A DNA stretch of 46,339 bases from Betaproteobacteria bacterium. GTDB lineage: Bacteria > Pseudomonadota > Gammaproteobacteria > Burkholderiales > Burkholderiaceae_A. The stretch lies in NCBI GenBank assembly GCA_016868305.1, contig VGHK01000017.1, positions 1 to 46,339 of the forward strand, written 5' to 3'. Positions within the stretch are counted from its first letter, which is position 1, and the number at the start of each line of letters is the position of its first letter. Of this stretch, positions 1 through 46,339 are shown in pieces. The notes beneath the pieces were generated by a model. That model worked only from the letters and a program-made list of their open reading frames with translations, had not been told where the DNA came from and ran no database searches. The position numbers and the translations under genes were made by a program.

Positions 1-407
1 TTATCGACTATGGCTACGAGCAGTATGAGCTGGACCATCCTGACCGATCGGCCGGAACTCTGGCGGCCCATCGCCGCCATCGCCGGGTCGATGACTGGGC
101 GGAGATTATTGCGGCGCCTGGCCAGCAGGACATCACCGCCCATGTGAACTTCACCGAACTGGCCAGTGTCTTTCAGGGTCAGGGGCTTGACCTAACGCTG
201 CAGACACAGGCCGCCTGGCTGCTAGACCACGGGGTCCTGGCACAGGCTCAGGCGCGTTACTTCAAACTGCCCGAGGCCAGGGGCCAGGCGCCGGCCAATC
301 CTCAGGCGCTGCGGGCGCTCTCGGGACTGCAGACGCTGTTGTCCGACGCCGCCATGGGCCAGTCGTTTTTGGTGTTGTCGGCTCGTCGGGGCATTAGCCC
401 AGACTAA
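1..407 (+). CDS. MidA/NDUFAF7-family SAM-dependent methyltransferase, C-terminal part
   Basis: The reading frame is open from base 3 to the TAA at 405-407, giving the last 134 residues of a protein whose 5' part lies outside the window. The stretch IDYGYEQYE, followed by GTL, an Arg/His-rich turn and [16 protein letters not shown], matches the conserved core of the MidA/NDUFAF7 (former DUF185) class I methyltransferases, where an acidic Tyr-rich strand is followed by the DxTAHVDF motif. The mitochondrial member methylates an arginine of a complex I subunit; the substrate of bacterial members is not settled. The 3' end overlaps the convergent cca gene by 14 bases. The family call rests on motifs only. 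Confidence 0.82.
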
Positions 408-1572
408 TAAGCTTGGCCAGAAAGGCCCGGCGATGGGCCCGTACGGCCTCGGCTATGGGCGCGCCCGCGCCTGAGGCCGCCGCCTGGGCTATCTCCCCCA
501 CAGAAAGGCCCACCAGCTCTTGGGCAAGCCCAGCCCAGCGGTCTTGGCGGGCCCTCCAGGCTTCGGTCCCTGACGCCGGATCGGTGAGCCGTCCCAACAA
601 GAGCAGCGGCCCAAGCCGGTCGGGCTGGCGAAACAGGTCGGCAGACTCGGCCCAGCCCACCAAGGCCTCGGGCCATTCGGGCATGGCAAGCATTAGCGGT
701 GGATAGGGGCAGTTGCGGGCGATTAGCCCGGCCCATTGGCTGACCTCTCGGGGCAGAGCCAGCTGGCTAGCAAGGCTGCCCGGGGTGGTCTTTCCCCAGA
801 GCCAGGCGGCGATCAGGGCCGTGGGCAGCTGCGCCTGCCTGAGTCGCGCGAGCAGGTCTTTCTCGGCCGGGGTTAAGGGGGGCTGCCCAGTGACCGCTGT
901 GTAGCCGTTGACCTCTGCCAGAAAGCCCACCATAGCCTGAGGCGCAGGCGCTTGAAGCCCTTGCCAGAGTTCCTGCCAGACCCGCTCGGCAACCAGGGCA
1001 TCGACCTCGCCCTGATCCACCATCTGCCGACACAGGGTTAGGGTCTGGGGTGCCACCCTAAAGTCGGGCCATCGGGCATGAAACCGGGCAAGCCTAAGAA
1101 GCCGCACAGGGTCCTCGCAGAAGGCGGGACTGACATGCCGAAGCACCTTCTCGGTAAGGTCTGCCTGGCCGTGAAAGGGGTCGTGCAGGTGGCCCGTCGC
1201 ATCTACCGCCATGGCATTGATTGTCAGGTCACGGCGGGCAAGGTCTTGCTCGAGGCTTACCTCGGGGCTGGCATGAAAGACAAACCCTTTGTAGCCAGGG
1301 GCGGACTTGCGCTCGGTACGTGCGAGCGCATATTCGGCCTGCGTCTGGGGGTGCAGAAAGACGGGAAAGTCGGCCCCGACCGGGCGAAAGCCGGCCGCAG
1401 ACATGATTTCTGGTGAGGCCCCGACCACCAGATAGTCGCGATCAGTGCTGGGCAAGCCCATCAGCGCATCACGCACGGCCCCACCGACGCAGTAAACGCT
1501 TACTTTTTGGGGAAGTCTTTTTACAACTGGGTCGTCTGACCGCGCTGGGGCAAGAGAGGGCAGGCTGATCAA
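394..1572 (-). CDS. cca: CCA-adding tRNA nucleotidyltransferase
   Basis: Adds or repairs the 3'-terminal CCA of tRNAs. With the start used here, GGAVRD (residues 30-35) is the nucleotide-binding glycine motif, DRD (44-46) supplies the catalytic metal-binding carboxylates, and [10 protein letters not shown] is the family signature that follows. The rest is an alpha-helical tRNA-binding region. Length is 392 residues, normal for betaproteobacterial Cca. The start is uncertain: the frame stays open upstream into the preceding gene, and there is no ATG or GTG near the GGAVRD motif. I chose TTG at 1572 because its TTGA overlaps the TGA stop of the upstream gene, which would allow translational coupling. 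It is the last gene of a minus-strand run with the epimerase-like gene and the lytic transglycosylase. Confidence 0.92.
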
Positions 1573-2555
1573 CGGGCACGCGCGCGGCGGGCTATCAGCC
1601 TGCCGCGAGGCGTCTGGCCGCCAAGCATGGCAGGGGCAATCGCGTGCAGGCTCACCGGATTGGTGATCCCTAGTTCGGGCGCCATAGGGCCCTGCCCAAT
1701 GTTGGGAATGCTGGCCGATGCGAGGTTGTCGCGTGACAGCAGAGGCCTTCCGGGAAGATGCTCCATGATGAGCGCCTGCAGCCATGCAAGCCCATCGGGC
1801 AAGGGGAAGATCAGTCGTGGGCGACCGCTGTAGACCCCCGCCCAGTGGACGATTTCATAAAGGCTTAATACTTCGGGGCCAACGCATTCATAGACCTTGC
1901 CCCGCGTCTGACTAGCCTGCAGGCAGCGCAAAATAATCTGCACCAGGTCTCCAACATAGATTGGCTGAAACTTGGCATGCGCCGATGCCAGTGGCACCAC
2001 CGGAAGGAAGGCCTGCATCTTGGCAAAAAAGTTTAAAAACTGGTCCCCTGGACCAAACACCACTGAGGGACGCAGGATCGTCAGGTCGAGGTTGAGTGTT
2101 CCGCGCAGGGCGGCTTCTCCTGCCGCCTTAGACCGCAGGTACATCGAAGGGGCCTGGTCTGAGGCCCCAAGGGCACTAATATGAACGAGCCGCCGCACGC
2201 CCTGTCGGGTCATGCACCGGGCAAGCCGCGAGGCAAGCCGGACATGCGACTCGTCGAACTCTGGCCCCCAGGGTCTGCCGCTGCGACTCTGCAGTACACC
2301 CACCAGGTTGACCACGGCCGAAACACCATGCAAGGCCTCGGCCAAGTCTGCCTCCTGTTGCACATTGGCCTGTAGGATCTCGACACCAGGAAGGCTCCAG
2401 AGAGCCTTGGCCTTTTCACGAGACCGGGTAATCACACGCAGGGTACGGGCGGTGCCATGGGCCTCGCGGGCCAGATGGGCGCAGAGCGCCTGGCCAATGA
2501 ACCCGCTGCCACCGAGTACGGCAATGATGGGTGCGCTGGGTTCGGGGCTGGTCAT
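1569..2555 (-). CDS. NAD(P)-binding Rossmann protein, complex I NDUFA9-like
   Basis: An atypical short-chain dehydrogenase of the NAD-dependent epimerase/dehydratase superfamily. The N-terminal GxxGxxG (G15, G18, G21 in GGSGFIG) binds the dinucleotide, and YLRSK (139-143) is the YxxxK catalytic-type pair. The pattern [16 protein letters not shown] and the later [10 protein letters not shown] are typical of the NDUFA9-like branch, whose mitochondrial member is an accessory subunit of complex I. The bacterial role is unknown. At 328 residues it has full length. ATG at 2555 overlaps the stop of the lytic transglycosylase (ATGA), and its own stop overlaps the cca start, so the three genes look co-transcribed. 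Confidence 0.88.
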
Positions 2556-4534
2556 CGGCGTTCCTTGGTCATACTCACGCGCGTGTCGCCTGTGGCGCTT
2601 GCCGCCCGGGGGCGGATCTCAGAGAGCCATTGGCTCAGGGTAGGCTGGCCCGGTGCTGCGGCCTGCTGGCTTAGCAAGGCCTCATACATTACCGTGTTTG
2701 CTAGGACCTGCTTTACGTAGTCTCGTGTCTCTGTAAACGGAATCGACTCCGCGAATGCCGCACCAGAAATGGGACGGTCCAGAGAGGACCGCCAGAGATG
2801 GCTGCGGGAGGGCCCCGCATTGTAGGCAGCGCTTGCCAACACCGCAGAACCTTCAAACCGTTCCTTCATATCGCGAAGATAGGCGGTACCGAGCCGCACG
2901 TTAATACCGGGCTCAGACAAGGCACTTTTATCTACCCGGGCCATGCCAAGACTTCGGGCCACCGACTGGGCGGTCTGCGGCATGAGCTGCATGAGCCCCG
3001 TGGCGCCGACGGGAGACTGCACCGATGTGAGGAACCGAGACTCCTGACGAATGAGCCCCATGACCCAGCCGGGGCTAAGACCTTTTTCTTCGGCCCTTTC
3101 AGCGATGATCTCTATAAAGGGTTTGGGATAACGCAGGCTGAAGTCATGGGTGTTCTGGGTGCGGATTGCTGCGGCGATTGCCCGGTCGGGCTGGCCTGCA
3201 TCGAGCGCCAGCCTACTGGCCGCAAGAAGTCCGTTGTCATTGAGCTGCTGGGTAAGTGCATTCCATTCCACCACCGCCTCAGAACGCAGCCCAAGCCGGG
3301 ACAGGGCCAGGCTGCGATGCAGAAACGGGTTGCTGCTGACATTTGGCGTGACGGCTTCGATGAAAAACTGGTCACGGATCTGGGGCAGGTGCTGCTCTGG
3401 CAGAAAAGCGCGGCCAAGGGCCTCGGCGGCAAGAAGCCGATAAAAGCTCCAGCCCTGAGGGATCTCTGACCATATCTGGCGGGCCTTGTCATTCTGGCCA
3501 GATTCCGCAGCGAGCCATCCCCGCCAGTAGGCCCAGGTTTCGGAGGCCTGCAGGGTCGGCGGCATGGCGTTTACGAGTCGGTCGAGCGCCCGTGCGTCGG
3601 CGCGGCGCAAGGCAAGCCGAGCAGCCGCCTCCAGCACGTCGGGCGGCTGCCTGTCTGCAGAGGGCAGCCCGGCCGACAGGTAGCTCCAGGCGCGTAGGTC
3701 GGTGCGCAGCCAGAGCCTAGAAGCAATGGCCAGAGAGGCAAAGGCCCGCTGTTCTTGGCTGAGTGCACCCTGGATGTTGGCAAATTCGCTCGCGGCACGG
3801 GCAATGTTGGCGCGGCTCAGGGCAAGCAGGTTCAAAAGAGGCTGCTCTCCGCTTGGCTGTCGCACGCCTTGAGACTGTCCTGCCTTCCAGATTCGGGCGG
3901 CCGCCTTCGGCTCTCCTGCAAGGCTTGCCCAACGGGCGCGCAGAATCAGCTCATTTGGTTCGAGCAGCTTTTGCTCGGCCATTGCCTCCAGCAGCCCCAG
4001 GCATCCCTCGTTGGTCTCCCGACCGACCAATACTGCCTGTAGCGCAGCTCGGTCTAGCTCTGTTATCTGCAGGCGTGCGCGGGCACACTTGGCCGAGGTG
4101 GGTTCCGTAGCATGCTCGGGAAGCGCTCGTAACAAGACCACCAGGTCAGGCCAGCTCTTGCCCCGAACGCCCGCCAGCAGCCAGTCGTTTTTCAGTGTCT
4201 GCACCAGAGGGTGACCAGGAAACTCCTGCTCAAAACTAGCAACCGTAAGTTTGGCCAGGGCACCAAAGGGCTGCTGTGCTACGAGAAGACGCGCATTCCA
4301 GTAATGGGGCCAGACGGCAAGGGGGTCGCCGGAGAGCTGGACCTTTGCGCGGCTCAGGCTCGGAATATCCTGTCGTTCATAGGCCTGCTTTGCCGCTAGA
4401 ATCGGGTGCGGCGCGGGCGCAGGCTTAGGCGTTGCCCAGGCAACCCCCGAGACCGAGGGCGCTAAAACCAGCAGTGAGCCGAACACCGCTACGGCCGCCC
4501 GATGCCGCGCATTTTTCAGGCCAATTCCGTCCAT
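2552..4534 (-). CDS. slt: Soluble lytic murein transglycosylase
   Basis: A periplasmic enzyme that cleaves the MurNAc-GlcNAc bond of peptidoglycan with formation of 1,6-anhydro-MurNAc. The C-terminal SLT domain shows IRQESRF with the catalytic Glu near residue 498, followed by GATGLMQLMPQTA and the AAYNAGPSR motif, all standard for Slt70-type enzymes. The preceding 450 residues are an alpha-superhelical repeat region. The start is a choice: the frame is open to an ATG at 4609, but ATG at 4534 is followed directly by a convincing signal peptide (basic residues, then a hydrophobic stretch ending AWA) and preceded by AGGGG. This gives 660 residues. The gene is divergent from the formyl-THF cyclo-ligase gene. 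Confidence 0.92.
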   Translation of the reverse strand: MDGIGLKNARHRAAVAVFGSLLVLAPSVSGVAWATPKPAPAPHPILAAKQAYERQDIPSLSRAKVQLSGDPLAVWPHYWNARLLVAQQPFGALAKLTVASFEQEFPGHPLVQTLKNDWLLAGVRGKSWPDLVVLLRALPEHATEPTSAKCARARLQITELDRAALQAVLVGRETNEGCLGLLEAMAEQKLLEPNELILRARWASLAGEPKAAARIWKAGQSQGVRQPSGEQPLLNLLALSRANIARAASEFANIQGALSQEQRAFASLAIASRLWLRTDLRAWSYLSAGLPSADRQPPDVLEAAARLALRRADARALDRLVNAMPPTLQASETWAYWRGWLAAESGQNDKARQIWSEIPQGWSFYRLLAAEALGRAFLPEQHLPQIRDQFFIEAVTPNVSSNPFLHRSLALSRLGLRSEAVVEWNALTQQLNDNGLLAASRLALDAGQPDRAIAAAIRTQNTHDFSLRYPKPFIEIIAERAEEKGLSPGWVMGLIRQESRFLTSVQSPVGATGLMQLMPQTAQSVARSLGMARVDKSALSEPGINVRLGTAYLRDMKERFEGSAVLASAAYNAGPSRSHLWRSSLDRPISGAAFAESIPFTETRDYVKQVLANTVMYEALLSQQAAAPGQPTLSQWLSEIRPRAASATGDTRVSMTKERR

Positions 4535-4639
4535 AAACCCCTGGTCTCCCGAATCCTGTGAATCTTGCTGCGAAGGCGGTAGCTGTGCCTGACTGTAGAC
4601 TTGCACCATGACGCCAAGGATAGCCTGACGGAGTCCCCT

Positions 4640-5281
4640 ATGACCAGCCTAGAGACAAGCACGGTATCTCAGCCATCCCAGGCCTATTCAAACCAAAACG
4701 TGGAAGCGGGCCGTAAGGCAACGCTCCGACGCCTCCTTATGAGTCATCGACAGGAAATGCCAGAATTTGATAGGGCTCTGGCAACCGGCCGAATCGCCGA
4801 AATGCTGCGGCAGCGGGCGCAGGAGGAGTTCTGGCGGTGTGTCGCGGTATACCTGCCCTGGCGAGGCGAACCCGATCTGCGCGGCCTCTGGCAGCAATGG
4901 CAGCAGGCGGGACTCTCGCTAGCCCTTCCGGTAGTTGTGGGCAGCAGCCGGGCCTTAGAGATGCGGCATTGGACCGAGGGGGTGGACTATGCGTCTGACC
5001 TCATGGGGCTGCCGGTACCCGCCACAGGCAGCCCATTGACCTGCGATACCTGGATTATTCCCTGTGTTGGGGTAGGCCCCACCGGGGAACGCCTTGGGGC
5101 GGGTAAAGGGTTTTACGACAGGTCTATGGCCCAGCTGCGCGCAGCAGAGCCGACCGGGGTTTTGCTGCCGAGGTTTATTGGGGTTTGCTTTGGCCAGGGA
5201 GAGGCCGCCGAACCGTTTGCCGAGCCGCATGACCAGCGGCTCGATGCATGCCTAACAGACCGAGGCTGGCGCCGTTTCTAA
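4640..5281 (+). CDS. 5-formyltetrahydrofolate cyclo-ligase
   Basis: Converts 5-formyl-THF to 5,10-methenyl-THF with ATP, returning the folate to the one-carbon pool that MetF uses. RKATLRRLL near the N-terminus is the substrate- and ATP-binding basic segment, GEPDLRGL follows, and GAGKGFYD (153-160) is the family's phosphate-binding motif. ATG at 4640 has GGAG at 4630-4633 with a six-base gap, which decides it over an upstream in-frame ATG at 4601. The product is 213 residues. The 3' end overlaps the convergent metF by 30 bases, so the two folate genes face each other. Confidence 0.93.
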   Translation: MTSLETSTVSQPSQAYSNQNVEAGRKATLRRLLMSHRQEMPEFDRALATGRIAEMLRQRAQEEFWRCVAVYLPWRGEPDLRGLWQQWQQAGLSLALPVVVGSSRALEMRHWTEGVDYASDLMGLPVPATGSPLTCDTWIIPCVGVGPTGERLGAGKGFYDRSMAQLRAAEPTGVLLPRFIGVCFGQGEAAEPFAEPHDQRLDACLTDRGWRRF

Positions 5282-6118
5282 ACCGGCAAGCCCAAGGTTC
5301 TGGGCAATTGCGAGCACCTGTTCGGACCGGTTCATGGTGTAGAAGTGCAGACCCGGAACGCCGGCTGTCAGCAACTGATCGACCAGGTCGGTGACCACTT
5401 CCTGGCCAAAGGCCTTAATAGAGGCGATGTCATCGCCATAGCCCTGCAGGCGAGACCGAATCCAGCGCGGAATCTCTGCGCCGCAGGCATCTGAGAACCG
5501 GGCGAGCTGGCTGAAGTTTGTGATGGGCATGATGCCCGGAACGATCGGAATCTGTATACCCTGCGCGTAGACATCATCGACAAACCGAAAGTAGGCATCT
5601 GTGTTGAAGAAATACTGGGTAATCGCCCCGTGGGCCCCTGCCCGAACCTTCTCGACAAACCGGGTGAGGTCTTCATGCAGAGAACGCGCCTGAGGATGCC
5701 CCTCGGGGTAGGCAGCGACTTCCACATGAAAGGCCTCCCCAAAGGAGTCTCTTATGAACCGCACCAGGTCTATGGCATGCCCGAAAGACCCTCCCTGGCC
5801 ATAGCCTGACGGAAGATCGCCCCGCAGGGCTACCACTTTGGCAATACCGCGGCCCTGATACTCAAGAAGGAGCTCCTCCATGTCATCTTTACTGGCGCCA
5901 ATACAGGAGACATGGGGCGCCACGGTAGGGAAGATCTGCTGCATCTGGGCTACGGTGGTTCTCGTGCCTTCGCGGGTCGATCCCCCTGCCCCATAGGTGA
6001 CCGAGACATAGCTCGGAGACAGCCGCAACAGCGCCTGCGCGGCGACGCCAAGCTGCTCTTGGGTCGCCGCGCTCTTGGGCGGAAAAAACTCGAGACTGAT
6101 CTCGGGGCGGGATCTCAT
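5252..6118 (-). CDS. metF: 5,10-methylenetetrahydrofolate reductase
   Basis: A FAD enzyme reducing 5,10-methylene-THF to 5-methyl-THF, the methyl donor for methionine synthesis. ISLEFFPPKS at the N-terminus, YVSVTYGAGGSTR, and VVALRGDLP are hallmark MTHFR segments. The end holds the conserved PGLHFYTMNRS. ATG at 6118 is preceded by GAGGG with a five-base gap, preferred over an in-frame GTG at 6130. The product has 288 residues. It lies 93 bases downstream of ahcY on the same strand, so it is probably under the same SAH riboswitch. I see no terminator or separate promoter in that gap. Confidence 0.96.
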   Translation of the reverse strand: MRSRPEISLEFFPPKSAATQEQLGVAAQALLRLSPSYVSVTYGAGGSTREGTRTTVAQMQQIFPTVAPHVSCIGASKDDMEELLLEYQGRGIAKVVALRGDLPSGYGQGGSFGHAIDLVRFIRDSFGEAFHVEVAAYPEGHPQARSLHEDLTRFVEKVRAGAHGAITQYFFNTDAYFRFVDDVYAQGIQIPIVPGIMPITNFSQLARFSDACGAEIPRWIRSRLQGYGDDIASIKAFGQEVVTDLVDQLLTAGVPGLHFYTMNRSEQVLAIAQNLGLAGLETAPASVC

Positions 6119-6211
6119 GCAGGCCCTCACTAACAGAGGGAAGGGGTACCGTGTACTGGGCTTTTGCCTACTGCCGCTCAGTGACCGCTTGGTGGCCGCT
6201 TCCGTTTCCGC

Positions 6212-7636
6212 CTAGTACCGGTAGGTCTCGGGCTTGTAGGGCCCCTCCATGGGCACGCCAATGTAACGGGCCTGCTCAGGGCTTAGCTCCGTGAGCATAG
6301 CGCCCAGCTTTTTGAGCTGCAGTCGGGCCACTTTTTCATCGAGGTGCTTGGGCAGCACATAGACCTTACCCTTCTCATAAAAATCCTTATGGGCAAAGAG
6401 CTCGATCTGGGCAATCACCTGGTTGGCAAACGAAGAGCTCATGACATAGCTGGGGTGCCCGGTGCCGCATCCGAGGTTTACCAGCCGGCCTTGGGCCAGA
6501 AGAATGATGCGCTTGCCATCGGGGAAGATGACATGGTCGACCTGGGGCTTGATCTCTTCCCATTTGCATCTGGTGGTGAGCTCAGCAACCTCAATCTCGT
6601 TATCGAAGTGGCCAATGTTGCAGACGATGGCCTGGTCTTTCATGCGGGACATATGGTCGAAGCTGATCACGCCCTTGTTGCCGGTAGCGGTAACAAAAAT
6701 GTCGGCCTTGTCGGCGGCATAGTCCATCGTGACTATGCGGTAGCCTTCCATGGCGGCCTGCAGGGCGCAGATGGGGTCGATTTCTGTCACCCATACCTGG
6801 GCAGACAGGGCACGCAGCGCCTGGGCGGAGCCCTTGCCCACATCGCCATAGCCTGCCACGACAGCCACCTTGCCTGCAATCATCACGTCGGTCGCACGCT
6901 TAATGCCGTCGACCAGAGACTCACGGCAGCCATACAGGTTGTCAAACTTGCTCTTGGTAACCGAGTCATTCACATTAATGGCGCGAAAGGCAAGCTCGCC
7001 CTTGGCAGACATCTCTTTAAGACGATGTACGCCGGTGGTGGTCTCCTCGGTGACGCCAATCACGGCGTCGAGGTTGCGCTGATAAAACCCCGCGTCTTTG
7101 GCCAGTTGCTTCTTGATCGAGGCAAAGAGGCAGGTCTCTTCTTCGCTCTTGGGGTGGTCGAGCACATGGACATCGCGGGCGGCCTGGGCGCCGAGGTGCA
7201 GCAACAAGGTGGCATCACCGCCGTCGTCGAGGATCATGTTGCTGGGCTTGCCGTCGGCCCAGTCAAAGATGCGATGGGTGTAGTCCCAGTACTCTTCTAA
7301 GGTCTCGCCCTTTTTGGCGAAGACTGCAATGCCGTTGGCAGCGATGGCGGCCGCCGCATGGTCTTGGGTAGAGAAGATATTGCAGGAGGCCCAACGTACT
7401 TCAGCGCCGAGCGCTGTGAGTGTCTCGATGAGCACCGCGGTCTGAATGGTCATGTGCAGCGACCCGGTAATACGTGCGCCCTTAAGCGGCTGGGACTTGG
7501 CGAACTCGTCACGGATGGCCATAAGACCTGGCATCTCGGTCTCGGCGATCTTGATTTCTTTGCGGCCCCAGTCGGCAAGTGACAGGTCTGCCACAACATA
7601 GTCGGAAAAGTTTAGAGGTTTTAATACGGCGCTCAT
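6212..7636 (-). CDS. ahcY: S-adenosylhomocysteine hydrolase
   Basis: Cytoplasmic NAD-dependent enzyme splitting SAH to adenosine and homocysteine, removing the product inhibitor of methyltransferases. The 474 residues are full length. GYGDVGKG (262-269) is the NAD-binding motif, [12 protein letters not shown] (195-206) is the substrate-domain signature, and the C-terminus ends in KPETYRY as in the family. ATG at 7636 has AAGGAG about seven bases upstream. The leader between the promoter at 7803-7831 and this start contains an SAH riboswitch, so SAH accumulation should raise expression. metF follows on the same strand. Confidence 0.98.
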
Positions 7637-7668
7637 CTCGCGCTCCTTTCGGTGAAGAAAAGTTTCGC

Positions 7669-7796
7669 GAGCGCCGTTTCAAGGTTCAAGAACGTGGAGA
7701 GAATCGCCTTGAACTGCCCAAGCCTGGGGATGACAGGTTTAGCCGGTCCACTGAGACCCCAAACCAAAATGCACCCTCGCAACGCTCCTTAGGCAG
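7669..7796 (-). ncRNA. SAH riboswitch in the ahcY-metF leader
   Basis: On the minus strand three blocks match the known SAH aptamer in order. AAGGAGCGTTGCGA corresponds to the family's GAGGAGCGCUGC block, CCCAGGCTTGGGCAG to CCCAGGCUCGUCC, and GAAACGGCGCTC to CAAACGGCGCUC. Helix P1 forms between 7788-7796 and 7714-7722 (CTGCCTAAG with CTTGGGCAG, one G-U pair). The pseudoknot forms between 7783-7787 (GAGCG) and 7669-7673 (CGCTC). Two insertions enlarge it: about 50 bases before the second block, and a seven-base-pair hairpin (GTTCAAG...CTTGAAC) between P1 and the last pseudoknot strand. The 3' pseudoknot strand lies about 33 bases before the ahcY start. Predicted transcription begins almost exactly at the P1 5' end. 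Confidence 0.9.
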
Positions 7797-7802
7797 GCTG
7801 AG

Positions 7803-7831
7803 ACTCTAAGCGTTTTAGCTGACCTTGTCAA
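7803..7831 (-). promoter_or_regulatory. Sigma70 promoter of ahcY-metF
   Basis: On the minus strand a perfect -35 TTGACA (7826-7831) is followed after 17 bases by TAGAGT (7803-7808), four of six matches to the -10 consensus. Transcription would start near 7796, which is where P1 of the riboswitch begins. The promoter sits just after the xerC stop codon, so ahcY does not depend on readthrough from xerC. Confidence 0.72.
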
Positions 7832-7842
7832 AACTAACTAGC

Positions 7843-8874
7843 TTATGAGACCGGTTTTCGTTGCGCCCGAGGGTGGGCCTGGTCGTAGACCTGGGCAAGA
7901 CGCTGGAAGTCGAGATGGGTGTAGACCTGGGTGGTACTGATCTGGGCATGGCCAAGGAGTTCTTGCACGGCGCGCAGGTCCCCACTGGACTGCAGCAAGT
8001 GGCTGGCAAAGGAATGCCGCAGCATATGCGGGTGCACACCCTGGCCCAGGCCAAGCGCTTTGGAACGCGCGGCAAGGCGACGCTGCACCGTGCGGGCCGA
8101 TAGCCGCTGCCCCCGGGCATTGATGAAAACGGCATGCACGGGTCTATCGCCGTGTAAGGCCTGCAGAAGACCGGTTCGCACCGACAGCCAGCCTTTGAGC
8201 GCATCCATGGCCGGGGGCCCCATAGGAAGACTGCGCCGCTTCCCACCCTTTCCGACCACTGTGAGCTCTTGCTGTGCAAGGTCTATCCATCCAGACTGCC
8301 GGTCCGCAGGGGTTAGGTCGAGCCCAATAAGCTCTGAGAGGCGCAGTCCGCAGCCGTAGAGAAGTTCGACCATGGCCTGATCCTGATGCCACCGCCAGTC
8401 TTCCGATGCCTTCTTGGTAGGCCTGGGGTCATGGCAAGGGTCTTGGCCGGAGGAATCGGGCCCTTGGGCGAAGGCCTGGGCAGCGTCTACTGACAGTGCC
8501 TTAGGAAGCGGCCTGCCCGCCCGCGGGGCGCGCAGGCCTTTGGTAGGACAGTAGCCCGGCTCTTGCCCGGGCTGCCGGCCGATCCAGGCAAAAAACTGGC
8601 GCCAGCAGGACAGTCTTCTGGCCAGCGATCGGGAGGATATGCCCAGCGCTGCCTGGCCTGCCAGAAGGCCGCGCAGGTCTATGCCGGTTATCTCGCCAGA
8701 CGTTTTGCTGCCCAGTTCGCCGATCAGGCTGTCGAGGTCGCGCCGATAGGCCCCAAGCGTGTTCCGGGAATAGCTGCGCGCGGCAAGGCTCAGCAGAAAC
8801 GGGTCAGCCCAGGCTGCAATGGCAGGCCCGGCCTGCTGGGCAGCATGTGCTGCGTCTTTGGTGGGCCGGGACAT
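7843..8874 (-). CDS. xerC: Tyrosine recombinase XerC
   Basis: Site-specific recombinase that resolves chromosome dimers at dif together with XerD. The catalytic set is complete: Arg178 (GCGLRLSE), Lys209 (VGKGGKRR), His283 and Arg286 (HPHMLRHSF), His309 (LGHAQIS) and the nucleophile Tyr318 (TTQVYTH). The N-terminal SAM-like core-binding domain occupies roughly residues 20-110. The 343 residues exceed the usual ~300 because of an inserted charged segment at about 135-160 before the catalytic domain. Placement after a DUF484 gene and dapF is the classical xerC context, which favours XerC over XerD or a phage integrase. Confidence 0.93.
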   Translation of the reverse strand: MSRPTKDAAHAAQQAGPAIAAWADPFLLSLAARSYSRNTLGAYRRDLDSLIGELGSKTSGEITGIDLRGLLAGQAALGISSRSLARRLSCWRQFFAWIGRQPGQEPGYCPTKGLRAPRAGRPLPKALSVDAAQAFAQGPDSSGQDPCHDPRPTKKASEDWRWHQDQAMVELLYGCGLRLSELIGLDLTPADRQSGWIDLAQQELTVVGKGGKRRSLPMGPPAMDALKGWLSVRTGLLQALHGDRPVHAVFINARGQRLSARTVQRRLAARSKALGLGQGVHPHMLRHSFASHLLQSSGDLRAVQELLGHAQISTTQVYTHLDFQRLAQVYDQAHPRAQRKPVS

Positions 8875-8898
8875 GGTCTCTATGGTGACCTTTAGAAC

Positions 8899-9684
8899 TC
8901 AGGAGCCCTGCGCTTTTGCGCCTGACCCCACCAGACCCAAAAGCGCGGCACTGGCGAGCTCTGCCAGGCCCGCCAAGAGCTCCACCCCATGGTCTTGCGA
9001 GAAACGCCCGGGGTCGGCCGAGGCCAGCACCAGAATTCCAAAGGATTCGGGGCTGGCACCGGCGCGCAGCGGAATCATGGCCACCGATCCGCTGTCTGTC
9101 GCATCGCCCTCTACTAGACCCAGGGCGAGCCTTGCCTGATAGGCATGAGCCGGCAGACAGAGCGGGCGAATCAGGGCGCCCGCCAGTGCGGCGACCTCAT
9201 CGTGGTCGTCGCAAAACACCACCGGGGAGGGCATGAGCCGCCCAGGAATGCGCAGCCCCGCCATACGCCCCCAGAGTGCCAGGGCCACGATTGGCACGGA
9301 AAACCCTTTGGCCAGCCCCTCGGTAAGCACTGCCAGTCGCTCTACGGGGTCACTGGCCAGCAGGGCCTCGCGTACCCATGCGGTCATCTTGCGCACGATG
9401 GCGTCGTTTTCCTCTCCGACATGCATCATCTCTGTGACCCGGGATTCCAGGAGCCGAATCCGATCGCGCAGTACCTGCGTCTGTCTCTGGGCAAGAGAGA
9501 TCACCCCTGAGAGCTCTTCTTGTGGCAGTTCCAGCTTTGCTAGAAGGGCCGGGTGGTGGATTAAGAAGTCGGGGTTTTCAACAAGGAAACCGGCGACCGC
9601 CTCGGGACTGGGGCTATCTGGTTGCTGAGAGGGGGGGCCTTCGATGGCTTTGCCTTCTTGAGGGGGCGGGGCCGCGGGTCTCAT
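8899..9684 (-). CDS. DUF484 family protein
   Basis: DUF484 proteins are GAF-like cytoplasmic proteins of unknown function, usually encoded between dapF and xerC. Residues about 28-60 (VAGFLVENPDFLIHHPALLAKLELP) are the family signature. They are followed by a predicted coiled coil (RQTQVLRDRIRLLESRVTEM) and a GAF-like domain ending in SFGILVLASADPGRFSQDHG. Length is 261 residues. ATG at 9684 overlaps the dapF stop (ATGA), and the gene ends 24 bases before xerC, consistent with a dapF-DUF484-xerC operon. Confidence 0.88.
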   Translation of the reverse strand: MRPAAPPPQEGKAIEGPPSQQPDSPSPEAVAGFLVENPDFLIHHPALLAKLELPQEELSGVISLAQRQTQVLRDRIRLLESRVTEMMHVGEENDAIVRKMTAWVREALLASDPVERLAVLTEGLAKGFSVPIVALALWGRMAGLRIPGRLMPSPVVFCDDHDEVAALAGALIRPLCLPAHAYQARLALGLVEGDATDSGSVAMIPLRAGASPESFGILVLASADPGRFSQDHGVELLAGLAELASAALLGLVGSGAKAQGS

Positions 9685-10559
9685 AACAATAATGCTCCTT
9701 CAAAGACAGTGGTTGCCGGCCCGGTCATGCGCACGGGGTCATTGGCGTCGCCCGACCATCGAATCGTGAGCCGCCCGCCTCGGGTGGATACCGCAATAGG
9801 CAGACTCGGAGAAAGCCGTTCTTGGAGGATGCCACTGACCACTGCGGCGCAGGCCCCGGTTCCGCAAGACAAGGTTTCTCCCGCCCCGCGCTCGAATACC
9901 CGCAAGGCGATATGACCCGGATCGAGCCATTGGGCAAACCCGGCATTTACGCTCTTGGGCAGGCGACCATGTTCTTGTAAGAAGCGGCCTTCATCCCGCA
10001 CCGGATGGCCCTCGACAGCCGCAACCCATTGCAAGAGATGCGGGTTTCCCATAGATACTGGGTCTAGCCAGAGCGTCTGCCCTTGAGGCCCAGTAAGGCC
10101 ATAGCAGGTTGTCCGCCCCCGCACCTCGGTTGGCAGGTCTGTAGTGTCGAAGGGCAGGCTCTCAGGTAGAAGCTGGGGCCGACCCATATCGACCTCGACC
10201 TCACCATCGGGCGTGAGGCGGGGCACGATGACTCCGGCCTTGGTCTGCACGCGAATCGAAGGCCCGCGGGCAAGCCCTTTATCGATGACAAATCGCACAA
10301 AACAGCGGGCACCGTTGCCGCATTGCTCCACCTCACTGCCATCGGCATTGAAGATGCGGTAGTGGAAGTCAGAGTCTGGCGTGCGGGCGGGCTCTACAAC
10401 GAGGATCTGATCGGCACCCACCCCAAACCTACGGTCTGCGATACGACGAATCTGCTCGGGCGCGAGGACCCAGGGGTCTAGTCCTTGCAGGGCGTTGATC
10501 ACGACAAAGTCGTTTCCCGCCCCCTGCATCTTCGTAAAGGTGAGCTGCATGTCCAGCAT
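9681..10559 (-). CDS. dapF: Diaminopimelate epimerase
   Basis: Interconverts LL- and meso-diaminopimelate for lysine and peptidoglycan synthesis by a two-base cysteine mechanism. Both catalytic cysteines are present: Cys80 in EVEQCGNGARC and Cys232 in GETLSCGTGAC. FTKMQGAGNDF near the N-terminus is the family signature. The open frame extends far upstream through the lpxL-like gene, but family alignment places the start at ATG 10559 or the second ATG at 10550. I used 10559, nine bases after the upstream stop. The product is 292 residues. Confidence 0.96.
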   Translation of the reverse strand: MLDMQLTFTKMQGAGNDFVVINALQGLDPWVLAPEQIRRIADRRFGVGADQILVVEPARTPDSDFHYRIFNADGSEVEQCGNGARCFVRFVIDKGLARGPSIRVQTKAGVIVPRLTPDGEVEVDMGRPQLLPESLPFDTTDLPTEVRGRTTCYGLTGPQGQTLWLDPVSMGNPHLLQWVAAVEGHPVRDEGRFLQEHGRLPKSVNAGFAQWLDPGHIALRVFERGAGETLSCGTGACAAVVSGILQERLSPSLPIAVSTRGGRLTIRWSGDANDPVRMTGPATTVFEGALLL

Positions 10560-10567
10560 TATGGGGC

Positions 10568-11470
10568 TTAGGAATAGACCGAAGAAAGCCCGGGCGGACG
10601 GGTCTTGAATCTCCGGTGCGTCCAGAGATACTGGCTCGGGTCTTCGCGAATCCAGCCTTCTATCTTCTGGTTGAGATCGGTGACACAGGTCGCAAGGTCT
10701 TGTTCGTCTGCCTCGTCGTAGCGCCACCCAGGGTAGAACCGAGCCTCGTATCCTTCGGGCGTGAGCCGGGTGACCATGGGTACCACCGTGGCCTTGGCCA
10801 TGCGCGCCAGTCGTACGAGGCTTGTTGGGGTGGCGGCAGGTTCCCCAAAAAATGGCGCAAAGACGGCGCCATTTCGGCCGAAGTCCATATCCGAAGAGAA
10901 ATGCGCGGTTGTGCCGTCGCGCAGTATCCGCGCGAGCCTGCCAATGCCCTCCCGTCGGGAAATGAGAATTGCGTTTGCGAATCGATTCCGACCCTCTAGC
11001 ATCCAACGGTCCATTGCAGGAATCGACTGATTGGAATACAGACAGACAAGCATCCGATCAATCTGCAGTCGCGTACCCCCGGCATCAATGCCAAGAAAGT
11101 GGGGCGCCAGGACAATCACAGGACCCAGTCTGGAACTGTCTGCGGCCTGAAGATGCTCTAGCCCCGAGACCCGCACGCGTCGAATAATCTCCTCTTGTGG
11201 CTCTCGCCAGAGCCAGAAAAGGTCAAACAGGGCGATTGAGAACTGTTTAAAGAAAAGCTTCGCTACCTCTGTGCGCTGGGTCTCGGACCATTCCGGAAAG
11301 CAGATCCGCAGGTTGGTCTGGGCAATCCGTCGCCGCCGCCCTGCCACTCGGTAGGCAGCCGCACCAACAGCCGCAGCGCAGCTTCTTTGCAGGCGCAATG
11401 GCAGCCTGCTCAGCAGGCTGCCCAGACCCAGGGCGAGCATGGCCGCGATGGATTTAAAGAGGCTGACCAT
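10568..11470 (-). CDS. lpxL: LpxL/HtrB-family lipid A acyltransferase
   Basis: An inner-membrane acyltransferase of the lauroyl/myristoyl transferase family that adds a secondary acyl chain to Kdo2-lipid A. One N-terminal hydrophobic segment (residues about 8-25) anchors the protein. APHFLGIDAG gives the HX4D catalytic pair, and the DMDFGRNGAVFAPFFG block is the second conserved motif. QYLWTHRRFKTRP near the C-terminus is typical. The 300 residues are full length. Its start overlaps the end of the upstream paralogue by 17 bases, and dapF follows after eight bases. Which acyl position each paralogue serves cannot be read from the sequence. Confidence 0.88.
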   Translation of the reverse strand: MVSLFKSIAAMLALGLGSLLSRLPLRLQRSCAAAVGAAAYRVAGRRRRIAQTNLRICFPEWSETQRTEVAKLFFKQFSIALFDLFWLWREPQEEIIRRVRVSGLEHLQAADSSRLGPVIVLAPHFLGIDAGGTRLQIDRMLVCLYSNQSIPAMDRWMLEGRNRFANAILISRREGIGRLARILRDGTTAHFSSDMDFGRNGAVFAPFFGEPAATPTSLVRLARMAKATVVPMVTRLTPEGYEARFYPGWRYDEADEQDLATCVTDLNQKIEGWIREDPSQYLWTHRRFKTRPPGLSSVYS

Positions 11471-12338
11471 GGATTTTTTTGTACCGGTTGTAGCCCCACA
11501 GGTACTGCTCGGGCGCGCGCGCGATATGGGCCTCGACCTCCTTATTCATGAGACCAACGGCTTCTTGTAGCGAAATCGAAGGCAGAAGATCGTCGAAGAA
11601 CGTCTCTTCGCCTTGACTATCCCGCACCTTCCAGGGCGCTAGCCGAAGACTCCAGCCTGCGTCGGTTCGCAGCGCCGCGGCCCAGATAATAGCCGCGCCC
11701 GTTGCCTGAGCCATGCGTATGGGCAGGGTCATGGTGTAGGCGGGCCTTCCAAAGAAGTCCGCGACCAGGCCTTCGCCTTCGGAGGGGACCTGATCTGGAA
11801 GCAGCCCTATCGCGCCCCCCTGTTTCAGCGCACGCATCAACTGGCGTACGCCCTGGGCATTTGCGGGCACGGGTCGGACCCCTTCGGCAGATCGAAATGT
11901 CCGCAAGAGCCTTTCAATTTCCATCCGACGCGCGGGGCGGTAAAGGACAGTTAAGGGGAACTCCCGGGCGACCCGCCGGGCGGCAAGCTCGAAGGCGCCT
12001 AGGTGGGGCGTCAGGAAAATCAGTCCTTTGCCTTTGGACAGCGCTGCAGACATTTCCTGCAGGCCTGAGACCTCCATGGCCATCTCGGTCTCTGGGCGGC
12101 ACCAGACCCTGGGCAGTTCGCTCAGCATCAGGCCGGACTGGGCAATAGCCCTGAGCTTGCCGGGGGGCCTTGACTCAGGCGCAGACCGACGCCAGTAGAG
12201 GAGGGCCTGCGACCATTGGGTATTGAAATCGCGACGATAACGCGCAGACCCAAGCCACATTAACAATCCGAGAAGAAACCCGAAGGCCCTGAGCACCGGC
12301 AGGGGCAAAAAGGAGGCCAATTTGAATAGAGTCTGCAT
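11454..12338 (-). CDS. Second LpxL-family (lysophospholipid-type) acyltransferase
   Basis: A paralogue of the neighbouring lpxL-like product. TPHLGAFEL gives the HX4E active-site pair (Glu instead of Asp, common in this branch). LLPDQVPSEGEG with DFFGRPAYTMTLP is the second motif, and EQYLWGYNRYKK the C-terminal one. One N-terminal membrane segment is visible (PVLRAFGFLLGLLMWLG). ATG at 12338 is preferred to GTG at 12344. No clear ribosome binding site precedes either, although TATAGT lies directly upstream. The gene is divergent from metK. Confidence 0.85.
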   Translation of the reverse strand: MQTLFKLASFLPLPVLRAFGFLLGLLMWLGSARYRRDFNTQWSQALLYWRRSAPESRPPGKLRAIAQSGLMLSELPRVWCRPETEMAMEVSGLQEMSAALSKGKGLIFLTPHLGAFELAARRVAREFPLTVLYRPARRMEIERLLRTFRSAEGVRPVPANAQGVRQLMRALKQGGAIGLLPDQVPSEGEGLVADFFGRPAYTMTLPIRMAQATGAAIIWAAALRTDAGWSLRLAPWKVRDSQGEETFFDDLLPSISLQEAVGLMNKEVEAHIARAPEQYLWGYNRYKKIHGQPL

Positions 12339-12412
12339 AACCACTATAGTGAGTGCATCGCCGATTTAATCGACAACTTGCGGGGCGATTGTCGTTCAAA
12401 TACCGCTAAAGC

Positions 12413-12509
12413 GTTTGCCATACGCGACACAGGGCCATAGGTTTAAGGCCACAACTCCTTCGGCAAGCACTGACAGCAACCGCAAGCGGTCTATCCGATG
12501 GAGAGTGCT
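12413..12509 (+). promoter_or_regulatory. Candidate structured leader controlling metK translation
   Basis: The 165-base gap before metK holds pairings that cannot coexist. Helix A pairs 12413-12419 (GTTTGCC) with 12462-12468 (GGCAAGC), enclosing GGCC (12433-12436) and GGCC (12447-12450). Helix B pairs 12466-12471 (AGCACT) with 12504-12509 (AGTGCT), the six bases immediately before the ATG, and encloses the ribosome binding site GGAG (12500-12503) and a small ACCG-CAAG-CGGT hairpin. The two helices share 12466-12468. CTCC at 12455-12458 could also pair with GGAG. This looks like an expression platform, and SAM or methionine would be logical signals, but I do not recognise a named class. Confidence 0.4.
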
Positions 12510-13676
12510 ATGTCTCAAGATTTCTTTTTTACCTCTGAATCCGTCTCTGAAGGGCACCCTGACAAGGTTTCCGACCAGGTCTCTGACGCTATTCTGGATG
12601 CCATCCTGGCCCAGGATCCCTACTCGCGCGTTGCCGCCGAGACGCTCTGTAACACCGGCCTGGTGGTACTCGCTGGCGAAATCACCACCCAGGCCAATGT
12701 GGACTACATCCAGGTAGCGCGAGAAACCATTAAGGGTATTGGCTACGACAACACCGACTACGGGATTGACTACAAGGGCTGCGCGGTTCTGGTGGCCTAT
12801 GACAAGCAGAGCCCGGACATTGCCCGTGGCGTCAATGCGGCCCATGATGACAACCTCGACCAGGGTGCGGGCGACCAAGGACTGATGTTTGGCTATGCCT
12901 GTGATGAGACTCCTGTATTGATGCCTGCTGCGATCTACCTTTCACATCGTCTGGTGGAGCGGCAGTCGCTCTTGCGTCGCGACGGTCGAATGCCCTGGCT
13001 ACGGCCGGATGCCAAGTCTCAGGTTACCTTGCGCTACGAGAATGGGCGCCCTGAGCGCATCGACACCGTGGTCTTGTCCACGCAGCATAGCCCTGATATT
13101 GGTCTCGAGTCTCTGCGCGAGGCAGTGATCGAGGAGATCATTAAGCCGGTTCTGCCCAAGGACCTGGTCAAGGGCGAGATTAAGTATCTGGTGAATCCTA
13201 CCGGGCGGTTTGTGGTCGGTGGCCCCCAGGGTGACTGCGGCTTAACGGGACGCAAAATTATCGTCGATACCTATGGCGGCGCGGCGCCCCATGGCGGTGG
13301 CGCATTCTCGGGCAAGGACCCATCCAAGGTAGACCGATCGGCAGCCTATGCCTGCCGATACGTTGCAAAGAACATTGTTGCTGCGGGCCTTGCCAAGAAG
13401 GCCTTGATTCAGGTGAGCTATGCCATTGGGGTTGCCCGGCCCACCTCTGTCTGGGTAAGCACCGAAGGCACCGGGGTGGTCGCAGACGAGCGTATAGCCA
13501 AGGCGGTGGGCCAGATCTTTGACCTCAGACCGAAGGGGATTATCAAGATGCTGGATCTGCTCAGGCCGATCTACCGCAAGACCGCGTCTTATGGGCATTT
13601 CGGGCGAGAAGAACCCGAATTTACCTGGGAGGCGACAGACCGCGCCCAGGCACTGCGTCAGGCCTGTGGGCTGTAG
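12510..13676 (+). CDS. metK: S-adenosylmethionine synthetase
   Basis: Makes SAM from methionine and [19 protein letters not shown] near the N-terminus carries the catalytic His and metal-binding Asp, [12 protein letters not shown] is the ATP-binding signature, and [16 protein letters not shown] the phosphate-binding loop. The 388 residues are full length. ATG at 12510 is chosen over in-frame ATG 12498 because [11 protein letters not shown] is the usual N-terminus and GGAG at 12500-12503 gives a six-base gap. The COG0523 gene begins three bases after the stop, so both are likely on one transcript. Confidence 0.98.
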
Positions 13677-13678
13677 CG

Positions 13679-14672
13679 ATGATTCCTGTCACGATACTCA
13701 CGGGCTTTTTGGGCGCAGGCAAGACCACGCTGCTAAAGCGTATCTTGTCAGAGTCGCATGGCCAGTATCTTGTCAGAGCCGCATGGCCAGAAGATCGCAG
13801 TGATTGAGAATGAGTTTGGCCAGGAGAGCATCGATAACGAGCTGCTGTTTGCCGATCAGCAAGAGCGTATTATCGAGATGAACAATGGCTGCCTCTGCTG
13901 CACGGTAAGAGGCGACCTTGTGGAGATGCTCGGCCGGCTGGCTGAACGCCGTAAGGCCGGTGAGGTCTCTTTTGACCGCGTGGTGATCGAGACCACCGGG
14001 CTTGCGGAGCCTGGCCCTGTGGCACAGACGTTTTTTGTTGACGATGCCATAGCCGATCAGTACCTCATCGATGCGGTGATCACGGTAGTGGATGCCGTGC
14101 ATGGCCCTGTGCAGCTCTCTGAGCACTCCGAGGCGCAGGCCCAGGTGGGCTTTGCTGACCGAATCCTTATCTCCAAGGCCGACCTCGTGTCTGAAGAAGC
14201 GCTGTCAGCGCTCAGGCGACGCCTGGTGGCCATGAACCCACGTGCCCCTATTCGTTTGGTGCATTTTGGTGAGGTACCGATTGCAGAGGTCTTCGATATT
14301 CGGGGGTTTAATCTCAATGCCGCCCTGGATCTTGACCCCGATTTTCTCGATACCGAAAAGCATCACCATCACGATGATGATGTTGGATCATTTTTGTTTA
14401 AGGCAGAGCGGCCGTTTGATAGCGATAAGTTTGAGGCTTTCATCTCTGCGGTGAGCCAGGCCTATGGGCCGGAGCTCTTTCGCTATAAAGGGGTTCTCTG
14501 GATCAAAGGAAGCGACCACCAGATGATCTTTCAGGGGGTGCATATGCTCATGGGAGGGGACAAAGGCCGCCCTTGGGCCGCCTCTGAGAAGCGGCAGACC
14601 CGCATTGTCTTTATTGGCCGTCGCCTTCCGCAGGATACAATCGTCAAAGGTCTCACCCAGTGTCTTGTCTGA
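13679..14672 (+). pseudogene. COG0523 (CobW-type) metal-chaperone GTPase, frameshifted by a 25-bp duplication
   Basis: From ATG 13679 the frame gives [20 protein letters not shown], a perfect Walker A start of a COG0523 GTPase, but it runs out of family sequence after ILSESHGQ and stops at 13805-13807. The rest of the protein continues in another frame: [18 protein letters not shown], the metal-binding NNGCLCC, ETTGLAEPGP, the SKADL guanine motif, a HHHHDDD metal-binding stretch and the C-terminal domain. The shift coincides with a tandem duplication of 25 bases at 13741-13790; deleting one unit restores a normal reading frame. Translation could restart at ATG 13758, but that product would lack the P-loop. 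Neighbours are metK and dksA. Confidence 0.85.
13741..13790 (+). repeat. 25-bp tandem duplication inside the COG0523 gene
   Basis: Units 13741-13765 and 13766-13790 begin TATCTTGTCAGAG and end CGCATGGCCAG; they differ at one position (T at 13754, C at 13779). Because 25 is not a multiple of three, the second unit shifts the frame. The single difference argues against a simple duplicated-read artefact, but the raw reads would be needed to exclude one. Confidence 0.95.
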
Positions 14673-14712
14673 GGTTGAGGTGGGCTGAACCTGTTTGACT
14701 GAAGGTGGTGTT

Positions 14713-16034
<1,322 letters not shown>

Positions 16035-16063
16035 TCTGTCGGTTCAGGCAGGCAGGGCAGGCA

Positions 16064-16822
16064 ATGCATCGTCTTGGTCGCCTTGGGCGAAGGCCCTCTC
16101 GATCTGACGACCAGCAACGGCGGGTATGGCTGATCGACCTGGATAACACCCTTCACGATGCCAGCTGGCGTCTGATGGCCGAAATCAATGCGCGCATGAC
16201 CGGCTTTATATCGGATCGTCTGGGCGTGTCTCTGCAGGCTGCCGGAGCGCTGCGCACCAGGTACTGGCATCGCTACGGGGCCACCCTTCTTGGGCTGATC
16301 CGCCATCACGGTGTAGAGGCTAACGATTTCCTGCGTGCGACGCATCCGGACCGTGACCTGCCTCCTTTCGTGGCACGCAGGCCGGGCCTGAGGCGGGAAC
16401 TGGCGGCGCTCACGGGTCAGCGCTGGCTGGTCACCAATGCGCCTCGGGACTACACCGACCACTTGTTGCGAATTCTCGGTATTGCCCAGTGTTTTGACCG
16501 GCTGGTGTGTATCGATGACATGCATTCGATATCGCGGTTGCGGCCCAAGCCCCACCCATTGCTGTGGCGACGCCTCATTCGCGCTGCGGGCCGCAGGCCC
16601 TCCGAGCTCTGTCTCATCGACGACAGTGCTGCGAACCTTCGCACTGCCCATCGGGTGGGGATTGGCACGGCCCGGCTATGGGCCTCGCCAAGCCAGCGAA
16701 AACTTGGCTGGGCGCATCAAAGGCCAGCCTCTGCCCTGCGCCCTTCCTATGTACGGGTTCAAGTAAACTCATGGCCATCGTTGATCCGTCGTCTCGGCGA
16801 CAGGCCACAAGGGAGACCATGA
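16064..16822 (+). CDS. HAD-family pyrimidine 5'-nucleotidase-like phosphatase
   Basis: A haloacid-dehalogenase hydrolase of the SDT1/PPM1 pyrimidine nucleotidase type. DLDNTL (25-30) supplies the nucleophilic and acid/base aspartates, VTNAP is motif II, RPKPHP carries the motif III lysine, and LCLIDDSAANLRTA holds the motif IV acidic pair. The N-terminal 20 residues and the Arg-rich tail after residue 215 are not family-conserved. Length is 252 residues. Its TGA overlaps the slmA start (ATGATG), indicating coupling, and slmA usually follows such a gene in Burkholderiales. Confidence 0.88.
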   Translation: MHRLGRLGRRPSRSDDQQRRVWLIDLDNTLHDASWRLMAEINARMTGFISDRLGVSLQAAGALRTRYWHRYGATLLGLIRHHGVEANDFLRATHPDRDLPPFVARRPGLRRELAALTGQRWLVTNAPRDYTDHLLRILGIAQCFDRLVCIDDMHSISRLRPKPHPLLWRRLIRAAGRRPSELCLIDDSAANLRTAHRVGIGTARLWASPSQRKLGWAHQRPASALRPSYVRVQVNSWPSLIRRLGDRPQGRP

Positions 16823-17430
16823 TGCAGAGCATCGAGGCAGGCGATTCTTCGCGTAAGCGGCTCAAGCCAGGCGAGCGCAAGCTCCAGATCCTTCAGGCTA
16901 TGGCCCTCATGCTCGAGCAGGAATCGGAGAAGGTCACTACGGCGGGGCTTGCCTCCCGGCTTCAGGTGTCAGAGGCGGCCCTGTACCGACACTTTGCCAG
17001 TAAGGCCCAGATGTATGAGGGGCTCCTGGAGTTTATTGAGCAGACGATCTTTGGCTTGATTAACCAGATTGATGCCGAGAACGACCCGCCTCAGTTGAGG
17101 GCAAGGGCCATCGTGCTGATGCTTCTGAATTTTGCAGAGACCAACCCCGGTATGACACGTGTACTTACCGGGGAGGCCTTGGCCTACGAAAACCTGCGTC
17201 TGCAGCAACGGGTAAACCAGTTACTAGACCGAACCGAAGCCTCTCTGCGACAGTGCCTGAAGCTGCAGCTTGCCCAGTCAGACGGTACACCGCCCTTACT
17301 GGATCCCGCGCTGCAGGCAAGCCTTTTGATGGGCTTTGTTCTGGGGCGGTGGCTGCGGTTCTCTAAGACTGCTTTTCGGGCAAGGCCCAGTGAATCCGCC
17401 GAGGCGATTCTGCTTGCTCTGTTCCCTTAA
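16819..17430 (+). CDS. slmA: Nucleoid occlusion factor SlmA
   Basis: A TetR-family DNA-binding protein that blocks FtsZ assembly over the nucleoid. KPGERKLQILQAMALMLEQ followed by ITTAGLA-type sequence (VTTAGLASRLQVSEAALYRHFASKAQMYEGL) is the N-terminal helix-turn-helix with the characteristic SEAALYRHF recognition helix. The C-terminal domain is helical. The product is 203 residues. AAGGGAG precedes ATG 16819; the second ATG (16822) would give better spacing, so either may be used. It ends 14 bases from the convergent MoeB-like gene. Confidence 0.92.
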   Translation: MMQSIEAGDSSRKRLKPGERKLQILQAMALMLEQESEKVTTAGLASRLQVSEAALYRHFASKAQMYEGLLEFIEQTIFGLINQIDAENDPPQLRARAIVLMLLNFAETNPGMTRVLTGEALAYENLRLQQRVNQLLDRTEASLRQCLKLQLAQSDGTPPLLDPALQASLLMGFVLGRWLRFSKTAFRARPSESAEAILLALFP

Positions 17431-17443
17431 AGAAGGTGTTGCC

Positions 17444-18250
17444 CTATCGCACTGGGGGACGGTTCTGGCAGACAGGGCATCCTAGGCGGGCGGAGAATCG
17501 TAGGGTCTCGAGTCTGGGCTCCTTTGCGTCGAACACGCGAAGCGCCCCGGCGGACGGTTTTTTTCCTAAGAGAATCTTGAGAGCCTCATTGGCCTGAAGC
17601 AGCCCCATCGTGCCGACGGCTGTGCTAAACACACCGTAGGCGCCGCAGGCAGCCTCTTTGGGGGGATTGGCCGGATCAAACAGGCATGCGTAGCAGCCGG
17701 CCTCGGGCTGGTTCGGGTCAACCACAAGGAGCTGTCCCGACCACTGCAGTGCCGAGGCCGAAATAAGGGGCTTGCCCAGATGGATACAAGTCCGATTGAT
17801 CTCCTGGCGCACGGAAAACTGGTCGGTACAGTCAAGCACAAGGTCAGCCCCCGCAACCCAGGGGCTGAGGTTTGCGCTTGTGGCGCGTTCGGTATGCTCT
17901 TCGACCTGAAGCCTGGGAGCCAGCTGCCTGAGCTTCTGGGCGACCACCTCTGCCTTATACCTGCCAAGGTCGTCTGGGCTAAAGAGCACCTGTCTTGGAA
18001 GATTCGACAGGGACACCGTATCGGGGTCGATCAGGCGCATAGCCTGTAGCCCCGCCTGAGCCATATAAAGTGCCACAGGCGCCCCAAGGCCCCCTAGTCC
18101 GACTAAAAGCACCCGTTTCTGGCAAAGAGACAGCAGGTCGACCTCATCGAAATCCGCAAGCAAGAGCAGCCGGCTGAACTGCGACAACTGATCTGCATCG
18201 AGGCCAGAGGCTTTACTGCCCTCGGCCCGACCCTGGCCAGCGCCTGCCAT
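17444..18250 (-). CDS. moeB: HesA/MoeB/ThiF-family adenylyltransferase
   Basis: An E1-like enzyme that adenylates the C-terminus of a sulfur-carrier protein such as MoaD or ThiS. GLGGLGAP (51-58) is the ATP-binding loop, LSNLPRQVLF holds the conserved Arg-Gln, and DCTDQFSVRQEIN the carrier-binding region. CYACLF and CPVC provide the two Cys pairs of the structural zinc site. There is no C-terminal rhodanese domain. Sequence alone does not separate MoeB from ThiF, and no moaD or thiS is present in the window. It follows ctpA on the same strand, 31 bases downstream. Confidence 0.85.
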   Translation of the reverse strand: MAGAGQGRAEGSKASGLDADQLSQFSRLLLLADFDEVDLLSLCQKRVLLVGLGGLGAPVALYMAQAGLQAMRLIDPDTVSLSNLPRQVLFSPDDLGRYKAEVVAQKLRQLAPRLQVEEHTERATSANLSPWVAGADLVLDCTDQFSVRQEINRTCIHLGKPLISASALQWSGQLLVVDPNQPEAGCYACLFDPANPPKEAACGAYGVFSTAVGTMGLLQANEALKILLGKKPSAGALRVFDAKEPRLETLRFSARLGCPVCQNRPPVR

Positions 18251-18281
18251 GAACGGGGCTTTGGTGTCCCGGGCAACCGAC

Positions 18282-19739
18282 CTACTGCGGAAGGGCCGGT
18301 GCTGGCGAGGTGGCCACGGGCAGCCCCTGCAGGTGGTTCAGGGCCTGCCTGAGCTGATGATCGGTTTCAGATCCAAACTCGATTGGCGGACGTGCGCCCG
18401 CCGTGGGCGTAGCCTGACCGGGCTTGTCTGTGGGCCGGGCATTGGCCTTACCATTTGCTGGGCTTGCCTCTGGCGGCTTGCCGGAGGAGGAGCCTTTACC
18501 ACTCCCACCGGATTCAAGGTGCCGGCTAAGGTCTGACTCGCGCACACGGAACTGTTCGGTGACATCCCCCTCGGGCGTTTCCTCTACCCAGAAGTCAGGC
18601 CGAATACCCTTGGCCTGAATTGACCGCCCGGAAGGCGTGTAATAACGGGCAGTGGTAAGTTTGATGGCCGTGTTACTGGTAAGAGGCAGGATGGTCTGAA
18701 CCGACCCCTTGCCGAATGTCTGGGTGCCGAGAATCTGGGCACGTTTGTGGTCTTGCAGGGCCCCTGCCACGATCTCCGAGGCCGAGGCCGAACCGCCATT
18801 GACAAGCACTGCCATGGGAAGTGCTCGGGCCTTGGGGTTCAGCCCGGCAAGAGGGTCTGCCCCGCCCCGCAGATAGTCTGCAGGCCTTGCAGAATAGCTG
18901 CGCTTGGCATCGCTCTGGCGCCCATCGGTGGTGACAACCAGGGTGTTGGGCTGCAAAAAGGCTGCGGAGACACCGACCGCCGCGTGCAACAAGCCACCGG
19001 GATCGTTGCGCAGGTCGAGCACGATGCCCTTAATGGGCTTAGCCCGGTCGGCCTCTGACTGGGCAAGCAGCTTGTTCAGGTGGGACACCACAGAGGCAAC
19101 CGTGTGCTCCTGGAACTGCGTAATGCGGACATAGGCATAGCCGGGTTCAACATACTTCGACCGCACGCTCTGCACCCGAATGACGTCTCGCACGATCGTG
19201 ACGACGATCGGCATGGGTTCGCCCTTGCGCGACAGCGTGAGGGTGATGGAGGTCTTGGGCTTGCCGCGCATTAGCTTTACCGCGTCCTGCAGGTTCATGC
19301 CCTTGGTGGCCTTGTCGTCGATCTTAATAATCAGGTCGCCAGCCCGCACACCTGCCCGGGCAGCCGGAGTGTCTTCGATAGGCGAGACCACCCGAACAAA
19401 GCCGTCTTCGAGGCCCACTTCAATGCCGAGCCCGCCAAACTCCCCCTGCGTGCCCACCTGGAGCTCTTTAAATGCCTCGGCATCAAGGTAGGCTGAATGC
19501 GGGTCGAGCCCCGTGAGCATGCCGCTGATAGCCTCTGTGATGAGCTTTTTGTCCTCAACGGGCTCTACATAATGGGCCTTGATGGCGCCATAGACATCGG
19601 CAAACTGGCGCAGCTCTTCTACAGGAAGAGACACCCGGCCGTCGCGCTGGGCGACAGCAGAAATGCCTACACTGATCAGCAGTCCGCTGACCATTCCAAC
19701 GGCTACCCAGCCTACCGCTTTCAGACGTGATCCAGTCAT
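18282..19739 (-). CDS. ctpA: Carboxy-terminal processing protease (S41 family)
   Basis: A periplasmic serine protease that trims C-termini of exported proteins. Residues 8-30 form a signal peptide or anchor. A PDZ domain lies at about 95-185 (GEFGGLGIEVG ... PAARAGVRAGDLIIKID). The catalytic S41 domain includes LDLRNDPGG, the GSASASE nucleophile segment (about 316-322) and Lys344 in TFGKGSVQT. The tail from about residue 410 is a low-complexity Gly/Ser/Pro/Ala-rich stretch with no domain. Length is 485 residues. gpmA lies three bases upstream, so the two are co-transcribed. Confidence 0.94.
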   Translation of the reverse strand: MTGSRLKAVGWVAVGMVSGLLISVGISAVAQRDGRVSLPVEELRQFADVYGAIKAHYVEPVEDKKLITEAISGMLTGLDPHSAYLDAEAFKELQVGTQGEFGGLGIEVGLEDGFVRVVSPIEDTPAARAGVRAGDLIIKIDDKATKGMNLQDAVKLMRGKPKTSITLTLSRKGEPMPIVVTIVRDVIRVQSVRSKYVEPGYAYVRITQFQEHTVASVVSHLNKLLAQSEADRAKPIKGIVLDLRNDPGGLLHAAVGVSAAFLQPNTLVVTTDGRQSDAKRSYSARPADYLRGGADPLAGLNPKARALPMAVLVNGGSASASEIVAGALQDHKRAQILGTQTFGKGSVQTILPLTSNTAIKLTTARYYTPSGRSIQAKGIRPDFWVEETPEGDVTEQFRVRESDLSRHLESGGSGKGSSSGKPPEASPANGKANARPTDKPGQATPTAGARPPIEFGSETDHQLRQALNHLQGLPVATSPAPALPQ

Positions 19740-19742
19740 TTT

Positions 19743-20498
19743 CTATGGCCTTTGGGCTTTGCCCTGGTTTGCCACCGCGGCCATGGCGGCCTCGATTTCG
19801 GTTGGGTCGGCGAGATACCGACGCGCTTTGAGCTTGCACTGATCATCGAACTCCAGACTGATCGGCTGCGCAGTTGGGATGTTCAGATCAATGACCTCTT
19901 TATTTGACATATTCTCTAGCACTTTAATTAAAGCGCGTAGCGAATTCCCATGGGCGGCTATGAGAATTCTACGGCCTGCCCGAAGCTGCGGGACGACCTC
20001 ATTCTGCCAGAACGGCTCCACCCGGGCTACGGTGTCTGCCAGACACTCCGTCTGAGGCAAGAGCCGGGGATCCACATGGGCATACCGCGGATCATGCCCT
20101 TCCCAGTGGGCGCTGTCGCGACCAATAGAATCAGGTCGGACGTCATAAGAACGCCGCCAGCGCAAAACCTGGGCCTCGCCATACTTCAGGGCCGTTTCAG
20201 TCTTGTTCAGACCCGCGAGCGCACCATAGTGCCGCTCGTTAAGCCTCCAGTCTTTAATAACCGGAATCCACATCTGGTCGAGGGTGTCTAAAACGATGCA
20301 GCAGGTGCGGATGGCGCGCTTTAGAACCGAGGTGTAGGCCACGTCGAACTGGAATCCACGGTCATTTAGAAGCACGCCGGCCCGACGCGCCTCTTCGTGG
20401 CCATTGGGGCTGAGGTCGATGTCTACCCAGCCGGTGAAACGGTTTTCAAGGTTCCACTGGCTCTGACCATGGCGTAGAAGAATAATGGGGGGAGGCAT
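19743..20498 (-). CDS. gpmA: 2,3-bisphosphoglycerate-dependent phosphoglycerate mutase
   Basis: Glycolytic enzyme converting 3- and 2-phosphoglycerate. RHGQSQWN (9-16) carries the phosphohistidine, ERHYGALAGLNK the substrate loop, and AAHGNSLRALIK the second catalytic His. The 251 residues match the dPGM family. ATG at 20498 lies after GGGAGG-type purines in a short region shared with the divergent rhodanese gene. ctpA follows after three bases. Confidence 0.97.
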   Translation of the reverse strand: MPPPIILLRHGQSQWNLENRFTGWVDIDLSPNGHEEARRAGVLLNDRGFQFDVAYTSVLKRAIRTCCIVLDTLDQMWIPVIKDWRLNERHYGALAGLNKTETALKYGEAQVLRWRRSYDVRPDSIGRDSAHWEGHDPRYAHVDPRLLPQTECLADTVARVEPFWQNEVVPQLRAGRRILIAAHGNSLRALIKVLENMSNKEVIDLNIPTAQPISLEFDDQCKLKARRYLADPTEIEAAMAAVANQGKAQRP

Positions 20499-20528
20499 AA
20501 TCTGTCTGTTACCGTAAACCGGTAATTC

Positions 20529-20534
20529 TATAAT
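20529..20534 (+). promoter_or_regulatory. Perfect -10 element before the rhodanese-grxC-secB-gpsA run
   Basis: TATAAT at 20529-20534 lies in the 68-base divergent gap between gpmA and the rhodanese gene, 38 bases before the GTG start and upstream of the AGGAG ribosome binding site. No good -35 hexamer sits 16-18 bases upstream, so an activator or an extended context may be needed. Confidence 0.5.
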
Positions 20535-20566
20535 CTAAGGCTAACGCCTGACAGGAGTCACGCCTC

Positions 20567-21004
20567 GTGCAGTTTTTTTTAGACAATATCTTTCTTATTC
20601 TCGCCGCATTCATTAGTGGCGGTTTACTGGTGTGGCCTCTGGCAACCCGCGGCACCAGTGCCCGGCAGGTCAATACCCTGGGGGCAACGCAGCTCTTAAA
20701 CGCCCAAGATGCAATTCTTATAGACATTCGTGAGGCGGCCGAGCTCTCTAAAGGCCAGGTGCCCCAGGCCACCCATATGCCGGGGTCTACTCTTCCCAGT
20801 CAGATGGAGAGTCTTGTCAAGCTGGCGCAGGGGGGAAAGAAGCCCCGGCCGGTAATTCTTATGTGCGCCAGCGGCTTTCGTTCCGGTCAGGCTGGTCGAA
20901 AGGTTCGCAAGGCTGGAGTTGCCGAGGTCTATAGCCTGGAAGGCGGCTTTGATGCATGGAAGCAGGCCGGGCTGCCGGTCTCGCAAAAACGCGCCGACAA
21001 GTAG
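20567..21004 (+). CDS. Membrane-anchored rhodanese-like protein
   Basis: A single-domain sulfurtransferase resembling YibN. Residues 4-24 form one N-terminal membrane segment. The rhodanese domain follows, with LIDIREAAEL, the active-site Cys100 in MCASGFRS, and YSLEGGFDAWKQAGLPV at the end. The start is GTG at 20567 with AGGAG nine bases upstream; no ATG is available. Length is 145 residues. It heads a run with grxC, secB and gpsA, an arrangement common in Proteobacteria. Confidence 0.9.
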   Translation: MQFFLDNIFLILAAFISGGLLVWPLATRGTSARQVNTLGATQLLNAQDAILIDIREAAELSKGQVPQATHMPGSTLPSQMESLVKLAQGGKKPRPVILMCASGFRSGQAGRKVRKAGVAEVYSLEGGFDAWKQAGLPVSQKRADK

Positions 21005-21075
21005 TAGCCCCGGTTAGCAGCGTATTGCTGAAGACTAGTACTGGCTTCGCCCTAATAAAAAGAAAGGATCTCTGG

Positions 21076-21336
21076 ATGGCCCAGGTTTTGATGTACACCA
21101 CCGCAGTCTGTCCGTATTGCCAGAGGGCTGAGGCGCTCTTAAAGCAGCGGGGCGTTTCCCACATCGAGAAGATACGCATCGACCTTGACCCTGCAGCCCG
21201 TGATGCAATGATGAGCCGCACCGGCCGGCGCACTGTTCCGCAGATCTACATCGGGGAGCAGCATGTTGGAGGCTTCGACGATCTTGCGGCCTTGGACCGC
21301 GATGGTGGTCTCACCCCGCTTCTAACAAAGGAATAG
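21076..21336 (+). CDS. grxC: Glutaredoxin 3
   Basis: Small glutathione-dependent thiol oxidoreductase. CPYC (Cys12 and Cys15) is the active site, RTVPQIYI the cis-proline segment, and VGGFDDLAALDRDG the glutathione-binding turn. The open frame extends upstream to 20956, but ATG 21076 with AAAGGA upstream gives the normal 86 residues. secB starts one base after its stop. Confidence 0.96.
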   Translation: MAQVLMYTTAVCPYCQRAEALLKQRGVSHIEKIRIDLDPAARDAMMSRTGRRTVPQIYIGEQHVGGFDDLAALDRDGGLTPLLTKE

Positions 21337-21337
21337 C

Positions 21338-21886
21338 ATGGCTACCTCGCCCTCTTCTCCCCCTCCCCCAGCAGTCGCCCCCGACGCGGGCGAGGACAAG
21401 CCTGTCTTTGGTCTACAGCGGGTATACCTCAAAGACTGCTCTCTCGAGGCCCCGCATGTGCCGGAGATTTTTTTAGACAACAAAGACCCGAGGTTAGAGT
21501 TCCAGCTAGATACCTTCGACCGGGAGCTCGGCGGGGCAATGGTAGAGGTGGGAATCCGGTGCACCGTTACCTGTCGGCTTGGCGATCGTGTGGCGTTTCT
21601 GGTGGAGGCCAGCGAGGCAGGGGTATTCGAGATCTCTGGCGTCAGTGACGAGCAGCGCGCTCTTCTTAAAGGCATCTCTTGCCCTTCCATCGTCTATCCC
21701 TATCTGCGTGCCAATCTGGCCGATATCGTGCAACGGGCCAGTTTCCCGCAGTTTCACCTCTCCGAGATCAACTGGGAGGCTTTTTTTCAACAAAAAATGG
21801 CCCATCTCGCCCAGGAAAAATCAGGAACCGCAAGGCCAGACGAGGCAGCCCGCACCTCCGATAGTGGGCTCATCCTGCCCAGCTAG
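21338..21886 (+). CDS. secB: Protein-export chaperone SecB
   Basis: Tetrameric cytosolic chaperone holding preproteins for SecA. QRVYLKDCSLEAPHVPEIF is the family N-terminal signature, and CPSIVYPYLRANLADIVQRASFPQFHLSEINW the conserved core. The first 20 residues are Ser/Pro/Ala-rich and poorly conserved. The tail after about 160 is acidic and flexible. Length is 182 residues. Its position directly after grxC matches the usual order, followed by gpsA. Confidence 0.96.
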   Translation: MATSPSSPPPPAVAPDAGEDKPVFGLQRVYLKDCSLEAPHVPEIFLDNKDPRLEFQLDTFDRELGGAMVEVGIRCTVTCRLGDRVAFLVEASEAGVFEISGVSDEQRALLKGISCPSIVYPYLRANLADIVQRASFPQFHLSEINWEAFFQQKMAHLAQEKSGTARPDEAARTSDSGLILPS

Positions 21887-21937
21887 TTTTCAGTTGGTTC
21901 TCAATTAAGCGGCCTACACGTCTGAAGGTATCCGCCT

Positions 21938-23011
21938 GTGTCTGACCCCACGCGCGGGCCGATTCTTGTGCTGGGCGCAGGCGCCTGGGGCACTGCCCTT
22001 TCGGTGCACCTTGCGCGCAGGGCGCAGCCAAATATGGTCTCGCTCTGGGCCCGCGATGCGGCATTGGCCGAGCGCATGGCCCATAACCGTGTCAACTCCC
22101 GTTACCTGCCCGAGATCCCTTTTCCTGAAGCCCTTCTCGTATGGGCCAGTCTTGAGGATGCACTGGCGTCCTGGCGCAGCCGGGTAGCGGGGCAGGACGG
22201 GCTGGGCTTACTGGTGCTCGCCACGCCGGTGTCTGGCCTTCGCCCCCTGGCAGAGGCAATAGCCAAGGCGCTTGGCCCGCCCAAAGACCGCGAGGCGGTG
22301 CTCTGGCTATCGAAGGGTCTGGCAGTGACCCCGGAGGGCCTACTCTGGCCGAACGACCTGGTTGCCGGGCCCCTGGTGTCTTGGCCTCGCGGCGCACTTA
22401 CTGGCCCGAGTTTTGCGCAGGAGGTTGCCCGTGGGCTGCCGTGTGCGCTTACCCTGGCGAGCACCGACCCGGTCTTTGCCCGGCAGGCAGCCCGTGCCTG
22501 TCATGGGGGTTCCATGCGGGTCTATGCCAGCGGCGACCTCGTGGGCGCGCAGCTTGGCGGAGCCATGAAAAATGTACTGGCGATTGCTGCCGGGGTTGCC
22601 GATGGCCTGGCCTTAGGCGCTAATGCCCGGGCTGCGCTGATTACGCGGGGTCTTGCGGAGACTGCCAGGCTTGGCCAGTCCTTAGGGGCTCAGCCCCAGA
22701 CCTTTCTGGGGCTGGCCACCCTGGGCGACCTTATTCTCACATCCACAGGAGACTTATCGCGTAACCGTCGGGTAGGTATTGCCCTGGCCAAGGGCCAGCC
22801 ACTGGCTGAGATTCTGTCGGGGCTTGGACATGTGGCAGAAGGGGTATCCACAGCCCCGGCCATTCGCAGTCTGGGTCAGGCGCATGGTGTTTCGCTGCCG
22901 ATTGTGCAGGCTGTTTGTCAGCTGCTCTCCGGTTCCGCCTCAGTAGCCATGGTGCTACAAGAACTGCTTGACCGTGACCCGGTTGACGAGGACCCTAGCG
23001 CCCATCCTTAA
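21938..23011 (+). CDS. gpsA: NAD(P)-dependent glycerol-3-phosphate dehydrogenase
   Basis: Makes sn-glycerol 3-phosphate for phospholipid synthesis. GAGAWG (13-18) binds the nucleotide, and [21 protein letters not shown] carries the catalytic lysine. [19 protein letters not shown] is the C-terminal signature. The start is GTG at 21938 preceded by GAAGG; no ATG fits. The 357 residues are slightly longer than the usual ~335. The 3' end overlaps the convergent trmL by 17 bases. Confidence 0.95.
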
Positions 23012-23531
23012 AGCCATGCTGTCGCCAGGCCTCATAAACGGTAACGGCCACCGCATTAGAAAGGTTGAGGCTACGGCTTTCGGGTCGCATCGGAAGCCGA
23101 AACCGCTGGCCGGCCGGAAAGAGGTTAAGCTGTGCGGCCGAAAGGCCTCGGGTCTCCGAGCCAAAGAAGACCCAGTCCCCCCAGTCAAAGTGGGCCTCTA
23201 AAAAATCAGACTTGCCTCGGGTGGTAAGGGTCTTGCAGCAGCCTGGCAGCACCGGGCAGTCCCATCCCTGCGCCTGAAGAAATGGCTTCCAGCCGGGATA
23301 GACCTGTAGGGCGCAGAACTCCCGATAATCGAGGCCTGCCCGGCGCATTCGTGCATGGTCGATCGGGAAACCCAGCGGCTCTATCAGGTGCAGCCGGGCA
23401 CCGGTGTTGGCACAGAGCCGAATGATGTTTCCGGTATTCGGCGGAATCTCCGGCTCGACAAGCACCACATTGAGAAGCGGCAGGGTATCGGCGGCAGCGA
23501 TGGGCGGTAAGTCGGGGGTTTCGGTAACCAT
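22995..23531 (-). CDS. trmL: tRNA (cytidine/uridine-2'-O-)-methyltransferase TrmL
   Basis: A SPOUT-class methyltransferase modifying the wobble base of tRNA-Leu. [20 protein letters not shown] is motif 1, FFGSETRGL motif 2, and [19 protein letters not shown] the trefoil-knot motif 3. Length is 178 residues including about 18 extra N-terminal residues. It follows comF on the same strand with a 71-base gap. Confidence 0.94.
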
Positions 23532-23602
23532 GACGCGAACGATTCTAGTCTTGCCAGAGGGCTAAGGGCCTAGCGCGCCCCAGGTATCCCTTAGGCATCC
23601 CC

Positions 23603-24382
23603 CTAGCGCATCCCTTCAGTGCGCTCCCAGAGGCGGTGGTGCCAGGTGGACTGTTCTGGGCCCGAACCCGGCCTGGGTGGCATGGCTTTGGCCAAGGCGC
23701 CCGTTTGACCGGTCTGGGGCGCGGGAACATAGGCCAGCACCACCGCCCCCAAAACCGGGCTGCCCCCCTCGTTGATGGCCTGTGCTGCCGACCTGAGCGT
23801 GGCGCCGGTCGTCATCACATCGTCAACCAAAATGACCGGGGCGAGCGGGTTTTGGCGCGGTGGGCTCCATACAATGAGCCCAGGCTCTGTCTGCTGCCGT
23901 TCAGCCCGCGTGCGGCGTGCCTGCTCTGGCGTAGACCGAGTCTTGGTAAGCCCGCCGCGTCGCACCGGAATTCGCCAGTGTCGGCCTAAGGCCTTTGCGA
24001 GCAGGGCAGGCAGGTGAAACCCGCGCGTGGCCAGACGTTTCGGGTCGGGTGCCATGGGGACCAGCAGCAGGTCTGACTCAGACCATTGCTGTGGCCGATC
24101 GAGGCTGCGCAAGAGCCTCGCCAGACCAAGGGCTGTGGTCCAGTCGCTATGGTATTTCGCCCTTTGAATTTGTGATGAGACCTCGGGGGTATAGCGGGCT
24201 AGGTAGAAGACGTTGATCTCACCTGCCTTGGGGCTTATCTCCAGGCTGGTCTTACCGGGTTCCACCGGATAGGCCTCTCTTGGGCTTGCCCAGAGCCAGT
24301 GCAACAGGCCGTCCATGGGCGTTTCCAGACGACCGAAGAGCCGTTGAACCGATAAATGACTGAAAAGGGCTTTGGGGTGCAT
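23603..24382 (-). CDS. comF: ComF-family phosphoribosyltransferase-like protein
   Basis: VILVDDVMTTGATL (183-196) is the PRPP-binding loop of type I phosphoribosyltransferases, and KRLATRGFHLPALLAKALG is the ComF/GntX signature. ComF is needed for DNA uptake in transformation in some species; elsewhere the role is unclear. Unlike most family members, the N-terminal 60 residues contain no CxxC zinc-binding pairs. No clear ribosome binding site precedes ATG 24382, so a start at Met23 is possible. Divergent from the BioC-like gene. Confidence 0.85.
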   Translation of the reverse strand: MHPKALFSHLSVQRLFGRLETPMDGLLHWLWASPREAYPVEPGKTSLEISPKAGEINVFYLARYTPEVSSQIQRAKYHSDWTTALGLARLLRSLDRPQQWSESDLLLVPMAPDPKRLATRGFHLPALLAKALGRHWRIPVRRGGLTKTRSTPEQARRTRAERQQTEPGLIVWSPPRQNPLAPVILVDDVMTTGATLRSAAQAINEGGSPVLGAVVLAYVPAPQTGQTGALAKAMPPRPGSGPEQSTWHHRLWERTEGMR

Positions 24383-24428
24383 GGGGGAAAGGGGGCGACC
24401 CGAATGCGCCGACTATACTCAGGGCCCC

Positions 24429-25451
24429 ATGTCAGCGACTCGCCCTCTTTTGCTCGATAGTGCCCTGCTTCTTCATGGCCGGCGTCGAAGGGACAGACTC
24501 ACTGCGGGCCGGATAGTGGACGCAACCGCGGACCCGATGGCCGGCCCAACCCCGGCCGTGCACCCAGTGATAGCCCGCGCACACTTCTCTGCCGGCGAAC
24601 GCCTGGCGGATATGCGACTTCCCCCGGGCCGTGGGCTGATCATTAGCCCATACCCAGAACAGCAGGGGCTGGGCAAGGCGTTCGCTCCCTGGCCACTAGC
24701 CCATGCCGATGTCTTTCCGGCAGGTGAGCCGCAGAAACCTACCGAACATAAGTTAGCACATACTGCTACAAATAATGTCTCGGAGAAGAGGGGTGGCGGT
24801 AGAGGGCTGGTGCGCCTGCTGCAAGACTGGATGGGTGGAACCGCTCGGGCGGGGCGTCACCCCAGGCTGATGCCCTCAGCCAGCGGTAGGTACGACTCGC
24901 TTGAAAATGCCAGCCAGTCGTTTGTCCTAGATACGGCTGGCCTCATTGCGGGCTGGCCCATGGCCGTATGGTTTCCTGAAATGGCGAGGCTTCTTAAGCC
25001 CGGGGGGGTGTATGTCTCCGCCAGTCTGGGGCCTACTTCGCTGGCGGCGCTCTGGGCCTCTTTGGGCCGGCCTGTTCCGGCGAGCCCCTTCTGGCATGAC
25101 CTGCATGACATTGGCGATGCCCTGTCAGCCGCGGGCCTGGCCTCGCCTGTGGCTGAGTCTGACCGACTTACCTTTAGCTACGGCCAGGTGGCGAAGGCCT
25201 TGGCCGACATTCGTAATTTTCCGGTGCGCCCGAGGGTGGTGGTGGATAAGGCGGCGGGCACGGCGTCTTCAGTCCCTCTGACTCGTCGCCGAATTCAAGC
25301 CGCCCTGGAGTCGCAGCGGGGGGCCGATGGCCGGATCGCGCTTGGGGTCGAGCTTGTCATTGCCCATGCCTGGAAGCCCGAGCCGCGTGCCAGCAAGGCT
25401 GCAGCCGATGAGGTACGACCCGTTACCTGGCACCCCAAGAAGGCGGGTTAA
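24429..25451 (+). CDS. BioC-like methyltransferase with a degenerate SAM-binding half
   Basis: The C-terminal half matches betaproteobacterial BioC-type proteins: MARLLKPGGVYVSASLGP (post-motif strand), FWHDLHDIGDALSAAGLASPV, and a final VELVIAHAWKPEP. The N-terminal half, where a class I methyltransferase should have the glycine-rich VLDxGCGxG motif, has only weakly matching sequence (about residues 40-80, with no GxGxG) and a long basic insertion. It may be a diverged BioC, which methylates malonyl-ACP for biotin synthesis, or an inactive relative. ATG 24429 is used because an upstream ATG at 24372 would run through the comF start. TATACT at 24414-24419 lies only nine bases before the start. 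Confidence 0.6.
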   Translation: MSATRPLLLDSALLLHGRRRRDRLTAGRIVDATADPMAGPTPAVHPVIARAHFSAGERLADMRLPPGRGLIISPYPEQQGLGKAFAPWPLAHADVFPAGEPQKPTEHKLAHTATNNVSEKRGGGRGLVRLLQDWMGGTARAGRHPRLMPSASGRYDSLENASQSFVLDTAGLIAGWPMAVWFPEMARLLKPGGVYVSASLGPTSLAALWASLGRPVPASPFWHDLHDIGDALSAAGLASPVAESDRLTFSYGQVAKALADIRNFPVRPRVVVDKAAGTASSVPLTRRRIQAALESQRGADGRIALGVELVIAHAWKPEPRASKAAADEVRPVTWHPKKAG

Positions 25452-25514
25452 CCAGCAGGCGGAATTGGTGAGACGCGAACAAGGGGGGTAATCGGGGAGA
25501 TTGTGTGACTTTCT

Positions 25515-25542
25515 TTGTTGTATACGCCAAAAGGCATATACT
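25515..25542 (+). promoter_or_regulatory. Promoter with operator-like inverted repeat upstream of DUF2244-cox
   Basis: TTGTTG (25515-25520) and TATACT (25537-25542) are separated by 16 bases, a good sigma70 arrangement in the 163-base gap before the DUF2244 gene. The spacer and -10 are covered by an inverted repeat, TATACGCC (25521-25528), AAAA, GGCATATA (25533-25540), with seven of eight positions paired. A dimeric regulator bound there would block RNA polymerase. The repeat could alternatively be a weak terminator for the upstream gene, but no T-run follows. Confidence 0.55.
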
Positions 25543-25614
25543 CCGAAAAATACAGGCGCGCACAAGAGGCGGGCTGACACCAGTAGGTAACTCGTAGGGA
25601 CAAACCTTCGCACC

Positions 25615-26124
25615 ATGCAGACCCCAGACACCCAGGTTAGGGATGGTGTTACGGAACAAGCCGTTCCGGACACAGACGCATCGTGCAAATGGGTTTTGCG
25701 GCGCAACTGTGCCCTGTCCCCTATGCAGCTTCTTGCGGTCTATCTGTCGGTGTCTTTTGTATCGCTGGGAATTGCGATTGTCTGGTCAGTGCTGGGGCAG
25801 TGGATCATCCTGCCGTACGCGATTCTCGAGTGCCTGGCGTTAGGGGTCGCTTTTGTCTTGTATTGCAGACATGCACAAGATCGGGAGTGCGTGTCGGTTG
25901 GGCGGTCGATGGTTCGCATTGAGTCTTTTGTGGGAGGCGCCACCCGAATTGAAGAGCTTCCGCGCTACGGGATTCGCGTGCACTGGGAGTCGACCCAAGG
26001 CAAAGGGCTGGTCTCCTTTCGGTCAGGCGGCAAGCAGGCAGTGGTGGGGCGGTTTGTCGATTTAGAGCATCGTAGGCGTTTTGTTTCGGAGTTTCGCCAG
26101 GCGGTGGGTTATGCGCCGCTATAG
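25615..26124 (+). CDS. DUF2244 family membrane protein
   Basis: Two hydrophobic segments (about residues 38-60 and 64-83) follow a 30-residue soluble start that includes WVLRRNCALSP. The C-terminal part contains GRFVDLEHRRRFVSEFRQAV. This matches the DUF2244 family, which in Burkholderiales and many alphaproteobacteria is encoded just before coxB. Function is unknown; a role near cytochrome oxidase is inferred from position only. ATG at 25615; 169 residues. coxB follows in the same direction. Confidence 0.78.
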   Translation: MQTPDTQVRDGVTEQAVPDTDASCKWVLRRNCALSPMQLLAVYLSVSFVSLGIAIVWSVLGQWIILPYAILECLALGVAFVLYCRHAQDRECVSVGRSMVRIESFVGGATRIEELPRYGIRVHWESTQGKGLVSFRSGGKQAVVGRFVDLEHRRRFVSEFRQAVGYAPL

Positions 26125-26178
26125 TGTGGAATGTTAGGGTTTGTATCATCGGTGGCTGAGAAAAAGCAGAGGCAAAAA

Positions 26179-27069
26179 ATGAATAAACAGGGAGCGAGAG
26201 GCATGGGGGGAATGGATTTTTTACGGGCCGGTCGCGCTGCGTCTGCTGCACTAGGGTTTGCGCTTATGGCCCCTCTGGTGGCCTTTGCCAACGACATGAC
26301 CACGAAGTACAACCTTCGAACCCCAGCCTCCGAGATGGCCGAAAGCCTCTACACCCTGCACAATTTTCTGCTGGCTGTCTGCCTCATTATTTTTGTGCTC
26401 GTCTTTGGTGTGATGTTTTATTCCATGTACGCCCACCGCAAGTCAAAGGGCCACAAGCCAGCAGACTTTTCCGATAGCCACACGCTTGAGATCGCCTGGA
26501 CGATAATCCCGTTCCTCATTGTTGTGGTTATTGGTGTCTATGCCACGCCCATTGTGATGGCCCAAAAAGATACTACGAATGCAGACATCACCATTAAGGC
26601 CACTGGCTACCAGTGGAAGTGGGGCTACGATTATCTCAAGGGCGAAGGCGAGGGAATCTCTTTTCTCTCCACGCTGACAACCCCGTACGAGCAACGGGTG
26701 AACCTTGCGCCCAAGACAGAAAACTATTTGTCCGAAGTGGATAACCCCATGGTGGTTCCGGTGGGCAAAAAGATTCGTATCGTAACCACCGCAAACGATG
26801 TCATACATGCCTGGATGGTGCCAGCCTTTGGGGTAAAGCAGGACGCGATCCCCGGCTTCGTTCGAGACGCTTGGTTTAGGGCAGACCGTGTCGGCACCTT
26901 CAACGGACACTGCGCAGAGCTCTGCGGCAAGGACCATGCCTTCATGCCGATTGTGGTCCGCGTGGTTACGGCTGAGGAGTACACCGCCTGGGTAAAGGAG
27001 AAGAAATCTGCGCAGGCGGCCCAACTCAATGGGGCGCAGCCAACAGCTCTATTGGCCTTGGGCCAGTAA
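26179..27069 (+). CDS. coxB: Cytochrome c oxidase subunit II
   Basis: Carries the CuA centre that accepts electrons from cytochrome c. HAWMVPAFGVKQDAIPG and HCAELCGKDHAFM give all CuA ligands (His210, Cys245, Cys249, His253, Met256). YQWKWGYDY is the aromatic electron-entry patch. A signal sequence is followed by two membrane helices. The start is uncertain: the frame is open to 26131, but ATG 26179 follows AGAGG and yields 296 residues; ATG 26203 is also possible. There is no fused cytochrome c domain. ctaD follows after 99 bases. Confidence 0.96.
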   Translation: MNKQGARGMGGMDFLRAGRAASAALGFALMAPLVAFANDMTTKYNLRTPASEMAESLYTLHNFLLAVCLIIFVLVFGVMFYSMYAHRKSKGHKPADFSDSHTLEIAWTIIPFLIVVVIGVYATPIVMAQKDTTNADITIKATGYQWKWGYDYLKGEGEGISFLSTLTTPYEQRVNLAPKTENYLSEVDNPMVVPVGKKIRIVTTANDVIHAWMVPAFGVKQDAIPGFVRDAWFRADRVGTFNGHCAELCGKDHAFMPIVVRVVTAEEYTAWVKEKKSAQAAQLNGAQPTALLALGQ

Positions 27070-27168
27070 CGGCCTAATGAACCGCATTCTCAGCAAGTAA
27101 TCACCAGCCAATCATGTCCCACGAGTCTGTAAAGAATTTTTTGTAAAGACGATCTTCAGGAGAGCGTT

Positions 27169-28758
27169 ATGAGTGCAGTGCTAGAACCCCAAGGCCTTGC
27201 CGACCACGACCATAGCCATGACCATCCGCATGGCTGGCGGCGCTGGGTATACGCCACAAACCACAAAGACATTGGCACCCTGTATCTGTGGTTTAGCTTC
27301 ACCATGTTTATGGTCGGTGGCCTTCTCGCACTGGGCATTCGGGTAGAGCTTTTTCAGCCAGGCCTGCAGTTTATTCAGCCCGAGCTCTTTAACCAGCTCA
27401 CCACCATGCACGGCCTCATTATGGTCTTTGGGGCGATCATGCCGGCCTTTGTGGGCTTTGCAAACTGGATGATTCCGCTGCAGATCGGCGCGGCCGACAT
27501 GGCCTTTGCGCGGATGAACAACTTAAGCTTCTGGCTCATGGTGCCTGCCGGCATTCTGCTGGTGGCCTCGTTCTTCGTGCCGGGCGGTGCCGTAGCCGCC
27601 GGATGGACACTCTATGCCCCGCTCACCCTGCAGATGGGCATTGGTATGGACATGGGTATTTTTGCCCTGCACATTCTGGGCGCATCTTCGATCATGGGCT
27701 CGATCAACATCATCACCACCATTCTGAACATGCGGGCCCCAGGCATGACGCTTATGAAGATGCCCATGTTTGTCTGGACCTGGCTGATTACCGCTTATCT
27801 GCTGATTGCGGTGATGCCGGTTTTGGCGGGTGCGATTACCATGACGCTTACCGACCGCCACTTTGGTACGGCATTTTTTAATGCGGCCGCTGGCGGCGAC
27901 CCCGTGATGTTCCAGCATATCTTCTGGTTCTTCGGCCACCCCGAGGTCTACATCATGATCCTTCCGGCTTTCGGCATCGTCTCAGAAATTATTCCCACCT
28001 TTAGCCGTAAGAAGCTCTTTGGCTACAGCTCAATGGTCTACGCCACTGCCTCAATCGCTATTTTGTCCTTTGTGGTCTGGGCGCACCATATGTTCACCAC
28101 CGGTATGCCTCTTACCGGCCAGCTCTTCTTTATGTACGCCACCATGCTGATCGCGGTACCCACGGGCGTGAAGATATTTAACTGGCTTGCCACCATGTGG
28201 CGCGGGTCAATGACCTTTGAGACCCCCATGCTCTTTGCCATCGGGTTTATTGTGGTCTTCACGATTGGCGGCCTGACCGGCATTATTCTCTCAGTAGCGC
28301 CTATCGACATCCAGTTGCACGACACCTACTATGTTGTGGCCCACTTCCACTACGTGCTGGTTGCAGGGTCTCTCTTTGCCCTGTTTGCAGGTGTTTACTA
28401 CTGGCTGCCAAAGTGGACAGGCCACGTGTACGACGAAGCCCTGGGCAAGCTGCACTTCTGGGCCTCAATGATCTTCTTTAACATTACCTTCTTCCCCATG
28501 CACTTCCTGGGTCTGGCGGGCATGCCGCGACGCTACTCTGATTACCCCATGCAGTTTGCCGACTTCAACATGCTGGCTACGGTGGGGGCGTTCGGGTTTG
28601 GTCTGTCCCAGCTGATTCTGCTTTACGTGGTTATCAAGTGCATCAAAGGTGGGCCTAAGGCGTCCGATAACCCCTGGGAAGCCCCCGGTGGTCTGGAGTG
28701 GAGTGTGCCCTCGCCCGCGCCCTTCCATACCTTTGAAACCCCGCCGGTCGTGAAGTGA
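27169..28758 (+). CDS. ctaD: Cytochrome c oxidase subunit I
   Basis: The catalytic heme-copper subunit with about 12 membrane helices. [11 protein letters not shown] carries a low-spin heme His, WFFGHPEVY the CuB His and the Tyr cross-linked to it, WAHHMFT the other two CuB His, and VVAHFHYVL the heme ligands. The tyrosine in HPEVY and the overall pattern mark an A-type oxidase. The N-terminus has a His-rich [10 protein letters not shown] tail, usual in betaproteobacteria. The 529 residues are full length. ATG 27169 follows AGGAGAG. Confidence 0.98.
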
Positions 28759-28928
28759 TGGCTAATACCGCACCTGGGCCGGGCCCCGCGGAGGCGCACC
28801 TGCCCGCCGAGTCGGTTCGGCCGTCGAGACAAGAGGCGAATCTCAGGCTTGCCCTGGTGCTTGCCTCTATCGCGGTGGCATTTTTTCTGGGTATTGTGCT
28901 TAAGTACGTCTTGTTTCCAGCGCCCTAG
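28758..28928 (+). CDS. Cytochrome oxidase small assembly protein
   Basis: A 56-residue protein starting with ATG 28758, which overlaps the last base of the ctaD stop (TGATG). It has a Pro/Ala-rich start, a basic stretch PSRQEANLR, one membrane helix (about 31-49) and ends FPAP. Burkholderiales carry a small single-helix protein at this place between ctaD and ctaG, annotated as a cytochrome oxidase small assembly protein. The call depends on position, size and topology. Confidence 0.75.
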   Translation: MANTAPGPGPAEAHLPAESVRPSRQEANLRLALVLASIAVAFFLGIVLKYVLFPAP

Positions 28929-28969
28929 TACCCGCCTCTCACGCATTACCTGCTCAAGGCCTTTTTGAT

Positions 28970-29593
28970 ATGACCGTCGGATCCCAGACAAGCCAAGAAA
29001 ATCACCGTACGCTCGGCAAACTGCTAATGGTGGCTATCCTGATGTTTGCCTTTGGGTTCGCGCTCGTACCGTTTTACGAAAAGATCTGCGAAATCACCGG
29101 CATTAATGTGCTGGCCTCGCGGGACAAGCTCAATCGTGACGAAGCCCGCCGATTTGCAGCCAATACCCAGGTAGATACCAGCCGGCTCGTGTCGGTGGAG
29201 TTTGACGCCAACGCCCATGGGCCCTGGCGGTTCAAGCCCCGGCTTAATGTCACTGAGGTGCACCCTGGCGAACTGGTAACCGTAATCTATGAAATCGAAA
29301 ATACGCTTGACCGAACGGTCTCGGGGCAGGCTATTCCCAGTTACGCGCCCAAGCAGTCGGCCGCCCACTTTAAAAAATTGGAATGTTTCTGTTTTGAGCA
29401 GCAAGACTTAACAGCCGGCCAGGTGCGCGAGTTCCCCGTGGTTTTCGTAATCGACCCCGAGCTGCCAGATGGGATTCGCAACATCACCTTGAGCTACACC
29501 TTTTTTGAGATTGGGGCAGGCATTCCCCGTCCGCCGCAGACCTCTTCTGCAGTGTCTTCCCAGCCCCTGGTGCTCCCACAGCCGCGGTCTTAG
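28970..29593 (+). CDS. ctaG: Cytochrome c oxidase assembly protein CtaG (Cox11)
   Basis: Delivers copper to the CuB site of subunit I. One N-terminal membrane helix (about 16-34) precedes the periplasmic domain. ECFCFEQQ (Cys139 and Cys141) is the copper-binding motif, and YEKICEITGIN and IRNITLSYTFF are standard Cox11 segments. ATG 28970. Length is 207 residues with a Pro/Ser-rich tail. It lies between the small assembly protein and a DUF2970 gene, as usual. Confidence 0.96.
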   Translation: MTVGSQTSQENHRTLGKLLMVAILMFAFGFALVPFYEKICEITGINVLASRDKLNRDEARRFAANTQVDTSRLVSVEFDANAHGPWRFKPRLNVTEVHPGELVTVIYEIENTLDRTVSGQAIPSYAPKQSAAHFKKLECFCFEQQDLTAGQVREFPVVFVIDPELPDGIRNITLSYTFFEIGAGIPRPPQTSSAVSSQPLVLPQPRS

Positions 29594-29628
29594 TCGCTGG
29601 CACGCCCGGTCTTTTTGTAGCGCTCTTT

Positions 29629-29853
29629 ATGAATTCCCTGGATGACCTTAAAGAAGCCCGTGCCCGCAAGGGAAGCTTTGTACAGACAGTGGTCGCGGTA
29701 CTGTGGTCTTTCTTTGGGGTTCGTAAGGCCGAGGGGCATGACGATGACGTTGCCCGCCTTAACCCCGTACATGTCATTATTGCTGGCGTAGCGATGGGAT
29801 TTTTATTTGTGCTGAGCCTGGTGTTTCTGGTGCGAATAGTCGTCGGGCTGTAA
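29629..29853 (+). CDS. DUF2970 family protein
   Basis: 74 residues with SFVQTVVAVLWSFFGVRK followed by a C-terminal membrane helix (about 48-72). DUF2970 proteins are small single-helix proteins regularly encoded between ctaG and coxC in Burkholderiales; the role is unknown and oxidase assembly is only inferred. ATG 29629. Confidence 0.82.
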   Translation: MNSLDDLKEARARKGSFVQTVVAVLWSFFGVRKAEGHDDDVARLNPVHVIIAGVAMGFLFVLSLVFLVRIVVGL

Positions 29854-29941
29854 GACTTTTTCGTGCCTTTTCATTTCAGACAGTACTGCTCAAGAGATTT
29901 TCAGTAGTTCAATGCTTTGTAGTTAAAAAAGGGAGATAACA

Positions 29942-30808
29942 ATGGGTGCCACCACGCATGGCCAAGCGCCTTATTACTTCGTACCCGCGCCAAGCAAATG
30001 GCCGATGGTCGGGGCGATTTCAATGTTCTTTTTCATGCTTGGCATGTCAGGCACCGTCAATGGTGCGGGCTATGGGCCATACGCCCTTGCCCTGTCATTT
30101 GCCATTCTTGTGTATATGTTCTTTGGATGGTTTGCCGCTGTGATTCACGAGTCTGAGGGTGGCCAGTACAACCATCGTGTCGATGCCAGCTTCCGCTGGA
30201 GCATGAGCTGGTTCATCTTTAGCGAAGTCATGTTCTTTGCCGCGTTCTTCGGCGCGCTCTTCTATGCCCGTGTGATTGCTATGCCATGGCTCGGAGACCT
30301 GGACCACAAGTCGTTTATCTGGCCCGACTTTTCTGCGCAGTGGCCAAACGCAGGGCCGGCAGGAATAGTGGAGTCCTTCCAGACCATGGGGCCGTTTTGG
30401 ATTCCCACCATTAACACGGCACTTCTGTTGGCATCGGGTGTCACCCTCACCATTGCACACCATGCCCTGCGTGAGGACCACCGCAGCAAAGTGATCTTCT
30501 GGCTGGGTATAACGATATTACTGGGCCTTATATTTCTGGGATGTCAGGCCTATGAGTACATGCATGCCTATGCCGATCTCAACCTAAAGCTTAGCTCTGG
30601 CATATTTGGCTCTACCTTTTATATGCTCACCGGGTTTCACGGATTTCACGTAACCGTGGGTGCCATCATGCTTATCGTGATCTGGTTTCGGGTGCGCAGT
30701 GGCCACTTTAAGCCAAGCCATCATTTTGCCTTCGAAGGTGCTGCCTGGTATTGGCACTTTGTAGATGTGGTCTGGCTTGGCCTCTACGTTGTGGTCTACT
30801 GGTTGTAG
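29942..30808 (+). CDS. coxC: Cytochrome c oxidase subunit III
   Basis: The non-catalytic seven-helix core subunit. YYFVPAPSKWPMVGA at the N-terminus, WFIFSEVMFFAAFFGALFYAR, GFHGFHVTVGAIML and WYWHFVDVVWLGLYVVVYWL are standard. Length is 288 residues. ATG 29942 has GGGAG upstream. A hairpin terminator follows the stop by about 20 bases. Confidence 0.98.
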   Translation: MGATTHGQAPYYFVPAPSKWPMVGAISMFFFMLGMSGTVNGAGYGPYALALSFAILVYMFFGWFAAVIHESEGGQYNHRVDASFRWSMSWFIFSEVMFFAAFFGALFYARVIAMPWLGDLDHKSFIWPDFSAQWPNAGPAGIVESFQTMGPFWIPTINTALLLASGVTLTIAHHALREDHRSKVIFWLGITILLGLIFLGCQAYEYMHAYADLNLKLSSGIFGSTFYMLTGFHGFHVTVGAIMLIVIWFRVRSGHFKPSHHFAFEGAAWYWHFVDVVWLGLYVVVYWL

Positions 30809-30829
30809 CCAGTTCGGTAGCCTGTCGGC

Positions 30830-30858
30830 AAAAGGGCGGCGATCTAGCTGCCCTTTTT
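30830..30858 (+). terminator. Intrinsic terminator after coxC
   Basis: AAAAGGGCGGC (30830-30840), loop GATCTA, then GCTGCCCTTTT (30847-30857) form an 11-bp stem with one G-U pair, followed by another T. The A-tract on the other side could also stop minus-strand transcription from the DUF2909 gene, whose stop codon is only a few bases away. Confidence 0.85.
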
Positions 30859-30863
30859 CGATT

Positions 30864-31067
30864 CTAAATTCGAATCCCTGTTGACTCAATAAGCCCAAGC
30901 CGGTGGGCCAAGAGCAGGGACAAAAAGAGCAGTATCGATAGCCCCACCCGTATGGCCAGTGCGGTTACGGTTCGGTTGCTCTGACCCTTATCGCGCATCA
31001 GATAAACCAGCGCCGACCCCAGGCTTGCCAGTATCAACAAAAACGCCACTGCAATCGCAATCTTCAT
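30864..31067 (-). CDS. DUF2909 twin-transmembrane protein
   Basis: 67 residues with two hydrophobic helices (about 2-23 and 38-56) joined by YLMRDKGQSNRTVTALAIRVG. The MRDKGQSxRTVxALxxRxG pattern is typical of DUF2909 proteins encoded between coxC and SURF1 on the opposite strand in Burkholderiales. Function unknown. Its ATG (31067) lies two bases from the SURF1 start on the other strand, so each gene's ribosome-binding region lies inside the other gene. Confidence 0.85.
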   Translation of the reverse strand: MKIAIAVAFLLILASLGSALVYLMRDKGQSNRTVTALAIRVGLSILLFLSLLLAHRLGLIESTGIRI

Positions 31068-31069
31068 TC

Positions 31070-31849
31070 ATGACTCGTCGCCGACCGAATGCCGCAAGCC
31101 TAACATGCCTTTTCTTGGCAGCATTAGGGCTTGTCCTGGGGGTCTGGCAGTGGCAGAGAAGCCTCTATAAGCTCGACCTGGCGGAAAAAAGGGCGCGCGT
31201 GCAGGCCACTGTGCTGCAACTGGGAAAGGATTCTGAGGCGCTCTGGCAGGCGGATATTTCGGCCCAGGCCTGGGATCAGCAGGCGGTACGCCTGGCCGGG
31301 TTCTGGAGGCAGGACCGTCAGATCTATCTGGATAATCGTGCCCACGAGGGTAGGGCAGGTGTGCATGTGCTCACCCCGCTAAACCTGCCCGATGGAAGCC
31401 TTGTCTGGGTGAACCGTGGCTGGGCGCCGCGAATGCCGGGAAGCATCACCGGCAGTAGTGCCGATCAGGTGGCCCAGGGTTACGTAACCGGCCAGGCCCA
31501 CCCCGCCCCCGATGGGCCTCAGACGCTGCAGGCCCTTGGCCAGGCAAGCGTGATGCGACGGATTGAGTTGAGTCAGGACCCGAATGCGCTTCGGCAGGGC
31601 GCACTCTGGCAGAACTTTGACCCCGAGGCTGCCGGGCAGTGGCTAAGCGGCAGTGCCGACGGCCAGGTGCGGGTCTGGCCCCTGATCTTCTGGCAGACTA
31701 GTGAGGCGGACGATGGCCTGGTTCGCAGCCTGCCCAAGGTAGGCGCCGATGCGGTGGCTATGCATCGCGGGTATGCCCTGCAGTGGTGGCTTCTCATGCT
31801 CGTAGCGCTGTTTTTTGCCTGGCGCCTTTCACAAAAGGATTCTTCTTGA
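31070..31849 (+). CDS. SURF1 family cytochrome oxidase assembly protein
   Basis: Helps insert heme A into subunit I. Topology is typical: one N-terminal membrane helix (about 10-28), a periplasmic domain and one C-terminal helix (about 237-253). VRLAGFWRQDRQIYLDNRAHEGRAGVHVLTPL and VWVNRGWAP are SURF1 signatures. ATG 31070 gives 259 residues; no ribosome binding site is visible before it. The stop overlaps the next start (TGATG). Confidence 0.9.
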   Translation: MTRRRPNAASLTCLFLAALGLVLGVWQWQRSLYKLDLAEKRARVQATVLQLGKDSEALWQADISAQAWDQQAVRLAGFWRQDRQIYLDNRAHEGRAGVHVLTPLNLPDGSLVWVNRGWAPRMPGSITGSSADQVAQGYVTGQAHPAPDGPQTLQALGQASVMRRIELSQDPNALRQGALWQNFDPEAAGQWLSGSADGQVRVWPLIFWQTSEADDGLVRSLPKVGADAVAMHRGYALQWWLLMLVALFFAWRLSQKDSS

Positions 31850-32541
31850 TGTCATCTTCGTTGCAGTCACCAGACGCGCCACCAAAACGCTCGATGGCTA
31901 TGTTCTGGCTAGTGGTGCTGGTCTGTATTGCACCCGTGGCTGCCTCTTACTTTCTTTACTATGGCGTTCGGCCCGAGGGAAGAACGAACTACGGCACGCT
32001 ACTCGATCCCCAGATTACGGTAGCTGCCATTGCAACCACCCCCTTGGTGAGGGCCAACCAGGAGTCTGGCCTTGAGGATTTTCTGTCGGCATTGCCGCAG
32101 GACAATCCTCGTCTGGCCTTGGCGAGCCTGGGAGATTTTCGTGGCCGTTGGCTTTTGGTTCGGGTCGGGCCGTCTTCTTGTGATGCAGACTGCCGTAACC
32201 AGCTCTATGTCATGCGTCAGCTGCGTCTGACAACAGGCAGGGAACGTGACCGGGTGGAGCGGCTCTGGCTTGTCACCGATGCCGGCACACCTGCGGCACA
32301 GGCCCTTGCAGACTATGCGGGAACCTGGGTGCTTTCCGTGTCGCAGCCCGAAATCGAACGGTGGCCCCGTGAAGCACAGACTCAGGCTGCCCCGGGGGCA
32401 ACGGCCCTAGCCCCCACGGCGGGGCACCTCTGGCTGATCGATCCCCTGGGAAACCTTATGATGCGTTTCCCCTTAGACCCCGATCCTGCGAAAATGAAAA
32501 AAGATCTTATGAAACTGCTCAAAGCCTCACGCGTCGGATAA
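31849..32541 (+). CDS. Membrane-anchored SCO/thioredoxin-like protein of the cox cluster
   Basis: One membrane helix (about 17-38) precedes a periplasmic domain of thioredoxin-like pattern. FRGRWLLVRVGPSSCDADC places Cys111 and Cys115 as a CxxxC pair at the position of the SCO copper site. LWLIDPLGNLMMRFPLDPDP resembles the SCO segment that normally carries the copper His, but I see no His in that stretch. Betaproteobacteria carry a protein of this kind after SURF1. A thiol or copper role in oxidase assembly is inferred. 230 residues. Confidence 0.7.
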   Translation: MSSSLQSPDAPPKRSMAMFWLVVLVCIAPVAASYFLYYGVRPEGRTNYGTLLDPQITVAAIATTPLVRANQESGLEDFLSALPQDNPRLALASLGDFRGRWLLVRVGPSSCDADCRNQLYVMRQLRLTTGRERDRVERLWLVTDAGTPAAQALADYAGTWVLSVSQPEIERWPREAQTQAAPGATALAPTAGHLWLIDPLGNLMMRFPLDPDPAKMKKDLMKLLKASRVG

Positions 32542-32550
32542 AGCCCCCCC

Positions 32551-33453
32551 ATGTCTGCCTCAATTGCCCGATCTTCGCCATTGGCGGTACTGCGTCAGTA
32601 CTATGTACTGACCAAGCCCCGCGTGAATGTCTTGATCATTTTTTGTGCCGTCATCGGCATGCTGCTGGCTCAGCCAACGCTTGCCCCACTTGACCGACTG
32701 GTCTGGGCAACGATAGGCATTGGGCTGGTCGCCGGGGCCGCCGCTGCCGTGAACTGTCTGGTGGAAAGCCATATCGATGCCAAAATGGCCCGAACCGCCT
32801 GGCGCCCCCTGCCCTCAGGAACCTTAACCGTATCTCAGACGCTGGTGTTTTCAGGCCTGCTCGGTGGCCTGGGTATGTGGGTGCTTTTTGTTTTTGTAAA
32901 TCCTTTAACCGCCTGGTTAACGCTGGCCACATTCGTGGGCTATGCCGTTATCTATACCCTGGTGCTCAAGCCACTCACCCCGCAGAACATTGTTATTGGC
33001 GGTGCCTCAGGCGCAATGCCACCGGTTCTGGGCTGGGCTGCGGTGGCCAATGAGGCTCCGCCTGAGGCATGGGTGTTGTTTCTGATTATCTTTGTCTGGA
33101 CGCCACCGCACTTCTGGGCCTTGGCCCTTTATCGGGCCGATGACTATGCCCGCTCGGGGCTGCCCATGCTTCCGGTAACCCACGGATCAGCCTTTACCCG
33201 GCTTCAGATATTGCTCTACACCGTCTTGCTTGTGGCCACCACCTTGCTGCCCACAGCCGTAGGCATGAGCGGTGTCTGGTACCTCCTGGCGGCCTTGGGG
33301 CTTGGGGCACGGTTTCTCTGGCTGGCCTGGGCCCTGTACCAGCAGTATTCGGAGGCCCTGGCAAAAAAGACTTTCCGGTTTTCTATTAATTACTTAGCCC
33401 TTTTGTTTGCGGCCCTTTTGGCGGATCACTTCTTGCGTTCTGTTTTGGGCTAG
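32551..33453 (+). CDS. ctaB: Protoheme IX farnesyltransferase (heme O synthase)
   Basis: A multi-helix UbiA-family enzyme that farnesylates heme B to heme [16 protein letters not shown] is the N-terminal signature, [23 protein letters not shown] the first Asp-rich prenyl-diphosphate site, and [28 protein letters not shown] the second. Length is 300 residues. It starts ten bases after the SCO-like gene. Heme A synthase (ctaA), usually next to it, is absent. Confidence 0.96.
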
Positions 33454-34020
<567 letters not shown>

Positions 34021-34025
34021 CGCTC

Positions 34026-34592
34026 TTAACGCCTCTGCAATAGGGTCTGAAAGCTGCGGCCAGTCTTGGCCGCGCGCAGAACCTCCCAGTCTGTCTGTTC
34101 AGCCTCCGGCAGGTCTAGGGGCCAGCAAGCCTCCGATTCGACGTATACCAACGCCCCGGGCCGTGTCTGTGTAACCACAGCGTGTAAAGAAGGCCTCATC
34201 AGGTTCAGGCCAAAAGGCGGGTCTAGGAAGACGAGCGCAAAGGGACTGCCTGGCAACTGCCGATGATCCAGAAAACGGCCCCGCAGCAGCCGCACCGATG
34301 GTGGCGCCTTCAGAAGGCGCAGGCTCTGGTCAATGCCAAGGGCGGCTGCTGGGTCGCTTTCCACCAGGGTGACACTGGCAGCGCCGCGCGAGGCCGCTTC
34401 CAGGCCTAAGGCACCCGAACCAGCGTAGGCATCAAGAACATCGACTTCCTCCCAGCCCCAGGGCAGCCATGTGTTTAGCCAGTTAAAAAGGGTCTCTCGT
34501 GCCCGGTCTGAGGTCGGGCGAAGACCAGGCCGCTGCGCTACTGAAATACGCCGACTGCGCCACTGGCCAGCGATGATGCGTATCTGACCCAT
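34026..34592 (-). CDS. rsmD: 16S rRNA (guanine(966)-N(2))-methyltransferase
   Basis: IRIIAGQWRSRRI is the N-terminal RsmD signature, RPTSDRARETLFNWL binds rRNA, VLDAYAGSGALGLEAASRGA is the SAM site, and FLDPPF the catalytic N-methyltransferase motif. 188 residues. It follows the second M16 gene by 18 bases on the same strand. Confidence 0.95.
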   Translation of the reverse strand: MGQIRIIAGQWRSRRISVAQRPGLRPTSDRARETLFNWLNTWLPWGWEEVDVLDAYAGSGALGLEAASRGAASVTLVESDPAAALGIDQSLRLLKAPPSVRLLRGRFLDHRQLPGSPFALVFLDPPFGLNLMRPSLHAVVTQTRPGALVYVESEACWPLDLPEAEQTDWEVLRAAKTGRSFQTLLQRR

Positions 34593-34610
34593 GGCAGAGG
34601 CCGTGCCGCC

Positions 34611-36056
34611 TTAGCGACTCTCTGTAGCAGCCCCGCCAGCGACAACCACCGTGCTTAGCCTTGACAGGACGAGCCGCTGTTGCAGTATGACCCGTATGTC
34701 TTCTTTGGTAACGAGCGACACTGCCTCGGTCCAGCTATCCAGGTAGTTAAGGGGCATCCGGTAGAAGCCCATCTGGGCGAGGGTCTCCAGAAGCTTTCGG
34801 TTGCTATCAAGCCTGAGGGCAAAGCCGCCGAGCAGGTTCTTCTTTGCTGCCTCTATCTCTTCGTCGGTGGGCCCGTCCCGCACATAGGCCTCCAGGGTTG
34901 CCCGCACCACCTCTAGCGCCTCCTGCGACCGCTCGCGCTGCGTCTGAAGTCCGACCAGAAATGGGCCTGGCTGAGCCAGCGGAGAGATAGCCGAAAATAC
35001 GCTGTAGGACAGCCCCCGCTTCTCGCGAACCTCTTGGGTGAGTCGCGAGGTAAAGCCCCCGCCACCCAGAATATGGTTTGCCACCATGAGAGTGAAGAAC
35101 TCATGGCGTTCGTGTCGGGCAAGCATGGGCAGGCCCATCCAGATATGGCTCTGGCTGGCGGTGTGTTCGATGTCGACACGCCTGCCTTCCCGCGCTAAGC
35201 GAACCGGCGCAAGAACCGCAGGCATCTCGGAGGCAGATGGGTCTGCGGCAGCGGATATGCCTGCGGTCTGGCGCTCGGCAAGCGGCGCCAGCACTTTCTC
35301 CGCAAGGTCTTGGGCGTGCTGTGCCGAGAGGTCACCCACAATGACCACGGTGATCCGGTCGGGCCGCCAGAACTGTCGATGAAAGCCTTGCAGGTCGCCT
35401 TGCGCGATGGCAGACAGTGACTCGATGGATTCATTGCGCCCGTAAGCATGCTCTGGATACATGGCCTGCCATAGCGCACGAGAAGCAAGGGTCTGAGGGC
35501 GATTCAACGCATCCTTTAGGCCCGCGACAGCACGTGCCTGCTCGCGCGCCAGAATCTCAGCATCAAAGGCGGGGTGGGCCAGTACGCGGCCGATCCAGTC
35601 AGTGGCAGGCGCCCGCACCTCTGGGTCAGAGAGAAATCGAAAACGAAGACTGGTGCGGTCTTGGCCGGCCCCGCCGGAGCGCTCTAGGGCAAGGTCTGCC
35701 CAGATACGGCCCAGCGCCTGCTCGTTGAGGGCAGGCTGCATCTGCGTGGCCCGAAGCCCCCGAAACAGCATTCCTGCCGTCATGCTGGCAAGCCCCTCTT
35801 TACCGACCGGATCCCATCGGCTGCCGGCATCAATCTCAATTGCGAGGTCAATGATGGGAATCGAGGGCGCCTGAAGAAACAACAGCCGAGCCCCGTGGGA
35901 GGTGATGGTCTGCGTGATCTTGGGGCTGCTGGCTGCCGAGCCCACCGCTGGAAAGATGACTGCGATAAGAAAAGACAGCGTCAGCCAGAAAAAGGCGATT
36001 AGGCTCTTGCGGCGGCTCAGATGCGCCTGAGATAAAAATATGGAGGTTGGGTTCAT
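34611..36056 (-). CDS. M16-family peptidase-like protein lacking the zinc site
   Basis: An exported M16 (insulinase-type) fold protein. A signal peptide ends near residue 41 (AVGSAAS). At the place of the HxxEH zinc motif the sequence reads GLASMTAGML, so it cannot bind catalytic zinc. The C-terminal M16 domain contains GGGGFTSRLTQEVREKRGLSYSVFS, the conserved Arg-Tyr region. It is probably the non-catalytic partner of the active M16 protein encoded just upstream. 481 residues. Confidence 0.9.
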   Translation of the reverse strand: MNPTSIFLSQAHLSRRKSLIAFFWLTLSFLIAVIFPAVGSAASSPKITQTITSHGARLLFLQAPSIPIIDLAIEIDAGSRWDPVGKEGLASMTAGMLFRGLRATQMQPALNEQALGRIWADLALERSGGAGQDRTSLRFRFLSDPEVRAPATDWIGRVLAHPAFDAEILAREQARAVAGLKDALNRPQTLASRALWQAMYPEHAYGRNESIESLSAIAQGDLQGFHRQFWRPDRITVVIVGDLSAQHAQDLAEKVLAPLAERQTAGISAAADPSASEMPAVLAPVRLAREGRRVDIEHTASQSHIWMGLPMLARHERHEFFTLMVANHILGGGGFTSRLTQEVREKRGLSYSVFSAISPLAQPGPFLVGLQTQRERSQEALEVVRATLEAYVRDGPTDEEIEAAKKNLLGGFALRLDSNRKLLETLAQMGFYRMPLNYLDSWTEAVSLVTKEDIRVILQQRLVLSRLSTVVVAGGAATESR

Positions 36057-36146
36057 GGGCGGCTACCTGGCGGTATCAAGGGCGGGATGGAGGGGCGGAA
36101 TGAAAGGGCGCGATTAAGGCCATGGCAGGGCGGCAGTCATGCTGCA

Positions 36147-37577
36147 CTAGTGCCGTGGCAGAGCGGGGCCAAAACCCCGACGCGCGGCGGGGCGGCTGCC
36201 GGCTGGCAGGGGCTCGAGCTCAATCACGGTGAGGCGGTCCGGGGTGAAGGTGTCTGCGGCCACACGACGAAGGTCTTCCGCCCGGATTGTCTGCAGTACG
36301 TCGAGCCAGTCGGAGACGTCGGTTACCGGCCTGCCCATAGAGGCCAGTCGGCCCGCCTGCATGGCACGCGAAAAGAGCGAATCCTGCTGGTAGACCTGGC
36401 CTGCCTTTGCCTGACGGCGCAGGCGCGAAAGGTCTTCATCTGAAACGCCTTCGCGGGCGATGCGGTCAAGGATCTGGCTGATCTCTTGCTGCAGCTGTGC
36501 AGTCGTGGTGCCGGGGCTTGGCGTAGCCTGAATGGTAAAAAGCCCTGGGCTTCGGGCGATGCCGTCGGCCCCGCTGTTTACAGATAGGGCTAGCCTGCGC
36601 TGCCGCACGAGCTCTGTGACCAGAATGCCGGTGTCAGAGTCATCTAGCAGGGTGGAAAGCATGGATAAGGCGACTACATCTCGGGCCCTGGGGTTGTCGG
36701 CCGAAAGCCGCCCATCGCCCGGGCCTATAGTGGGGGCCTTCCATGCCTGAATGAAGAAGGGATTCTCTGCTGGTGCCTTGACACGGGCAGTACGCAGCCC
36801 ATTTTGCGCTGGTTCGGACTGGGGCCTAAGGTCTACTGCGGGTTTGGGCTGCCAGTTTTTGTAGAGCTTCTCCAGTTCGGTGAACACTGCCTCGGAGTCA
36901 ACATCGCCCGCCACCACCACGGTGGCAAAGTTCGGGCCATACCAGGTGTCGTACCAGCGGCGTGCATCATTGGCCGTGAGGTTCTCCAGGTCGTTCATCC
37001 AGCCAATAATGGGGTTACGCGTAGGATGCGCCTGAAACGCAGTACCCATAAGCGCCTCGTAGGCAAGCCCGCTGGGGCTGTCGTCGGTGCGTAGACGCCG
37101 CTCCTCCATTACCACCTGGATCTCTTTGGCAAACTCTGCATCGTCGAATCGGAGGCGCTGCATACGGTCAGCTTCCAGCGCCATGACCTCAAAGAGCGCA
37201 TCGCGATGCACCTGCTGAAAGTAGCCGGTGTACTCGCGCGCCGTGAAGGCATTGTCACGGCCGCCAAGGGCGGCCACGCGTTTGCTGAACTCGCCTGCGG
37301 CAAGGGTTTCTGTGCCCTTAAACATCATGTGCTCCAGCACATGGGCAAGACCAGTTTTTCCATTGGTTTCATCAATAGACCCCGCGCGAATCCAGGCCAT
37401 ATGCAGGGCGGTTGGGGCACGACGATCTTCATAGACGATGACCCGCAGCCCGTTGGCAAGCGCGCGATCAAGGCTGGGGCTGGTCGCCGACTGCGCTAGC
37501 GCCTGGGCGAAGGGCATCCACAGATAGAGAAGGCTGAAAAAAAATACGGCGGGTCGAGTCACTACAATAGAAGCCAT
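36147..37577 (-). CDS. Zinc-dependent M16-family peptidase
   Basis: A periplasmic metallopeptidase. HVLEH (79-83) is the inverted zinc motif, and VVMEERRLRTDDSP supplies the third ligand Glu. The signal peptide ends ALAQ. The frame is open to 37679, but ATG 37577 (MASIVVTRPAVFFFSLL) gives a clean signal peptide and avoids overlap with ftsY. 476 residues. Two M16 genes in tandem, one active and one inactive, is the usual arrangement, resembling the mitochondrial processing peptidase pair. Confidence 0.93.
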   Translation of the reverse strand: MASIVVTRPAVFFFSLLYLWMPFAQALAQSATSPSLDRALANGLRVIVYEDRRAPTALHMAWIRAGSIDETNGKTGLAHVLEHMMFKGTETLAAGEFSKRVAALGGRDNAFTAREYTGYFQQVHRDALFEVMALEADRMQRLRFDDAEFAKEIQVVMEERRLRTDDSPSGLAYEALMGTAFQAHPTRNPIIGWMNDLENLTANDARRWYDTWYGPNFATVVVAGDVDSEAVFTELEKLYKNWQPKPAVDLRPQSEPAQNGLRTARVKAPAENPFFIQAWKAPTIGPGDGRLSADNPRARDVVALSMLSTLLDDSDTGILVTELVRQRRLALSVNSGADGIARSPGLFTIQATPSPGTTTAQLQQEISQILDRIAREGVSDEDLSRLRRQAKAGQVYQQDSLFSRAMQAGRLASMGRPVTDVSDWLDVLQTIRAEDLRRVAADTFTPDRLTVIELEPLPAGSRPAARRGFGPALPRH

Positions 37578-37658
37578 GAGCACGTCTTTCGTCGGGGGAA
37601 ACGTATTGTCGCGTATATCAGTAGCGCATTGTGACCAGCGACAGGGCCCGGAGGTTTC

Positions 37659-38600
37659 GTGAAAATCCCAGGACTGCAAAGGCTTAAGGCGGGGCTGTCA
37701 AAGACCCGTGATCAGATCAGTCGTCTTCTGGGAAGACCGAGCCTCAGTGATGACTGGATGGAGTCTTTGGAGGCCGCGCTGATCTCGGCCGATGTGGGGG
37801 CAAGAACCAGTGCACAGCTGGTCAAAGACCTGCAGGCCTCGGTGCGCGCCAACCCTATCGACTTAGAGAAAGACCCTCAGGCACCACGTACCCGACTCGT
37901 TGGCCTTATTAGCCAGATACTGGCCCCGCTCGTTCCGAGCACGCCTAGCCAGCCGCCTGCTGATGCCACCGCGGCGCAGCCCCTCGGGCCTAGTGCCCCG
38001 CGCGTGATCATGCTGGTGGGGGTCAATGGGGCAGGAAAGACCACCTCTGTGGGTAAGCTCACCCACTACTTTCAGGGTCAAGGGCTCAAGGTGCTCTTGG
38101 GCGCGGCGGACACCTTTCGGGCGGCCGCCCAGGCCCAGCTTATTGCCTGGGGGGAGCGTAACCGGGTAGAGGTCATCGCCCAGGTCAATGCCGATCCGGC
38201 GGCCATTGCCTTTGATGCGGTTAAGGCCGGGCAGGCAAGGGGTATGCAGGTAGTCCTTGTTGACACCGCAGGCCGGCTGCCAACCCAGTTGCATCTCATG
38301 GAGGAACTCAAGAAGGTCAAGCGTGTGGTGGCCAAGGCCATGGAGACTGCCCCGCATGAGGTCTGGCTGGTGGTGGACGGTGGCACAGGCCAGAATGCAC
38401 TGGCCCAGGTGCGTGCCTTTGACGAGGCCTTGGCGCTCACGGGCCTGATTGTCACCAAGCTTGATGGCACGGCCAAAGGCGGCGTGCTGCTCGCGCTGGC
38501 TAGCGAACGGCCCATTCCGGTGGTGTTTCTGGGCGTGGGTGAGGCGCTAGAGGATCTTGAGCCCTTTAACCCCGCCGCATTCGCTGAAGCCTTGGTCTAG
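37659..38600 (+). CDS. ftsY: Signal recognition particle receptor FtsY
   Basis: GTPase that docks SRP-ribosome complexes to SecYEG. GVNGAGKTT (121-129) is G1, DTFRAAAQAQL the SRP-specific insertion region, DTAGRLPTQ G3, and TKLDGTAKGG G4. Start is GTG 37659 with GGAGG upstream. The 313 residues hold the N and G domains with almost none of the acidic A domain found in Escherichia coli. Its TAG shares the palindrome CTAG with the stop of the convergent decarboxylase gene. Confidence 0.96.
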   Translation: MKIPGLQRLKAGLSKTRDQISRLLGRPSLSDDWMESLEAALISADVGARTSAQLVKDLQASVRANPIDLEKDPQAPRTRLVGLISQILAPLVPSTPSQPPADATAAQPLGPSAPRVIMLVGVNGAGKTTSVGKLTHYFQGQGLKVLLGAADTFRAAAQAQLIAWGERNRVEVIAQVNADPAAIAFDAVKAGQARGMQVVLVDTAGRLPTQLHLMEELKKVKRVVAKAMETAPHEVWLVVDGGTGQNALAQVRAFDEALALTGLIVTKLDGTAKGGVLLALASERPIPVVFLGVGEALEDLEPFNPAAFAEALV

Positions 38601-40879
38601 TCGGCGACGCAGTCCACAAAGTATTCCACCCTGCCATTGACCTCCTGCTGCACCAGTCCATGGATGTCTGCATCAAAGCCAGGAAACCGGGAATTAAAGT
38701 CGCGGGCAAACTGCAGGTAGCGCACGATCGTCTTATTAAACCGCTCCCCGGGAATCAGTAGTGGAATACCAGGCGGGTAGGGCGTAAGCAGGCTCGTGGT
38801 GATGCGGCCCTCCAGGGCATCAATCCGTACACGCTGCGTCTGCCGGTGGGCCACTGCGGAAAAGGCCTTGGCGGGCTTTAGTGCGGGCTCAATGTTTGAG
38901 ACATACATTTCGGTGGTAAGGCGAGCAATATTGTTTTGTTTGTAGGCCTCGTGCAGCCTGTGGCAGAGGTCTTTGAGTCCCACCCGTTCGTACTGCGGAT
39001 GCTTTGCACAGAACTCGGGGATCACCCGCCACATGGGCTGGTTCTTGTCGTAGTCGTCTTTGAACTGCTGCAGCGCTGTGAGTAGCGTGTTCCATCGGCC
39101 TTTGGTGATCCCAATGGTGAACATGATGAAAAAAGAATAAAGCCCGGTCTTCTCCACAATCACCCCGTGCTCTGCCAGGTATTTGGTGACCACCGAGGCC
39201 GGTATGCCCTGGGCATCAAACTCGCCCTTAATGTTTAAGCCCGGCGTCACGATCGTAGACTTAATGGGGTCGAGCATATTAAAGCCCTCTACGAGGTCTT
39301 CAAAGCCATGCCAGTCGTCTTCGGGCTTGAGCATCCACTGCTCGCGCTGTGCCATGCCATCGGAGTCGGCCTGCACGTCTTCGGGGCCCCAGACCTTAAA
39401 CCACCAGTCATCGGGGCCAAACTCTTCGTCCACCTTGCGCATGGCGCGGCGAAAGTCCAGCGCCTCGACAATGCTCTCTTCTACCAGTGCGGTGCCGCCA
39501 GGCGGTTCCATCATGGCGGCCGCCACATCAAGTGAGGCAATAATGGCGTACTGCGGGCTCGTGCTCGTGTGCATCAGGTAGGCCTCATTAAAGAGGTCAC
39601 GATTGAGCGTGCGGGTTTCCGATTCCTGTACCAGAATCTGTGAGGCCTGTGAGAGACCCGCGAGCAGCTTATGGGTTGACTGGGTAGAGAAGATCATTGG
39701 GTCGTGGGGCCGCGGCCGGTCCTTGCCAATGGCATGCATGTTTTTGTAGAAGTCGTGAAAGGCCGCGTGCGGCAGCCAGGCCTCATCGAAATGCAGGGTG
39801 TCGATGGTGTCGCCCAAGACCTCCTTGATCATCTCCACGTTGTAGAGCACGCCATCATAGGTGCTCTGGGTAATGGTGAGAATGCGGGGCTTGGCCTTGC
39901 CCTGGCGCTCGGCGCGTTCCCAGTTCGCGCGGGCAAAGGGGTTGGCCTTAATCTTGGCAAGTATGGTCTCGGGCTTAAATTCGCTTAAGGGAATGGGCCC
40001 AATAATGCCCAGGTGGTTGCGTGTGGGCATCAGAAACACGGGGATGGCGCCTGTCATGGTGATGGCATGCAGCACGCTCTTGTGGCAGTTACGGTCTACC
40101 ACCACAATGTCGCCTGGGGCGACCGCGGCATGCCAGACTATTTTGTTACTGGTACTGGTGCCGTTGGTCACAAAAAAGCAGTGGTCCGCGTTGCAGATGC
40201 GGGCGGCGTTTTTTTCCGATTCGGCTACAGGGCCGGTATGGTCGAGCAGCTGGCCGAGTTCATCCACGGCATTGCAGACATCGGCCCGCAGCATGTTCTC
40301 GCCAAAGAACTGGTGAAACATCTGGCCCACGGGGCTTTTGAGAAAGGCCACCCCCCCCGAGTGCCCGGGGCAGTGCCAGGAATACGACCCGTCTTGGGCG
40401 TAGTGCAGGAGCGCCCGAAAAAACGGCGGGGCCAGCGAGTCAAGGTACGACTTGGCCTCGCGAATAATATGCCGGGCGACAAACTCAGGGGTGTCTTCAA
40501 ACATATGAATAAACCCATGCAACTCGCGCAGCACGTCGTTGGGAATATGGCGTGAGGTGCGGGTCTCGCCATAGATATAAATAGGAATCTCGGCGTTGCG
40601 AAACCGTATTTCGCTCACAAAGGCCCGCAGGCTTCGTAAAGCGTGGGTCACTTCTTCTTTGCTGCCGCCGCCAAACTCTTCATCGTCGATCGACAGAATA
40701 AAGGCCGAGGCCCGCGACTGCTGCTGGGCAAACTGGGAGAGGTCGCCGTAGCTGGTCACCCCCAGCACCTCCATGCCCTCCTTTTCCAGGGCGTCGGCCA
40801 GGGCGCGGATGCCCAGGCCCGAGGTGTTCTCCGACCGAAAGTCTTCGTCGATGATTACGATGGGAAAACGAAACTTCAT
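38597..40879 (-). CDS. Arginine/lysine/ornithine decarboxylase (biodegradative type)
   Basis: A PLP fold-type I decarboxylase of the large acid-stress family. It consists of an N-terminal response-regulator-like wing domain (MKFRFPIVIIDEDFRSENTSG), a PLP domain with FDEAW and the Schiff-base Lys404 in STHKLLAGLSQ, and a C-terminal domain with TPYPPGIPLLIPGE. ATG 40879 matches the conserved family N-terminus; the frame extends to 41002 without family support. 760 residues. The substrate (arginine, lysine or ornithine) cannot be told from sequence. No cognate antiporter gene lies nearby. Confidence 0.93.
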   Translation of the reverse strand: MKFRFPIVIIDEDFRSENTSGLGIRALADALEKEGMEVLGVTSYGDLSQFAQQQSRASAFILSIDDEEFGGGSKEEVTHALRSLRAFVSEIRFRNAEIPIYIYGETRTSRHIPNDVLRELHGFIHMFEDTPEFVARHIIREAKSYLDSLAPPFFRALLHYAQDGSYSWHCPGHSGGVAFLKSPVGQMFHQFFGENMLRADVCNAVDELGQLLDHTGPVAESEKNAARICNADHCFFVTNGTSTSNKIVWHAAVAPGDIVVVDRNCHKSVLHAITMTGAIPVFLMPTRNHLGIIGPIPLSEFKPETILAKIKANPFARANWERAERQGKAKPRILTITQSTYDGVLYNVEMIKEVLGDTIDTLHFDEAWLPHAAFHDFYKNMHAIGKDRPRPHDPMIFSTQSTHKLLAGLSQASQILVQESETRTLNRDLFNEAYLMHTSTSPQYAIIASLDVAAAMMEPPGGTALVEESIVEALDFRRAMRKVDEEFGPDDWWFKVWGPEDVQADSDGMAQREQWMLKPEDDWHGFEDLVEGFNMLDPIKSTIVTPGLNIKGEFDAQGIPASVVTKYLAEHGVIVEKTGLYSFFIMFTIGITKGRWNTLLTALQQFKDDYDKNQPMWRVIPEFCAKHPQYERVGLKDLCHRLHEAYKQNNIARLTTEMYVSNIEPALKPAKAFSAVAHRQTQRVRIDALEGRITTSLLTPYPPGIPLLIPGERFNKTIVRYLQFARDFNSRFPGFDADIHGLVQQEVNGRVEYFVDCVAD

Positions 40880-41043
40880 GCCTGGGGCCTTTCGCAAGAA
40901 ATAGGGCGCGACAGAGGGCGCGCGCGACCAATGGTACGAGGAAACCCCGATGGGATGTAAGCCATTGGGGCGGGCGACTGGCTGGCCCTCGCTAAACTGC
41001 ACGTGGAAAACAACGGTAAGGGCTGGGGAAGGCTAGGAAACTA

Positions 41044-41070
41044 TTAGCACTCTACGAGGTCGAGTGCTAA
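41044..41070 (+). promoter_or_regulatory. CIRCE operator (HrcA site) upstream of rpoH
   Basis: TTAGCACTC (41044-41052), nine bases, GAGTGCTAA (41062-41070): an exact match to the CIRCE consensus inverted repeat bound by the heat-shock repressor HrcA. It lies 27 bases before the rpoH ATG, ahead of the ribosome binding site AAGGAGG (41081-41087). HrcA itself is not encoded in the window. Confidence 0.95.
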
Positions 41071-41097
41071 AATTCCGCTCAAGGAGGACATTTACCC

Positions 41098-41976
41098 ATG
41101 ACTGTTCTGTCTTCGTCGACCGCTCTGACCCTTCCCCAGCTCTCGCCCTTGGCGAATCTGGATGGCTATATTCGCGCCGTGCAGCAGTTTCCTCTCTTGT
41201 CTGCCAGGCAGGAGCAGGAGTTCGCCCTGAAGTTTCGTACGCTGGGCGATCTCGAGGCCGCGCGCATGCTGGTGCTTTCCCACTTACGGCTGGTGGTGGC
41301 GGTTTCCCGCCAGTATCTGGGCTATGGGCTGCCGCAGGCCGACCTGATTCAAGAGGGCAATGTGGGCCTGATGAAGGCCGTAAAGCGGTTTGATCCTACC
41401 CAAGGGGTGCGGCTGGTATCGTACGCCCTGCATTGGATTAAGGCGGAGATTCACGAGTACATTCTGCGCAACTGGCAGATGGTGAAGGTGGCCACCACCA
41501 AGGCCCAGCGCAAGCTCTTTTTTAACCTGAAGTCGCTTAAGCGGGCGCTGGGGGCTGATGCTGCGGTAACCACCGACCAGGCCCAGGTGATTGCCAAAGA
41601 GCTCAACGTCTCGCGTGATGAGGTCATGGAGATGGACCGCCGCCTGTCGGGGGGCGATACGCCCTTGGAGCCCGTGAACGACGACGGCGAAACGGTGGGC
41701 CCGATTGCCAGCCTGGCGGCCGAAAACGCTGACCCGGCCTATCTGGTGGCCGAGGCCCAGGAGGCCCAGGTCATGGGGGCGCAGCTGCGCACCGCGCTTG
41801 AGGGGCTTGATCCCCGTAGTCGGGCGATTGTGCAGGCACGCTGGCTGGCAGACTCTGATGAAAAGGGCCCGACCCTGCATGACCTTGCCGCTGAATATGG
41901 TGTGTCGGCAGAGCGGGTTCGTCAGATAGAGGCTGCGGCGCTCAAGAAGATAAAAAAACTCATGCTGGCGCAGTAG
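41098..41976 (+). CDS. rpoH: RNA polymerase sigma-32 (heat shock) factor
   Basis: YIRAVQQFPLLSARQEQEFALKF is region 1.2, LVVAVSRQYLGYGLPQADLIQEGNVGLMKAVKRFDP region 2.1-2.2, and LVSYALHWIKAEIHEYILRNW region 2.3-2.4. The sigma32-specific RpoH box (QRKLFFNL) comes next, and LAAEYGVSAERVRQIEAAALKKI is the region 4.2 helix-turn-helix. 292 residues. ATG 41098 has AAGGAGG upstream. Control by HrcA through the CIRCE element in its leader is predicted. Confidence 0.98.
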   Translation: MTVLSSSTALTLPQLSPLANLDGYIRAVQQFPLLSARQEQEFALKFRTLGDLEAARMLVLSHLRLVVAVSRQYLGYGLPQADLIQEGNVGLMKAVKRFDPTQGVRLVSYALHWIKAEIHEYILRNWQMVKVATTKAQRKLFFNLKSLKRALGADAAVTTDQAQVIAKELNVSRDEVMEMDRRLSGGDTPLEPVNDDGETVGPIASLAAENADPAYLVAEAQEAQVMGAQLRTALEGLDPRSRAIVQARWLADSDEKGPTLHDLAAEYGVSAERVRQIEAAALKKIKKLMLAQ

Positions 41977-42044
41977 CGCTCAGTAACGCGAGGCGTGGCC
42001 TCACGGCAACTGAAAAAATTCATGCACCGTCGCCGTCTGCCAAT

Positions 42045-42068
42045 ATTACGGTGACAGCTCACTTAATT
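42045..42068 (+). repeat. Half-copy of the ATTACGGTGACAG repeat downstream of rpoH
   Basis: ATTACGGTGACAG is identical to the start of the full palindromic copies further on, followed by CTCACTTAATT where the full copies have TTTACTAAAT. No opposing arm is found nearby. It lies 28 bases beyond the stop of the WYL gene, so that gene has repeat sequence on both sides. Confidence 0.8.
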
Positions 42069-42095
42069 CAGTCCCCACCAACGCTAGGAGCTTTC

Positions 42096-43085
42096 TCAGG
42101 TTTTGTAACTGTAAGCAGCATCGCGGTGCTTGGTGGCCACCAGTTCACGCAGGCTGGCTGGTGACACGATTCGCACGTCTGCACCATGGCGCATGATGTC
42201 CATCACCAGCTCCCGAGTATCACTGTACGGAAAACTGATCTGCCACTGGTCTCCCACCCATTTACCAGTCTGGTCTGGGTGCCATGATTCTGCACAGACC
42301 CATCGTGACCGTTCGGCCGAGAACTGCAGCACGGCGGTATCGATGGGCTTTCCGGAGAAGATGCCATAGCTGGCTGCCAGGGTAGATTCCAGTTCCTCTT
42401 CGCTGATCTCGATGGCAGCCTCTTGTAAGGTTCTCACGCGTACCATGGCATCGACCGAGAAGGTAGAAAGCCGTTCCCGCAGATGGCAGTAGGCATCGAG
42501 GTACCAGTTGTCGCGGTAGTGAACCAGCCGCTGAGGCGAGACCACCCGCTCGGTCTGGTCGCCTCGAGCGCGGCTGGTGTAGACAATACGCACACGCCTG
42601 CGGGCGAGCACCGCATTGGCCAGCCTGGGGAAGTACTGGCTGGGCTTGCGCGATGCCATGGGCAGAATGCGAATACGCGCGCGCAGCTGTTGGTCGAGCA
42701 CCTGGCTTGGCCCAAGTAGGTCCTCGAGGCGCTTTTGAAAGGGTGCCAGGTGAGGCCCCAGTACCTCCCGCGCCCCGTAGCCCTCAAGCAGCACATACAT
42801 GGAAAGCAGTGCCTGGAGCTCCTGCTGGCTAAACCACAGGCCCGCAAGCTCAACTTTATTGCCCCTCTTCGCCCGGCCAGGCAGCTGGCCTGCCGTTGCC
42901 AGCCGGTAGAGCCCTTCGCTTGTGTCGTATACGATGTCGACCTGATAACGACTACGTAGAAACTCCAGGTCACGCTTGAAGGTGGGATGCGACACCTCAA
43001 GCTCGGTGATCATCTCGTCACGGGTGAAGGCACCACGACTGCGCAGCACTTTCATGATGATGTGAAGGCGTTCGTCGCGGCTCAT
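42096..43085 (-). CDS. WYL-domain transcriptional regulator (YafY/DeoR type)
   Basis: N-terminal winged helix-turn-helix (SRDERLHIIMKVLRSRGAFTRDEMITELEVS, about 1-60), then a WYL domain (RVRIVYTSRARGDQTERVVSPQRLVHYRDNWYLDAYCH, about 167-205) and a C-terminal WCX region. WYL domains sense small ligands, often nucleic acids, and many such regulators control accessory or defence genes. ATG 43085; no ribosome binding site is visible, and a palindromic repeat begins 14 bases upstream. 329 residues. It may regulate the neighbouring genes, which all carry the same repeat near their starts. Confidence 0.88.
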   Translation of the reverse strand: MSRDERLHIIMKVLRSRGAFTRDEMITELEVSHPTFKRDLEFLRSRYQVDIVYDTSEGLYRLATAGQLPGRAKRGNKVELAGLWFSQQELQALLSMYVLLEGYGAREVLGPHLAPFQKRLEDLLGPSQVLDQQLRARIRILPMASRKPSQYFPRLANAVLARRRVRIVYTSRARGDQTERVVSPQRLVHYRDNWYLDAYCHLRERLSTFSVDAMVRVRTLQEAAIEISEEELESTLAASYGIFSGKPIDTAVLQFSAERSRWVCAESWHPDQTGKWVGDQWQISFPYSDTRELVMDIMRHGADVRIVSPASLRELVATKHRDAAYSYKT

Positions 43086-43098
43086 GGGTATAAGAATA

Positions 43099-43191
43099 AA
43101 TTACGGTGACAGTTTACTAAATACACTAAATTTGGGGTAAGAATACGAAATTTGATTAATTTAGTGTATTTAGTAAACTGTCACCGTAATT
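43099..43191. repeat. Palindromic element, copy 1
   Basis: Arms 43099-43132 and 43158-43191 are perfect 34-bp inverted repeats beginning AATTACGGTGACAG and enclosing a 25-base AT-rich spacer. The element lies 14 bases upstream of the WYL start and overlaps the 3' end of the aldolase gene, supplying its last codons and stop. Confidence 0.97.
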
Positions 43192-43931
43192 AATAGCTGC
43201 GCGAGCCCCTCGCGCATCATGGTGACATCACTGCCTGCGGCAACCATCGAAAACCCCTTCTGAAAGAGTGCGGCCGCTGCCACGCCGCCAAAGGGTATCG
43301 TGCCTATAGGCATACCTGCCTTCTTGCAGGTCTCTGCAATGGCGTCCATTACTTTCCAAAACGCCTCTTGATCAGAAATCGCCTCAAGGCCTATATTGGC
43401 CGAAAGATCAGTGGGGCCGATGAAAACCAGGTCAATCAGTGGCTCGGACACGATCTGAGGCAATGCCTCTATTGCCTGTGAGGACTCAACCTGCACCGAT
43501 ACAAAGACATCGCGGTTACTGCGGTCACGGTAGTTCGCTTCAAGCCCATAATGCGAGCCGCGAATCAACGGTATGGCCTTGCCCCGATCACCCTGTGGGG
43601 GATAGTGGGCTGCGCGCGCGCAGTCACGGGCCTGGTCAATGGTGTCAACGCGCGGCACCATAACCCCTGCGGCGCCACGATCGAGCACGCGCGCCACAAA
43701 GCTTGGATGGGCGTAGGGGATGCGGACTATGGGCGCACAACTGCCCGAGAAGCCGCGAAGAATATTCGGCAGGTCAGCCATGTCGATGGCCCCATGCTCC
43801 ATGTCCACAACAATAAAATCAAGCTGCAGCGCGCAGGCGAGCTCGGCAAACACCGGGTTCGGGCTGCACATCCAGGCACCAATTACCTTTTCTCCCTGAC
43901 GCACCCGCTGCTTGAGTGAGGCCGCCACCAT
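43170..43931 (-). CDS. HpcH/HpaI aldolase/citrate lyase family protein
   Basis: A TIM-barrel class II aldolase of the type that splits 2-keto-3-deoxy acids. FIVVDMEHGAID contains the catalytic His46, VSVQVESSQAIE metal ligand Glu149, and IGPTDLSANIG Asp175; VMVPRVDTIDQA is the family signature. ATG 43931 has GGGAG seven bases upstream; the TTG before it is unlikely. 253 residues. The last residues (ITVTVY) and the TAA stop are encoded by palindromic copy 1, so the natural C-terminus was replaced or extended by the repeat. A decayed half-copy precedes the gene. Confidence 0.9.
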   Translation of the reverse strand: MVAASLKQRVRQGEKVIGAWMCSPNPVFAELACALQLDFIVVDMEHGAIDMADLPNILRGFSGSCAPIVRIPYAHPSFVARVLDRGAAGVMVPRVDTIDQARDCARAAHYPPQGDRGKAIPLIRGSHYGLEANYRDRSNRDVFVSVQVESSQAIEALPQIVSEPLIDLVFIGPTDLSANIGLEAISDQEAFWKVMDAIAETCKKAGMPIGTIPFGGVAAAALFQKGFSMVAAGSDVTMMREGLAQLLITVTVY

Positions 43932-43952
43932 CAAAGACTCCCAAAGTTAACT

Positions 43953-43971
43953 ATCACGATAACAGTTTATT
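43953..43971 (+). repeat. Decayed half-copy upstream of the aldolase gene
   Basis: ATCACGATAACAGTTTATT matches ATTACGGTGACAGTTTACT at 15 of 19 positions, and all four differences are transitions. It ends 22 bases before the aldolase ATG side of the gap, just upstream of the GGGAG site. No opposing arm is visible. The remaining gap to the SUMF1 gene (to 44079) shows nothing else I can name. Confidence 0.6.
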
Positions 43972-44079
43972 TCGAAGTGCCTCGCAGGCCGAATGCCTTG
44001 CGCCCGACTATGGGCCCCTGCGCAGAGGATTATTGAACAAGCCGGTTTCGAGCCGGGATTAAGTGAACCGAAACTCATG

Positions 44080-44835
44080 TCATCGCACGCACCGAAACCC
44101 AATGTAGACCACGCGGGTATCTCTTGGCTTTGTCGCGACATCGCTCTCTCGTTGGCGGCTGGCGTCGTACCACCAGGAGCTGCTGCGGGTAATGCGTTCA
44201 TCGCCTCGCCCATTATCGACCCATTCCCAGACATTGCCGCCCATCTCAAAAAGGCCATTCACGCCCGCGGGGGTGGTCATGGCAGGCACCGCGCCTACGC
44301 CACGGTTTAAGGAGCCCGCCGGGGCCGTACCCTGATAGTTGCCGCAGCCGCTCAGACAATGACTAACTGCGGCGGAGTCGCCATTAGGGTAGGTATACCG
44401 CTTGCCCTTGATAAACCCCGACGGTGGGGAAGCGCGCTGCTCTAGGTAGGCGGCATCGGTCCATTCTTTGTCGTTGGGGAGTCTCTTTCCGAAGAACTTG
44501 CAGACCGACTGGGCTTCATCGAAAGTCAGGTGAACGGCTGGCTCGTTGTCTTTTCCAGGAACACCAAAAGGGGCGCGCCAGGTCCAGCCCTTTTTCTGAA
44601 CCCAGCCAGACTCGTAGACATAGCCCCCGCCCTCTTTTTCTGCGCGGCTGACAAACCCCGTGGCCTGCGCCATTTTTTGCACCTGGGCGATGGTGACCTC
44701 GTGAATGTCCCAGTCGAGACCATGCACCCGGATCGTAGACCCTAGCGCCGGCATAACGGTACCCATGACCAGTGTCGCCAGTAACAAATTACGGTAATGG
44801 TTTACCAGCCCTGAGTACTTGATACACTGTTTCAT
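44080..44835 (-). CDS. Secreted SUMF1/formylglycine-generating-enzyme-domain protein
   Basis: A C-type-lectin-fold protein of the FGE-sulfatase (SUMF1) family. A hydrophobic signal segment (about 16-38) is followed by VTIAQVQKMAQATGFV, VHLTFDEAQSVCKFFGKRLPNDKEWTDAA, GLFEMGGNVWEWVDNG, and a C-terminal IGFRCVR. Such domains may oxidise a Cys to formylglycine, or simply bind. Here the export signal and lack of a nearby sulfatase leave the role open. ATG 44835 is clear (AAGGAG six bases upstream) over TTG 44853. 251 residues. Part of the N-terminal coding sequence (44788-44807) resembles the intergenic repeat. Confidence 0.88.
   Translation of the reverse strand: MKQCIKYSGLVNHYRNLLLATLVMGTVMPALGSTIRVHGLDWDIHEVTIAQVQKMAQATGFVSRAEKEGGGYVYESGWVQKKGWTWRAPFGVPGKDNEPAVHLTFDEAQSVCKFFGKRLPNDKEWTDAAYLEQRASPPSGFIKGKRYTYPNGDSAAVSHCLSGCGNYQGTAPAGSLNRGVGAVPAMTTPAGVNGLFEMGGNVWEWVDNGRGDERITRSSSWWYDASRQRESDVATKPRDTRVVYIGFRCVR
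44788..44807 (+). repeat. Decayed repeat half-copy inside the SUMF1 gene
   Basis: ATTACGGTAATGGTTTACCA matches ATTACGGTGACAGTTTACTA at 16 of 20 positions, with four transitions. On the coding strand it encodes the residues LVNHYRN before the signal-peptide core. Chance similarity cannot be excluded for a 20-base match, but the location in the repeat-rich region makes descent plausible. Confidence 0.45.
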
Positions 44836-44854
44836 GACAAGCTCCTTGTCCAAC

Positions 44855-44961
44855 GCATTACGGCATTACCGCATTACGGTGACAGTTTACTAAATACACT
44901 AAATCAAGGATAAAAATGCAATTTTCGTTTAATTTAGTGTATTTAGTAAACTGTCACCGTA
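44855..44961. repeat. Palindromic element, copy 2, with three tandem GCATTAC(G/C) units
   Basis: Arms 44875-44904 and 44932-44961 are perfect 30-bp inverted repeats around a 27-base spacer related to those of copies 1 and 3. The outer two or three bases of the arms no longer pair. On the left, 44855-44878 is three tandem 8-base units (GCATTACG, GCATTACC, GCATTACG), the last of which is the arm's own end. The element fills the divergent gap between the SUMF1 and dioxygenase genes. Confidence 0.95.
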
Positions 44962-44986
44962 TTAACCATATTCAACGTTTCGTTAC

Positions 44987-45580
44987 ATGCAATTGAAAAA
45001 CAATCATCGTAGCTCACGGCGAACACTGGTGCTGACCCTGGGCTCGGGCGTCGTCGCATCGACGCTGGCAGCTCCTTGGGTGCTCACTCCGCGTAAGTCT
45101 CTTGCTCAGACACTGCCGGCCACGCCGACGTGCGGATCGCGTACTCCATCGCAGATGGAAGGGCCTTTCTTTACGCCTCTGTCGCCCGAGCGGGTGAGTC
45201 TTCTCGAGGCCGATATGCGTGGCCCGCGAATGGTGCTCAAGGGCCAGGTGGTTGATTCAGCCTGCCGCCCACTGGCTGGGGCCTTACTTGATTTTTGGCA
45301 GTGCGATGACCAGGGCCGTTATGACAATCAGGGCTATCGGCTTCGGGGGCATCAGTTGGCTAACCGGCAGGGTGCGTTTTCACTTTCTACCCTGTTGCCC
45401 GGGGAGTATCCAGGCAGAACCCCGCACATTCATGTAAAGGTGCAGCCCGTTAATGGCCGGGTGTTAACCACCCAGCTCTACCTGCCCGATCACCCCCGAA
45501 ACCAGCGCGACTTCTTATTTGACCCCAGGCTTGTGGTCACTAAAAAAGACGACGGTTTCTACTTCCAGTTCGTCTTTTAG
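44987..45580 (+). CDS. Tat-exported intradiol ring-cleavage dioxygenase
   Basis: An Fe(III) dioxygenase of the catechol/protocatechuate fold. All four iron ligands are visible: Tyr112 (GRYDNQGY), Tyr141 (GEYPG), His147 and His149 (TPHIHV). MEGPFFTP is the family N-terminal motif. The first 41 residues are a twin-arginine signal (SSRRTLVL, hydrophobic core, cleavage near SLAQ), so it is exported folded. Extracytoplasmic intradiol dioxygenases are usually of unknown substrate. 197 residues. ATG 44987 lacks a ribosome binding site and follows palindromic copy 2 by 24 bases. Confidence 0.9.
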   Translation: MQLKNNHRSSRRTLVLTLGSGVVASTLAAPWVLTPRKSLAQTLPATPTCGSRTPSQMEGPFFTPLSPERVSLLEADMRGPRMVLKGQVVDSACRPLAGALLDFWQCDDQGRYDNQGYRLRGHQLANRQGAFSLSTLLPGEYPGRTPHIHVKVQPVNGRVLTTQLYLPDHPRNQRDFLFDPRLVVTKKDDGFYFQFVF

Positions 45581-45622
45581 AGTCTACCAAATGCACTTTA
45601 TTGCGGAAGTTTTCACATTACG

Positions 45623-45741
45623 CATTACGGTGACAGTTTACTAAATACACTAAATTTTGAGGAAAAATGCAAAATTTGATTAATTTAGTGTATTTAGTAA
45701 ACTGTCACCGTAATGGTGTCACCGTAATGCGCAACCGTAAT
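45623..45741. repeat. Palindromic element, copy 3, with iterated ends
   Basis: Arms 45623-45656 and 45682-45715 are perfect 34-bp inverted repeats around a 25-base spacer close to that of copy 1. Both ends are iterated: CATTACG occurs twice in tandem at 45616-45629 on the left, and on the right TGTCACCGTAAT recurs at 45717-45728 followed by GCAACCGTAAT at 45731-45741. The tail ends two bases before the ATG of the amidohydrolase gene. Confidence 0.96.
45676..45703 (+). promoter_or_regulatory. Possible outward promoter in copy 3
   Basis: TTGATT (45676-45681) and TAAACT (45698-45703) are 16 bases apart and point towards the amidohydrolase gene. Each hexamer matches four of six consensus positions. 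The same arrangement exists in copy 1; copy 2 has lost the TTGATT. Weak evidence. Confidence 0.3.
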
Positions 45742-45743
45742 TG

Positions 45744-46339
45744 ATGTATTTCTATTCCCATCCTCGGTTTCAAGATCACTCCATGGGCGTGGGTCACCCG
45801 GAGTGCCCCGAGCGGCTTGTGGCAATAGAGCGCGCACTAAAGAGGCAGGGCCTATGGTCTGAACTTGAGCATCAGGTGCCTGAACCCATAGACGCTCAGT
45901 GGCTCAAACTCGCGCACACCGAGGATCACCTGCGGCGCCTTGCGGTGCCCGTACCCGTGGGTACCTTCAGGCATATAGATCCTGACACCTGCATGAATGC
46001 GCAGACCTACGAGGCCATTCTGCTGGCGAGTGGCGCAGTCGTTCAGGCCATCGATGCAGTGATGGCGGGTCGGACACGTCATGCGTTTTGTGCGGTTCGC
46101 CCCCCTGGCCATCACGCAGAGCGGGGCGCTGCCATGGGCTTTTGCTTCGTAAACCATATCGCAGTTGGTGCCTTGTATGCCCGACAAAAATACGCACTAG
46201 AACGCATTGCGGTGATCGACTTTGATGTGCACCACGGCAATGGCACCGAAGATATTCTTGCCAATGAGGAAGGCCTGCTCATGGTCTCTTTGTTTCAACA
46301 AGGGATCTACCCCGGTTCGGGTACCAGGCCCAAAGGCCC
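45744..46339 (+). CDS. Histone deacetylase/acetylpolyamine amidohydrolase family protein, N-terminal part
   Basis: Zinc-dependent deacetylase of the arginase fold. The frame runs from ATG 45744 to the window end without a stop (198 codons). SHPRFQDHSMGVGHPECPERL is the N-terminal signature of the bacterial HDAC-like family. RPPGHHAE contains the catalytic His pair (123, 124), GFCFVNHIAVGA follows, and VIDFDVHHGNGTED carries the zinc ligands Asp161 and His163. The gene is cut by the window edge, not truncated in the genome. No ribosome binding site is seen because repeat copy 3 abuts the start. Confidence 0.93.
   Translation, partial: MYFYSHPRFQDHSMGVGHPECPERLVAIERALKRQGLWSELEHQVPEPIDAQWLKLAHTEDHLRRLAVPVPVGTFRHIDPDTCMNAQTYEAILLASGAVVQAIDAVMAGRTRHAFCAVRPPGHHAERGAAMGFCFVNHIAVGALYARQKYALERIAVIDFDVHHGNGTEDILANEEGLLMVSLFQQGIYPGSGTRPKG

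Follow-up and report, generated by a model that had tools for sequence, protein, structure and literature searches.

The palindromes near the end of this stretch belong to a repeat family that is dispersed over the genome, is absent beside the homologous genes inspected in relatives, and has the same ends as sequences that flank transposase genes, both elsewhere and in a congener. They are very probably TIR-TIR elements (TIR, terminal inverted repeat), non-autonomous and belonging to a TIRYT-type HUH/Y1 transposase, and in this genome they have probably ceased to move; we put the probability of this reading at roughly 0.87.

An element of this type would consist of two TIRs joined head to head over a short spacer, without a transposase gene. 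As single-stranded DNA it would fold into one long hairpin. By analogy with the biochemistry of TnpA-REP and IS200/IS605, the cognate transposase would recognise that hairpin and cut near its base. Copies would have spread into intergenic places, and some would have come to lie beside start codons by accident.

Palindromes in the window

The window, which is the whole stretch of 46,339 nucleotides analysed here, is part of contig C17 of a 2.26-Mb genome (97 contigs, 97.45% complete). It holds three palindromes of the long type, all in its last 3.3 kb. Copy 1 (43100 to 43190) lies between the start of a WYL gene and the 3' end of an aldolase gene, which it overlaps. Copy 2 (44873 to 44963) lies between the starts of a SUMF1-like gene and a dioxygenase gene, and copy 3 (45624 to 45714) between the 3' end of the dioxygenase gene and the start of a fifth gene. 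A preliminary description of this DNA had reported three full palindromes, and these are real: each measures 91 bp, and the two inverted arms, 33-37 nt long and 97-100% complementary, are 21-25 nt apart. Both ends read ATTACGG...CCGTAAT. Folded as a DNA strand, copy 1 forms a strong hairpin of -33.6 kcal/mol; 200 shuffles average -6.46, and none did as well (z -11.85).

Further partial copies of the end are stacked outside the palindromes. On the forward strand, ATTACGGCATTACCGC lies directly outside copy 2 (44857 to 44872), and ATTACGC outside copy 3 (45617 to 45623), the latter forming a perfect 7-nt tandem duplication over the element boundary. On the reverse strand, two stacked partial ends adjoin copy 3 on its right side (45715 to 45741); these had earlier been described as a tail.

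A single decayed arm on the forward strand (42045 to 42069) belongs to a shorter subfamily described below, as 23 of its 25 positions agree with that subfamily's arm and 21 with the arm of the long type. It sits between the 3' ends of a sigma-factor gene (forward strand, ending at 41976) and the WYL gene (reverse strand, ending at 42096), and is therefore upstream of neither. Upstream of the aldolase gene there may also be half-sites in an advanced state of decay (43945 to 43971, 3-4 mismatches in 16), and the SUMF1-like ORF may contain a decayed half on the forward strand within its N-terminal part (44788 to 44806, 4 mismatches in 16). By themselves, the remnant at 43956 (3 mismatches in 16) and that at 44791 (4 mismatches) make weak matches, and both sites are uncertain.

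The copies do lie close to start codons. The distance is 14 nt for the WYL gene, 23 nt for the dioxygenase gene and 29 nt for the fifth gene, counted to an ATG at 45744; for the SUMF1-like gene it is 19 nt from a TTG at 44853, or 37 nt from an ATG at 44835. The distances for these four genes span 14-37 nt; the remnant at the aldolase gene is weak. The broader claim of an element upstream of all five genes does not survive, given that three copies serve four start codons and the half at 42045 lies between convergent ends. The fifth gene, taken at first for an amidohydrolase, encodes a histone-deacetylase-family (HDAC-family) protein (Pfam PF00850, E 4.5e-55). Its C-terminus is missing; with a fragment from the congener G004 as query, no match was found in the genome that would extend C17. 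Copy 1 also supplies coding sequence: it encodes the last residues of the aldolase, ITVTVY, and homologues in the relatives G005 and G006 have other C-terminal ends.

Copies across the genome

Within the 46-kb window, all matches to a 16-nt end motif (at most 4 mismatches) fall at 42048 to 45711. The element had been described as confined, within the window, to this 3.7-kb part; in the genome it is dispersed. A 22-nt end pattern (at most 3 mismatches) has 53 genome-wide matches, 26 forward and 27 reverse, and the reversed control has none. Counting in the window and in 19 stretches around pattern matches gives 23 innermost palindromes, a minimum for the genome; 7 are of the long type (91 bp) and 16 are short (57-61 bp). 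Three of the long copies are those in the window, three are on contig C15 and one is on C9; none of the seven is more than 4 kb from the start of a contig or from the end of C17. Single or decayed halves occur on C7, C26, C34, C50, C54 and others.

The neighbours of each palindrome were taken as the nearest ORFs, called mechanically and identified through Pfam. Both neighbours could be identified for 14 of the 23 palindromes, the other 9 being excluded for lack of an ORF or a family on at least one side. Seven of these 14 copies lie between convergent genes, six between co-directional genes and one between divergent genes; for the 11 such copies outside the window the figures are 7 convergent and 4 co-directional. 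The convergent pairs include folE2/DUF520 and YchF/AhpC, and other ordinary genes such as PhoH and FKBP are also among the neighbours.

Relatives and other collections

The exact 16-nt end motif occurs in 2 of 61 genomes, this one and that of the congener G004. In relatives, the DNA matches to the five genes do not lie together: in G004 the HDAC-family and SUMF1-like genes are more than 200 kb apart on one contig, with the dioxygenase gene on another. In the stretches inspected there is no palindrome at the 3' and 5' ends of the aldolase gene (G005, G006), nor upstream of the HDAC-family gene (G004, G005), the dioxygenase gene (G006, G009) or the WYL gene (G007). Because palindromes are absent beside these homologues, the copies would have arrived after the lineages parted, or have been lost; arrival is the simpler of the two. 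Since the relatives are just 65-77% identical in DNA, no base-exact empty site can be demonstrated.

A search of a phage collection gave no match, and one of viral contigs gave one matching stretch. Among plasmids there was one record, Thiodictyon pTs417, which matches in four places, at best with 75.5% identity over 85% of the query. By record titles, the loci with the motif among the matches listed come from Alpha-, Beta-, Gamma- and Zetaproteobacteria. A sequence search matched 71 published papers; in the 15 of them listed, the 10-mer ACGGTGACAG alone appears, and the longer strings do not occur there.

Association with a transposase

The public set consists of 110 loci fetched by the motif, 109 genome_contigs stretches among the matches listed and the one viral contig. 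Comparison of their ORFs gave one protein cluster that is present in 22 of the 110 listed loci. Eight of nine members scanned match Y1_Tnp (PF01797), and the ninth is a 170-aa fragment. The listed loci contain 27 transposase spans, three of which touch a locus edge. Within 250 bp, the motif is found upstream of 20 spans, downstream of 20, on both sides of 15 and on neither side of 2. The motif points inward in 42 of its 43 occurrences at these spans. Random placements in those loci have the motif in 6.5 and 6.7% of cases; as the loci were pre-selected by the motif, the association is an enrichment over same-locus controls rather than a rate for an unbiased set of genes.

The congener G004 has such a gene as well. 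Its Y1 protein is 225 aa long (PF01797, E 3.8e-8), with CTCGGTGACAGTTTACT and TTCGGTGACACTTCACT upstream of the gene and a CCCGGTGCCAGTTTACT palindrome directly downstream. The associated enzymes measure 225-237 aa and have NHVH and YVxLNP motifs. In an alignment of nine of them, eight public ones and that of G004, all read MPNHVH and GHLWQGR, and eight have the tyrosine motif R-Y-V-[TSA]-L-N-P; the exception, from locus L127, has H-H-V-S-H-N-P.

A Y1 transposase flanked by matching ends, which the preliminary description had proposed to look for, is present in public loci and, with related ends, in G004, and none was found in this genome. A profile search of the genome with PF01797 gave no matches. 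With a public transposase as query there is one homologue, an ORF on contig C2 (29% identity, E 1.3e-16), which scores E 0.25 against PF01797, below the Pfam cut-off. In the alignment it reads EAH where the others have HVH and QW where they have RY, and so has neither the tyrosine nor the first histidine of the HUH motif; on these grounds it is judged to be probably inactive, and was rejected as a resident active transposase. By eye, it has no flanking motif in L199. A second weak match, on C6, has E 0.04 and one stop. Since the cognate enzyme was not found in this genome, its copies are probably immobile at present, although the gene may possibly sit in unassembled DNA. We infer that a TIRYT enzyme mobilised the elements.

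Comparison with known systems

The closest known kind is the TIRtron with its TIR-associated tyrosine transposase (TIRYT). In the sections consulted of Di Nocera et al. 2013 (PMC3733652), TIRtrons are Y1 genes that have TIRs, not REPs, on their flanks; some TIRs have a GGGGWSAS core, and TIR families are moderately abundant, some occurring as dimers. The family described here shares the inverted repeats around a Y1 gene, the enzyme signature at about 230 aa, and the dispersed TIRs including dimers (23 palindromic TIR pairs plus halves). Its TIR core, GGTGACAG, agrees with the consensus published there at 7 of 8 positions, one base off, a consensus that only some TIRs carry according to the same source. 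It differs in that the core is GGTGACAG and not GGGGACAG-like, that no cognate transposase was found here, that two palindromic subfamilies share a 2.26-Mb genome, and that the ends are stuttered.

Quentin et al. 2018 (PMC6006769), in the parts consulted, place 20 of 26 of the examples in subclass 2.1 of TnpA-Y1, which is characterised by NHVH, W[EQ] and Y[IV]xLNP and a median length of 238 aa. The proteins found here fit that signature, the tyrosine motif of L127 excepted. The same parts state that REP-like sequences were not found beside subclass 2.1 genes, and call for further analysis.

The elements also resemble MITEs in that they are shorter than 100 bp, have terminal inverted repeats, lack coding capacity and are presumed to be mobilised in trans. 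Classical MITEs, which generate target-site duplications, descend from DDE transposons. The element here, in contrast, is almost wholly one hairpin, and a target duplication is not established.

Duplications at the element ends

The ends stutter. In this genome, the 40-nt flanks contain end hexamers that agree in sense with the adjoining end 42 times and oppose it once, spread over 17 of the 23 copies; among 2,000 shuffles the mean was 0.42 and the highest count 4. In the listed public loci, 213 ends with flanks of 60 nt have 113 same-sense hexamers versus 0 opposite ones (shuffled mean 2.7). Perfect tandem duplications over the element boundary are found at 52 of 212 public ends in the listed loci, not all independent as some share a genome, and at 14 of 56 ends in this genome. 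Random positions have them in 39 of 10,600 and 9 of 2,800 cases respectively (0.3-0.4%). The duplicated unit is 1-9 nt of flank, rarely more, usually with 5-28 nt of the end; in five cases a unit that was already duplicated is simply repeated again. E. coli REP ends differ here: five 49-kb stretches had no duplications at 47 heads and 54 tails (0/101).

Two other explanations were weighed. Serial insertion at a fixed target is disfavoured because the repeated flank varies between places but agrees within a place: the mean shared flank is 2.9 nt in the listed public loci, versus 0.86 for re-paired junctions, and 1.6 versus 0.53 in this genome. Slippage through homology is not clearly needed, since the extra homology is 0 or 1 nt at 40 of the 52 public duplications in the listed loci.

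A duplication that straddles the boundary is what the fill-in of a staggered break would leave, or a nick followed by extension and rejoining. The most obvious cause would be an HUH enzyme cutting close to the base of the hairpin; stalled replication or hairpin nucleases could do the same. Duplications are as common at ends that adjoin a transposase gene as at the remaining ends (11 of 47 versus 44 of 180 in the listed loci), which fits either the enzyme or the alternatives. One reading, which we consider possible but less likely than not, takes the stacked partial ends as footprints of enzyme chemistry at the hairpin base. Repeated nicking would then take place 1-9 nt outside the base, extension would proceed through the base into the arm, and the new 3' end would be rejoined to the displaced strand, so that the flank and 5-28 nt of the end are duplicated. 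No description of boundary duplications at such ends was found in the excerpts of the literature searched.

Separately, genome G036 has a different TIR with partial ends that, by eye, are stacked downstream of a Y1 gene. The automatic duplication test was negative at the upstream end of that TIR and at three other TIRs tested.

Alternative explanations

The preliminary description offered two readings, a mobile element and an operator. In the latter, the arm ATTACGGTGACAG would be bound by the resident WYL regulator and the cluster would be its regulon. The three copies do adjoin the WYL gene and lie 14-37 nt from four start codons, and other WYL regulators act at inverted repeats. Yet only one WYL gene was found in the genome, versus at least 20 palindromes elsewhere, and the copies track neither WYL genes nor gene starts. 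Of the 11 copies outside the window whose neighbours are both identified, 7 sit where two convergent genes end, next to no gene start. The cluster genes are scattered in relatives, the WYL homologue of G007 has no upstream palindrome, and the motif flanks transposase genes in other genomes. Hundreds of genome-wide copies with no link to start codons had been named as evidence against the operator; the link is indeed missing, and the copies number in the tens, not hundreds. The operator is unsupported because of the distribution of copies and the single WYL gene; with the evidence from relatives it was rejected as extremely unlikely. The mobile element fared better, with at least 23 genomic palindromes, their absence beside inspected homologues, and inverted ends around Y1 genes elsewhere.

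Among mobile elements, a classical GTAG REP or REPIN of a RAYT (on RAYT biology, see parts of PMC2817692) would also be palindromic, dispersed, intergenic and linked to Y1 transposases, and REP, REPIN and BIME sequences are likewise small hairpins. The elements here have ATTAC/GTAAT at both ends instead of a GTAG or GTGG foot at one, their arms are longer and more A+T-rich, and the enzyme motifs match subclass 2.1 and not the REP subclasses tabulated in the parts consulted of PMC6006769, which makes this assignment very unlikely. For REPs, the portion of PMC8266576 seen here describes cleavage at CT dinucleotides on either side. A mobile origin is compatible with a later role: copies may now affect their neighbours through a 5'-UTR hairpin or altered mRNA decay. 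The hairpin is strong and close to the four start codons, and REP-like elements can act in mRNA, as is generally known and reviewed in the sections consulted of PMC3733652. Against this, promoter-like sites are not above chance (2 found, 2.6 expected, neither within a palindrome), no terminator-like site was found at a palindrome, and an Rfam search gave no match. Such an effect is possible, though we would not expect it.

Implications

Dropping the regulatory story also drops a false regulon. What is gained is a defined TIR family and its transposase type, present in Alpha-, Beta-, Gamma- and Zetaproteobacteria among the matches listed, for enzymes of the TIRYT group that are nearly unstudied. 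The TIRYT/TIRtron kind was already known; what is new is that about a quarter of the ends have perfect tandem duplications at the boundary.

These duplications are frequent here and absent from the sampled E. coli REP ends, which gives a handle, readable from sequence, on how hairpin elements are cut and copied. If the partial ends are indeed footprints, TIRYT elements would be repeatedly opened and copied in place, of which no published report was found in the literature excerpts searched, and their cleavage sites could be mapped from the footprints in genomes.

Partial ends of the palindromic element are stacked outward beside the palindromes at the fetched loci L060, L062, L069, L105, L107, L117 and L137, as well as at other loci. 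Many of these are perfect tandem duplications that span the element boundary. In the window, such stuttering is found at 45617-45623 and 45715-45741, outside the palindromes.

Two copies of the element, about 80 bp apart, are found on contig C1 of the congener G004 (L198, 4286-4414), and these look like a tandem duplication of the element plus its flank. A relative of the long palindrome is present at four places within the Thiodictyon plasmid record NZ_CP020371.1; the one at 55980-56072 (L258) has 75.5% identity and lies among toxin-antitoxin genes.

The C-terminal residues of the aldolase, ITVTVY, are read from element sequence (window 43170-43190). The contig stops within the HDAC-family gene (46337-46339), and no match to the C-terminal part of this gene was found in the remainder of the assembly.

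The same genome encodes a distant Y1-transposase homologue on contig C2 (46937-47494, L199), in which the HUH and tyrosine residues are replaced. This is perhaps a domesticated or dead copy. Its flanks, assigned by eye from sequence, are glutamate-synthase-like and aroB-like regions.

Another genome, G036, has a different TIR, GATAGGGGACAGACC, with partial ends stacked downstream of its Y1 gene (contig C42, L228/L166). Stuttering ends may therefore occur in other TIRYT families too.
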